A stretch of 34,009 nucleotides of DNA from positions 1-34,009 of the forward strand of contig FCNA01000103.1 of NCBI GenBank assembly GCA_900018345.1, in the 5' to 3' direction. Below, one piece after another: positions 1-34,009 of this stretch (positions within the stretch are counted from its first letter, which is position 1; each line of letters begins with the position of its first letter). Below the pieces are notes generated by a model. It did no database searches. It saw nothing but the letters and a program-made list of their open reading frames with translations, and was not told the DNA's origin. This DNA comes from Clostridiales bacterium CHKCI006. GTDB taxonomy: Bacteria > Bacillota_I > Bacilli_A > Erysipelotrichales > Coprobacillaceae. Made by a program: the position numbers and the translations under genes.

Positions 1-352
1 CAGGCTTTTCATCCAACATCATCGGAAGTTCGATATTTTCTCTAGCGGTCAGAACCGGTACCAGGTTAAAGAACTGGTAGATGATCCCGACTTCCCGACG
101 TCTGAAGACAGCTAAGGTCTCCTCATCGAGCCGGGTAATATCCTTTCCGTTGATAATGATCTGTCCGCTGGTCGCATTATCCACGCCTGCCAGCAGATGC
201 AGAAGCGTCGACTTTCCACTTCCGGATGTCCCGATGATACAGACAAATTCCCCTTTTTCAACTGAAAAGCTGGCCGGTTTCAACGCTTCAACCTTAAGTT
301 CTTCTTCGCTGCCGTAAGTCTTACTGGCATTCAATACAGTTATGACACTCAT
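1..352 (-). CDS. ABC transporter ATP-binding protein, LolD/MacB-like (3' part outside window)
   Basis: Only the first 117 residues are inside the window; the gene continues past the left edge. The Walker A motif GTSGSGKST lies at residues 41-49 and the Q-loop glutamine in YQFFNL near residue 93. The RRREVGIIYQFFNLVPVLT region is typical of the LolD/MacB/FtsE-type subfamily, which energises export or lipoprotein/antimicrobial-peptide efflux permeases with FtsX-like domains. ATG at 352 is chosen over ATG at 358 because the G-rich ribosome site (359-367) then lies about 6 bases upstream; from 358 it would abut the start codon. The partner permease is presumably beyond the left edge. The transported substrate cannot be inferred. 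Confidence 0.9.
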   Translation of the reverse strand, partial: MSVITVLNASKTYGSEEELKVEALKPASFSVEKGEFVCIIGTSGSGKSTLLHLLAGVDNATSGQIIINGKDITRLDEETLAVFRRREVGIIYQFFNLVPVLTARENIELPMMLDEKP

Positions 353-507
353 TTTCATCCCCCCTTATCCATTTTATACAGGTGTCATTGGCTTTGTGTG
401 CCGCCTTTATGATCATTTCTATCCATAAAATCATCCCTCTAAACATATATACTAACACAATTTGGAGACAAAGCAAAGAACAAATGTAAGCGGTTGAATT
501 TACACAA
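353..507. other. Intergenic region upstream of the ABC ATPase gene
   Basis: About 155 bases without a convincing gene, between the ABC ATPase start and the terminator of the next minus-strand gene. It is A+T-rich around 436-480 and must hold the minus-strand promoter of the ABC gene, but I could not pick a confident -35/-10 pair. Confidence 0.5.
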
Positions 508-530
508 CAAAAAAAGCACCCTCAGGTGCT
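508..530 (-). terminator. Rho-independent terminator of the 529-1710 gene
   Basis: Read on the minus strand, AGCACC-TGAG-GGTGCT is followed by a run of seven T. The stem (515-530) already includes bases of the TAG stop codon of the gene it terminates. Confidence 0.85.
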
Positions 531-1710
531 AAAAATTTTCAATCAAAAGTGTGTTCAAGGTTGCAATCTGACCCAGGCTTTCCATCCTTCTAGCGGGATC
601 GTTCATCATCTTTGCATAAAACTTGAGGGCCTCTTCAAGCTGGTTTTTGATATACGGATGCAAGTCCACAGGAATCTCCGAGATTGGAAAACAAGTATAG
701 ATGCTCGCATCGCGCGTTTCATCAAACAGCTCCAGCAGGATATCGAAACCCTCCTGCTTTAAAAAGATCAGTCCAACCTGCTCCTGTTCTTCGTGGTTGA
801 CAACCGTCGTAATATCTGCCATCAAGAGTTTTAAAACCTCAATAATAGCTTTCCGATAGGCCTGTTCGTCTCTTTCATGTACAGCTCTGAATATACGGAA
901 AACAAGTTGCGTCTGAGAAACATCGAATTTAGATGGATTCTGCTCGTAGTAATCTGCCATCTTATCAACCATGTCAGGATAATCCATGATCAAGCCTTCC
1001 AAAGAAGTATAGATGGAAATGGAGAAACGCCAGTATTTAGCCATATGCCAGATTATATGTGCCATCCGTTCAGGCGAAACATCAAACATCTCTCTAACAT
1101 ACGGATTCATCATATTAATGATGGAACGAATATAGGCCTGATGCATGAGATGCTCCTGATCAAGATATTTGGTATTGATTCCTACCCACATGACCTCGTA
1201 TAAGATCTCATCAAGTAAAAGATCAAATGAAAGAACCATCTCTTTATATCTCTTCTTTTCAATCAGCATTTCGAAATATTTCAAATAAATGCTGTAAAAG
1301 GCATAAATCGCATCCGGATTCTTTCCTTCATGATACTCAATGTAATCTAAAACATAGATTATATCCTGGGCAGTCAGACTTTCGCGAACGACAGGATTCG
1401 CGACGAACTCATTCATTTTTGTCGGTGCAATGGTTGTTTTGCGATTCGTGTACCCACGCACACGATTCAAAGCATCGATGGCAATCGCATCGCATTCATG
1501 TTCATGCAGATCTTCCAGCACTTTGACTTCAACTTCATCACCAAGATAGATTTCTAAGAAGATGTCAATTTGTAAAAGCTGAGGATCACGCACATAATAA
1601 TGAAATTTAAATGTTTTTTCATCGAGACGATCGCAACTATGGTAACAGTATTTAGGCTGATAATCAGTCTGATGTTTTTGAATATAAGCATCAATAATTT
1701 TACTATACAT
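529..1710 (-). CDS. Unknown conserved-looking helical protein (393 aa)
   Basis: I do not recognise a family. The protein is soluble, acidic and predicted largely alpha-helical, with many aromatic residues (repeated Tyr/Phe/Trp) and no signal peptide or membrane segment. The N-terminal 75 residues look more beta-like and the rest resembles helical repeats. The ATG is preceded by GAGGTG at a good distance. The gene has its own terminator, so it is probably monocistronic. It diverges from the small membrane protein at 1774, and the two promoters must share about 60 bases of AT-rich DNA. Nothing in the sequence or neighbours fixes a function. Confidence 0.8.
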   Translation of the reverse strand: MYSKIIDAYIQKHQTDYQPKYCYHSCDRLDEKTFKFHYYVRDPQLLQIDIFLEIYLGDEVEVKVLEDLHEHECDAIAIDALNRVRGYTNRKTTIAPTKMNEFVANPVVRESLTAQDIIYVLDYIEYHEGKNPDAIYAFYSIYLKYFEMLIEKKRYKEMVLSFDLLLDEILYEVMWVGINTKYLDQEHLMHQAYIRSIINMMNPYVREMFDVSPERMAHIIWHMAKYWRFSISIYTSLEGLIMDYPDMVDKMADYYEQNPSKFDVSQTQLVFRIFRAVHERDEQAYRKAIIEVLKLLMADITTVVNHEEQEQVGLIFLKQEGFDILLELFDETRDASIYTCFPISEIPVDLHPYIKNQLEEALKFYAKMMNDPARRMESLGQIATLNTLLIENF

Positions 1711-1733
1711 AGTTACACCTCATTTCTACACTA

Positions 1734-1742
1734 TGCTATAAT
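1734..1742 (+). promoter_or_regulatory. Extended -10 promoter (TGCTATAAT)
   Basis: TG-C-TATAAT lies 32 bases before the start codon of the small membrane protein. The -35 region is weak, as is usual for extended -10 promoters. The same AT-rich box probably also serves the divergent gene ending at 529. Confidence 0.65.
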
Positions 1743-1773
1743 ATATGTATCTATTCTTGAAAGGAGCCTCCAT

Positions 1774-2046
1774 ATGTATCCAACAACACAAGTGAAAGCC
1801 ATTTCCTTTATAAGTGTAATGTCATTTATTTTTTTATTCTGCTTTATTTTCAATTTGTCACAGGCGCCCCAGATCTTTCTTAACCTTAGTATAGCCAGTC
1901 TAGGATATACTTTTCTTTTATTAGGTCTTGTAAAAGGAAAAAAAACAACCAAGCATTATGCTTATCTCGTTGCAGGGAGTCTGCTAGTCCTCATAAGTTT
2001 ATTTGCTGCGCCGCAAGCCGGGCAATCTCAGTTGATCTTCGTCTAG
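1774..2046 (+). CDS. Small membrane protein of unknown function (90 aa)
   Basis: Three hydrophobic stretches, around residues 9-28, 34-53 and 62-80, suggest three membrane helices. The loop between the second and third is basic (KGKKTTK). The start is set by AAGGAG at 1761-1766; an in-frame ATG further upstream lies in the neighbouring gene and has no ribosome site. The stop codon shares a CTAG with the stop of the convergent gene. No family is recognised. Confidence 0.75.
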   Translation: MYPTTQVKAISFISVMSFIFLFCFIFNLSQAPQIFLNLSIASLGYTFLLLGLVKGKKTTKHYAYLVAGSLLVLISLFAAPQAGQSQLIFV

Positions 2047-2315
2047 AAACGTAAGAAAGAAGACCCCAACTTATCTTTATGGGCATTTCTAAAACGCTGA
2101 TAAAAATGGCTGTCAATATAGATCTGACAGATTTCTTTAATATTCTCGTCTGAGAAATCACCGCCCATCATTGCGGAAGTTTCCATAATATCTCCTGTCA
2201 GTAATTCAAATTCTAAATTTTCCAGCTGATAATCCGCTTCTCGCATATAATCTTTCACGACTTTCAAACATCTTTGAAAATCTTCAGGCGTCGCCTGTAC
2301 TGAACAGTATTCCAT
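2043..2315 (-). CDS. Unknown 90-aa protein
   Basis: A small acidic soluble protein with two Met/Asp-rich segments and a probable helical fold; no family recognised. The strong ribosome site AAGGAGG (2341-2347) is about 25 bases from ATG 2315, too far for normal use. A 5-bp hairpin (GAACC/GGTTC, 2324-2338) lies between them, and if folded it would bring the effective spacing to about 10 bases. No alternative in-frame start closer to the ribosome site is visible. It converges with the small membrane protein, sharing four bases. Confidence 0.7.
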   Translation of the reverse strand: MEYCSVQATPEDFQRCLKVVKDYMREADYQLENLEFELLTGDIMETSAMMGGDFSDENIKEICQIYIDSHFYQRFRNAHKDKLGSSFLRF

Positions 2316-2407
2316 TCTTTTTTGAACCTTAACGGTTCTCCCTCCTTTTATCGATAACAGCTTTCACACTGTTGCTTACTTGTAGGTGACACGCAAGCCA
2401 CATTCCC

Positions 2408-2413
2408 ATTATA
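2408..2413 (-). promoter_or_regulatory. Likely -10 box of the 2043-2315 gene
   Basis: On the minus strand TG-A-TATAAT is an extended -10 element about 95 bases upstream of ATG 2315, leaving an untranslated leader of roughly 85 bases that contains the hairpin near the start codon. Confidence 0.5.
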
Positions 2414-2452
2414 TCAGAAAATCCTTCAATGTGCTTAAAAAATCCATATCTT

Positions 2453-3148
2453 TTATGATTTTTTCATCAGGTCCCACACCACTTCAGACGCAAGCAAAAG
2501 ACCGGCACTGCCTGGAACAAAAACCAAACTTCCGGGTGTGCGCCCCATATCAGAAACGGCTTTGTGCGGTGTTTCTTCGCTGAAAACAACCTTGAGGCGA
2601 TCTATGTTTCTTTTTCTCAGCTCATGACGCATCACACGACAAAGCGGACAGGTATGCGTCGCATAAATGTCTGCCACTTTTAATTGACTCGGATCCATTT
2701 TATTTCCTGTTCCCATACAGCTGATTAAAGGAATCTGATACTGTTTTGCCTTCTCGACCAGATCCAGCTTAGCGGTGATTGTATCAATCGCATCCACAAT
2801 ATAATCCACCTTATCAAAAAGAGGATCCATCCCGTGATCTGGCAGATAGAAAGCATCCACCGCATGAATCTTCAAATCAGGCCGTATATCTTTTAGGCGT
2901 CGGGACATCACATCAACTTTCTTTTCTCCCAGAGTCGAATGCAGTGCAATCAGCTGACGGTTGAGATTTGAGACACTCACGCAGTCGTGATCAACAATGG
3001 TCAATTCTCCAATGCCGGATCTGACTAACGCCTCTGCACAATAGCCGCCGACACCGCCGATACCAAAAACAAGCACATGGCTTTTTTGTAGACGCAAAAA
3101 AGGTTCTGTTCCGATCACACCTATTGTTCGTGTATCTGCCGTTTCCAT
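2453..3148 (-). CDS. tcdA: tRNA threonylcarbamoyladenosine dehydratase (TcdA/CsdL)
   Basis: ThiF/E1-like enzyme that cyclises t6A37 of tRNA to ct6A using ATP. The nucleotide-binding loop GIGGVGG is at residues 29-35, followed by the acidic residue of IVDHD, then NLNRQ and VDAID. A CPLC pair near residues 167-170 precedes RVMRHELRKR, as in Gram-positive members. The total of 231 residues is slightly short of the E. coli protein but normal for this branch. ATG 3148 is chosen because seven G's sit 9 bases upstream; the open frame continues further upstream without a ribosome site. It is divergent from the aspartokinase operon. Confidence 0.92.
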   Translation of the reverse strand: METADTRTIGVIGTEPFLRLQKSHVLVFGIGGVGGYCAEALVRSGIGELTIVDHDCVSVSNLNRQLIALHSTLGEKKVDVMSRRLKDIRPDLKIHAVDAFYLPDHGMDPLFDKVDYIVDAIDTITAKLDLVEKAKQYQIPLISCMGTGNKMDPSQLKVADIYATHTCPLCRVMRHELRKRNIDRLKVVFSEETPHKAVSDMGRTPGSLVFVPGSAGLLLASEVVWDLMKKS

Positions 3149-3176
3149 ACGTACATTCCCCCCCCTTAGTTTCCCT

Positions 3177-3205
3177 ATTTTAAGCTTTTTAGACGCGCTT
3201 GTCAA
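3177..3205 (-). promoter_or_regulatory. Promoter of tcdA
   Basis: On the minus strand TTGACA (3200-3205), a 17-base spacer and TAAAAT (3177-3182), about 30 bases upstream of the tcdA start. Confidence 0.75.
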
Positions 3206-3288
3206 ACGGTCCGTATAAAATTTTAAAAAAGCATGAACTGTTCGCAAAAATCAGCATATAAATAAACACCGGACAAGCGGATTGCTGT

Positions 3289-3317
3289 TTGACACTATGC
3301 CAAAATAATGCTATGAT
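3289..3317 (+). promoter_or_regulatory. Promoter of the aspartokinase operon
   Basis: TTGACA (3289-3294), 17-base spacer, TATGAT (3312-3317). Only about 35 bases remain before the start codon, so there is no room for a lysine riboswitch or T-box leader. Confidence 0.8.
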
Positions 3318-3358
3318 GTACTCGCAATAAAAATTGAACTATGATGGAGTGTTTTTTC

Positions 3359-4561
3359 ATGAATATAACAATTCAAAAATTCGGCGGTACCTCAACCAGT
3401 TCGGTTCCGACCCGTCGCATGATGTACAGTCATATCCTGGAAGCCATTTCCCACCAGCAAAAAGTGGTTGCAGTTGTTTCAGCGATGGGACGTTTTGATG
3501 ATCCCTATGCCACAGATACCCTTTATTCGCTTGTTGGCGAAACTGCGCTGGATGACGAAGAGCTGGATCGTCTTGTTCACATCGGAGAAGATATCGCTGC
3601 CCTAGTCATCAAAGGGGAACTGTTCAAACTCGGCCTGAAAGTCACTTCAGTAACGAATCAGGAACTTGGCATCATCACTGATGATCATTTCCAGGAAGCA
3701 AACATCATCGACTTGGATGGCTCTATGATCCTAGAGAAACTGCAAACATACGATGTTGTGATTTGCCCGGGCTTTCAAGGACATACTAGAGATGGTAGGA
3801 TCACAACTTTGGGACGGGGCGGAAGCGATCTTTCGGCCATCGCGCTGGGAGTCTCACTCAAGGCATCCAGTGTTGAAATTTACAGTGATGTCAATGGCAT
3901 CTACACAGCCGATCCACGGGTCGTGGCCAACCCAACCAAGATTGACTGTATCTCCCATCAGGCGATGCTTGCCCTTGCCTTACAGGGAGCCAAAGTACTG
4001 AATCATCGCTGTGTGGAGCTTGCTAGCCGCTTTCAGGTCACGATCCATGCCCGTTCTTCTTTCAGCCACGAACAAGGAACGCTTGTCACGAGTGATCCGA
4101 ATGCTGACTATCCTGAAATTGCCGGAATTGCGGGAAAGTCCGGCCTGACGCTGATTCGCTTATTAGGCTTTCCAAACACAGCGGGTGCAAATGAGCTGCT
4201 TAAAAACGAACTTGAACGCAAAAAGGTCAAACCATCCGCCGCTGTCTATAGTGAAGAAGGCGATTATTCCCTCATTTTCGATTCCCAACAAATTTCCAAT
4301 GCGATCGAAGCCTTAAAAGAAGTGCAGATGCAGCTGGATTTCGATCGTATCGTTGTCCGTGGGCGTGTCGGCTGTGTCAGCTTCGTCAGTGAGAAACTAG
4401 CCGAAGAGAAACGCCGTTTTTACGAGGCCAGAAAGGCCTTAGAATCATTTGGAGTCAATATTATTTTAGACACCTGTGAAAACATCAGTGCCGTTTATTA
4501 TATTGACCGAAATGAGGTCAGCAAAACGCAACGTCTTTTACATCAATATTTTTTTAATTAA
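3359..4561 (+). CDS. lysC: Aspartate kinase (aspartokinase)
   Basis: Phosphorylates aspartate, the first step towards lysine/diaminopimelate, threonine and methionine. KFGGTS at residues 7-12 is the kinase signature; GRGGSD and the SDVNGIYTADPR segment follow. The C-terminal third carries two ACT domains (starting near IAGKSGLTLIRLL and VGCVSFVSEKL), the usual site of feedback by pathway amino acids. ATG 3359 is preferred over 3341 because GGAG (3345-3348) lies 10 bases upstream. It is 21 bases upstream of asd, forming an operon. Which effector controls it cannot be read from the sequence. Confidence 0.93.
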   Translation: MNITIQKFGGTSTSSVPTRRMMYSHILEAISHQQKVVAVVSAMGRFDDPYATDTLYSLVGETALDDEELDRLVHIGEDIAALVIKGELFKLGLKVTSVTNQELGIITDDHFQEANIIDLDGSMILEKLQTYDVVICPGFQGHTRDGRITTLGRGGSDLSAIALGVSLKASSVEIYSDVNGIYTADPRVVANPTKIDCISHQAMLALALQGAKVLNHRCVELASRFQVTIHARSSFSHEQGTLVTSDPNADYPEIAGIAGKSGLTLIRLLGFPNTAGANELLKNELERKKVKPSAAVYSEEGDYSLIFDSQQISNAIEALKEVQMQLDFDRIVVRGRVGCVSFVSEKLAEEKRRFYEARKALESFGVNIILDTCENISAVYYIDRNEVSKTQRLLHQYFFN

Positions 4562-4582
4562 CCGAAGGAGGTTTTCTAACTT

Positions 4583-5620
4583 ATGAAAAAATATCGTGTA
4601 GCCATCGTTGGCGCAACAGGTGCTGTCGGCAGAGAAATGTTAAGATGTGTGATCCAGTATCATTTTCCTTACGAAAGCATCACTTGTTTAGCATCCAGCC
4701 GTTCAAAAGGCAAGATCCTCGAACAGGATGGGATGCAGTTTGTTGTTGAAGAACTTACTACTGAAAGCTTTAATGATATCGATGTGGCTTTCTTCTCTGC
4801 CGGTGGCAGCATTTCCAAAGAGTTTGTTCCTATTGCTGTCAGTCATGGTGTCGTATGTATCGACAATACCAGTTACTTCAGAATGCACAAGGACGTTCCA
4901 CTGGTTGTTCCAGAAGTCAATGCCGAAGATCTCAAATGGCATCATGGCATCATCGCCAATCCAAACTGCTCAACCATTCAAATGGTTAGTGCCCTCAAAC
5001 GTCTGGATGATGTCTTTGATATCCAGCGAATCGTCGTTTCAACCTATCAGGCCTGCTCTGGAGCTGGTAATGCGGGCATGCAGGAACTGCATGATCAAAG
5101 TCTCGCTGTCTTGCAAGATCAGCCGGTGGAAGCCCATGTGCTGCCAGCGGCAGCCGATGCAAAACACTATCCGATTGCCTTCAACTGCATTCCTCAAATA
5201 GATTTGTTTGATCCGATCAACGAAGGCTATACTAAAGAAGAAATGAAGATGGTCAACGAAACTCAAAAAATGTATCATAAACCGATCGACATCAACGTTA
5301 CCTGCGTGCGCGTACCCGTATTGCGCGGACATAGCGAGAGCATTTATATCGAAACAGCCAAACCTATCGATCTCGCGACTGCAAAAGACCTGTTGGCTCA
5401 CTCCACAGGCGTAGAACTGATGGATGACATCTCCCATCAAATCTACCCAATGCCAATTCTTAATGTAGGCAGTCCTACTGTTTATGTCGGTCGCGTCCGC
5501 AAAGACCTGAACAAGGAGAATGCCTTATCTTTATGGGTCGTTGCCGATCAGTTGATGAAAGGGGCAGCCTACAACTCCATCGATATCGGTTTAAAAATGA
5601 TTGAAATGAACCTCTTATAA
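4583..5620 (+). CDS. asd: Aspartate-semialdehyde dehydrogenase
   Basis: Reduces aspartyl phosphate, the product of the preceding kinase, to the semialdehyde with NADPH. The N-terminal Rossmann loop GATGAVG is at residues 10-16. The catalytic cysteine is in NPNCST near residue 129, and VRVPVLRGHSE carries the substrate-binding histidine region. The length (345 aa) is normal. It has a strong ribosome site (AAGGAGG, 4565-4571) and is cotranscribed with lysC; a clear terminator follows. Confidence 0.95.
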   Translation: MKKYRVAIVGATGAVGREMLRCVIQYHFPYESITCLASSRSKGKILEQDGMQFVVEELTTESFNDIDVAFFSAGGSISKEFVPIAVSHGVVCIDNTSYFRMHKDVPLVVPEVNAEDLKWHHGIIANPNCSTIQMVSALKRLDDVFDIQRIVVSTYQACSGAGNAGMQELHDQSLAVLQDQPVEAHVLPAAADAKHYPIAFNCIPQIDLFDPINEGYTKEEMKMVNETQKMYHKPIDINVTCVRVPVLRGHSESIYIETAKPIDLATAKDLLAHSTGVELMDDISHQIYPMPILNVGSPTVYVGRVRKDLNKENALSLWVVADQLMKGAAYNSIDIGLKMIEMNLL

Positions 5621-5662
5621 AAATCGCGTCTGAACACAATCGAATCATAAAGATGATCCGCG

Positions 5663-5694
5663 AATTCCTACCCGTAGACCGGTAGGAATTTTTT
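5663..5694 (+). terminator. Terminator of the lysC-asd operon
   Basis: A 10-bp perfect stem (AATTCCTACC / GGTAGGAATT), 8-base loop, then a T run. Confidence 0.9.
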
Positions 5695-5947
5695 ATGCTT
5701 CTCAAGATCATTGGCTTCATATGACCGTTTTCTGTCCAAAGCTGCATCGCCTTCACTCTATTTATTTTCAATGAGATGACGCATGCTCATGACTTTAGTC
5801 AAGGATGGTAAGGGATAGTCCCATATTGATCATGCGCCTAGCCACCTTTTTCATTCTGCAGCGTTCTTCCTTTTTCTTGAAGATAAAAACCTCCCAATAA
5901 ACAGTCTTTTAAAAAATTGTACTGCCTATCAGAAGGTCATCTTTCTA
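5695..5947 (-). pseudogene. Decayed remnant, possibly the C-terminus of an Rpn/PD-(D/E)XK-type transposase-nuclease
   Basis: No intact gene is visible here. On the minus strand around 5750-5880 one frame reads KKKEERCRMKKVARRMINMG and then LSLTIL. A one-base frame change then continues as TKVMSMRHLIENK and a stop. This resembles the charged helix plus MGLSxxxIxKVTGLSxEEI tail common at the C-terminus of Rpn-family putative transposases in gut Firmicutes. The match is from memory of that pattern and short, so the assignment is tentative; the rest of the gene is absent. Confidence 0.35.
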
Positions 5948-6553
5948 TCAACGAATGAGACTTTTAAGATAATGATATGAATGAAGAAAAAAACTTGAAG
6001 GACGCCACTGTGGATCCAGACGTCTGCAAAGATCAGCCACCGTGCCCTCGTACACACATTCCAGCCCTTCCAGCATCGTCAGATCACAGGGCTGCATCAG
6101 CGATGGATCCTTAGGCAAATGCGTTATCTGAGCATTTTCTAAAACTTCGGCCACAAATTGACTGCAGAAATAATAATATGGGCGTTTGTGAATGATCCCC
6201 AGCTGACATTTCACGATACCTAAAAAATGATATTTATAAGCGTTACGATGCGCATACATCGTTTGAATCAGGCGTTTCAAACGGAGATACTGCTCATGAT
6301 CGATCCGCAGACGATAGATAGCACAGGGGCTTTGCGACTGCAGTTGAAAAACCCCTTTGAGCAGTGATTCTTCGGTCAGACCTGCCGGCCAAATGGAATA
6401 AGTATAACGTCTTCCAAATGTATAAAATCCCGTCAGATGACCATCCAGGCAGATGCCGGCATGAGTATAGGGCTTTTGCGTCACTTGATGAATCAGACGT
6501 GACAGCAACGTATGCGACCTTGTCAGAACCAGATAAACCTCATGCTGCTCCAT
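5948..6553 (-). CDS. Permuted NlpC/P60-like (YiiX-type) protein
   Basis: The protein has a histidine in YTHAGICLDG (His31) and a cysteine in YYFCSQFVAEVL (Cys130). Histidine before cysteine is the order seen in circularly permuted papain-like NlpC/P60 proteins of the YiiX/YebB/LRAT-like group, which hydrolyse amide or acyl bonds. There is no signal peptide or membrane segment. ATG 6553 is chosen because AGGAGG is 7 bases upstream; ATG 6558 would almost touch it. The gene stands alone with its own promoter. The substrate is unknown. Confidence 0.75.
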   Translation of the reverse strand: MEQHEVYLVLTRSHTLLSRLIHQVTQKPYTHAGICLDGHLTGFYTFGRRYTYSIWPAGLTEESLLKGVFQLQSQSPCAIYRLRIDHEQYLRLKRLIQTMYAHRNAYKYHFLGIVKCQLGIIHKRPYYYFCSQFVAEVLENAQITHLPKDPSLMQPCDLTMLEGLECVYEGTVADLCRRLDPQWRPSSFFLHSYHYLKSLIR

Positions 6554-6582
6554 CAGCATTCCTCCTCTCACATGGTCACTCT

Positions 6583-6611
6583 ATTATAACGGTTCCCAGA
6601 TCCAAATGCAA
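6583..6611 (-). promoter_or_regulatory. Promoter of the permuted NlpC/P60-like gene
   Basis: On the minus strand TTGCAT (6606-6611), 17-base spacer, TATAAT (6583-6588), 30 bases before the start codon. Confidence 0.7.
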
Positions 6612-6649
6612 TCCTCACCTGCCATGATTTCACAAAGAGTTCCGTCTTT

Positions 6650-7657
6650 TCACGGTTGCACATATTGATTCAGGGCAGCTTGAAGCCTTTCTATACAAAG
6701 CTGTCGTAATGAGAGTGGTGAAAGTACCTCAATTTGACTGCCCATCATCAATATCCAGGATATTAATCCTTCTGAAATCTGAAAATCCTGCAGCAGAATG
6801 ATCGGATCCCCGTTTTCTGCGCGTGATAAAGGATGTTCCGAACCAAATTGGTCGATAACAGCCTTAAAGATGGACTGATGAAAACGTAAACGTACATCCG
6901 CAAAACGATCACCGATAAACATATTAACTAGTTGTGCCTTGAGTTGTTCAATATCGATATTCTCCGGTTTCTCGATAAATGGTTCCTGGCTGCTACGCAC
7001 TTTATCCATACGATCCAGACGATACACGGTCAAGTTATCTGGATGTTTTTCATTATACCCGACCAAATAATATTGTCCTTTGGCCATCACAAGTTCATAT
7101 GGACTCACTAAATAAGTCTGATGTCGTGGATCGCGACTGTAATTGCCATGATTCCGAACTCTTTTCACAAGATGAAGCCCTCTCCCATCATCTTTTAGAT
7201 CATAATCAAGATACTCAAACAGAAGTGTCTTCTGCATCCGGATCGCTTTAGCAATTGTCGTCAGACGTACAAAAAGTTCTGCTGTCGGTCCCTTCTCCAC
7301 TTTTTGATCTTCAGGCTGATAAGGCATACCGGCCAGTTTGGCTAATTTCGCTTGCAAAACATTTTTCTCAACCTGATTCAATAATGGTGAGAACCGAATA
7401 TGATCACTTAAGAAAAGCTGCTCCCCTTCACTAAACAACGGATGCATAATCACATACCCAAATTTGTGGACTGAGGTAATAAAGGGTTCTTCACAGCCTA
7501 ACCAGTCAAAAAACTGATTGATCTGGCGAACATAGGTATAAATCGTCTTAACATCCAGTTTTGTGCCTTCTGCTTTCAGACGCGCCTGTATTTTCGGCGC
7601 ACTGATGGGCTGATGGTCATAAATACAATTTAATACTTTAACTGCTTTTTCATGCAT
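6650..7657 (-). CDS. WYL-domain transcriptional regulator
   Basis: The N-terminal ~60 residues form a winged helix-turn-helix (MHEKAVKVLNCIYDHQPISA onwards, with VKTIYTYVRQINQFF as the recognition part). The centre (about 135-225) is a WYL domain: LLFEYLDYD, then YLVSPYELVMAKGQYYLVGY and VYRLDRMDKV. WYL domains sense ligands, often nucleotides or single-stranded DNA, and control DNA-damage or defence genes in many bacteria. AAGGAG lies 8 bases before the ATG. The start is inside the end of the upstream gene (28 bases overlap), so translation is probably coupled. It may act on the inverted repeat at 8326-8358. Confidence 0.88.
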   Translation of the reverse strand: MHEKAVKVLNCIYDHQPISAPKIQARLKAEGTKLDVKTIYTYVRQINQFFDWLGCEEPFITSVHKFGYVIMHPLFSEGEQLFLSDHIRFSPLLNQVEKNVLQAKLAKLAGMPYQPEDQKVEKGPTAELFVRLTTIAKAIRMQKTLLFEYLDYDLKDDGRGLHLVKRVRNHGNYSRDPRHQTYLVSPYELVMAKGQYYLVGYNEKHPDNLTVYRLDRMDKVRSSQEPFIEKPENIDIEQLKAQLVNMFIGDRFADVRLRFHQSIFKAVIDQFGSEHPLSRAENGDPIILLQDFQISEGLISWILMMGSQIEVLSPLSLRQLCIERLQAALNQYVQP

Positions 7658-8313
7658 ATGAACTGCTCCTTCCGTTCCTTAAAACGATCCAGCCAGCCGG
7701 TCTGCTGTGTTTGAAAAGCCGCCCGGTAAAGTCTCGGGTTATTCTCTGCCAATTCAAAATGGTAATCACGCACAAAGGAAGCATGGATCCCTTTTTCAAT
7801 ATAATCCCAGGCCTTTTGATAGTCACATTCCAGTAAATAAATTTCCAGATCGAACACATCCTGAACATCCTCGATACCATCGAGCATCGCACGGATCTGA
7901 TTTAAAAAATGACGACGGGTAAAGCGATTGAATTTCAGTAAATGACGGATCACGCAATACTCATCTGTTGTCAGATAATCCGTCACATTGGTCATGATTG
8001 TTTTGTATAATTCATTCTTATAAGTCTCATAAAGACGATACCGGCGTCCTAAAACCAGATTCATCCAAACCAGGATCTTCTCTGTCTGCCCTAGATGTTC
8101 AGCTTGGTCGATACAATGCTTTCCATAATAGAAAATTTCTCTGCGAAAACGTTCTTTCGCTCTGATCTTCGTCTGAATTTCATCCAATGAGACTGAATAG
8201 AGCAGCGCCAGGCAAAGCGCCTCATCCTGATAGTGTCTGGCAACCTCATAAAGCATGTTCTTCAGCTCACAGATATCATAATCATACATTTCGCTAAAAG
8301 ATTTTTTCTTCAT
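7630..8313 (-). CDS. Unknown helical protein encoded with the WYL regulator (227 aa)
   Basis: I do not recognise a family. The protein is soluble, rich in Tyr, Arg and Leu, and predicted all-helical, possibly a TPR- or HEAT-like repeat (repeated motifs such as YNxLYKT, YLLECDYQKAWDYIEKG). ATG 8313 has AAGGAG 8 bases upstream; the frame stays open a few codons further but those lie in the promoter. Its last 28 bases overlap the WYL regulator gene, a strong sign of an operon and of joint function. It could be a cofactor or sensor partner of the regulator, but that is only inference from the overlap. Confidence 0.8.
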   Translation of the reverse strand: MKKKSFSEMYDYDICELKNMLYEVARHYQDEALCLALLYSVSLDEIQTKIRAKERFRREIFYYGKHCIDQAEHLGQTEKILVWMNLVLGRRYRLYETYKNELYKTIMTNVTDYLTTDEYCVIRHLLKFNRFTRRHFLNQIRAMLDGIEDVQDVFDLEIYLLECDYQKAWDYIEKGIHASFVRDYHFELAENNPRLYRAAFQTQQTGWLDRFKERKEQFICMKKQLKY

Positions 8314-8325
8314 TTCAATCACTCC

Positions 8326-8358
8326 TTCTACACTTTTATTATACACAAAAGTGTAGAA
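8326..8358. promoter_or_regulatory. Perfect 12-bp inverted repeat around a -10 box: likely operator
   Basis: Arms TTCTACACTTTT (8326-8337) and AAAAGTGTAGAA (8347-8358) are perfect inverted copies with a 9-base spacer. The spacer begins with the minus-strand -10 hexamer TATAAT (8338-8343). A dimeric repressor bound here would block RNA polymerase from the 7630-8313/WYL operon. The repeat lies only about 13 bases upstream of the start codon and ends next to the ribosome site, so an effect on the mRNA leader is also possible. Confidence 0.75.
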
Positions 8359-8379
8359 CGATGCGTTTGAGAAATTGTT

Positions 8380-8415
8380 TTAAACTCCGTTTTTTTGGTG
8401 TCTAAAACAGTTTAA
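8380..8415. repeat. Inverted repeat TTAAACT ... AGTTTAA
   Basis: Perfect 7-bp arms at 8380-8386 and 8409-8415 with a 22-base spacer, in the space between the WYL operon and the divergent asparagine-synthetase-like gene. It may be a second regulatory site, but 7-bp arms in AT-rich DNA can arise by chance. Confidence 0.35.
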
Positions 8416-8491
8416 CATAAATTTTTTAAAAAAGAAAGACCAGCAGGCATGCATTGCTTGACTAGGGCATAGAATGAAACGAGGTGATGTT

Positions 8492-10273
8492 ATGAGTGCA
8501 ATCTGTGGAATTGCCAATTTTCAGTCTGAGATCCATATCCCAGCATTTCAAAAGAGCCAGCAGGCTTTAAAAGCCCGTTTTACAAAACCGACAGCCGTAT
8601 TAGAAAAAAAGCATCTGGCGTTAGCCTGCAGTGAAGGAATCGAATCCCATGTCTATCAGGGGAAAACGTATACAGTAGGCTTTTTTGGACGTTTGCGTAA
8701 CGAATCCAAATTACGTCTGGAATTGCAGAAGACCTACCCTGAAGCACAACATGTGACGCTCCCCCACCTGATCTTGTTAGCTTATCTCGCCTATCAAGAA
8801 GCATGTGCCGATCATATGGATGGTGCTTTTATCATTGCGTTATGCGTTGATCAGCGTCTGATTCTGATCAGGGATGCCTTAGGTGTGAATTCGCTATATT
8901 ATAAACTCGACCAGGGGACACTTTACTTTGCCAGTGAACTGAAAGGTCTGCTTGTTCACGAACAACAGCATCGCGTGGATAAAACAGGTCTTTGGATGCT
9001 TTTAGGTATCCTGCCTGCACTCGTTCCTGGACAAACACCTTACCATGGTATTTTTTCACTGAGACCCGGTCACTATTTAATCTACGAAGATCAAAAAGTG
9101 AAGACAGAGCGCTGGTGGCACATGACAACTCAGCAAAACACCAAACCTAAAGAAATGATCAAGCAGGAACTCCATCAAATGATTACCGAGTCTATTTTGG
9201 CCGATATGCCTGAAGATAAAACTTCCTGTTTCTTATCCGGCGGTTTGGATTCCAGTCTGATTGCTGCAGTTTGCCAAAATCATAGCCATCAGCCTATCGT
9301 CACCTATTCGGTGGATTATGAAGATCAGGCTCGGTATTTCCATTCCTACAGTTATCAGACGACACGGGATAATGACTATATTCAGGAAATGTGCGAACAG
9401 TACCCATTCCAGCACCGCTTAATGACCATCAAACAGAAAGCGCTGATTGAAACCCTGGAGACAGTCATGAAAGCACGTGATCTGCCAGGCATGGTTGATA
9501 TTGACAGCAGTCTCTATCTCTTTAGCCAACGAATCAGTCAGGATACGCATTGTATTCTTTCTGGCGAATGTGCAGATGAAATTTTTGGCGGATATCCCTG
9601 GTTCTATAAAGAGACTCTTTATACATCTGACTACTTCCCCTGGACTACGCAGGTTGCCGATCGCTTAGCTCTGTTTAAAGATGAGACAACGCGTCAGGAA
9701 GTTGAGCGCTATATGCAAGAATGCAAACAGCGAAGCTTAGACGAGATCAATCAGCTTGATTCAGATCCTGAGAATGCTCGAAAACAACAAATGATGTATC
9801 TGACCATGGAATGGTTCATGCAGACCTTGCTGGTACGCGGGGATGTCTTAGGTGGTCTATGCGATTTAGAAATTCGCATGCCTTTTGCCAATAAAGCAAT
9901 CGCTGAATACGTCTGGAACGTTCCTTGGCACATTCTTTATGCCAATCAGGAAGAAAAAGGATTGCTCAGGGAGATTTTTGAAGACATTCTGCCTGCTTCT
10001 GTCGCACATCGCAAAAAAAATCCGTATCCGAAAACACACTCCCCTGTTTATACAGAGCTTGCCTGTGCAAAACTAAAGAGCGTGCTGGCTGACCCGCATT
10101 GCCGCTTACAGGAAATTTTCGATATGCAAGCCATCCAACAGCTTTTAGACAGCCAGGGAACCAGCTTTAAGAGTCCATGGTATGGACAATTAATGACCGG
10201 TCCACAACTGATCAGTTATCTTTATACGATCAATCAATGGTTAAATGATTATCATATTATTCTAGATGACTAA
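8492..10273 (+). CDS. asnB: Asparagine-synthetase-like amidotransferase with degenerate glutaminase domain
   Basis: Two-domain AsnB architecture. The C-terminal synthetase domain is intact in appearance: ATP pyrophosphatase loop SGGLDSS at 249-255 and GECADEIFGGYPWFY further on. The N-terminal class II glutaminase domain is odd. The nucleophile cysteine is residue 5 (MSAICGI) rather than residue 2. The glutamine-binding loop, normally NGEIYN, reads FGRLRN at 65-70, so the key Asn and Glu are replaced by Phe and Arg. The HRRLSI-type arginine segment is also not recognisable. The later RDALGVNSLYY is normal. It may therefore use ammonia directly, or amidate another substrate, unless a short propeptide is removed and the loop still works. 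GAGGTG sets ATG 8492. The next gene, 44 bases on, is a sugar deacetylase. Confidence 0.85.
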   Translation: MSAICGIANFQSEIHIPAFQKSQQALKARFTKPTAVLEKKHLALACSEGIESHVYQGKTYTVGFFGRLRNESKLRLELQKTYPEAQHVTLPHLILLAYLAYQEACADHMDGAFIIALCVDQRLILIRDALGVNSLYYKLDQGTLYFASELKGLLVHEQQHRVDKTGLWMLLGILPALVPGQTPYHGIFSLRPGHYLIYEDQKVKTERWWHMTTQQNTKPKEMIKQELHQMITESILADMPEDKTSCFLSGGLDSSLIAAVCQNHSHQPIVTYSVDYEDQARYFHSYSYQTTRDNDYIQEMCEQYPFQHRLMTIKQKALIETLETVMKARDLPGMVDIDSSLYLFSQRISQDTHCILSGECADEIFGGYPWFYKETLYTSDYFPWTTQVADRLALFKDETTRQEVERYMQECKQRSLDEINQLDSDPENARKQQMMYLTMEWFMQTLLVRGDVLGGLCDLEIRMPFANKAIAEYVWNVPWHILYANQEEKGLLREIFEDILPASVAHRKKNPYPKTHSPVYTELACAKLKSVLADPHCRLQEIFDMQAIQQLLDSQGTSFKSPWYGQLMTGPQLISYLYTINQWLNDYHIILDD

Positions 10274-10317
10274 CGCTTTCATTCGTGATAAAATATGTCT
10301 GAGAGGAGATATGTATC

Positions 10318-11073
10318 ATGAAAGTCATTATGAATGCAGATGACTTCGGATTTTCTAAAGGAGCCAATTTAGGTATTCTGGAAGGTTTCCAAAACGGCAT
10401 TATCAGCTCTACCAGTCTGATGGTCAATATGCCTGGATTCGCGCATGCCATTTCACTCATGGAAAAATTTCCTGATCGATTACATGTCGGCATCCATTTA
10501 GTTACAACCGTCGAATATGCCATCTGCAAAGATCTTAAAACCTTAACAGACGAAACGGGACATTTTTATCACGACAGCAAGAAGGTCGCCAATTGTGATC
10601 CTAACGAGATCCTACGGGAATACCAGGCGCAAATGGATCGCTTTTTAAGCACGGGACAGCGACCAGATCACATTGATTTCCATTACTGCCATACTCCTGT
10701 ACAGGTATGGGCAGGCATTCAGCTAGCCAAAAAATATAACCTTCCGATGCGAGCAGGGAACAAAGACATCGAAACACTTTGTGAAAAAGAAGGTGTGCGT
10801 TATGCTCCTAATCACATCTCTGATTTCTATAATCAGGATGAAAGACACACTGATGTCGAGACGATGCTTGGCTTACTGAAGACGAATCTAGAAGAAGGAA
10901 GATCCTGCATTGAATTTGCAGTCCACCCCGCTTATGTCGATCTGCCTTTGCTCACACTTAGCAGCTACAACGTCCAGCGTGCGACCGAACTGGCAGTCTT
11001 GCTGGATCCGGCCATCATGGAATATATTCGTGCCAACGATATTCAATTAGTCTCTTTTAATGAGATTGAATAA
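10318..11073 (+). CDS. chbG: ChbG/YdjC-family carbohydrate deacetylase
   Basis: Metal-dependent deacetylase family that removes an N-acetyl group from chitooligosaccharides such as diacetylchitobiose; related members act on other N-acetyl sugars. NADDFG at residues 6-11 supplies the catalytic/metal aspartates, GIHL the first metal histidine, and HIDFHYCHT the second. The 251 residues match the family. AGGAG (10304-10308) is 9 bases from ATG 10318; the ATG at 10311 is out of frame. No terminator separates it from the asparagine-synthetase-like gene 44 bases upstream, so they are probably cotranscribed. No chitobiose transporter or glycosidase is nearby. Confidence 0.88.
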   Translation: MKVIMNADDFGFSKGANLGILEGFQNGIISSTSLMVNMPGFAHAISLMEKFPDRLHVGIHLVTTVEYAICKDLKTLTDETGHFYHDSKKVANCDPNEILREYQAQMDRFLSTGQRPDHIDFHYCHTPVQVWAGIQLAKKYNLPMRAGNKDIETLCEKEGVRYAPNHISDFYNQDERHTDVETMLGLLKTNLEEGRSCIEFAVHPAYVDLPLLTLSSYNVQRATELAVLLDPAIMEYIRANDIQLVSFNEIE

Positions 11074-11101
11074 AGGTCGCCCTGCACCATTATTCATGAC
11101 T

Positions 11102-11132
11102 ACGGTATAGTCCAAAGACTATGCCGTTTTTT
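11102..11132 (+). terminator. Terminator after the ChbG/YdjC gene
   Basis: An 11-bp stem (ACGGTATAGTC / GACTATGCCGT, one G-U pair), 4-base loop CAAA, then six T. Confidence 0.9.
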
Positions 11133-11156
11133 AAATCAATCGTCTGGCATTTCTTC

Positions 11157-11194
11157 AAAAAAGACGAGTCAAGCCATCCCGCTTACTCGTCTTT
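11157..11194 (-). terminator. Terminator of the aminopeptidase C gene
   Basis: On the minus strand a 10-bp stem AAAGACGAGT / ACTCGTCTTT, 15-base loop and a run of six T. It lies back to back with the plus-strand terminator at 11102. Confidence 0.85.
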
Positions 11195-11210
11195 GATCAT
11201 AATATACATT

Positions 11211-12551
11211 TTAATCTGCTAAGGAACCCATTGGATCCCATGGATTTAACTCAATTGGATCACCCTCAAGTTTTTGGATCCACTCATCTTTTAAATATTT
11301 CTTATTGACCACTGCCTGATAAACGAATCGATCAAACCAACTGTCACTCATCAGGAAGTAGCCCTTATTTCCAGCACCTTCACCCCAACTATTTTCGATC
11401 TTCCATTTGGTTGGTGCATCGTTATCTAAATTGACACCGGTAATCACCATCGCGTGATTCATTGCGCTGTGCCCATAATCCAACATTTCTTCTTTGGTCA
11501 TTTCAAAATCCATTCCAAAGGCTGTTTCATAATCAAATGCCTGATCATCCCAAACCCCCGTTTCACGGTTTGAGAATTTTCCGCAGTCACTGCCAAACCA
11601 GACAATCTCACCCTCTTTTAATTGTGCCAGTACTGCTTGTTTGAACTCATTGATTTCCAGGTTCAAATAGCGGATAGGTGTTCCTCCTACAACATTGCCT
11701 AAGTACTTAACAGTAAAGACTTCGTGGAATGGTTTATCCTTAGTTGGTGCATTGATGATGCTTACATAGTCATCAAGAACATTTCCAACATATTTTTCAT
11801 AGAAAGACTGTGGTGTCATGTTCTTTTCAACATGATAGTTTTTCTTGTCATCCACATATTCAAAATTGAAAGTTTTTGGTGGAACACCAAAGCAGGTGCA
11901 TAAGAAACCATACATTGTTTCTAACATTTCATCTTTAGCAACATGAATCTCCGCATCTGTCTTTCCTTCTTGATACATTTTCTGGATCTTGCACGCATAC
12001 TGACGCAACTTCGTATTGATCAATCCGTTCATGTCGCGCGTATGTGAGCTTTGATAGGTTTCATCCATCGCCGACTGAGGCACAACACCGTATTTTTTGA
12101 TGACACTGACCAGCATGTCCCACTGACCACCATCCTGTACACCGGTCTTTAAGACCCAGTTTAATGTTCTATCATCGGTAGGACGATCTTTTAAATCAAT
12201 CACTGATTCCAGGAAATAATTGATTTTTTCAAATTTATCATAGAAAGCAGCATAGTTTTGCGAAAGTTCAAACTGCTCCATATGACATTTCTTGGCGACA
12301 ATCTCGCGCAATACATTTAGACCGGCAAATAGCCAACAGCGACCGCTTGCCTGCTGGTTGGCCACCTTCATGGTTGGAATGTCGATGGAGAAATGGAACT
12401 TATTTTTTGGATAAGCCGTCTCTACATTAGCGATAGCACTGATGGCGTTCTTGTTTAAAGCATGGCGCATGGCCTTCTGTAAGGCATCCCCTTCATATTT
12501 TTGTTGGAATGTTTCCAATTGCTGTAATTCCACAGCTTTTGCATTCTGCAT
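11211..12551 (-). CDS. pepC: Aminopeptidase C (bleomycin hydrolase family, C1B)
   Basis: Cytoplasmic papain-like aminopeptidase, normally a hexameric barrel that trims peptides to amino acids. The catalytic cysteine is in GRCWLFAG (Cys72), the histidine in AMNHAMVITG (about 366) and the asparagine in ENSWG (about 387). Its 446 residues are the usual size. ATG 12551 is preferred over the in-frame TTG at 12557, because GGGAGG lies 8 bases before the ATG and only 2 before the TTG. There is no signal peptide. The gene is monocistronic, with its own promoter and terminator. Confidence 0.95.
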   Translation of the reverse strand: MQNAKAVELQQLETFQQKYEGDALQKAMRHALNKNAISAIANVETAYPKNKFHFSIDIPTMKVANQQASGRCWLFAGLNVLREIVAKKCHMEQFELSQNYAAFYDKFEKINYFLESVIDLKDRPTDDRTLNWVLKTGVQDGGQWDMLVSVIKKYGVVPQSAMDETYQSSHTRDMNGLINTKLRQYACKIQKMYQEGKTDAEIHVAKDEMLETMYGFLCTCFGVPPKTFNFEYVDDKKNYHVEKNMTPQSFYEKYVGNVLDDYVSIINAPTKDKPFHEVFTVKYLGNVVGGTPIRYLNLEINEFKQAVLAQLKEGEIVWFGSDCGKFSNRETGVWDDQAFDYETAFGMDFEMTKEEMLDYGHSAMNHAMVITGVNLDNDAPTKWKIENSWGEGAGNKGYFLMSDSWFDRFVYQAVVNKKYLKDEWIQKLEGDPIELNPWDPMGSLAD

Positions 12552-12577
12552 ATTCAATACCTCCCTTGCATAAGCTA

Positions 12578-12606
12578 ATGCTACTCCTAATTTAGAATAA
12601 TGTCAA
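12578..12606 (-). promoter_or_regulatory. Probable promoter of pepC
   Basis: On the minus strand TTGACA (12601-12606), 17-base spacer, TAGCAT (12578-12583), 26 bases upstream of the start codon. Confidence 0.55.
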
Positions 12607-12644
12607 TAATAATGATATCTATTTAGATTTATTACCAATTCAAT

Positions 12645-12686
12645 CAAAAAACCTCATCCCCTTTTTACAAACACAGGTCATGAGGT
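12645..12686 (-). terminator. Terminator of the acpS-isomerase pair
   Basis: On the minus strand ACCTCAT / ATGAGGT with a 22-base loop, followed by six T. The long loop makes it less certain than the others. Confidence 0.6.
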
Positions 12687-12695
12687 CATGCAAAT

Positions 12696-13259
12696 TTATG
12701 GTAAAAAGACTGGGCATTCAACAAGCTGAAAGCCCTCCAAATTAAAGTCGATCGTCTCGATCACCTGCGGGAAAACAGGTTCGTTGATCAAAACACCGTC
12801 CGTAGGAGAAGGTAATGCTCTTAAAGGTGCTTGCATCAGCGCTTCAAAGACCGCCATTCCCTCGACCATCCGTCCAATACCGGCAAACCGACCGTTAAGG
12901 CGTTCTTCGCAATGGTCACCTGCGACGATAAAGAAACACGCCGGACTCGATAAATGCTCGCCATCTCCAGCCAAGGCCAGCGTATAACGTTTTAAAGGCA
13001 AGGTATTTTGCTTAAATCCATTAAATGGTGTTTCTGCTTCCATGACATAATGATACATTTCCGGCATTTTGTTTTCATCATACCAGGGTTGCCAGACAAA
13101 ATCAGGAACAATACGAGCAACCGACATACCGTCATAAGCATGTGTCTCAACCATCCGTAAAAAGCCGGATACGGAAGCAGGCGCATATTCCGGATATAAT
13201 TCGAAATGCATTTTTTGATGATCTTGCATGATGATCGTTAACATAGGATGTTCACTCAT
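12696..13259 (-). CDS. Cyclophilin-type peptidyl-prolyl cis-trans isomerase
   Basis: Cyclophilin-like fold of 187 residues. SVARIVPDFVWQPWYDENK corresponds to the FxRIIPxFMxQGGD core with its catalytic arginine; FFIVAGDH matches the FFI segment; LNGRFAGIGRMVEGMAVFEAL matches LDGxHVVFGxVxxGMxVV. The QGGD motif is altered to QPWYD, so peptide binding may differ from classical members. No signal peptide, hence cytoplasmic. ATG 13259 overlaps the end of acpS by 8 bases, indicating translational coupling. Confidence 0.85.
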   Translation of the reverse strand: MSEHPMLTIIMQDHQKMHFELYPEYAPASVSGFLRMVETHAYDGMSVARIVPDFVWQPWYDENKMPEMYHYVMEAETPFNGFKQNTLPLKRYTLALAGDGEHLSSPACFFIVAGDHCEERLNGRFAGIGRMVEGMAVFEALMQAPLRALPSPTDGVLINEPVFPQVIETIDFNLEGFQLVECPVFLP

Positions 13260-13599
13260 CGATATCCCCCTTTTCCAACACAACAAACGCAATGGCATAA
13301 TCTTTCTCATGCGTAATAGATAAATGGGCATGCGGATCATTTAAATAGGGTTCTCCAGAAGCATAATTCAAAATTTCTATATTTTGTAAACCTATTTTAG
13401 CCAAACCCAGATGTTTCGCCTTAGCATACGCTTCTTTAGCAGCAAATCTGCCTCCTAAAAATTCTCTTTTTGCCTGTTCAGTTTTTTTCGAATAAAATAA
13501 GGCCTTCTCACCAGGTGTCAGGACACGCTCAATAAAATGAATGCGCTCCAGCGGAAGACGTGAAAGTTTGACCATATCAACCCCAATACCAACAATCAT
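13252..13599 (-). CDS. acpS: Holo-[acyl-carrier-protein] synthase
   Basis: Transfers 4'-phosphopantetheine from CoA to acyl carrier protein. MIVGIGVDMVKLSRL at the N-terminus carries the metal-binding Asp8, and GGRFAAKEAYAKA carries the catalytic Glu56. The LSITHEKDYAIAFV tail is typical. 115 residues is normal. The position of the motif fixes the start at 13599, yet no Shine-Dalgarno sequence precedes it: the upstream bases are the T run of the terminator of the preceding gene. Expression may come from read-through or a leaderless transcript. Confidence 0.93.
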   Translation of the reverse strand: MIVGIGVDMVKLSRLPLERIHFIERVLTPGEKALFYSKKTEQAKREFLGGRFAAKEAYAKAKHLGLAKIGLQNIEILNYASGEPYLNDPHAHLSITHEKDYAIAFVVLEKGDIDE

Positions 13600-13607
13600 T
13601 TTTTGTA

Positions 13608-13634
13608 AAAAAATAAACGCAACATGCGTTTATT
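13608..13634 (-). terminator. Terminator-like hairpin between the ISPxYG protein gene and acpS
   Basis: A perfect 10-bp stem AATAAACGCA / TGCGTTTATT with a 3-base loop, followed by T's. The stem includes the TAA stop of the upstream gene, and acpS starts only 8 bases after the T run. Confidence 0.8.
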
Positions 13635-14373
13635 CTTCATCTCCTTTGAATTTTTTCTCATAGAGGCTCATTAATTCATCGAGTGTCATCGCATCGTCAA
13701 TTTCATCGATCAAACTTGGTTCCTCAGATTTCATCTTAGAAAAATCAAACTGGAATTCTCCCGTTCTTTTTTCCACAAGCTTTAATTCGTTTTCGCCTTC
13801 CTGAACCATATTCGCGATATTGCGCAGATCCTCTGTCACTGTTTCAGGTTCTTTATTGACCTGCATAGCACGTCTTTGTGAGCGACGCGTAGGTGTCGTC
13901 GTCTGCGTTTTCGTTGGTTGTTCGACAGCTGCCGGCTCTTCAACTGCTTTTTCATGAGCACCATTGATATCTGCTCCATAAAATGGACTAATAATTGGAA
14001 CGAGCTGATCCTCGATTGGTTTCTGGCTTACTTTCTTCTTCGCAGTGGTCGTTTTGGGTTTGGCTTTTTTCGGTTCCTCTCTACGTCCGTAAATAGGTGA
14101 GATCACTTCGCTCATTTGATAACCGGACTCTACCTTGGGCTTAGCTGCCTTCATTGTTTTCTTTGTGCTTGGAGTAGTTGTCGTGGTCGTTGTATGTGAA
14201 GAGGTTGTCTGCGTCTTAGGTTTAGCAGTTTTGCCTACAGGTTCTTCAAACTCCTCACTGTAAATCAGCGGCTGACTAAACTTCTCCTTGCGACGCTGCT
14301 CAACGATTGGATCAACTTTTTGTTCCACAGCTGGTTCCGTATATGTTTTTTTAAATAAATCTTTCAAAGCCAT
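13630..14373 (-). CDS. Disordered Thr/Lys/Pro-rich protein with two ISP(I/F)YG motifs (247 aa)
   Basis: No catalytic domain is visible. The first 12 residues (MALKDLFKKTYT) could form an amphipathic helix. Residues 45-170 are low complexity, including seven consecutive Thr. Two near-identical short motifs stand out: SEVISPIYG at 88-96 and VPIISPFYG at 125-133. The last 70 residues (EDLRNIANMVQEGENELKLV onward) look helical and acidic. Such a layout suits a scaffold or an adaptor that binds a partner through the repeated motif; cell-division or envelope roles are possible but unproven. ATG 14373 has AAGGGGG at a good distance. Confidence 0.8.
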   Translation of the reverse strand: MALKDLFKKTYTEPAVEQKVDPIVEQRRKEKFSQPLIYSEEFEEPVGKTAKPKTQTTSSHTTTTTTTPSTKKTMKAAKPKVESGYQMSEVISPIYGRREEPKKAKPKTTTAKKKVSQKPIEDQLVPIISPFYGADINGAHEKAVEEPAAVEQPTKTQTTTPTRRSQRRAMQVNKEPETVTEDLRNIANMVQEGENELKLVEKRTGEFQFDFSKMKSEEPSLIDEIDDAMTLDELMSLYEKKFKGDEE

Positions 14374-14416
14374 TATAATAACCCCCTTCAAGAAAAAGAA
14401 TGACTCGTCAATATTG

Positions 14417-14432
14417 ATGATACCATTATCAT
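14417..14432. repeat. Short inverted repeat ATGATA-4-TATCAT upstream of the ISPxYG protein gene
   Basis: Perfect 6-bp arms in the AT-rich region 44 bases before the start codon, close to candidate -10 sequences (TATGAT, GATAAT). A weak operator candidate. Confidence 0.3.
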
Positions 14433-14511
14433 ATCATAAACCAATGACTTTTGCTTTATATTTTTGCATTTTTTCTATTCTTTTTCTGCTTTTTTCATAA
14501 AAAACAGGTGC

Positions 14512-14832
14512 TTACTTTAAAGATTGAATAAAGCTTTCGATTTCTGCACGTGTTTTACGGTCTTTGCTGACAAAACGACCAATCTCTTTACCATTGTCAT
14601 AAGCCACAAAAGAAGGAATACCGAGCACATCCATATCTTTACATAAATCGAGCATTTCATCGCGATCAATTTTATAATACGTAAACTCTGGATTTTCTTT
14701 TGCTACTTCTCCAATAAATGGTTTAATGAAAACACAATCCGGGCACCAGGTTGCCGTCACTAAAATAATACAACGATTCTGAATCGCTTTTTCGTAATCC
14801 GCTAATGTTTTAATATCCATAAAATTTTCCAT
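14512..14832 (-). CDS. Thioredoxin-family protein, YtpP-like
   Basis: A thioredoxin fold of 106 residues. WCPDC gives the redox cysteines 30 and 33, and the cis-proline is in GIPSF. The CPDC (not CGPC) active site is seen in YtpP-type thioredoxins of Bacillota, thiol-disulfide proteins of the cytoplasm. It starts 6 bases after trmB, so both are in one operon. AGGAG lies 11 bases upstream of the ATG. Confidence 0.88.
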   Translation of the reverse strand: MENFMDIKTLADYEKAIQNRCIILVTATWCPDCVFIKPFIGEVAKENPEFTYYKIDRDEMLDLCKDMDVLGIPSFVAYDNGKEIGRFVSKDRKTRAEIESFIQSLK

Positions 14833-14838
14833 ATTTAT

Positions 14839-15492
14839 CTATTCTCCTCTACTTTCAAAATGGGCCACCAACCGGTAGATCGGACCGTTGGGGCTGAACT
14901 TACGTTCATATTCTGTCATCACATTGTCTTCCATTTGAATTGAATGATGCAGATCCAAACTGATATCATCAAAGGTCATTGGAAAACGGTTCATTTCCAG
15001 TAAACTGAATTCAAATAAAGTACGGTTATCTGTCTTTAATTCCAGACCGCCCTGCTCTTTCAGAATCAACTGATACTGAACAAGAAAATCATGATAAGTT
15101 AAACGCCGCTTGTAGTGACGCTTCTTAGGCCATGGATCACTGAAGTTCAAATATATACGATCCACTTCACCTTCGCTAAAAACGTCCTGGATATGTGTGG
15201 CATCCCAGCACATGACTTTCAGGTTAGGTAATGGTGTCTGTTTTAGAATTTTCTTAAGTGCTACATAAAGCACAGAATCGTATTTCTCAATCCCGATAAA
15301 ATTTATCTCTGGATACTTCTGCGCCATGCCGATCATGAAGTCTCCCTTGCCCATTCCAATCTCAATTCTTAAAGGTTGTTTGACAGGGAAAAGGCTGGAA
15401 AACTGACCGTTATATTTTTGAGGATCCAAAATAACATATTCAGGATGCTCGCGCAAAAACGCTTCGGCTTCTGGTCGGTTTCTTAAACGCAT
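14839..15492 (-). CDS. trmB: tRNA (guanine46-N7)-methyltransferase
   Basis: SAM-dependent methylation of G46 in tRNA variable loops. EIGMGKGDF is the SAM-binding motif, IGIEKYDSV follows, and FSDPWPKKRHYKRRL is the family signature around the catalytic Asp. 217 residues is normal. GGAGGAGG precedes the ATG closely. It is first in an operon with the thioredoxin. Confidence 0.95.
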   Translation of the reverse strand: MRLRNRPEAEAFLREHPEYVILDPQKYNGQFSSLFPVKQPLRIEIGMGKGDFMIGMAQKYPEINFIGIEKYDSVLYVALKKILKQTPLPNLKVMCWDATHIQDVFSEGEVDRIYLNFSDPWPKKRHYKRRLTYHDFLVQYQLILKEQGGLELKTDNRTLFEFSLLEMNRFPMTFDDISLDLHHSIQMEDNVMTEYERKFSPNGPIYRLVAHFESRGE

Positions 15493-15516
15493 ATTCCTCC
15501 TCCAATCTCATTCACT

Positions 15517-15525
15517 ATTATAGCA
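15517..15525 (-). promoter_or_regulatory. Extended -10 promoter of trmB
   Basis: On the minus strand TG-C-TATAAT, about 25 bases before the trmB start. No clear -35. Confidence 0.65.
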
Positions 15526-15612
15526 TGTTTTTTTAAAAATAGGTAAAAAAAGTGTCGATTTCTGTTTTATATTTCTTATGTTGCGAAGTTTGGGTTAGTC
15601 ATATCCAAAACG

Positions 15613-16332
15613 TTATTTTTTCTGACCCAGTTCCGGAATGCCCAGCAAGGCTTCTTCCTCCTTTGTGAGTTCGCGATATGCACCTGGTTTTAAACGCGGA
15701 TCCAGTTTTAACCCCTTCATCTCCAGGCGTTTTAAATAAGTGACATGCTTGCCGCAAGCCTGGAACATCTTCTTGACCTGATGAAATTTGCCCTCGGTGA
15801 TCTTCACGATGGCTTCTCGTGGACTCTCTATCTCCAGAATCGCCGGTTTGCATGTATAACCTGTATCAATCATCACACCGGATGCAAAGTGTTGAACATC
15901 TGCCTCGTTTAGATCCGCGTCCAGCCGCGCATAGTAAGTCTTATAAGCATCGCGTGATGGAAACAGCAGTTCTCTTGCTAGACGGCCATCATTCGTTAAA
16001 AGCAACAGGCCTTCGGTATCTTTATCCAATCGCCCTACCGGAAAGACCTTATAATGATCATAACCTTCCAAAAGATCAACAACCGTCGGCTGATACTTAT
16101 CCTCGGTAGCACTGATCACACCCTGCGGTTTATTCATCATAATATAAACGATTGGTTTGTACACGACAAGTGCACCGTCTACCTCTACACGATCTTTTTC
16201 AGGGTCGAGGCGAAAATCATCCTTTTTGATTACAGTGCCATTGATCATGACATGGCCTTTACGGATCAGCAGCTTAACCTCCTTGCGTGAACCATAACCA
16301 AGATTAGCCAGCATCTTATCTAAACGTATCAT
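15613..16332 (-). CDS. rsuA: 16S rRNA pseudouridine synthase, RsuA family
   Basis: Converts a uridine of 16S rRNA (U516 in E. coli) to pseudouridine. The N-terminal S4 RNA-binding domain is MIRLDKMLANLGYGSRKEVK onward. The catalytic aspartate is in GRLDKDTEGLLLLTNDG. The end (KFHQVKKMFQACGKHVTYLKRLEMKGLKL) is typical. 239 residues. Its ribosome site GGAGG lies within the last codons of the upstream lipoprotein gene, one base from overlap, so the pair is an operon. Confidence 0.94.
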   Translation of the reverse strand: MIRLDKMLANLGYGSRKEVKLLIRKGHVMINGTVIKKDDFRLDPEKDRVEVDGALVVYKPIVYIMMNKPQGVISATEDKYQPTVVDLLEGYDHYKVFPVGRLDKDTEGLLLLTNDGRLARELLFPSRDAYKTYYARLDADLNEADVQHFASGVMIDTGYTCKPAILEIESPREAIVKITEGKFHQVKKMFQACGKHVTYLKRLEMKGLKLDPRLKPGAYRELTKEEEALLGIPELGQKK

Positions 16333-16333
16333 T

Positions 16334-16807
16334 TTATTCCTCCATTGGTTTTAAGACAATGTATTGTTCATAATAAGTCTGTTCATTCACAAAAGAGATA
16401 TAGAGCTTCACATCCTGAATGGGCTGTAATGAAATGCCAGATAAACGAATGCCTTCATAATAGTGCGCACTTTGATCAATGTAGCCGGGATATAAATAAC
16501 AAGTGTCTCCTTCCTCCAGCCCGATAGATGGAAAAAGTTCACTGTCCTCACCTTCAACGATTGCAATTGCACGCACATCATCCATATTCAAAGTCGGCTG
16601 ATCAATAATCACATCATATTGATATTGATCATCTGCAAGTGAACTCACCACTAAACGGCAACTAAAATAAGCACTGCTATCGATATAATCTGTATGGTTC
16701 TCGATTCTTTCAACCATTTCATCATAAATTGTATTTTCTGTCTCTTGCCAATCAGACTGACAGGCACATAATAAGACCAGTAACAGACATAAACCTATTT
16801 TTCTCAT
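16334..16807 (-). CDS. Predicted lipoprotein of unknown function (157 aa)
   Basis: The signal peptide MRKIGLCLLLVLLCAC ends in a lipobox (LCAC), so the mature protein should be anchored to the outer face of the membrane through Cys16. The rest is an acidic, beta-rich domain with many Tyr and Asp, no recognised family. It is followed immediately by rsuA and has its own extended -10 promoter. AAGGATGG precedes the ATG. Confidence 0.85.
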   Translation of the reverse strand: MRKIGLCLLLVLLCACQSDWQETENTIYDEMVERIENHTDYIDSSAYFSCRLVVSSLADDQYQYDVIIDQPTLNMDDVRAIAIVEGEDSELFPSIGLEEGDTCYLYPGYIDQSAHYYEGIRLSGISLQPIQDVKLYISFVNEQTYYEQYIVLKPMEE

Positions 16808-16842
16808 GTGCGACCATCCTTTATCATCTCTTCCACCTGCTT

Positions 16843-16851
16843 ATTATAGCA
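16843..16851 (-). promoter_or_regulatory. Extended -10 promoter of the lipoprotein-rsuA operon
   Basis: On the minus strand TG-C-TATAAT about 36 bases upstream of the lipoprotein start, just after the terminator of the DUF1540-like gene. Confidence 0.7.
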
Positions 16852-16862
16852 TAGTTTTAAAC

Positions 16863-16889
16863 AAAAAAAACCGGAAGACCGGTTTTTTT
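16863..16889. terminator. Bidirectional terminator after the DUF1540-like gene
   Basis: CCGG-AAGA-CCGG flanked by eight A on one side and seven T on the other; the stem can extend through the A/T runs. On the minus strand it overlaps the TAA stop of the DUF1540-like gene. Confidence 0.85.
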
Positions 16890-17043
16890 ATCGTTTGACA
16901 AAAGTTTGACAGGCTGTTTCGGATGCCTTAGTGGCCTCATGACCATGGCACTGACAATTCGTGACTTCGATGCAGTTCGCATGACAGCAGTTCTGCTCAT
17001 TATAAGCACAGCTGGCTACGCCACATTTGATCTTGTTTTCCAT
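16888..17043 (-). CDS. DUF1540-like small cysteine-rich protein (51 aa)
   Basis: A short gene starting at ATG 17043 with GGAGGT 7 bases upstream. The protein begins MENKIKCGVASCAYNEQNCC and has eight cysteines (7, 12, 19, 20, 24, 30, 32, 45) plus several histidines. The pattern CxVxxCxYN ... C ... I-V ... CxTF near the end matches the DUF1540 pattern, normally one or two such units. It probably binds zinc or another metal. Its function is unknown. It follows the Cse60-like gene by 43 bases on the same strand. Confidence 0.85.
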   Translation of the reverse strand: MENKIKCGVASCAYNEQNCCHANCIEVTNCQCHGHEATKASETACQTFVKR

Positions 17044-17086
17044 TCATTCCACCTCCACATTGCTAGTATGGGTGGATTCGAATATT

Positions 17087-17275
17087 TTATTCATCTTTAC
17101 ATAAATACTCGATCAAAGCACTATAACAGTATTCCATTTCATTGCCATTGAGACAAAGGGCAACCTGATAATGGATATGTATAACTTCACCTTCCAACTC
17201 ATCCAAAAAATCATTGATAGCATCTTCCAGATCCAGTTCATGTTCTTCATCAAACAACTTGACACGATAAACCAT
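17087..17275 (-). CDS. Cse60-like small protein (62 aa)
   Basis: MVYRVKLFDEEHELDLEDAI and the later YSALIEYL match the Cse60 family, whose B. subtilis member is a sigma-E-dependent sporulation protein of unknown activity. An ATG at 17275 is chosen because GGGTGA precedes it by 5 bases; a longer start at 17293 lacks a ribosome site. That GGGTGA can pair with ACCCAT (17304-17309) in an upstream hairpin, which could limit translation. Family assignment is from memory of the VKLFDEEHE/YSALI pattern. Confidence 0.75.
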   Translation of the reverse strand: MVYRVKLFDEEHELDLEDAINDFLDELEGEVIHIHYQVALCLNGNEMEYCYSALIEYLCKDE

Positions 17276-17320
17276 CACATTCACCCATTTCATGATAAAA
17301 CAAGATGGGTAAGAAATCTG

Positions 17321-17974
17321 TCAGTTCCACATCTGTTGATGATTTTTCTTATACGTTTGATATCTATTAAAAAGCATCAGTCCGAATGCACCAAGAAAGC
17401 CGCCGACAAACCCGCCAATATGTCCCGACAGCGAAACTGAAGGAACCGTAAAAGAAATGAACAGCACCAGTAATAAGCTAGGCAAAATAGAACGAAAAGC
17501 CCGCTGATAGATGCCCCGATAATAATAAGCCAGAAACAGCAGTGCCCCTAAAAGCCCTAAGATCATGCCGCTTGCGCCGCCAGAGACTGTTATGAAGTTT
17601 CTTTCAAAACGACCCATCAGCACAATCTCAAAAAGATATGGCAGGATCGTCGTTCCCAAAGCGGAACTTAGAAGGACTACGATATATTTCCAGCGGCCAT
17701 AAATTCGTTCCATAAAAGGCCCAACATTATATAATGACAAACTGTTACAAATGAGGTGAAGCAAGCCAAAATGCAAAAAATTGGCTGTAAAGAAGCGATA
17801 ATATTCATGCTCCAAATAAATAGAAGCTGGCATATAGGCGCCGACCTCCAAGGCCTGGATGGCCGTCATATCCGGCCCAAAACGCAGGGTCGTGTATAAG
17901 TAAACAATGACAATAATGAAAATAAGTCCGGCCGTCACCGGAGCTTCCCGATAGAAGCGTTTGAAAGTATTCAT
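17321..17974 (-). CDS. Rhomboid-family intramembrane serine protease
   Basis: Six predicted membrane helices in 217 residues. The catalytic serine is in GGASGM (Ser135), the histidine in SGHIGGFVGGF (His185); ANFLHFGLLHLICNSLSL supplies the conserved His/Asn of helix 2. All expected catalytic residues are present, so it should cleave within membranes. ATG 17974 overlaps the TGA of the upstream DprA-like gene by 4 bases (ATGA), so the two are translationally coupled. The substrate is unknown. Confidence 0.93.
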   Translation of the reverse strand: MNTFKRFYREAPVTAGLIFIIVIVYLYTTLRFGPDMTAIQALEVGAYMPASIYLEHEYYRFFTANFLHFGLLHLICNSLSLYNVGPFMERIYGRWKYIVVLLSSALGTTILPYLFEIVLMGRFERNFITVSGGASGMILGLLGALLFLAYYYRGIYQRAFRSILPSLLLVLFISFTVPSVSLSGHIGGFVGGFLGAFGLMLFNRYQTYKKNHQQMWN

Positions 17975-18984
17975 TCTGATCTCTCCTCATTACAATTGAT
18001 GAAGTCAAATATCGATAGCTGTTCTATTTCCTGACGCAATGTCATTTCTGTTTTGGTTACTTCAATCAGATCATTGATCATGACATCGCTATTGATCTTT
18101 TCCATGGTCACTGGAATTGCACCTGCTTCTACCAGCTTGGCATTGCCATAAAATTCATCATCCACTATTGCCAGGATCTTGGACCAGCGATATTTTAAAT
18201 TTTGCATGGCACTAAACCAGAGCGAACCTGTATTGATCTCCGAATGCATGATGAAGGTCGTTGTGCATAAGGCATAGATATAGCTGTTGCGAATGATTGA
18301 TTCAACGATATCATACGGACTATCAGGAAAACGATGAGAAATAATCAACAACCGCCGATTCTTGATATAGCGCAGATACTCAATGCGTTTATCTTTTAAA
18401 CCATCGGCGGCAAAAAGGACGACATTGCCCCCCATCCGCAATTGATGAGACAGGCTGGTCTTCTCACATCCCTTATGTCCGCTGGTCATCAGTGTATACC
18501 CCTCATCGATCAGCTTATCCACTACCTGGCGAGTATTCATCAGCATCGTCCGTGAGGCATTCAATGGTCCGGTAATGGAGATGCAATCATCCTCCAACAA
18601 ATGAAAATCACCACAATAGTAAAGGATCAATGGGGCATTCTTTTTTAAGCGGTGAAAGAATGTGCGAGGATAATGGCTCTCGTACTTGGTGATCACGGAG
18701 ATTCCCTGTTTCTCAAGCTGTGACAGCATCAGCAGAACCTGTGGCATCCGTCCCAGCAGCAGTTTGACCCTTTCCACATCTTGTGATGATAAAGCAAGTT
18801 CACTTTCTAAGTCATGTCCTTCAATATCCAGCAGGCCAGAAGGCTTTTTAAATGAGGAATGCTTGAGTTTAAACTCCAACTCGTTCCATTGATTCATAGA
18901 AAGACTTGTCAGATCATCTTTCACGAGATCTCCATGCAGGCAAAACAATACCAGACTATCCAATGTTAATGACACATTATTCAA
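17971..18984 (-). CDS. Diverged DprA/Smf-like Rossmann-fold protein (337 aa)
   Basis: DprA loads RecA onto incoming single-stranded DNA. The order of DprA segments is recognisable: YPRTFFHRLKKNAPLILYYCG (105-125), then ISITGP (135-140), SHRFPDSPYDIVESIIRN (216-233), INTGSL (250-255), and NAKLVEAGA near 281. But the hallmark loops are changed: VGSR is ITGP, SGxAxGID is SGHKGCEK, and SExP is SHRFP. There is no C-terminal winged helix. It may be a paralogue with a new role rather than a working DprA. The start is TTG 18984 with AGGAG close upstream; no in-frame ATG is nearby. It is first in an operon with the rhomboid protease. Confidence 0.75.
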   Translation of the reverse strand: MNNVSLTLDSLVLFCLHGDLVKDDLTSLSMNQWNELEFKLKHSSFKKPSGLLDIEGHDLESELALSSQDVERVKLLLGRMPQVLLMLSQLEKQGISVITKYESHYPRTFFHRLKKNAPLILYYCGDFHLLEDDCISITGPLNASRTMLMNTRQVVDKLIDEGYTLMTSGHKGCEKTSLSHQLRMGGNVVLFAADGLKDKRIEYLRYIKNRRLLIISHRFPDSPYDIVESIIRNSYIYALCTTTFIMHSEINTGSLWFSAMQNLKYRWSKILAIVDDEFYGNAKLVEAGAIPVTMEKINSDVMINDLIEVTKTEMTLRQEIEQLSIFDFINCNEERSE

Positions 18985-19013
18985 CCCAACCCACTCCTAT
19001 CGTTAATAAAGAT

Positions 19014-19042
19014 ATTATAACGAAAAAAAGGCACACTGTCTA
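19014..19042 (-). promoter_or_regulatory. Promoter of the DprA-like/rhomboid operon
   Basis: On the minus strand TAGACA (19037-19042), 17-base spacer, TATAAT (19014-19019). The -35 box overlaps the stop codon of the prepilin-peptidase-like gene. Confidence 0.8.
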
Positions 19043-19609
19043 GCTAAACAAAAAAACCAAAATCGCTGACAAGGCCAAAAAAGGCACAAAAGGCAAACGG
19101 CTGCAGTGCTTCATCAACATCACGATCATGCCTGAAAGACTGGCTAGCCATAGACTGGTTAATGCAGAAAGAGCGTCCAAGACCAAAAAGTTACACAAGA
19201 TAATCAAATAGTCCCCTTCTCCAAAGACCTGTTGGTGCTTCCATTTCCCTAGCATCCAGGAAACGATCCCAATCGAAGAGCAAAGACCCATTCCAAATAA
19301 CAAGCGCTCCGGTATCTTCCATAAATAATAGGCGCCTAAATAGAGAGCGACCAGACATTCATCCAGCAAACTCAGCGAAAAGGTCAAATAATCGGAGATC
19401 CCTGCTGAAATCAATAGACCTAGCCAGCCAAGCAAACCTGCTTTTTTAAAGGGATCTGCTTGCAGATAATTTGGAGAGGAAAGAAACAAAAAACATATCA
19501 GCCATCCCAGTCCATAGAACGAAAGTCTACCTCTTTGCTGATCAGCAACGCGCAAGCCGCGACGACAAAAAAGCCAGGCAAAAAAACCTGACCCTATCCA
19601 TTTTCCCAT
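19040..19609 (-). CDS. Prepilin-peptidase-like (A24) membrane protein, short form
   Basis: About six membrane helices. The two aspartates of A24 aspartic peptidases are present: Asp73 in AGISDYLTFSLS and Asp133 in the GxGD motif GEGDYLI; RLPFVPFLALSAIL resembles the conserved IPFGPFLALGA helix. The 189 residues lack the N-terminal CxxC methyltransferase half, so this is a peptidase-only form like ComC-minus or CpaA types. ATG 19609 has AAAGGAGG. It lies directly after the ktrA terminator, so its own transcription source is unclear. Next to the DprA-like gene it suggests a competence or pilus link, but no pilin gene is seen. Confidence 0.82.
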   Translation of the reverse strand: MGKWIGSGFFAWLFCRRGLRVADQQRGRLSFYGLGWLICFLFLSSPNYLQADPFKKAGLLGWLGLLISAGISDYLTFSLSLLDECLVALYLGAYYLWKIPERLLFGMGLCSSIGIVSWMLGKWKHQQVFGEGDYLIILCNFLVLDALSALTSLWLASLSGMIVMLMKHCSRLPFVPFLALSAILVFLFS

Positions 19610-19630
19610 AAATTCCTCCTTTGTTCCAAG

Positions 19631-19655
19631 CAAAAAAGGTGCCGCTAAGCACCTT
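19631..19655 (-). terminator. Terminator after ktrA
   Basis: On the minus strand AAGGTGC / GCACCTT with a 6-base loop and a T run; the prepilin-peptidase-like gene begins 22 bases later. Confidence 0.8.
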
Positions 19656-19658
19656 ATA

Positions 19659-20339
19659 TTAAAGAGAAGAAGAATGATCAAAGCGTTCTGCTTTTTTCGT
19701 TTCTGCGACAACCAGGAAATGATCACCTTCCTGAATCTGATAATCCGGATCCACTGAAAGATGCAGCTTCTCTTCGCCTGCATACTTAACACCCAGAATA
19801 TTAAAGCCATAAATGGCACGTACATTTAATATTTTTAAAGATTTACCTACCCACTGTGAAGGCGCAATCATCTCAACGACACAATATTCTGGATCTAGCT
19901 CTATCAGATCTACAATATGACGTCTAACCAAGGACTTGGCCACTTTCATTCCCATTTCCTTTTCCGGACGAATGACGCGGTCAGCGCCAACCTTTTTAAG
20001 GATCTGCATAAACGTCTTGTTTTTCGCTTTGGCAATGACCAATTTCACACCCAATTCTTTCACATTCATGACAGACAGAATGCTGTCTTCTAGATGATTA
20101 CCGATGGCAACGACAACGACATCGAAATCCTGAATGCCTAAGCTGATCAATTCATCTTTATCTGTTGCATCCGCCTGTACAGCTTTCGTGACATCATTAG
20201 CAATACGTTCTACACAATCCAGATTCTTATCGATAGCCAGAACCTCACATCCAAGATTTGCTAATGTCTTAGCAATCGTTGAACCAAAGACACCTAAACC
20301 AATCACTGCATATTGTTTATTGACATGTTTTTTTCCCAT
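19659..20339 (-). CDS. ktrA: Potassium uptake regulatory subunit KtrA/KtrC (RCK)
   Basis: Cytoplasmic ring-forming regulator of the Ktr potassium channel. The N-terminal RCK_N Rossmann domain binds ATP/ADP or NAD(H) (GLGVFGSTIAKTLANLG; acidic end in LAIDKN). The C-terminal RCK_C domain begins near IDLIELDPEYCVVEMIAPS; in several Bacillota this domain binds c-di-AMP, which closes the system. 226 residues. AAGGAG is 9 bases before the ATG. It lies 18 bases after the KtrB stop, so both are in one operon. Confidence 0.94.
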   Translation of the reverse strand: MGKKHVNKQYAVIGLGVFGSTIAKTLANLGCEVLAIDKNLDCVERIANDVTKAVQADATDKDELISLGIQDFDVVVVAIGNHLEDSILSVMNVKELGVKLVIAKAKNKTFMQILKKVGADRVIRPEKEMGMKVAKSLVRRHIVDLIELDPEYCVVEMIAPSQWVGKSLKILNVRAIYGFNILGVKYAGEEKLHLSVDPDYQIQEGDHFLVVAETKKAERFDHSSSL

Positions 20340-20357
20340 GAATCTTTTCTCCTTTGC

Positions 20358-21728
20358 TTAACCAACTAAAATTTCTGCGTCAGGGTAAACGACCTGATTT
20401 TCTCGATTGTTACGACTCTTCTTCATGAAGCTGAGCACCATTGTAATTGGACCGATACGTCCAACATACATCAGTAAGATCAAAATAAGCTTGCTTAGAT
20501 CACATAACTGCGATGTGAGATTGGCCGACAAGCCAACCGTTGCGAAAGCCGAAAAAGCCTCGTAGAATAAATCAATCATAGGATAGCTTTCCAGTACACA
20601 AAGCAAGACAGAAGCTCCCATGACAATTCCAATCGAAATGGAAAAGACAGCCAAAGCTCGCAAAACAGTATCCACTTTGATTTTACGGCCAAAAGCACCG
20701 ATTTGGCGATTTCCTTTAACAACCGCTCGAACGGCTAGCACGATCGTTGCTAAGGTCACAGTTTTAATACCGCCTGCAGTACCTGCAGGAGAACCACCAA
20801 TAAACATGATCAGACAGCCTAACAGCTTGCTGATGTCATTTAAGGCACCCTGGTCAATACTGGCAAATCCAGCGGTACGGTAAGTAGTGGACTGAAAGAA
20901 AGCGTTCAGGATCTGCTGAGGTAAAGGCATTCCGCCTAAAGTACCTGGATTGTCCTTTTCAAATAGATAAACCAGGAACGTTCCAGAAACAAGCAGGATT
21001 CCCGTTACCAGAATAGCTAATTTCGCATGTAAGGTAAAAGACGCCAGAAAGTTTCGCATTCCTCCTGGATGTGTCAGGAAATATCGCACCCGGTCCTTGA
21101 TTTCAAAGGCGACTGCAAAACCGATACCTCCTGCAATAATCAGAAAACAAATCGTCAGACATACCACATAATTATTGTTGTAGGCAATCAGACTGGTTGA
21201 GCCAATCACATCGAAGCCCGCATTACAGAAAGCGGAAATCGAATGGAAGATGGCATAATACAGTCCCGTTGCCACACCAAATTCAGGCACGAATTGAAAA
21301 GCCAAAATCACCGCGCCCAGTAACTCACAGCCAAACGTGTAAATGAAGATCTTCCTCACAAAGGGCGTGATCCCACTTAAGCTGTTCATATTGAGTGATT
21401 CTTGCATCAATAAACGATTACTTAAAGACAACCTTTTTTTCGCATAACTAAAAAACATGGTCAAAAAGGTTAAAAAACCAAGGCCTCCCACCTGAATCAA
21501 GCAAATGATCACAATCTGTCCAAAAAGCGTATATTGCTCATAAGGGACAACCGACACTAAGCCTGTAACACAGGTTGCCGATGTCGCGATGAACAGATGA
21601 TTCAAGTAACCACAGTTTTCTTTGGCATTTGCAATTGGCAGCCACAAAAGCAGCGATCCAACCAGGATGACCATAAAAAAACTGAAGGCAATGACTCGCA
21701 CTGGAGAAGCCAGCAATTTTTCTTTCAT
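20358..21728 (-). CDS. ktrB: Potassium transporter KtrB/TrkH-type membrane subunit
   Basis: Ion-conducting subunit with the four imperfect selectivity-filter loops of the TrkH/KtrB family: SATCVTGL, NAGFDVIG, TYRTAGFASID and AFATVGLS. 456 residues, about ten membrane helices; an uncharged mid-membrane gate is expected near the third repeat. ATG 21728 has GGGAG 8 bases upstream; a further in-frame start lies in the ribosome-less region. The next gene upstream, the BaiN-type flavoprotein, ends 42 bases away, and no promoter was seen between them, so the three genes may form one operon. Confidence 0.95.
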   Translation of the reverse strand: MKEKLLASPVRVIAFSFFMVILVGSLLLWLPIANAKENCGYLNHLFIATSATCVTGLVSVVPYEQYTLFGQIVIICLIQVGGLGFLTFLTMFFSYAKKRLSLSNRLLMQESLNMNSLSGITPFVRKIFIYTFGCELLGAVILAFQFVPEFGVATGLYYAIFHSISAFCNAGFDVIGSTSLIAYNNNYVVCLTICFLIIAGGIGFAVAFEIKDRVRYFLTHPGGMRNFLASFTLHAKLAILVTGILLVSGTFLVYLFEKDNPGTLGGMPLPQQILNAFFQSTTYRTAGFASIDQGALNDISKLLGCLIMFIGGSPAGTAGGIKTVTLATIVLAVRAVVKGNRQIGAFGRKIKVDTVLRALAVFSISIGIVMGASVLLCVLESYPMIDLFYEAFSAFATVGLSANLTSQLCDLSKLILILLMYVGRIGPITMVLSFMKKSRNNRENQVVYPDAEILVG

Positions 21729-21770
21729 CTTTAATTCTCCCTCTAAATTTTTCAAAGATCTTTTTTTATT

Positions 21771-22952
21771 TCAGCTGACAGATTCTTCGTCAGCCATTTC
21801 ACATGTCTGAAGGATCCTACGCCCTACTCTTTGCCCGCTAGCCCAGGCAAAGTGAAGGTTGTACCCACCGCAGTCTCCATCTACGTTGAGTATTTCTCCA
21901 CAAGCATAAACACCCGGAAATCGCTTAAGCATCAGGTAAGCATCGAGTTCCTGAAGCAGGATCCCACCTGATGTCACTTGCGCAAAATCAAATCCGCGCG
22001 TTCCTATCACTTCTAAACGCCAATGACATACACGTGAAATCAGCGTTTTCGCACTTGTGATTGGGGGATCTTCCAGGATACTGGCGATTTTTTTAGCCAG
22101 TAAGCCGTCCAGACAATGCGTTTGATGCTGCCATTTTTGGAAATAAGATCGAAGCTGTGAAACCTCTAATTCGTCAGCTAAATTCAATTCGATTTCCTGC
22201 TTGACTCCTGGCTCATGAGATAAGTAGCTTGATAATTCCAAAGCAGCAATTCCCGAAACCCCATCTTCGGTAAACAAGACTTCACCTTTACAGCCTGTCA
22301 CCAGCTGCTGGTCTCGGTATAAGAAGAAAGTACCATGGACGCGTGTTCCCTTCAGCTGTTTATAAGCCGGTTTGGTCTTTAACTGAACCAGGCTTGGATA
22401 AAGTTTGGAAACAAGGACACCCTTATTCTTTACTAATTCCAGCAAGGAACCATCACTGCCCAATTGACGGCTGGCCTTCCCACCGCCGGCAAGGACCAAA
22501 TGATCTGCGTAAATGTGTTGGTTCTTATCATCTATGAGAACATAACGTCCTTTGTTTACCTGAAAATCAACGATCGTCCTTTCTGGCATATAGATGACTC
22601 CCTTTTCCTTTAGATCATTCCAAAAACAATCAAGAACAGACTGTGCCTGCTCCGAATAAGGGTAAAGCAGATTGCCTTTGGCGCGCAAACATAAGCCCAG
22701 GTCTTGAAAATAAGGCTCGGCTTTGAATTGGTTAACCCAGTCGAAAACAGCATCGATATCCCCATGATACTTTTCAGGGCGTATATCCAGATTCGAAAGA
22801 TTACACTTGCCATTTCCTGTCGCTAAAAGCTTACGTCCGGGTTTCTTGTTTCGGTCAATCAGTAAAACCTGAAACAAATCAGGCCGTGAAGCGAGCTCCT
22901 TCGCTGCGGCTAATCCGGCTGGGCCGGTGCCTACAATTGCAACCACATCCAT
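21771..22952 (-). CDS. NAD(P)/FAD-dependent oxidoreductase of the HI0933/BaiN family
   Basis: FAD-binding GTGPAGLAAAKEL at residues 8-20, the family signature GNGKCNLSN (near 48-56), and the C-terminal CGEILNVDGDCGGYNLHFAWASG. 393 residues is normal. Relatives include BaiN, which reduces bile-acid intermediates in gut clostridia, and E. coli YhiN of unknown role; the substrate here cannot be told. AAGGAGG is 10 bases upstream of the ATG. Confidence 0.92.
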   Translation of the reverse strand: MDVVAIVGTGPAGLAAAKELASRPDLFQVLLIDRNKKPGRKLLATGNGKCNLSNLDIRPEKYHGDIDAVFDWVNQFKAEPYFQDLGLCLRAKGNLLYPYSEQAQSVLDCFWNDLKEKGVIYMPERTIVDFQVNKGRYVLIDDKNQHIYADHLVLAGGGKASRQLGSDGSLLELVKNKGVLVSKLYPSLVQLKTKPAYKQLKGTRVHGTFFLYRDQQLVTGCKGEVLFTEDGVSGIAALELSSYLSHEPGVKQEIELNLADELEVSQLRSYFQKWQHQTHCLDGLLAKKIASILEDPPITSAKTLISRVCHWRLEVIGTRGFDFAQVTSGGILLQELDAYLMLKRFPGVYACGEILNVDGDCGGYNLHFAWASGQRVGRRILQTCEMADEESVS

Positions 22953-22976
22953 ACCACAATTTCCTCCTTACAGCCT

Positions 22977-22982
22977 ATTATA
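22977..22982 (-). promoter_or_regulatory. Likely -10 box of the flavoprotein-ktrB-ktrA operon
   Basis: TATAAT on the minus strand, 25 bases before the start codon; no convincing -35. Confidence 0.45.
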
Positions 22983-23110
22983 CACATTTTTCCCAAAGAA
23001 TAAAGTTAAATATGAAGAATAGCTGTTTTCGTCCCTTATTCCTGGTCAATCTTACAAAAAAAGTGCGTTTGAGCCTGTTGACATTCAATCCTGCTGATGA
23101 TGAGGTGCTA

Positions 23111-23139
23111 TTGATTTTTAGGCCAAAATAGTATATAAT
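23111..23139 (+). promoter_or_regulatory. Promoter of the yebC gene
   Basis: TTGATT (23111-23116), 17-base spacer, TATAAT (23134-23139), 35 bases before ATG 23175. A second TTGACA at 23078 is too far from any -10 box. Confidence 0.75.
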
Positions 23140-23174
23140 CCTAAATGGTAAATATATAGGAAAGGAAGATATAA

Positions 23175-23918
23175 ATGGGGAGAGCTCATGAAGTTCGTAA
23201 AGCAGCCATGGAAAAGACTGCCAAAGCAAAAGCCAAACTGTATTCTAAATACGGTAAAGAAATCTATTTAGTCGCAAAATCCGGTGGTCCTGAACCAGAC
23301 GGAAACCTCGCTTTAAGAAGTCTGATTGACAAGGCGAAAAGAGCACAAGTTCCTTCTGACGTCATCAAACGTGCCATAGATAAAGTGAAAAGCGGTGTCG
23401 CTGAAAACTATGAAACATTGAAATTTGAAGGATTCGGTCCTGGTGATTCAACAGTTATCGTTGAATGCCTGACAGATAATGTCAATCGTACATTAAGCCA
23501 GGTACGTCCTGCATTTACAAAATCAAAAGCGAAACTCGGTGCAGCTGGTTCAGTTGCTTATCTTTATGATACACTTGCTATTGTAGTTTTTGAAGGACTG
23601 GACGAAGAAGCGACATTAAACGCACTGATCGAAGCAGATGTAGATGTCCAGGATCTGCAGACATTGGAAAATGGTCAGATCAAGATCGTTGGTGAACCTA
23701 CTGATCTAACGAAGATCAAAGAAGCCATCACAGCTGTTTTACCAAACGTTGAATTCATTGAAGACGATATTACGACCATTCCACAAAGCTGGACAACATT
23801 GGAAGGCGAACAAATGGAATTGTTTGAAAGACTCATGAATCTTTTAGATGATTGTGATGATGTCGACACCGTTTATCATAATGTTTCTAACTATGATGAC
23901 GGCAGTGAAGAAGAATAA
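23175..23918 (+). CDS. yebC: YebC/PmpR family (DUF28) translation-associated or regulatory protein
   Basis: MGRAHEVRKAAMEKTAKAKA at the start and RAQVPSDVIKRAIDKVKSG are typical of the family; EGFGPGDSTVIVECLTDNVNRT follows. 247 residues in the usual three-domain form. Family members were described as DNA-binding regulators (PmpR) and as factors that relieve ribosome pausing at proline-rich stretches (YebC2, TACO1-like). Which role applies is not visible. AAAGGAAG precedes the ATG; a strong terminator follows. Confidence 0.95.
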   Translation: MGRAHEVRKAAMEKTAKAKAKLYSKYGKEIYLVAKSGGPEPDGNLALRSLIDKAKRAQVPSDVIKRAIDKVKSGVAENYETLKFEGFGPGDSTVIVECLTDNVNRTLSQVRPAFTKSKAKLGAAGSVAYLYDTLAIVVFEGLDEEATLNALIEADVDVQDLQTLENGQIKIVGEPTDLTKIKEAITAVLPNVEFIEDDITTIPQSWTTLEGEQMELFERLMNLLDDCDDVDTVYHNVSNYDDGSEEE

Positions 23919-23926
23919 CACAGACG

Positions 23927-23952
23927 AACATGCCTGAAGGCATGTTTTTTTG
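23927..23952 (+). terminator. Terminator of yebC
   Basis: AACATGCC-TGAA-GGCATGTT stem of 8 bp followed by eight T. Confidence 0.95.
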
Positions 23953-24030
23953 TTCTGCTTCAGCAAATTCAATATTTTTACATTAATCAAACTTCCTGTT
24001 CTATAAATTGAACTTTTCTTTGCAAATACG

Positions 24031-24050
24031 CAAGTTTTAGGCCGAACTTG
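24031..24050. repeat. Inverted repeat CAAGTT-8-AACTTG upstream of the XRE gene
   Basis: Perfect 6-bp arms in the 176-base intergenic region, about 80 bases before the XRE start and upstream of its probable TAAAAT -10 (24087-24092). A possible binding site for the regulator itself. Confidence 0.35.
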
Positions 24051-24128
24051 TTCTACCAGTGTATGGTGTATTCCTGGAAAAGTTGGTAAAATATACATGT
24101 AAAGAAAAAGAAACAGTAGGTGGTAGGA

Positions 24129-24452
24129 ATGGAATTTGATTACAAAGGAATTGGAAGCAGATTGCAGAAAAGAAGAAAAGAGCTTGGATATACCCAAGAA
24201 TATGTTAGTGAACAAACAGGTATCACTCCATTCTATATTTCTAAAATGGAAAATGGACATGTTCGCTTCTCTCTTGATATGCTGATTACTCTGACAAATT
24301 GTCTCAAAATGGATCTTGGAACAGCTCTTTTTGGTCAACGGCTGATTCGTGATAACACACCGGCCTCAGATTTTCTCTTCTTCTATGAAAGAGCAAGCAA
24401 AAAACAAAGACAAATACTTGATAATCTCGTTGAGCTTATCAAAACGATCTAA
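24129..24452 (+). CDS. XRE-family helix-turn-helix regulator (107 aa)
   Basis: Helix-turn-helix at about residues 8-62: GIGSRLQKRRKELGYTQEYV, SEQTGITPFYISKMENGHVRFS with the KMENG recognition helix. The C-terminal 40 residues (FYERASKKQRQILDNLVELI) form a helix likely used to dimerise. ATG 24129 is preferred over GTG 24120 because AGGTGG is 5 bases upstream of it. Own terminator, so monocistronic. Target genes are unknown; the acidic unknown gene and SNF2 helicase follow on the same strand. Confidence 0.88.
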   Translation: MEFDYKGIGSRLQKRRKELGYTQEYVSEQTGITPFYISKMENGHVRFSLDMLITLTNCLKMDLGTALFGQRLIRDNTPASDFLFFYERASKKQRQILDNLVELIKTI

Positions 24453-24477
24453 CACTCATTTGTTGAGTGTTTTTTTC
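24451..24477 (+). terminator. Terminator of the XRE regulator gene
   Basis: AACACTCA / TGAGTGTT stem, 5-base loop, eight T; the stem starts inside the TAA stop. Confidence 0.92.
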
Positions 24478-24497
24478 TTTCTTTTAAGAATCACAGA

Positions 24498-24506
24498 TGG
24501 TATAAT
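24498..24506 (+). promoter_or_regulatory. Extended -10 promoter of the acidic protein/SNF2 pair
   Basis: TG-G-TATAAT, 18 bases before ATG 24524. Its weak -35 region is formed by the pyrimidine tract of the preceding terminator. Confidence 0.65.
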
Positions 24507-24523
24507 GTGGAGAGGTGGTTTAA

Positions 24524-24958
24524 ATGTGGAAGATATATCATGGCGCTTTTCAGCAATTTCTCAATCAGACAGCAAAATCATCGCTCTCCATTGAAGCAAA
24601 GATCCAGACTTTGCAAGAACATTGTCTGAATCAGTTTCAGTCGATGAAATGGCTTTTGGAAACATGTTTTGAAGATAAGGTATTGGATGAAGATCAATAT
24701 TTCTTTTTGACTTTCACAGTCAATGATGGTCCGATCACACTGACCGATCCCAATGAAATCGTGGTTAGTTTACTTAAGTATGCAGACGATATATTTCAGA
24801 TTGAAATCGATGTGTTCCATTTTCATCATAAGCCTTTACAATTCCATCTCTTGCTTGATGGGGATATGTGTGAAAGTGAGGTCATTGAAATGGACTCATC
24901 CACTTTAAATGATGAAGATGATACTTTTACCGATCTTTCCTGGATCAAACCGGTCTAA
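24524..24958 (+). CDS. Unknown acidic protein encoded before the SNF2 helicase (144 aa)
   Basis: No family recognised. Soluble, with a helical first half (AKSSLSIEAKIQTLQEHCLN) and an acidic C-terminus (EMDSSTLNDEDDTFTDL). GAGGTGG precedes the ATG. It lies 35 bases upstream of the helicase gene with no convincing terminator between them, so it is probably cotranscribed and may modulate the helicase; that is inference from position alone. Confidence 0.7.
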   Translation: MWKIYHGAFQQFLNQTAKSSLSIEAKIQTLQEHCLNQFQSMKWLLETCFEDKVLDEDQYFFLTFTVNDGPITLTDPNEIVVSLLKYADDIFQIEIDVFHFHHKPLQFHLLLDGDMCESEVIEMDSSTLNDEDDTFTDLSWIKPV

Positions 24959-24993
24959 ACCGTGTTTGTTTGACCACCCGAGGAGGTTATTAA

Positions 24994-27900
24994 ATGAAAT
25001 ACACAGATCAGACGATCCGCATGATCAGCAGTCAAATCAGTGAATATGATGCTGGTTGTAAGCTTTATGCTGCGTCTGCTGTTCACGATACCAAATATAA
25101 TGATAAAACCGATATCTATTTTGCTTTAGTCAACGAACATGGTCATGATTATCATGTTTATGTCAAGACCGCTGATACTGAAGATGGCATGCGCTATCAC
25201 TGTGATTGTCCTTCTTCTAGAGAGCTCGCCGGGGCCTGCCGACATACGGTCGCTTTACTCAAAGCGATTCAGGCCTTTGATGAACATCATGACTTTTACA
25301 TGGATCATATGATCAAAGAAATGAAAGGGAAGATCCTGGCTCTGCATGAACCTGAAATGGCAGCTGAAGTGAAAAAAGAAGTTGTCAACATTGAAATGTA
25401 TCTTAAAGCCGGACAATTGACCAATCATCTCTACTCTGGTTTTACATTGGAATTTAAAATAGGAATGGATAAAATGTATGTCCTGCGAAATATTCCGGCG
25501 CTGATTCGTGCCCGTAAAGAAGGCACCTCGCTTTACTTCGGCAAGGATTTTACCTACATTCCTGAATTGCATACTTTCAGTGAGGCATTTCTACAGTCAC
25601 TTGATTTCCTAGATACGCTTTATGACATAAAGATCGATCAAAATAGTCTCAATGTGCGCGAAGCACGCGCTTTATCGATCACATCAAGGCAGCTCTATGA
25701 ACTGTTGGGCTACTGGGTCAATCAAACCGTTTATTTAGATGACGGTATCACAACGCATGAAGTAGAGATCAGCCAGGATCAGCTGCCACACTGCCTGCTG
25801 TTATCTTATCTGAAACAACAGATCCTATTAGACATTCGCCCTGCTCAGGAAATTTTTGCGCTGGCTGAAGACAAGTCAATTCTTCTTCAAGAAAAGATGA
25901 TCTATCTGATTGAAGAAAGACAAGCCTATATTCTGAATCCTTTTATCGAAGCCGCATACCAAGGGATCCCTTCTTTGAGCTTTAGCGGTGAAGAAAAAGA
26001 ACAGTTTATTCAAAATGTTATCCCTGCCATTGAACAAATGATGACCCTGCCTGAATCCATTCAACGCCTGTATCGTAAAGTTCCTTTGAAGGCGAAGATC
26101 TACTTAGATCGCGCCAGAAGCACCATATATCTCAAAGCAGAATTTACTTATGACCAACTGACTTTCGATCCATTTTTGACATCTTCGCCCCAACCTGTTT
26201 CGGGACGCATGATCCTTCGCTCCAAAAAAGAGGAGAATCGCATCATTTCTATTATTAATAATGCCGGATTTGTTTTGAACAGTCAAAAGAAACTTTATTT
26301 AAAAGATGATAAGAGTGTTTCACGTTTTATCTTCGAGTACTTGCCACATTTAACAACACTGGCTGAAATCTATTATACTAAAGAATTTAAACAGCTGACA
26401 CAAAAGCGCAGCTTAACCCCATTTGTACAATATCATCCGCATTCCAATCTTCTATCCATCGATTTTCTTTTGAATGACCTGGATGCCAGTGCCTTGCTGA
26501 AAGCACTGGAAGCCTATCGTGCCAGCCGTCATTATATCCGCCTTAAAGACGGACAATTTCTCGCCATTGATGATAAACGTTCACAAGAAACATTGAAAAT
26601 GCTGGATGATCTTCATGTCGATATGAAACAGATGCATGATGGTATATTAACACTGTCATTATCACAGGCTTTTTATCTTAATGAACATCTCAGCGACACA
26701 AAGGACTTTGATGAGTCCTTTCATCAGTTCATTGAACGCTTTTATCATCCTGATGCGCATCCATATTCTCTGCCGAATGGTCTGCAAGCTGATTTACGCA
26801 CTTATCAGAAGACCGGTTATCAATGGCTGAAGACCTTATCGGATTATCAGCTAGGAGGCATTCTAGCCGATGACATGGGGCTTGGGAAAACATTACAGAC
26901 CATTACTTATTTATTAGATGAAGTCCAGCACAATCACAAGCCCAATCTGGTCGTCGCTCCTTCTTCGCTTATTTTTAACTGGCAGGATGAGATCAAACGG
27001 TTTGCGCCATCACTCAAGGCCTGTGTGATTTCTGGAACTCAAACGGATAGAAGCAGCCAGCTCAGTCAAGCCGATCAATATGACATTCTGATCACCTCCT
27101 ATCCTCTTTTAAGAAGGGATAGTCAGGTTTATAGTGAAATGATATTTAACTGTTGTATCCTAGATGAAGCCCAATATATTAAAAATGCAAACTCATTAAA
27201 TGCGCGTGCGGCAAAACAAATTCAGGCAAAAAAACGCTTCGCTCTGACAGGCACGCCAATGGAAAATGCCCTGTCCGAACTGTGGAGCATCTTCGACTTT
27301 ATTCTGCCAGGTTATTTTTCCAATTATCATCATTTCCATCAGAAATATGAGATCCCGATCCGTCGTGATGAGGACCAGGAAACACAACAACTTCTAGCCA
27401 ATCAGATCAAACCATTTATTTTACGCCGGATGAAACAGGAAGTGCTGGACGAGTTACCTGAAAAAACTGAAACCAAGATTACGGTAGAGATGACCCCTAG
27501 ACAGAAAAATGTATATCAGGCACTCCTGCTTGAAGCCAAACAATTACTGGACCAAAAGATCAATCAGGACGGCTTTGAAAAATCAAAACTGCTCATGCTC
27601 AACTTAATGACTCGTCTAAGACAGGTTTGCTGTCATCCTAGACTTTATCTGGAAAGCTATGATGGAGAGAGCGGAAAGCTGAATACCTTGCTTGAACTGA
27701 TCAAAGAAGCCATCCAAAGTCATCACAAGATCCTGGTCTTCTCTCAGTTTACCAGCATGCTGGCTTTGATCAAGGAAGCGCTGGAACTCAATGAAATCAC
27801 GTATTCCTACCTGGATGGGCAGACACCTGTTGCTAATCGCACAGAGCTCGTACAGCAGTTCAATCAGGGAGAGACACCGGTCTTTCTGATTTCTTTAAAA

Positions 27901-28194
27901 GCTGGAGGCACCGGGCTGAACCTGACAGGAGCCGATATGGTCATTCATGTCGACCCTTGGTGGAACCCAGCGGTAGAAGAACAGGCGACAGACCGCGCGT
28001 ATCGGATCGGACAGCAAAATAAAGTGCAGGTTTATAAACTCATCACCAAAGATACTCTTGAAGATGCTATTTATGAGCTTCAGAAAGAAAAAAAAGCCCT
28101 GATTGAATCGGTGATCCAACCGGGCGAAAACTTCCTGAACAAACTCAGCGAAAGTGAATTAAATGCTTTATTCTCTAACGACCAGTCTATGTGA
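24994..28194 (+). CDS. SNF2-family DNA translocase with N-terminal SWIM zinc finger
   Basis: 1066 residues. The SWIM zinc finger is CDC at 70-72 with C82 and H84 (CxCx(n)CxH). A long middle region, typical of bacterial SNF2-associated domains, precedes the motor: Walker A DDMGLGKTLQ near 626-635, DEAQ box near 724-727, GTPMEN motif III, and the helicase C half with VFSQFTSML, GGTGLNLTGAD and DRAYRIGQ. It should use ATP to move along double-stranded DNA and displace or remodel proteins. GAGGAGG precedes the ATG. Orphan genes of this kind are widespread in Bacillota; a defence role is possible only if partners exist, and none is clear. Confidence 0.95.
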   Translation: MKYTDQTIRMISSQISEYDAGCKLYAASAVHDTKYNDKTDIYFALVNEHGHDYHVYVKTADTEDGMRYHCDCPSSRELAGACRHTVALLKAIQAFDEHHDFYMDHMIKEMKGKILALHEPEMAAEVKKEVVNIEMYLKAGQLTNHLYSGFTLEFKIGMDKMYVLRNIPALIRARKEGTSLYFGKDFTYIPELHTFSEAFLQSLDFLDTLYDIKIDQNSLNVREARALSITSRQLYELLGYWVNQTVYLDDGITTHEVEISQDQLPHCLLLSYLKQQILLDIRPAQEIFALAEDKSILLQEKMIYLIEERQAYILNPFIEAAYQGIPSLSFSGEEKEQFIQNVIPAIEQMMTLPESIQRLYRKVPLKAKIYLDRARSTIYLKAEFTYDQLTFDPFLTSSPQPVSGRMILRSKKEENRIISIINNAGFVLNSQKKLYLKDDKSVSRFIFEYLPHLTTLAEIYYTKEFKQLTQKRSLTPFVQYHPHSNLLSIDFLLNDLDASALLKALEAYRASRHYIRLKDGQFLAIDDKRSQETLKMLDDLHVDMKQMHDGILTLSLSQAFYLNEHLSDTKDFDESFHQFIERFYHPDAHPYSLPNGLQADLRTYQKTGYQWLKTLSDYQLGGILADDMGLGKTLQTITYLLDEVQHNHKPNLVVAPSSLIFNWQDEIKRFAPSLKACVISGTQTDRSSQLSQADQYDILITSYPLLRRDSQVYSEMIFNCCILDEAQYIKNANSLNARAAKQIQAKKRFALTGTPMENALSELWSIFDFILPGYFSNYHHFHQKYEIPIRRDEDQETQQLLANQIKPFILRRMKQEVLDELPEKTETKITVEMTPRQKNVYQALLLEAKQLLDQKINQDGFEKSKLLMLNLMTRLRQVCCHPRLYLESYDGESGKLNTLLELIKEAIQSHHKILVFSQFTSMLALIKEALELNEITYSYLDGQTPVANRTELVQQFNQGETPVFLISLKAGGTGLNLTGADMVIHVDPWWNPAVEEQATDRAYRIGQQNKVQVYKLITKDTLEDAIYELQKEKKALIESVIQPGENFLNKLSESELNALFSNDQSM

Positions 28195-28206
28195 TTGGTC
28201 GTTTTT
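28177..28206 (+). terminator. Terminator of the SNF2 helicase gene
   Basis: AACGACCA / TGGTCGTT stem with the TGA stop codon in the 11-base loop, then five T that overlap the last bases of the convergent malic enzyme gene. Confidence 0.85.
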
Positions 28207-29380
28207 AGCGTCGACTGACACCTGTTGCTCTGGCGGCTTCACTGACAGCTTTGGCAACTGCAGCAGCGACCCGTGGATCGAGTGCTGATGGAATGACGTA
28301 AGTCTCACATAGTTCCTCATCGCTCACCAGACTGGCGATTCCCTTTGCTGCGGCCAACTTCATTTCCTCATTGATCTTTGAAGCATGCACATCTAAGGCA
28401 CCGCGGAACAAACCAGGAAAAGCCAAAACGTTGTTGACCTGATTAGGGAAATCAGAGCGACCGGTACCCACAATACGAGCGCCTGCAGCCTTGGCTTTCT
28501 CGTAAGATATTTCCGGTTCCGGATTGGCCATCGCAAAAACGATGGCATCTTTCTTCATGCTCGCAACCATTTCTTCATTCAGAACATTAGGTGCTGAGAC
28601 ACCAATAAATACATCTGCCTCACGCATTGCTTCAACCATGCTTAAGCGCTTTTTCGCACGATTTGTCAGTAAGGCCAACTCCTGTGTCAGAAAATCGTAC
28701 TGATCGATATCCTCTTCTGTGATCACGCCATGGATATTAAAACCATAAATAGAGCGAACACCTAAAGCGCTGATCATCTTAATGATCGAGCTGCCCGCAG
28801 CGCCTGTCCCACTCACCACAACAGTGATCTCTTCTGGCTTCTTATGAACAAGCTTTAAGCTGTTCATCAAAGCTGCGGTCACAACGATAGCCGTACCATG
28901 CTGGTCATCATGAAAAACCGGAATATCCAGTTCTTCAATTAAACGTCTTTCAATGCTTACGCAACGCGGTGCACTGATATCTTCCAGATTGATACCGCCA
29001 AAAGTAGGCGCCACCGCCTTACAGATGGCAATGATTTCTTCAGGATCCTGAGTATTCAGACAAAGCGGTACTGCATCGACATTCGCAAACTTTTTAAACA
29101 AGACCGCTTTTCCTTCCATTACAGGCAGTGCAGCATCTGCACCGATATTTCCTAAACCTAAAACCGCTGAGCCATCGGAAATGACGGCGACACTGTTGGA
29201 TTTCCAGGTATATGTATAGGCGGCTTCCTTGTCTTGAGCAATCTCACGGCATGGCTGGGCAACCCCAGGTGTGTAAGCCAAAGAAAGGTCCTCGCGTGTC
29301 TCTAAAGGGACTTTCAGTCCTACTTCTAATTTTCCGTGCGCTTTTTGGTGAAGTGCTAAGGCCTCTTCATAAACATTCAT
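28205..29380 (-). CDS. NAD(P)-dependent malic enzyme, short type
   Basis: Oxidative decarboxylation of malate to pyruvate. LAYTPGVAQPCREIA at the N-terminus, SDGSAVLGLGNIGADAALPVMEGKA with catalytic residues, FHDDQHGTAIV for metal/substrate, and VVSGTGAAGSSI as the dinucleotide-binding loop. The 391 residues lack the C-terminal phosphotransacetylase domain. Its ribosome site AGGGAGG lies in the end of manA, so it is the last gene of a four-gene operon. Coenzyme preference cannot be told with confidence. Confidence 0.94.
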   Translation of the reverse strand: MNVYEEALALHQKAHGKLEVGLKVPLETREDLSLAYTPGVAQPCREIAQDKEAAYTYTWKSNSVAVISDGSAVLGLGNIGADAALPVMEGKAVLFKKFANVDAVPLCLNTQDPEEIIAICKAVAPTFGGINLEDISAPRCVSIERRLIEELDIPVFHDDQHGTAIVVTAALMNSLKLVHKKPEEITVVVSGTGAAGSSIIKMISALGVRSIYGFNIHGVITEEDIDQYDFLTQELALLTNRAKKRLSMVEAMREADVFIGVSAPNVLNEEMVASMKKDAIVFAMANPEPEISYEKAKAAGARIVGTGRSDFPNQVNNVLAFPGLFRGALDVHASKINEEMKLAAAKGIASLVSDEELCETYVIPSALDPRVAAAVAKAVSEAARATGVSRR

Positions 29381-29382
29381 TT

Positions 29383-30324
29383 CTATTTCCTCCCTACGAT
29401 TGTTTTCATCAACTGCATTTGCCCGCTTAAACGGAATGCTTTCATAGTTGACGGAATCATCAAATTCATTCCTTTTTGCAGTTTCGTTGAATCTAAATAC
29501 CCATCTCCCGCGATGACACTGAGCAGGATCATCGGTTCTTCATTGGTAAAATCCGCTTGACCATCCATAACGATGCGTGAAACATGGAAATCAGGGGTTT
29601 CTAAATAGATGATCTCTGTCCCACCAGAAAAAGGGCGCTCTTTTTTCATAATAGAAGGGACATCTCCAGGTATCTTCAATACATCCAAGGACTGTTTCAC
29701 ATGCAACGCACGTCTATTCCCATTGACATCTGTCCGATCATAATCATAAACACGATACGTAATATCCGAAGACTGCTGCACCTCGTAGATCAGGGAACCG
29801 CCACAAATGGCATGAATCGTCCCTGCCGGGATGGAATAAAAATCACCCGGTTTTATATCAATAAAATGCAGAAAATGCGCATAGTCTTCTGTTTCGATCA
29901 GCTTTTCTGCCTCTGCTTTGGAGCTTGCAGAATGCCCCATGACCATGCGTGTATGCTTTTCACAATCTAAAACATACCAGCATTCATTCTTCCCTAAACT
30001 TCGTTCATACTTTCCCGCATAATCGTCATCAGGATGCACCTGTACACTCAAATCATCATGCGCATCAATATATTTGATCAATAATGGGAAAACATCACCT
30101 TTTAAATCACCAAACAGTTCACGATGATGTTGCCAAAGCCAGGAAAGCGTTTTTCCCTGATAGGGTCCATTAGCTATCTTGCAATCACCGTTGGGATGCG
30201 CGGAAATTGCCCAGCATTCTCCTGTATGATCAGATGGTATCGCATATCCATAAACCGAATGCAGTCGATTGCCTCCCCAGATTGTTTCTTTAAAAACAGG
30301 CTCAAAAAATATAGCTTCTGTCAT
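29383..30324 (-). CDS. manA: Mannose-6-phosphate isomerase, class I
   Basis: Interconverts mannose-6-phosphate and fructose-6-phosphate with zinc. QVHPDDDYA supplies Gln and His zinc ligands, GKNECWYVL the Glu ligand, and PAGTIHAICGG the second His and active-site loop. 313 residues, Firmicute short type. ATG 30324 overlaps the TGA of the DUF523 gene by 4 bases, so they are translationally coupled; AAGGGGG is 8 bases upstream. Confidence 0.95.
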   Translation of the reverse strand: MTEAIFFEPVFKETIWGGNRLHSVYGYAIPSDHTGECWAISAHPNGDCKIANGPYQGKTLSWLWQHHRELFGDLKGDVFPLLIKYIDAHDDLSVQVHPDDDYAGKYERSLGKNECWYVLDCEKHTRMVMGHSASSKAEAEKLIETEDYAHFLHFIDIKPGDFYSIPAGTIHAICGGSLIYEVQQSSDITYRVYDYDRTDVNGNRRALHVKQSLDVLKIPGDVPSIMKKERPFSGGTEIIYLETPDFHVSRIVMDGQADFTNEEPMILLSVIAGDGYLDSTKLQKGMNLMIPSTMKAFRLSGQMQLMKTIVGRK

Positions 30325-30755
30325 TGTTTTTCCCCCTTGACATATTCTATGACATCTATGACCTCAATCCCGACCTTTTTCAACTCTCGAGTAAAAATGC
30401 CATCTCCGTCAACCAATTGTTTGGAGAATGTGCCATCATAGATCTGATTGACACCACAAGCCGGTGAACGTGACATCAGGATAGCTTTGTTCGCATCAAT
30501 GGCCTTTGCAATCGCCAAAGCACGCCTGGCCCCAAGCTGATAAGCATCTGTACGATCCTTACCATCCTGTGTTATGACTCGATCCTGGCATATTTCACAA
30601 GGGGTTCTGGGGACCGAAAGCCCACCTAACATTTCCGGACAGACCGGAACAGCCTGTCCTTCTTCCACAAGACGTACGATAAGATCCTGCGTGTTATTAT
30701 TCATTCCATTATACTTGCATGCCATTCCTGCCAGGCAGGCACTAACGATCTTCAT
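30321..30755 (-). CDS. DUF523 family protein
   Basis: A small conserved domain (144 aa) rich in invariant Cys/Gly: SACLAGMACKYNG, VCPEMLGGLSVPRTPCEI, and RSPACGVNQIYDGTFS. The cysteines suggest metal or Fe-S binding, and related domains are fused to DUF1722; no activity is established. ATG 30755 fits MKIVSACLAG, the normal family start, and shares ATGA with the stop of the HAD gene. Confidence 0.9.
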   Translation of the reverse strand: MKIVSACLAGMACKYNGMNNNTQDLIVRLVEEGQAVPVCPEMLGGLSVPRTPCEICQDRVITQDGKDRTDAYQLGARRALAIAKAIDANKAILMSRSPACGVNQIYDGTFSKQLVDGDGIFTRELKKVGIEVIDVIEYVKGEKQ

Positions 30756-31390
30756 CTCCAAGCTCCTATGGTCCAAACAATTTCCTGAGGTTGGTGACAA
30801 ATCGCATCAGCACCTGCTTCGCGCAGTTCACTTTCTAGTCGATTGCCCCAGGTAACCCCGATGGTTTTTAATCCAGCACATTTTCCTGTCTCAATATCTA
30901 CATTACTATCTCCAATAAAAACAGCACTTTCACGGCCATGACTAGTAAAATAAGCCTCTAAGAAAGCCGGATCCGGTTTGACGGGATACTGATCAGTCTG
31001 TCCCTGGACAAATTGAAAAGGGAGAGGATAACAGGCCTGAATGACTTTTTTAGCCAAGGCATCCGGTTTATTGGTAAAGACTGCCAATGTATTTCCCTGT
31101 GCCAGCAGCTTTTCAAGCTGTGGATACATGTCTGGATAGGCTTTAGTGTGATCAAGACAATGTTCTGTATAATAAGCATCAAAATAAGCTCTCGCACGTG
31201 CATAATCATTGATATGTGAAGCACCTAAAGCACGCTCAATGAGCTTCTTAACCCCATTACCGACAAAATACTTATAAGCGTCAAGTGGATGTCCAGAATA
31301 ACCGCATTGCGCTAAGGCATATTCCGTTGCCTCAGCAAGATCCTCTAAAGAATCTACAAGTGTTCCATCCAAATCAAAGATACATAACAT
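30752..31390 (-). CDS. HAD-family phosphatase, phosphoglycolate-phosphatase-like
   Basis: HAD hydrolase of 212 residues: nucleophile motif FDLDGTLVDS (Asp6/Asp8), motif II FTNKPD, Lys in VKPDP, and the metal site FIGDSNVDIETG. The helical cap between motifs I and II fits the Gph/PpaX group, which clears phosphoglycolate or pyrophosphate; the substrate cannot be fixed. ATG 31390 has GGGGG 7 bases upstream. It leads the operon HAD-DUF523-manA-malic enzyme, joined by 4-base overlaps. Confidence 0.9.
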   Translation of the reverse strand: MLCIFDLDGTLVDSLEDLAEATEYALAQCGYSGHPLDAYKYFVGNGVKKLIERALGASHINDYARARAYFDAYYTEHCLDHTKAYPDMYPQLEKLLAQGNTLAVFTNKPDALAKKVIQACYPLPFQFVQGQTDQYPVKPDPAFLEAYFTSHGRESAVFIGDSNVDIETGKCAGLKTIGVTWGNRLESELREAGADAICHQPQEIVWTIGAWR

Positions 31391-31415
31391 ATGAATACCC
31401 CCAGTAATCATTATA

Positions 31416-31443
31416 AGTATAGCAAACAACAGATAATTGTCAA
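31416..31443 (-). promoter_or_regulatory. Promoter of the HAD-DUF523-manA-malic enzyme operon
   Basis: On the minus strand TTGACA (31438-31443), 16-base spacer, TATACT (31416-31421); a TATAAT just downstream (31410-31415) could also serve. Confidence 0.65.
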
Positions 31444-31447
31444 CAAA

Positions 31448-31470
31448 ATAAAAGAGGCTGATGCCTCTTA
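31448..31470 (-). terminator. Terminator of the DarA gene
   Basis: On the minus strand AAGAGGC-ATCA-GCCTCTT then TTTTATTTT. The stem includes the TAA stop of darA. Confidence 0.85.
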
Positions 31471-31794
31471 ACATTTTTCAAAGTGTTCAATTGGCAGAAC
31501 GAAGATCGTTGCGCCCCCAACAAGAACATCAACCATCATTGGCGTAAAGAATTCACCCATTTCCGTAGGTGGTACAGTCGGCTCTTTCTCAACACGTTTT
31601 TTAGCATGTGCTTTGATGACCTCGATGCATTCTTGTACTCTCTCATCATTGGTCCCAATCATGAAAGTGGTATTTCCTTTTTTCAGAAATCCACCTGTTG
31701 TTGATAATTTCGTAACAAAGAAACCATTTTCAGTTAAAGCTGAAGAGACATTCGAACTATCGTCGCTATTGACAATTCCGATAACTAATTTCAT
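31468..31794 (-). CDS. darA: Cyclic-di-AMP receptor DarA/PstA (PII-like)
   Basis: A 108-residue PII-like trimeric protein that binds c-di-AMP. MKLVIGIVNSDDSSNVSSAL and the GGFLKKGNTTFMIGTND segment are the family signature. AAAGGAGGG precedes the ATG at 31794; an upstream in-frame start lies in the promoter. It is monocistronic with its own terminator. Its partner is unknown in most species. The KtrA RCK_C domain elsewhere in this window is another probable c-di-AMP target. Confidence 0.94.
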   Translation of the reverse strand: MKLVIGIVNSDDSSNVSSALTENGFFVTKLSTTGGFLKKGNTTFMIGTNDERVQECIEVIKAHAKKRVEKEPTVPPTEMGEFFTPMMVDVLVGGATIFVLPIEHFEKC

Positions 31795-31822
31795 AGTGCT
31801 CCCTCCTTTGATATCTACTTTA

Positions 31823-31831
31823 ATTATAACA
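31823..31831 (-). promoter_or_regulatory. Extended -10 promoter of darA
   Basis: On the minus strand TG-T-TATAAT, about 28 bases before the start codon; weak -35. Confidence 0.6.
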
Positions 31832-31887
31832 TAAAACCGAGCAATTCGCACCAATTTTATAACTGATAATGAAAGATGGCAAAAAAT

Positions 31888-31916
31888 TTGTAGTTTGCTT
31901 CAAAAAAGAGTAAAAT
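31888..31916 (+). promoter_or_regulatory. Promoter of the mrp gene
   Basis: TTGTAG (31888-31893), 17-base spacer, TAAAAT (31911-31916), about 33 bases before the start. Confidence 0.65.
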
Positions 31917-31948
31917 AGAGAATGGATAATGGAGAAAGGAAAATGTTT

Positions 31949-32782
31949 ATGTCTGAAAAATGTAATGAACTTGAATGTGGCAGTCAAGCCAAATGTGAAG
32001 GCTGCCCTTCAAATCAAAAGGGTGGATTTTTAAAAGAAACTCATCCTAAAAATCGTATTCGTCATGTCGTCGGTATCGTCAGTGGCAAAGGTGGCGTCGG
32101 AAAATCATCTGTGACCAGCCTCTTAGCCTTGGAGATGCATCGTCGTGGCTACAGCGTAGGAATTCTGGATGCGGATATTACCGGCCCTTCTATTCCTAAA
32201 GCTTTCGGTGTTACCGGCAATGCTTATGGTGTTGAAGATGGCATCATCCCCCCTACTTCACCAGATGGCATCAAGATCATGTCAATCAACTTGTTGTTGG
32301 ATGATCCAGAAAAACCAGTGATCTGGCGTGGTCCTATTCTTGCCAATATGGTGACCCAATTCTGGACCGATGTGATTTGGGGAGATCTCGATTACCTGTT
32401 TGTAGATATGCCGCCAGGAACAGGGGACGTTCCATTGACAGTATTCCAGTCTTTACCTTTAAGCGGCGTTATCATCGTTTCCGCAAGTCAGGATCTTGTC
32501 AATTTAATTGTAAAAAAAGCCATCCATATGGCCCAGGATATGAATATTCCAATTTATGGTTTAATTGAAAATATGAGTTATTTTATCTGTCCGAATTGCC
32601 ATGAAAAACATTATATCTTTGGTAAAAGCCATTTGGATGAGGTCAGCGAAGAAATGCATCTGCCAATCCTTGCACGTATGCCTATTGACCCACAAATAGC
32701 AGCCTCTATTGATGCAGGCGAAATTGAGAAATTAGAAAATAATCCGCTCCATGAAGCGGCAGAGATTCTAATCACGCAATAA
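31949..32782 (+). CDS. Mrp/NBP35 family iron-sulfur cluster carrier ATPase
   Basis: P-loop ATPase of 277 residues that carries Fe-S clusters. An N-terminal cysteine cluster (Cys5, 10, 16, 19) is followed by the deviant Walker A GKGGVGKSS at 46-54, then LDADITGPSIP, and FVDMPPGTGD. CPNC near the C-terminus (in YFICPNCHEKHYIFG) is the inter-subunit cluster site. Both cysteine sets are present, as in Nbp35-like archaeal and clostridial forms. ATG 31949 is chosen because AAAGG is 9 bases upstream; ATG 31943 is too close. Confidence 0.92.
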   Translation: MSEKCNELECGSQAKCEGCPSNQKGGFLKETHPKNRIRHVVGIVSGKGGVGKSSVTSLLALEMHRRGYSVGILDADITGPSIPKAFGVTGNAYGVEDGIIPPTSPDGIKIMSINLLLDDPEKPVIWRGPILANMVTQFWTDVIWGDLDYLFVDMPPGTGDVPLTVFQSLPLSGVIIVSASQDLVNLIVKKAIHMAQDMNIPIYGLIENMSYFICPNCHEKHYIFGKSHLDEVSEEMHLPILARMPIDPQIAASIDAGEIEKLENNPLHEAAEILITQ

Positions 32783-32822
32783 AAATAGATCTGATGACAG
32801 TAACGGTCATTCAGTCTTTTCG

Positions 32823-32851
32823 AATCACCAAAACGCGTTTTGGTGATTTTT
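32823..32851 (+). terminator. Terminator of the mrp gene, a perfect 26-bp palindrome
   Basis: AATCACCAAAACG is followed directly by its exact inverse complement (32823-32848) and five T. Confidence 0.85.
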
Positions 32852-33045
32852 GATTATATGAAATAAGGAAAGTAATCCAAAACATTCAATTTCTAACAGT
32901 CTGAACAAGAGCTGAGAAATGATCCTGATTATTCTGAATTCCAATTCTTTTTTCAAATATAAAAAATATGACTCTTCTTAGCAGACAGTACTTTCATGTC
33001 TATATACTGCCTGCTAGATCGAATCATATCATTTGACTTGACACT
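32852..33045. other. Intergenic region between mrp and the lysozyme gene, with a 10-bp hairpin
   Basis: No gene seen. The only structure is an inverted repeat GCAGACAGTA / TACTGCCTGC (32981-32990 and 33005-33014; one G-U pair in RNA, 14-base loop). On the minus strand it lies 31 bases after the lysozyme stop; the first T run follows only after about 13 bases, so it is at best a weak terminator. Confidence 0.5.
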
Positions 33046-33825
33046 CTACACAAATAAAATCAACTTTTGCCCTGGAACAAGCTGATCATTGGACAACGCA
33101 TTCCAGCTTTTGATCTGCGGATAAAGGTGACCGCCACCTAAATATTTTTCTGCAATTTTCCAGAGAGAATCTCCGGATTGAACTATATAAATGATCTGAT
33201 GATCCTTAAACCCGTTTAAACCTGCGCGTCGAATAATTTGCGGATAATCGCGATAGGCAATATTTAGATCGACATCACCGTCAATACCATCTATTTGACC
33301 AGAGTCCGAATACTGCCACATACCAATCACCGGTGGTTTTAAAGACGGTGCATCACGCCACTCAGCCAACCATTTATCATAAGCAGTCAAACGATTCATT
33401 TGCAAGAGATTAGTAAAGGTGTTACGGTCCGCATAAATACCTACAAAATAACCCGCTTCTTCAATGACCTCACAAAAAGCAATCACAATATCTGTCAACT
33501 GCTGTGGATCAAGAGACAGCATCATCGGATCTTCAACGTCATAGTAAAGAGGATATTCTAATAAATGTCCCTTGACCGTTCTTAATACATGCCTAGCCTC
33601 ACTACGCGCCTTCTCCAATGAATTAGCATAAGAATACAAATAAGTTCCAAAAGGAATTCCCAGGCGCGTACAGGCATGTGCATTTTCGTGAAAGTAAGGA
33701 TCATCCTGACTCACTAAATTCGAACCATAGCCGCATCGAATAATAGCGAAATCTATTTGCGGTTTAACACGTTCCCAATCAATTGCACCCTGATAATAAG
33801 ATACATCAATTCCATGTGCGCTCAT
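33046..33825 (-). CDS. GH25 lysozyme with C-terminal LysM domain, no signal peptide
   Basis: Cleaves the beta-1,4 bond of peptidoglycan. The catalytic domain starts at HGIDVSYYQG (Asp7) and holds YYDVEDP (Asp96/Glu98) and FVGIYADRNTF; a linker leads to a LysM domain (IIYIVQSGDSLWKIAEKYLG onward) that binds the wall. 259 residues. No signal peptide is present, unlike secreted autolysins, so export would need a holin, lysis, or a non-classical route. GGAGGG precedes the ATG. It is adjacent to the 5S end of an rRNA operon, with no other phage genes nearby. Confidence 0.92.
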   Translation of the reverse strand: MSAHGIDVSYYQGAIDWERVKPQIDFAIIRCGYGSNLVSQDDPYFHENAHACTRLGIPFGTYLYSYANSLEKARSEARHVLRTVKGHLLEYPLYYDVEDPMMLSLDPQQLTDIVIAFCEVIEEAGYFVGIYADRNTFTNLLQMNRLTAYDKWLAEWRDAPSLKPPVIGMWQYSDSGQIDGIDGDVDLNIAYRDYPQIIRRAGLNGFKDHQIIYIVQSGDSLWKIAEKYLGGGHLYPQIKSWNALSNDQLVPGQKLILFV

Positions 33826-33844
33826 GTATGCCCTCCTTCACCCT

Positions 33845-33873
33845 AACATATGCAAAGAGGGAAAAAATGCCAA
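33845..33873 (-). promoter_or_regulatory. Possible promoter of the lysozyme gene
   Basis: On the minus strand TTGGCA (33868-33873), 17-base spacer, TATGTT (33845-33850). The -35 box directly adjoins the T-rich tail after 5S rRNA. Confidence 0.55.
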
Positions 33874-33881
33874 AATAAAAA

Positions 33882-33993
33882 GACCTGGCAGCTAGCTATC
33901 TTCGCACCGTAGCACTATTGTCGCCGTGATGATGCTTAACTTCTGTGTTCGGGATGGGAACAGGTGTGTCCATCATGCTATCACTACCAGATC
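33882..33993 (-). rRNA. rrf: 5S ribosomal RNA
   Basis: On the minus strand the highly conserved CCCATCCCGAACACAGAAGT core is present near the middle, followed by TTAAGC. The ends GATCTGGTAG and CTGCCAGGTC pair as helix I with G-U pairs, giving 112 nt. A TTTTTATTTT tail follows. The 23S gene must lie just right of the window, so this is the distal end of an rRNA operon. Confidence 0.95.
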
Positions 33994-34009
33994 TTCTTGA
34001 GCGTCTTTT

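Follow-up and report, generated by a model that had tools for sequence, protein, structure and literature searches.

A conserved upstream dyad and a predicted DriD-like WYL activator in the orf1-wyl operon of a gut Firmicutes family

WYL activators and the orf1-wyl operon

DriD of Caulobacter crescentus activates repair genes on binding single-stranded DNA (ssDNA), outside the SOS response, has a pseudo-palindromic target of about 20 bp and sites that overlap the -35 element, and exerts no control on its own gene (PMC12340889). In mycobacteria, the DNA damage response is activated by the WYL regulator PafBC, a heterodimer of two WYL proteins which has ssDNA as its ligand, acts at a -26 motif and enables RNA polymerase to work at special promoters (PMC11804915). 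The locus described here lies in a window of 34,009 nucleotides, meaning the whole stretch of DNA that was analysed, and differs from PafBC in having a single WYL protein, together with an upstream dyad and a helical partner, encoded by orf1, that is unrelated to it. The operon comprises the following features:

6650..7657, minus strand: WYL regulator, 335 aa, with a winged helix-turn-helix (wHTH) at about 1-72, a three-helix bundle at 77-140, WYL at 144-223 and WCX at 236-333
7630..8313, minus strand: orf1, 227 aa, all-helical, partner gene of wyl, with a 28-nt overlap with wyl
8322..8327, minus strand: ribosome-binding site AAGGAG of orf1, read from the sequence

Both the WYL and the WCX families of Pfam score above cut-off in the WYL protein, and its structural model (pLDDT 86.9) has the layout of DriD (8TP8, 8TPK, 7TZV, 9PFQ), with an N-terminal wHTH followed by the three-helix bundle, WYL and WCX. 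The best Foldseek matches are PafBC and DriD (E about 1e-10), and a second look gave a Z of 12.7 to the DriD C-domain, where the rmsd of 16.4 over 181 residues arises because the domain orientations differ. BrxR and CapW, which are repressors beside phage-defence genes, are likewise WYL regulators with an HTH, and BrxR has been solved on DNA. However, their fold match is weaker than that of PafBC and DriD, and the conserved dyad at this locus lies upstream of the -35 region.

The orf1 protein, which most likely starts at the ATG at 8313 rather than at an upstream GTG, has no match in Pfam or NCBIfam and none convincing in the PDB. It is all helical with no WYL match, and so is not a second WYL subunit; no such partner is mentioned for DriD in the available part of its description. 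Relatives of the WYL protein are present in 42 of 43 family genomes, and the orf1 and wyl pair was recovered, in unchanged order, at 39 loci. The named relatives, recovered with an alignment as query, are Thomasclavelia, Faecalibacillus, Candidatus Stoquefichus, Longibaculum, Massilimicrobiota, Kandleria, Sharpea, Eggerthia and Beduini, which we take together to be the Coprobacillaceae of GTDB. The uncharacterised orf1 is thus consistently paired with the WYL gene within the family, and adjoins none of the WYL relatives found outside it (L216-L228).

A conserved dyad at a fixed distance upstream of the -10

Upstream of orf1, the promoter contains three elements:

8338..8343, minus strand: -10 hexamer TATAAT of the orf1-wyl operon, with an inferred start near 8331
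8360..8363, minus strand: CATC element, 20 bp upstream of the first -10 base, at the expected place of a -35
8378..8407, minus strand: conserved dyad, predicted operator, with an 18-bp core at 8384-8401 whose centre is 49 bp upstream of the -10

The dyad reads TTTTAGACACC-AAAAAAAC-GGAGTTTAAAA, with the core CC-N8-GG, and begins 20 bases beyond a 12-bp inverted repeat discussed in the last section. Its clearest form upstream of orf1 in relatives is TTTTAACACCG-N6-CGGTGTTAAAA, and the dyad conserved across the family promoters, a predicted target site, is 18-22 bp long. With the -10 picked from the ribosome-binding site alone, and hence independently of the dyad, 33 of the 39 operon promoters have an exact CC-N8-GG at 48-51 bp upstream of the -10 and one more has it at 57 (Eggerthia, with an ambiguous -10), with none at any other distance between 15 and 99; the exact form is missing from the remaining five (L021, L028, L038, L052 and L054). 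At the offset of the CATC element, CAT occurs in 18 of the 39 promoters, with a conserved C at -20. No sigma-70 -35/-10 pair is found in 8300-8500, leaving the window promoter without a -35 match.

With a transcription start about 7 nt downstream of the -10, the centre of the dyad would fall at about -61, and positions near -61 are the usual place of binding for class I activators. The dyad is clear of the -10 and the start and lies upstream of the -35 region, away from where a repressor would obstruct the promoter. A constant upstream distance of about 49 bp from the -10 and the missing -35 match point to activation and not repression. The length of the predicted site resembles the pseudo-palindromic target of about 20 bp of DriD. 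However, DriD sites overlap the -35, whereas the dyad centre here is 48-51 bp upstream of the -10. Since the site does not overlap the -35, the WYL protein is classed as DriD-like and not as a DriD orthologue. The -35 overlap and the lack of self-control in DriD, and the heterodimer and -26 motif of PafBC together make this system a variant that is orthologous to neither.

The reading that we favour, with a probability of roughly two in three, is that the WYL protein acts as a DriD-like activator on its own operon and on a small DNA-damage-type regulon, with binding, activation and the damage signal as the parts that we infer. A WYL dimer would probably bind at 8378-8407, where the centre of the dyad is about 61 bp before the start, and would bring RNA polymerase to this promoter, which combines a good -10 with no -35. 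By analogy with DriD and PafBC, the closest solved relatives, ssDNA arising after DNA damage would switch the protein on. Because the WYL protein would activate its own promoter, the orf1-wyl operon is proposed to be positively autoregulated. The original prediction had correctly placed the -10 box and the operon containing the WYL gene, and had suggested negative autoregulation; autoregulation is probably right, but repression finds no support in a conserved dyad about 49 bp upstream of a -10 that has no -35 match.

It is unlikely that the WYL protein binds this dyad and represses its operon, with induction by release, as BrxR and CapW would suggest. These WYL repressors have related folds and autoregulation by repressors is common, but the dyad overlaps neither the -10 nor the start, the distance from its centre to the -10 is nearly constant, no -35 match was found, and the top fold matches, DriD and PafBC, are activators.

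Other genes behind the site and the near-absence of LexA

The 30-bp element at 8378-8407 is unique in the window genome. The core followed by 40 bp and TATAAT occurs there three times without mismatch, at the orf1-wyl operon and at two IS1595-type copies at contig ends (this two-copy element has as its homologue in G003 a gene for an IS1595 transposase), and the perfect site is limited to these places; the 300 bp before the addB gene of this genome show none. Across the 43 genomes, the tripartite pattern with at most one mismatch gave 61 matches against 12 in the reversed control, so that about 12 of the 61 are expected noise; 17 matches are exact. Genes behind the site include addB in two genera (G010 and G019), sbcD (G010), a Y-family polymerase (G034), a resolvase (G033), a WYL paralogue (G036), a JetD-like Wadjet gene (G019), several IS1595 transposases, and a phage-tail module in G037 and G038 and in two IMG/VR contigs. 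In Sharpea (G030 and G031), a variant site, AATCC-N8-GGATT, is common to the orf1-wyl and addB promoters. Most repair targets are limited to one or a few genera; addB, sbcD, the Y-family polymerase and others, which have the site in some genera, are candidate members of a repair regulon such as that of DriD. No viral contig matches the tripartite pattern at 49-bp spacing, the phage copies having 50 bp. A polysaccharide gene, a symporter (L103) and glpK (L137) may be chance matches; the latter two, a CRISPR-like repeat (L083) and matches inside genes were set aside as chance-like.

At residue 38 of the HTH, 33 of the 39 WYL proteins have T, S or A, and the six with N or E go with GTCC-, GACC- or ATCC-type half-sites. 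This association, which spans about three lineages, is suggestive and fits binding of the dyad by the WYL protein. A dyad that precedes many genes could also belong to an unrelated regulator of repair and mobile genes, of which the WYL gene is merely one target. However, the dyad stands before orf1-wyl in nearly every genome while its other targets mostly occur sporadically, and changes in the WYL HTH go with unusual half-sites, so that such a regulator is improbable.

Strong matches to the LexA DNA-binding domain (PF01726) occur in only two of the 43 family genomes (G037 and G038), in short frames of 96 and 80 aa; the window genome and the others gave only weak HTH matches in a search where the LexA of Caulobacter was matched as positive control. 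The family differs in this from Caulobacter, which has LexA. No paper on LexA loss in this family was found in the literature searched. The predicted targets are alike in kind to those of the LexA SOS response (error-prone polymerase, recombination, mobile elements), whereas LexA itself is a repressor. The sequences themselves establish that the dyad is conserved, that its spacing is fixed, that it recurs before other genes and that LexA is nearly absent. As the dyad also stands before DNA-repair and mobile-element genes in a family mostly without LexA, the WYL protein is probably the DNA-damage activator of the family. Under this DriD-like activation, the switch would turn on genes for DNA-end processing and for repair in some relatives, and would have been acquired by IS1595 elements and by phage-tail modules.

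A broader proposal, to which we give a little less than even odds, is that LexA has been lost from this entire family of gut Firmicutes, and that a WYL activator, together with an uncharacterised helical partner, runs the family's response to DNA damage as well as some transposons and phage-tail particles from a promoter of three parts (upstream dyad, CAT element and -10). If true, gut commensals such as Thomasclavelia, Faecalibacillus, Stoquefichus, Sharpea and others would answer DNA damage by WYL activation and not by LexA derepression, which would account for the triggering of repair, transposition and phage-tail induction in these organisms. It would also offer a defined promoter for testing a further mode of cooperation between WYL activators and RNA polymerase.

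Several of the elements behind the site have features of their own. An IS1595 transposase gene (L265:46-1106) has a host-type predicted operator in its own promoter, and promoters of this type are found at two contig ends of the window genome (C39 and C128) and at several other IS1595 elements of the family. In G019 (L269:410-2997), the site is followed by the JetD-like Wadjet defence gene and then by a second gene. Two contigs that look like phage, 12.8 and 14.3 kb long (L274:1-12791 and L275:1-14317), have the promoter type ahead of a tail module encoding a major tail protein and further tail proteins. Among the ORFs scanned in L274, the sole head-related match is weak and falls on a protein that also matches a tail family; the module is possibly a phage-tail-like particle. 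The L083 locus is a CRISPR-looking repeat array (translated repeat LRAVQNYTPLK), probably a chance match to the operator pattern. A protein of 52 to 54 aa (MKYAVVDGKLTHVNK..., L128:727-888), with no family match, lies behind the site in three genomes (G035, G036 and G041).

The 12-bp inverted repeat around the -10

8326..8358, minus strand: 12-bp inverted repeat around the -10, with arms at 8326-8337 and 8347-8358, lineage-specific

The perfect inverted repeat that had been reported here is confirmed with exact coordinates: the arms TTCTACACTTTT (8326-8337) and AAAAGTGTAGAA (8347-8358), separated by the spacer ATTATACAC (8338-8346), bracket the minus-strand TATAAT at 8343-8338. Scanning for arms of at least 12 and spacers of at most 20 finds two perfect repeats in the window, where Markov-simulated windows give a mean of 0.07, and when the local 181 bp were simulated, 0.17% of the runs reached a repeat like that at 8326-8358. 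The repeat overlaps AAGGAG (8327-8322). In the gene strand its right arm runs into a conserved string of start site and ribosome-binding site, and the conservation seen under that arm exists because these lie there. Reading the repeat as an RNA hairpin was rejected, the gene-strand left arm being upstream of the inferred start, and Rfam has no match at the repeat.

In a search upstream of orthologues, set beforehand as the test of conservation, the repeat was not kept, because pairing at its offset from the -10 equals background: 31% of cells against 30% (sd 4%) at other offsets, in 38 orthologous operon promoters exclusive of that of the window. That this repeat serves the WYL protein as operator in negative autoregulation, as first proposed, is very improbable, since, although it is perfect, rare by chance and placed on the -10, neither its sequence nor its dyad is conserved in these promoters and a genome scan found no second copy of the arm AAAAGTGTAGAA anywhere in 3.33 Mb. 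It is better seen as a species- or lineage-specific addition, perhaps a site for another regulator.

The small regulon that had been proposed along with this operator is probably right. Its supposed hint, the 9-mer TTCTACACT at 1724-1732, is present but was rejected as a regulon member, the window containing 10 matches with at most one mismatch against 6.4 +/- 2.4 expected by chance. Near the contig end, a 5S rRNA gene occupies 33883-33991 of the window on the minus strand.
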